Shown: in pieces, positions 1 through 8,159 of the stretch
Layout of the letters: every line of letters begins with the position of its first letter
Numbering within the stretch: position 1 is the stretch's first letter
Assembly (NCBI GenBank): GCA_016209155.1
Contig: JACQWU010000204.1
Span: 1-8,159, forward strand
Reading direction: 5' to 3'
DNA length: 8,159 nt
From: Candidatus Desantisiibacteriota bacterium
GTDB taxonomy: Bacteria; JACRDZ01
Notes under the pieces: model-generated
Database searches by the model: none
What the model saw: only the letters and a program-made list of their open reading frames with translations
Told to the model about the DNA's origin: nothing
Program-made: the position numbers and the translations under genes

Positions 1-74
1 TTCCTGAGATGGGTGTCCCGGGTTATGTTGGAGTTAAAATGGATAAATATTCCGAGACTCCAATCTCTAAATAA
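1..74 (+). CDS. C-terminal end of an upstream protein, probably an Amt ammonium transporter (partial)
   Basis: Reading in the frame that starts at base 3, the sequence encodes PEMGVPGYVGVKMDKYSETP followed by ISK and a TAA stop at 72-74; the start lies outside the window. The stretch PEMGVPGY resembles the cytosolic tail of Amt ammonium channels, where a G-L-D-x-x-E/H-x-G-x-x-x-Y pattern is common, and the codon before it ends in TT, which permits the expected Ile, Val or Leu. The next gene, 29 bases downstream, is a glnK-type PII gene, and amt-glnK pairing is one of the most conserved gene linkages in bacteria and archaea. The identity rests on this short tail plus context, so it is tentative; only about 24 residues are visible. 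Confidence 0.5.
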   Translation, partial: PEMGVPGYVGVKMDKYSETPISK

Positions 75-103
75 AAGAATAATATGAAAGGAGATATAGG
101 GCA

Positions 104-442
104 ATGAAAAAAATTGAAGCAATAATACGTCCGGAAAAGCTGGATACAGTAAAGCAGGAATTAGAAAAAGTCGGTTATTCAGGAATTATGATTTCAGAGA
201 TAGAAGGGCATGGCAAGCAAAAAGGTGTGATGCAGCAATGGAGGGGTGAACAATATAAGGTTGAGTTTTTGCCAAAAATAAAACTGGAAATTATTTCAAA
301 AGATGATGAAGTAAAAAAAATCGTAAATACCATCATTGAAAGTGCAAGAACAGGAGAAGTGGGTGACGGCAAGATATTTGTTTACACAATAAATAATTGC
401 ATAAGAATCCGTACAGGTGAAGAAGGAGATGTTGCGATTTAA
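104..442 (+). CDS. glnK: GlnK-type PII nitrogen signalling protein
   Basis: This 112-residue protein has the usual PII length. It starts MKKIEAIIRPEKL, carries the T-loop segment G-H-G-K-Q-K-G at residues 35-41 with Tyr51 in EQYKVEFLPK (the position uridylylated in many proteobacterial PII proteins), and has the C-terminal PII signature TGEVGDGKIFV at residues 83-93. PII trimers bind ATP/ADP and 2-oxoglutarate and typically plug the Amt channel when nitrogen is sufficient. The T-loop is of the ordinary GlnB/GlnK type and differs clearly from the NifI1 and NifI2 loops encoded downstream, so this is not a third NifI. The start at 104 follows AAAGGAG at 87-93. It sits 29 bases after a probable amt tail and 60 bases before nifH, with a palindrome in that gap. 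Whether it is glnK or glnB cannot be decided from sequence alone; the amt linkage favours glnK. Confidence 0.88.
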   Translation: MKKIEAIIRPEKLDTVKQELEKVGYSGIMISEIEGHGKQKGVMQQWRGEQYKVEFLPKIKLEIISKDDEVKKIVNTIIESARTGEVGDGKIFVYTINNCIRIRTGEEGDVAI

Positions 443-444
443 TA

Positions 445-1321
<877 letters not shown>

Positions 1322-1324
1322 ATC

Positions 1325-1409
1325 GTAGGGGCAGACCTATGTGTCTGCCCAATAAAATACCCAATAAATATAACAAACAAAAAGGGCAGACACGCAGGTC
1401 TGCCCCTAC
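1325..1409. repeat. 85-bp nested inverted repeat (MITE-like or REP-like) between nifH and nifI1
   Basis: The left arm occupies 1325-1350 (starts GTAGGGGCAGACC, ends GTCTGCCC) and the right arm 1384-1409 (starts GGGCAGAC, ends TCTGCCCCTAC). The arms match as reverse complements at 24 of 26 positions; in RNA one mismatch would be a G-U wobble and the other A-C. Each arm is also a hairpin by itself: GGGCAGAC, six bases, GTCTGCCC. The element can therefore fold as one long hairpin or as two small ones. The 33-base AT-rich spacer begins with an imperfect tandem duplication of CCCAATAAA (1348-1371). The ends GTAGGGGC...GCCCCTAC resemble those of the palindrome at 445-472. There is no open frame, no evident target-site duplication and no T-run. 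It is probably a dispersed non-coding repeat, possibly also acting as an mRNA end-protecting structure for nifH. Confidence 0.85.
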
Positions 1410-1437
1410 AAATAATTAATGAACGGAGGAATAAAAA

Positions 1438-1776
1438 ATGTCAAAAATGGTTATGATTCGTTCAATCGTAAGACCTGAAAAGGTTGATGCGGTTTTAAAT
1501 GAATTACTCGAAGCAGGATTTCCTGCAGTTACGAAAATAGATGTTGCCGGACGCGGAAAGCAGAGAGGGATTAAGGTAGGCGATATTACATACAACGAAC
1601 TTCCTAAAGAGCTTTTACTTATGGTTGTTGATGAAAATGATAAAGATTTTATTATCAATACGATAATAAAATACGCCAAAACAGGAGAAGGAACTTTTGG
1701 AGATGGCAAAATTTTTATAAGTCCTGTTGATGAAATTTATACAATTAGTAAGGGGATTAAAGAATATCCGCAGTAA
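1438..1776 (+). CDS. nifI1: Nitrogenase-regulating PII-like protein NifI1
   Basis: NifI1 is a PII-family protein that, with NifI2, forms a 2-oxoglutarate-responsive complex. In Methanococcus maripaludis this complex binds dinitrogenase and switches its activity off after ammonium addition. The 112-residue product shows IVRPEKVDAV near the N-terminus, the NifI1-style T-loop G-R-G-K-Q-R-G-I-K-V-G-D at residues 38-49 followed by Tyr52 and NELPKE, and the PII signature at residues 82-93. That signature reads TGEGTFGDGKIF, two residues longer between TG and GDG than in the GlnK and NifI2 of this window; I recall similar forms in clostridial NifI1, so it is likely a lineage trait. The start follows GGAGGA at 1425-1430. 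Its place between nifH and nifD, paired with nifI2, confirms the identity. Confidence 0.93.
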   Translation: MSKMVMIRSIVRPEKVDAVLNELLEAGFPAVTKIDVAGRGKQRGIKVGDITYNELPKELLLMVVDENDKDFIINTIIKYAKTGEGTFGDGKIFISPVDEIYTISKGIKEYPQ

Positions 1777-1782
1777 GAAAAT

Positions 1783-1788
1783 AGGAGG
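1783..1788 (+). promoter_or_regulatory. Ribosome binding site that fixes the nifI2 start
   Basis: AGGAGG lies seven bases before the ATG at 1796. The same frame is open back to an ATG at 1727, but that would overlap nifI1 by 50 bases and add 23 residues foreign to NifI2, so 1796 is the start. Confidence 0.85.
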
Positions 1789-1795
1789 AAATATA

Positions 1796-2155
1796 ATGAA
1801 AGAAATAATGGCAATTATCCGGCAGGATAAAATTAATAAAACCAAAGAAGCTCTCATCAAAGCAAATTTTCCTGCTATGACCGTTCGTAAAGTTCTTGGA
1901 AGAGGTGCTAAACCTGCTGAATTTAATTTAATATATGATGCCAGCGGAAAAGCGGCAGGATTTTCAGAGGTTACTCGTTTAATGCCTAAGAGATTAATTA
2001 CTATAATTGTAAAAGATGAGCAGGTTGAGGAAATAACCCATTCTATAATAAAAACAAGCCAGACCGGGAATATAGGTGACGGTAAAATATTTGTTTTGCC
2101 GGTTCAAGATGCTTATAGAGTCAGGGATGGTAAAAAAGGTGATGAGGTGATTTAA
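1796..2155 (+). CDS. nifI2: Nitrogenase-regulating PII-like protein NifI2
   Basis: This is the partner of NifI1 in post-translational inhibition of dinitrogenase; in the methanogen system NifI2 supplies much of the 2-oxoglutarate and ATP response. The 119-residue product begins MKEIMAIIRQDKINKTKEAL, a typical NifI2 opening, and has VRKVLGRGAK at residues 30-39. Its T-loop is long and lacks the GlnK pattern (about residues 37-63, ending RLMPKRL). The PII signature TGNIGDGKIFVLPV is at residues 90-103 and the protein ends DAYRVRDGKKGDEVI. The gene begins 19 bases after nifI1 and its TAA stop is directly followed by the nifD ATG, which suggests translational coupling to the enzyme it regulates. 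The GAGGTG at 2144-2149, inside its last codons, serves nifD. Confidence 0.93.
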   Translation: MKEIMAIIRQDKINKTKEALIKANFPAMTVRKVLGRGAKPAEFNLIYDASGKAAGFSEVTRLMPKRLITIIVKDEQVEEITHSIIKTSQTGNIGDGKIFVLPVQDAYRVRDGKKGDEVI

Positions 2156-3587
2156 ATGAGTAAAGATAAATTAAAACTGGATATAGATAAAAATAAAAAA
2201 GCACTTGAAGAAATATATAAAGTATATCCTGCAAAAGTTGCTAAAAATCGTAGCGCCCATATTTTACTGAAACAGGAAAAAGAAGGTTTATGCCAGAAGA
2301 TTGACGCAAATACCAGAACTATTCCGGGTATTATAACAAGCCGCGGATGCTGTTTTGCAGGTTGTAAAGGAGTTGTTTTCGGTCCGATTAAGGATATGGT
2401 GCATATTGTACATGGACCTATAGGATGTTCGTATTATACCTGGGGTACACGAAGGAATAAAGCCCCGTATGCAGAAAGAGCTGGGAATTACGATACTTGC
2501 TTTAAACTGTGAAGGGTATAAAGGAGTAAGCCAGTCTGCGGGACATCATATAGCAAATAATAAATTATTCAAAGAAGTAATAGGAACAAAAGATAGAGAA
2601 TATGCAAATCCTTTTACGGTCAATATTCTTGGAGAATATAACATCGGAGGGGACGGCTGGGAAGTTCACAGGATTATGAAAGAAATTGGATATGAAGTGA
2701 TTTCAGTTTTAACCGGTGATGCCAAATTGGAAGATATCAGACTGGCTCATAATGCAGCAGTGAACCTTGTTCAATGCCATCGTTCTATTAATTACATGGC
2801 GGAGATGATGGAGAAAAAATTTGGGATACCATGGATTAAGGTTAATTTTATCGGAGTGGAGAGCACATGCAGGACTTTGAGAAATATAGCAAAATATTTT
2901 GGAGATAAAGAATTAATAGAACGTACAGAAGATTTTATAAAAAAGGAAAGAGAACTGATTGATCCTGAAATAAGTAAATATAAAAAAGGAATTCAAGGAA
3001 GAACAGCAATGCTCTATGTCGGAGGCTCCCGCAGTCATCATTATCAGGAAATTTTTAAGGAACTTGGAGTGGAGACAATTATGGCAGGGTATGAATTTGC
3101 TCATCGTGATGATTATGAAGGAAGAAAAGTTATCCCTGAACTCAAACCAGATGCTGACAGCAAGAATATTGAGGAATTGGAAGTAGAACGTGATGCAGGC
3201 AGATATTGCGAACCTGATAAAGATAAAATAAAAAGTTTAAAGAATGTGGGTGTTCCTGTTAATGATTATGAAGGGATGTATCCATCTTCTGCTCAAGGTT
3301 CATTGATGATTGATGATCTTAATCATTATGAAACTGAAAAACTTATTGAATTATTAAAACCGGATATTTTTTGTTCGGGTATTAAGGATAAATATGTCAT
3401 ACAGAAAATGGGGATTCCTTCAAAACAATTGCACTCATATGATTATTCAGGACCTTACGCAGGTTTCAAAGGTGCGGTTATTTTTGCTCATGATATTTTC
3501 ATGGCTTTTGCAAGCCCCGCCTGGCAGTATATAAAACCGCCCTGGGAAATGGAACCAGAAATAGTCGGAAATTTATTACAAAAATGA
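2156..3587 (+). pseudogene. nifD: Nitrogenase molybdenum-iron protein alpha chain NifD, broken by an internal deletion and frameshift
   Basis: NifD carries FeMo-cofactor and half of the P-cluster. The first part (2156 to about 2465) gives a normal NifD N-terminus: RGCCFAGCKGVV with Cys65, GPIGC with P-cluster Cys91, and YTWGTRRNKA. The frame then ends at a stop at 2510-2512. Conserved NifD resumes in another frame at 2469 with MQKELGITILALNCEGYKG and continues, intact, to 3587: VSQSAGHH, QCHRSINY (cofactor Cys, codon 2775-2777), GIPWIKVNFIGVE, YVGGSRSHHY, the long clostridial-type insertion after HRDDYEGR, and QLHSYDYSGPYAG (cofactor His, codon 3432-3434). Compared with remembered C. pasteurianum NifD, about 68 residues are absent, including FSTDMQESDIVFGG-like and ATCPVGLIGDD-like segments; the latter holds the third alpha P-cluster cysteine. 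The frame change means the lost length is 2 modulo 3. No complete NifD can be made from this sequence. Deletion and assembly error are both possible. Confidence 0.92.
2463..2469 (+). other. Probable deletion junction within nifD
   Basis: Upstream of this point the frame reads W-G-T-R-R-N-K-A-P, downstream a different frame reads M-Q-K-E-L-G-I. In intact NifD these two segments are separated by roughly 70 residues. The exact breakpoint cannot be fixed to the base because the missing DNA is not visible, and no long direct repeat is evident at the join. Confidence 0.75.
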
Positions 3588-3599
3588 AGGAGATAAGAA

Positions 3600-4976
3600 A
3601 TGTTAGATGCAACACCTAAAAAAATAGCAAACAGAAAAGCACTAAGAATAAATCCGGCAAGGACATGTCAGCCTATCGGCGCGCTTTATGCTTCTTTAGG
3701 TATTCATAAATGTCTTCCTCATAGCCATGGTTCACAGGGCTGTGTATCTTTTCATCGCATGCATCTTACACGGCACTTTCGGGACCCGATACTGGCATCA
3801 ACGAGTTCATTCACCGAAGGGACATCTGTGTTCGGCGGAAATGCTAATCTGGAACAAGCCATAAAAAATATTTTTCATATCTATAATCCGGATATCATTG
3901 CTATTCATACTACTTGTTTGTCTGAAACAATCGGTGATGATATCCCCTCAATTTTGAGAAATATCAAAAATGTAATTCCTGATGGAAAATATGTAATGCA
4001 TGCAAATACACCGAGCTATGCAGGGAGTCATGTGACAGGTTTTGCCAATATGACAACAGCTTTTGTTAAATATTTTGCCGAAAAAGGCAGAACGGATTTC
4101 ACTAATTATATTAATATTATACCCGGTTTTATGGATCCGGGAGATATAAGGGAAATAAAAAGAATACTTGGTCTTCTAAAAATTCCGTATAATCTTTTTC
4201 CTGATATCACAAATGCTGTGGATTCCCCTATGACAGGCAGGTTCGAATTTTATCCTCCGGGAGGGACTAAAATTGATACTTTGAAAGCTGCAGGTTCAGC
4301 GGCAGCCACAATATGTCTGGGCTCGTTTTCTTCTCTTCCGGCAGGATTGGAACTAAATACCAAATGCGGAGTTGAGCCTATTTCTCTGGACATGCCCATA
4401 GGTATTGAAGCAACTGACAGATTTGTTATGAAGCTCCTCAATTTATCCGGTAAGAAAATTCCGCCATCTGAACTGATCGAGGAACGGGGACGTCTGGTAG
4501 ATTTAATGACTGATACGTACTTTCAATATCATGGAAAACGTGTGGCTGTATTTGGGGACCCTGATATCGTAATTCCTATGACAGATTTTCTTTTAAGCCT
4601 TGGTATGCAGCCTGTTTATTGTCTAACCGGGACCCCGGGAGATAGATTTATACGCGAAATTAAAAGAAAATGTGAAGGAACTGATATCCCTGGATTACAG
4701 GTTGAATCAACAGGAGATCTATTTCTTCTTCATCAATGGATTAAGAATGAAAAAGTGGATTTAATTATCGGAAATACCTACGGGAAGTATATTTCAAAAG
4801 CTGAGAATATTCCACTTGTTAGATTAGGATTTCCAGTGCTGGACCGGATTGCTTATCCATATTTTGCAAATACAGGATATACCGGAGCAATGCGTTTAAT
4901 AGAGAAAATCAGCTCAGCTTTACTTGATAAACAGGATACAGTTTCAACTGATGAAGATTTTGAATTGGTAATGTAA
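3600..4976 (+). CDS. nifK: Nitrogenase molybdenum-iron protein beta chain NifK
   Basis: NifK pairs with NifD in the alpha2-beta2 dinitrogenase and supplies the other half of the P-cluster. The product has 458 residues, the length I recall for C. pasteurianum NifK, and lacks the N-terminal extension of about 50 residues seen in Azotobacter-type NifK. P-cluster ligands are visible: Cys23 (RTCQPIGA), Cys48 (GSQGC) and Cys106 (TTCLSETIGDD), plus Ser139 (TPSYAGSHVTGF), matching the serine that binds the oxidised cluster. Other family marks are STSSFTEGTSVFGG at residues 67-80, NIIPGF, GDPD near residue 319 and NTYGKYI in the C-terminal third. AAGGAG at 3587-3592 precedes the start, overlapping the nifD stop. 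The gene is intact, which makes the broken nifD just before it stand out. Confidence 0.96.
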   Translation: MLDATPKKIANRKALRINPARTCQPIGALYASLGIHKCLPHSHGSQGCVSFHRMHLTRHFRDPILASTSSFTEGTSVFGGNANLEQAIKNIFHIYNPDIIAIHTTCLSETIGDDIPSILRNIKNVIPDGKYVMHANTPSYAGSHVTGFANMTTAFVKYFAEKGRTDFTNYINIIPGFMDPGDIREIKRILGLLKIPYNLFPDITNAVDSPMTGRFEFYPPGGTKIDTLKAAGSAAATICLGSFSSLPAGLELNTKCGVEPISLDMPIGIEATDRFVMKLLNLSGKKIPPSELIEERGRLVDLMTDTYFQYHGKRVAVFGDPDIVIPMTDFLLSLGMQPVYCLTGTPGDRFIREIKRKCEGTDIPGLQVESTGDLFLLHQWIKNEKVDLIIGNTYGKYISKAENIPLVRLGFPVLDRIAYPYFANTGYTGAMRLIEKISSALLDKQDTVSTDEDFELVM

Positions 4977-4984
4977 AGGATAAA

Positions 4985-6349
4985 ATGAATATTTTAATGG
5001 AAAGAGAACATTCTATAAAAAAGAAAACTGACAATTGTGAGCTTTCAATTAATTGTGAAAAGGAAAGTCTTGCAGGATCTGTCAGCCAGCGCGCTTGTGT
5101 GTTTTGCGGCGCAAGAGTTGTCTTAAATCCTATTACGGATGCTCTGCATCTTATTCATGGACCGATCGGATGCGCAAGCTATACATGGGATATTCGCGGA
5201 AGTCTTTCCAGCGGTTCGGAAATATACCGCACCAGTTATTCAACAGATATGAAAGAAAAGGATGTTATTTTCGGGGGAGAAACAAAATTAAAAAAAGCGC
5301 TTAATGAATTAATTCCTAAATTTAAACCTGCCGCTGTGTTTGTATTTTCAACCTGTATAGTCGGTATAATCGGAGATGATATAGAAGCAATCTGCAAGCA
5401 GGCAGAAGAAAAATTTAATACATATGTTATTCCTGTTCAATCAGCAGGTTTTGGCGGCAATAAATCAGCCGGATATCGTGCTGCCTGTGATGCTATTTTT
5501 AAATTAATCAGTAAAGGTGTCCCTTTTAAAGAACCTGATCAAAAAATTCCGTTAAGCGTTAATATTCTGGGAGACTTTAACCTGGCGGCTGAACTCTGGA
5601 TTGTTAAAGATTATTTAAAAAGAATAGGTTTTAATGTTGTTGCCACTGTTACCGGTGATGGCAAGACTAAAGATATTCAAAATGTACCGCTTGCAGAACT
5701 TAACTTATTGCAATGCAGCGGTTCCATGGGATATCTGGCGAAAAAGCTGCAGCAGGAATTGAATCTTCCCTTTTTAAAGATAAGTTTTTTTGGACAGGAA
5801 GATACAATAAATTCATTAAGAAATATTGCTTATTTTTTTAAAGATGAAAGAATAATTAATAATACTGAAAAATTGATAAGGGAAGAGAAGGAAAAGTATA
5901 TTCCGATGATCGAGCAATATAAAAATGGACTTGAAGGCAAAAGGGTGGGGATTTATGTTGGAGGTGCATTTAAGGCTAAATCATTAATAAAAGCATTTAA
6001 AAATCTGGGAATGAAGGTTTTATTTGTAGGAACACAGACCGGGAACAAAGATGATTATGATGAAATATCAAGTTTATGCGATCCGGGAACAATTATTGCG
6101 GATGACACAAATCCCGTTGAGCTTGCCAAATATCTTCTTGAACAGGAAGTGGATTTATTGGTTGGCGGTGTAAAAGAAAGATTTCTGGCTCACAAGCTGG
6201 GGATTGGTTTCTGTGATCATAATCATGAACGAAAGATACCTCTCTCTGGTTTTCCTGGTGATCTGGAATTTACACGGGAACTTCATTCGTCACTTCAAAG
6301 TCCAATATGGAGTATATTAAAAAATGAAAGAAAAAAATTGTACTGCTAA
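4985..6349 (+). CDS. nifE: FeMo-cofactor assembly scaffold NifE
   Basis: NifE, a paralogue of NifD, forms the NifEN complex on which the NifB product is converted to FeMo-cofactor by addition of molybdenum and homocitrate. The 454-residue product has Cys38 (QRACVFCGAR), Cys63 (HGPIGCASYTW) and Cys124 (FSTCIVGIIGDD), corresponding to the three NifE cluster cysteines. Further marks are STDMKEKDVIFGGE at residues 86-99, QSAGFGGNKSAGY, NILGDFN and GDGKTKDIQ. NifD landmarks are altered as expected for a scaffold: NifD's His-His after SQSAG is replaced by GNKSAGYRA. The start at 4985 follows AAAGGA at 4975-4980, which overlaps the nifK stop; a second ATG at 4997 is possible but lies far from that site. 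The last 26 bases overlap nifN. This gene is a useful internal ruler for the segment missing from nifD. Confidence 0.94.
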   Translation: MNILMEREHSIKKKTDNCELSINCEKESLAGSVSQRACVFCGARVVLNPITDALHLIHGPIGCASYTWDIRGSLSSGSEIYRTSYSTDMKEKDVIFGGETKLKKALNELIPKFKPAAVFVFSTCIVGIIGDDIEAICKQAEEKFNTYVIPVQSAGFGGNKSAGYRAACDAIFKLISKGVPFKEPDQKIPLSVNILGDFNLAAELWIVKDYLKRIGFNVVATVTGDGKTKDIQNVPLAELNLLQCSGSMGYLAKKLQQELNLPFLKISFFGQEDTINSLRNIAYFFKDERIINNTEKLIREEKEKYIPMIEQYKNGLEGKRVGIYVGGAFKAKSLIKAFKNLGMKVLFVGTQTGNKDDYDEISSLCDPGTIIADDTNPVELAKYLLEQEVDLLVGGVKERFLAHKLGIGFCDHNHERKIPLSGFPGDLEFTRELHSSLQSPIWSILKNERKKLYC

Positions 6350-7661
6350 TCCATGTTATTTTTGTATGCCGCTGGGTGCTATTTTTGCCGGTTTTGGATT
6401 TGAAAAAACAATTACATTAATCCATGGCTCGCAGGGATGCGCCACATATATGCGTCGTCATATGGCACGGCATTTTCATGAACCTGTGGATGCGGCTTCT
6501 TCTTCGTTAAATGAAAAAGACGCTATATACGGGGGTGAAGAAAATCTTAAAAAAGCCATAAAAAATGTATATAAACAATATAATCCGCAAATGATTGTTA
6601 TTGCAAGTACATGTTTATCTGAAACTATCGGGGATAATGTTGATGCAATTGCGGATCAAATTGAAAAAAAAACAGATGAATTTGATATTCCTCTTATAAA
6701 TGTTTCAACTCCAAGTTTTCAAGGCGGGTATTCTGCCGGTTACTGGAGAACTATAAAAGCAATATTAAAGAAAACATGCGATAAAAGCGTTAAGAATAAA
6801 TTTTTTATTAACATTATTCCGGGTATTATAACCCCTCAAGATATAAGATATTTAAAAGTAATCGGCGATCTGTGGCAGATCGATTTCCATATACTCGGGG
6901 ATTATTCACAGACACTTGACGGTGTATGGTCTGAATCTTTTAAACTTTTACCTGATGGGGGAGCACCTATCAGTTTTTTAAAAGAAGCCAGTTCCGCTCT
7001 TGCGACCATTGAATTTTCCACAATTAATCCTGAGGAGTATTCTCCGGGTTTATTTCTTCAGCAGGAATTCGGGGTACCGTCGTATAGATTACCATATCCT
7101 CAGCAGTTAGGATCAACAGATAAATTTATGAACTTATTAAAAGCTATTACACAGAAAAATATTCCCAAAAGTATTCTTACAACCCGCGGTAGATTACTGG
7201 ATGCAATGATCGATTCGCATAAAATACTTTTTGGAAAAAAAGCAGTAATTTTTGGTGAAGGCGATTTTGTTTATAGTGCCTGTCAAATCATGGAAGAGTT
7301 GGGAGTAGAAGTTGCCGCAATTGTTTATGAAAGTACCAGAGCGCGGGATATCGGGTTTACATTGAAAACAAAAGTACCATTGGTCATTGATAATGGGAGT
7401 ATGTTCGAATTAGAGGAGTGGCTTGCCGGAAATAGTGTGGATTTATTATTGGGATCGAGTGTCGGGTATTCTCTGTCTCTTAAAATGAATATACCGCTTG
7501 TGCGCCGCGGTTTTCCAATACATGATCGTTTTGGCGCCGGAAGGATATTAACAATTATGTATGAAGGCAGTATCTCTCTAATGGATGATATATCTAATGT
7601 ATTTATGGAAAAAATTAATTCGTCATTTAGAAATGAATTAAAAGAAAGTTATTTGCATTGA
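6324..7661 (+). CDS. nifN: FeMo-cofactor assembly scaffold NifN
   Basis: NifN, a paralogue of NifK, is the partner of NifE in the cofactor scaffold complex. The 445-residue product starts MKEKNCTANPCYFCMPLGAI; this opening and HGSQGCATYMRRHMARHF are typical of NifN in anaerobes. Visible cysteines are Cys11 and Cys14 (PCYFCMPLGA), Cys39 (GSQGC) and Cys97 (STCLSETIGDN). Cys14, Cys39 and Cys97 line up with all three NifK P-cluster cysteines, whereas Azotobacter NifN, as I recall it, keeps only the middle one. The start overlaps nifE by 26 bases in another frame, with GGAG at 6309-6312 as a weak, distant ribosome site; coupled translation with nifE is likely and would favour equal amounts of the two subunits. 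Confusion with NifK is excluded by the separate, intact nifK upstream and by the divergent C-terminal half. Confidence 0.92.
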   Translation: MKEKNCTANPCYFCMPLGAIFAGFGFEKTITLIHGSQGCATYMRRHMARHFHEPVDAASSSLNEKDAIYGGEENLKKAIKNVYKQYNPQMIVIASTCLSETIGDNVDAIADQIEKKTDEFDIPLINVSTPSFQGGYSAGYWRTIKAILKKTCDKSVKNKFFINIIPGIITPQDIRYLKVIGDLWQIDFHILGDYSQTLDGVWSESFKLLPDGGAPISFLKEASSALATIEFSTINPEEYSPGLFLQQEFGVPSYRLPYPQQLGSTDKFMNLLKAITQKNIPKSILTTRGRLLDAMIDSHKILFGKKAVIFGEGDFVYSACQIMEELGVEVAAIVYESTRARDIGFTLKTKVPLVIDNGSMFELEEWLAGNSVDLLLGSSVGYSLSLKMNIPLVRRGFPIHDRFGAGRILTIMYEGSISLMDDISNVFMEKINSSFRNELKESYLH

Positions 7662-7682
7662 TTGTAGTGAAAGGACTAAATT

Positions 7683-8159
7683 ATGGAAAATATTTTGTCA
7701 ACTAATGAAATAACACATCCGTGTTTCTCAATAAATGCAGCTTCAAAATTTGCCCGGCTGCATTTGCCCGTTGCGCCGGAATGTAATATAAAATGTGCGT
7801 ATTGTAACCGTAAATTTGATTGTGCAAACGAAAATAGGCCAGGAGTAACAAGCTCAGTCCTCACACCGGAAGAAGCACTCGAAAGATTTAAAATTGCAAC
7901 GGAAAAAATTCCAGATATAAAAATTGTCGGGATTGCAGGCCCGGGAGATCCACTGGCAAATAGCGGCAGTGTTTTTAAAACTTTCAGATTGATTCGGAAA
8001 TATGATGATAAAATAAATTTTTGTATTTCAACAAATGGAGTTGAGCTTAAGAAATATGCGGATGAAATTAAAAGTATAGGAATAAAATATATTACTGTTA
8101 CTGTAAATTCCAGAAAAATTGAGGTTGCCAGAACATTATATAAATGGGCAAAAGACGGT
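7683..8159 (+). CDS. nifB: FeMo-cofactor biosynthesis radical SAM protein NifB (N-terminal part, cut by window edge)
   Basis: NifB is the radical S-adenosylmethionine enzyme that fuses two [4Fe-4S] clusters and inserts the central carbide to form the NifB-cofactor passed on to NifEN. The open frame runs off the window after 159 codons. It shows the NifB-specific HPCF at residues 12-15, the radical SAM motif C-x3-C-x2-C at Cys34, Cys38 and Cys41 (PECNIKCAYCNRKFDC), then ENRPG at 50-54 and GIAGPGDPLAN at 83-93, followed by CISTNGVEL. Full NifB proteins have roughly 290 or more residues, and some carry a C-terminal NafY/NifX-like domain; whether this one does cannot be seen. The start follows AAAGGA at 7670-7675 and lies 21 bases after the nifN stop, so nifB belongs to the same operon. 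Confidence 0.95.
   Translation, partial: MENILSTNEITHPCFSINAASKFARLHLPVAPECNIKCAYCNRKFDCANENRPGVTSSVLTPEEALERFKIATEKIPDIKIVGIAGPGDPLANSGSVFKTFRLIRKYDDKINFCISTNGVELKKYADEIKSIGIKYITVTVNSRKIEVARTLYKWAKDG

Follow-up and report, generated by a model that had tools for sequence, protein, structure and literature searches.

In NifD, the alpha subunit of nitrogenase, the cysteines of the motifs GCCFAGCKG and GPIGCSYYTW are the equivalents of the Azotobacter alpha-subunit P-cluster ligands 62 and 88, and that of ATCPVGLIGDD is the equivalent of alpha-Cys154, the third alpha-subunit P-cluster cysteine. QCHRSINY and HSYDYSGPY carry the FeMo-cofactor ligands Cys275 and His442 (Azotobacter numbering). Two bodies of work on genome assembly complete the background. 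Local assembly errors in metagenome-assembled genomes, yielding wrong genes, have been documented (PMC7111523). So have spurious pseudogenes from bacterial assemblies, in a study that tallied frameshifts and internal stop codons across public genomes (PMC11017572).

The nifD gene we describe here has a hole in it, which we think is an assembly error, a false join, and not a mutation (probability about 0.92, judged from sequence). The window, the whole stretch of DNA that we analysed, coincides with a single contig, C58 (8159 bp), taken in full. It belongs to the draft genome G000, which comprises 352 contigs and 3.08 Mb and has an estimated completeness of 79%. Its nif genes all lie on the + strand. 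An intact nifH (503-1321; TIGR01287, above cut-off) is followed by two intact PII genes, nifI1-like (1438-1776) and nifI2-like (1796-2155), identified by PII family matches and their location between nifH and nifD. Downstream of nifD (2156-3587) come nifK (3600-4976), intact and full length with a TIGR01286 score of 411.6 bits, slightly below the cut-off of 427.3; an intact nifE (4985-6349; TIGR01283, above cut-off); an intact, full-length nifN (6324-7661), which is below all family cut-offs and is named from gene order and paralogy; and nifB (7683-8159; TIGR01290, model positions 9-156), truncated by the contig end. The first-pass annotation had described every nif gene other than nifD as undamaged and, save for nifB being cut by the contig end, that is what we find.

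The flanks of nifH have features of their own. Just upstream is a GlnK-like PII gene (104-442), a third PII besides the two nifI-like genes; in G001, a genome of the same phylum, the nif-locus gene that matches it best has only 37% identity. Between this gene and nifH sits a perfect palindrome, TAGAGACGCAAAATTTTGCGTCTCTA, at 446-472. Its 22-base core occurs seven times in a 0.9 Mb sample of G000 and not at all in 0.5 Mb of G001, and it is therefore a dispersed repeat of G000. Between nifH and nifI1 there is a long inverted repeat (GTAGGGGCAGACCTATGTGTCTGCCC ... GGGCAGACACGCAGGTCTGCCCCTAC, 1325-1410) resembling a small non-autonomous element or a hairpin; the sampled 0.9 Mb of G000 holds no further copy. 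An Rfam search of the window for an RNA element that might act at the nifD junction returned no match.

nifD itself is spread over two open reading frames in different frames, 2156-2512 and 2469-3587. The first ends ...TWGTRRNKAPYAERAGNYDTCFKL*, having run out of register past about 2461 to a stop at 2512. Its homologous part, the 5' fragment (2156-2461), amounts to 102 aa, matches PDB NifD chains and is 77% identical to the NifD of G001. The second opens with an ATG at 2469 and the residues MQKELGITIL; this 3' fragment (2469-3587) is 372 aa long, free of stops, 81% identical to G001 and alignable with PDB 1mio. TIGR01282 is the best family for each fragment, at 130.5 and 437.2 bits, below its cut-off of 653.55, and between them they cover model positions 3-97 and 159-466 of 466.

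In both closest relatives nifD is intact. One is locus L007 in G001 (81% amino acid identity); the other, L033 (75%), comes from a MAG labelled Nitrospirota. DNA alignment with each leaves one 200-base gap in the window, a distance that was reproduced on re-measurement. Homology holds on the left up to AATAAAG (about 2462) and on the right from CGTATGCAG (about 2466), which puts the junction at 2462-2466, with a breakpoint uncertain by a few bases. Since 200 is 2 modulo 3, the loss matches the frame change: codon 102 is fused to a point some 67 codons downstream, in another frame. The first-pass annotation had proposed a gap of about 200 bp, and aligning nifD with close relatives to size it; that alignment bears the estimate out, at exactly 200 bp against L007 and L033 alike. 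Its narrower figure, a deletion of 2 modulo 3 near 203 or 206, was right about the remainder and slightly too large in size, because it was based on C. pasteurianum NifD, whose spacing in the 1mio coordinates is 3 nt (one residue) longer. Programmed frameshifting was considered and rejected, as the coding sequence is short by 200 bp and not just out of frame.

What does the gap take away? Both FSTDMQESDIVFGG and ATCPVGLIGDD belong to the absent block, and with them the segment bearing the third P-cluster cysteine is indeed gone, as had been read from the sequence at first pass. The 5' fragment retains the equivalents of cysteines 62 and 88, and that of 154 falls within the missing 200 bp. Both FeMo-cofactor ligand motifs, QCHRSINY and HSYDYSGPY, are in the 3' fragment and align with 1mio, and the same fragment holds the GHHIAN histidine. 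Among NifD relatives, the ATCPVGLIGDD-type motif is kept in 74 of the 74 that could be scored by motif search (6 further loci could not be scored).

A search of G000 with the nitrogenase family model, as the first-pass annotation had advised, brought up nifD (in its two pieces), nifK, nifE and nifN and no second nifD, in a genome 79% complete. With the G001 segment as query, G000 yielded no displaced copy of the absent stretch, only the nifE, nifK and nifN paralogues, and the junction sequence had no match in viral contigs. On C108 (L114), at 3882-4082, the NifH family has a weak match interrupted by three in-frame stops, which may be one more broken gene or a chance similarity. Beyond its gap, nifD gives no sign of decay, in stops or in pN/pS: its 3' part is stop-free and has a pN/pS of 0.158 against G001, within the range of the intact genes nifH, nifK and nifE (0.10, 0.22 and 0.24). 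With synonymous sites between the two genomes near saturation, a real deletion of very recent date would leave an identical picture. A diazotroph caught in the act of losing nitrogen fixation, its sole alpha gene newly without the third P-cluster cysteine segment and its other nif genes under selection, would fit this description, and we regard it as a long shot.

The evidence that weighs most for an assembly fault is the recurrence of the lesion beyond nifD. Proteins of G000 were compared with the DNA of G001, and the reverse, over 0.5 Mb of G001 and 0.9 Mb of G000 (99 contigs, a few of them truncated at 20 kb). The signature was two good matches abutting in different frames with 100-240 bp absent between them. 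Besides nifD on C58 (200 bp absent), it appeared in genes, named from alignments and not from family scans, for an MgtA-like P-type ATPase (C3 at about 13839, 140 bp), a PorA-like 2-oxoacid oxidoreductase subunit (C50 at about 3626, 140 bp), a peptidyl-prolyl isomerase (C77 at about 9851, 113 bp), a RimO-like enzyme (C73, about 100 bp) and MutL (C32, about 236 bp). With G000 as target this makes 6 of 109 comparable genes, against 0 of 112 with G001 as target (Fisher p = 0.013). Under a strict rule, with both halves at least 45% identical, the counts become 4/62 and 0/55 and the contrast is not significant (p = 0.12); it leans partly on the weaker matches, RimO and MutL. None of these junctions, in nifD or in the five further genes, carries an N. 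Two other loci stand apart from the count. A SecA-like gene on C48 has an apparent in-frame gap of 40 residues, which may be natural variation and was left uncounted. A gyrB-like gene on C38 (L157, 4153-6511) is 65% identical to G001 before a 19-base run of Ns; past that run the identity drops to about 26% and there is an extra segment, which perhaps reflects a chimeric scaffold, or natural divergence.

Among essential genes, rpoB is the telling case. The single copy found in G000, on C276 (L258) at about 2765, falls into two frames, of 851 and 429 aa. At the break, CCAAAAGGAGAGAGCCATTTTTGGTGAAAAAGC, VTPKGE runs straight into RAIFGEK in the wrong frame, and 32 bp are lost on balance; in solved RNA polymerases these two motifs stand exactly ten residues further apart than in G000 rpoB, and the residues are conserved. 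Such a loss in the only rpoB would be lethal. As a sole rpoB so cut is incompatible with life, the G000 assembly does make short, N-free, frame-changing losses within genes. In alaS, on C332, the reading frame breaks too, there at a run of 12 Ns. rpoC lies on two contigs, split at their ends, with no bearing either way, and TIGR00594 (polc), with just two weak hits (C174 and C156), was unusable as a test gene.

A real, very recent 200-bp deletion, which inactivated nifD and left a strain unable to fix nitrogen, is favoured by a sequence that, at face value, shows a clean deletion in an otherwise intact operon, and by near-saturated synonymous sites against the nearest relative, which leave room for a recent loss without further trace. 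Against it, the same lesion type recurs in other genes of the assembly, among them the one rpoB, where a cell could not tolerate it; no separate biological cause is then needed, and we hold this reading to be very unlikely. A mixed population, in which cells with the deletion lived alongside cells with an intact nifD and the assembler retained the short haplotype, sits well enough with a fragmentary, moderately complete genome. The bin holds no longer version of the locus, though, and it would take lethal or many independent deletions to account for rpoB and the several other affected genes, which leaves so little room that we would be most surprised to see this reading borne out. Taken together, a real or a strain-level deletion is improbable. 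On a third reading the cell makes NifD in two separate chains, or through frameshifting, and the product, lacking the Cys154 segment, is a nitrogenase-like protein with an altered P-cluster; in its favour, an ATG chances to start the second frame at 2469. With that segment in all scored relatives, the other nif genes ordinary and the lesion type assembly-wide, we give this next to no credence, and as little to anything functional in the split nifD.

Which brings us back to the false join. The first-pass annotation had offered a very recent event, a strain-specific one and an assembly fault without choosing among them; the lesion's return in rpoB and in five or more further genes favours the last over the other two. 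The same lesion in several genes, the sole rpoB included, makes the nifD hole almost certainly an assembly mistake and not a real biological feature. The state of the draft (352 contigs, 79% complete) counts in the same direction, as do its frequent short N runs (23 of 8-106 bases each in 0.9 Mb of G000, against 1 in 0.5 Mb of G001), the clean nifD outside the gap and the motif kept in 74/74 scored relatives. G000 would have been built from short pieces, and the assembler or scaffolder would have joined neighbouring pieces directly, leaving the ~30-240 bp between them unassembled. In nifD, such a join would have fused codon 102 to a point ~67 codons onward in a different frame. Because the junctions carry no Ns, the mechanism of the join, like the exact assembly step behind it, is something we infer. 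The living organism presumably has an intact nifD, and reads would be expected not to support the junction. The organism is, then, a probable diazotroph and not a natural nifD mutant. Several percent of comparable G000 genes appear to carry false internal losses, and an absent residue, domain or function in this genome should not be inferred without a read check.

Set beside known proteins, the NifD of the window is closest to the clostridial type, represented by C. pasteurianum NifD (1mio). Both fragments have their best alignment with this group, the long insert of the 3' part included, and those P-cluster and cofactor ligands that are left are conserved; unlike C. pasteurianum NifD, it is without about 67 residues that include the third alpha-subunit P-cluster cysteine. 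Set beside known assembly errors, those proposed for G000 resemble the errors of PMC7111523, in which joins in the consensus corrupt coding genes of fragmented, scaffolded drafts; our case, however, is drawn from comparing relatives rather than from mapped reads. With the spurious pseudogenes of PMC11017572 G000 shares an apparent loss of function that derives from assembly and gives itself away when too many genes of a single genome are broken. Where those were frameshifts and stops, the lesions of G000 are internal losses of ~30-240 bp.
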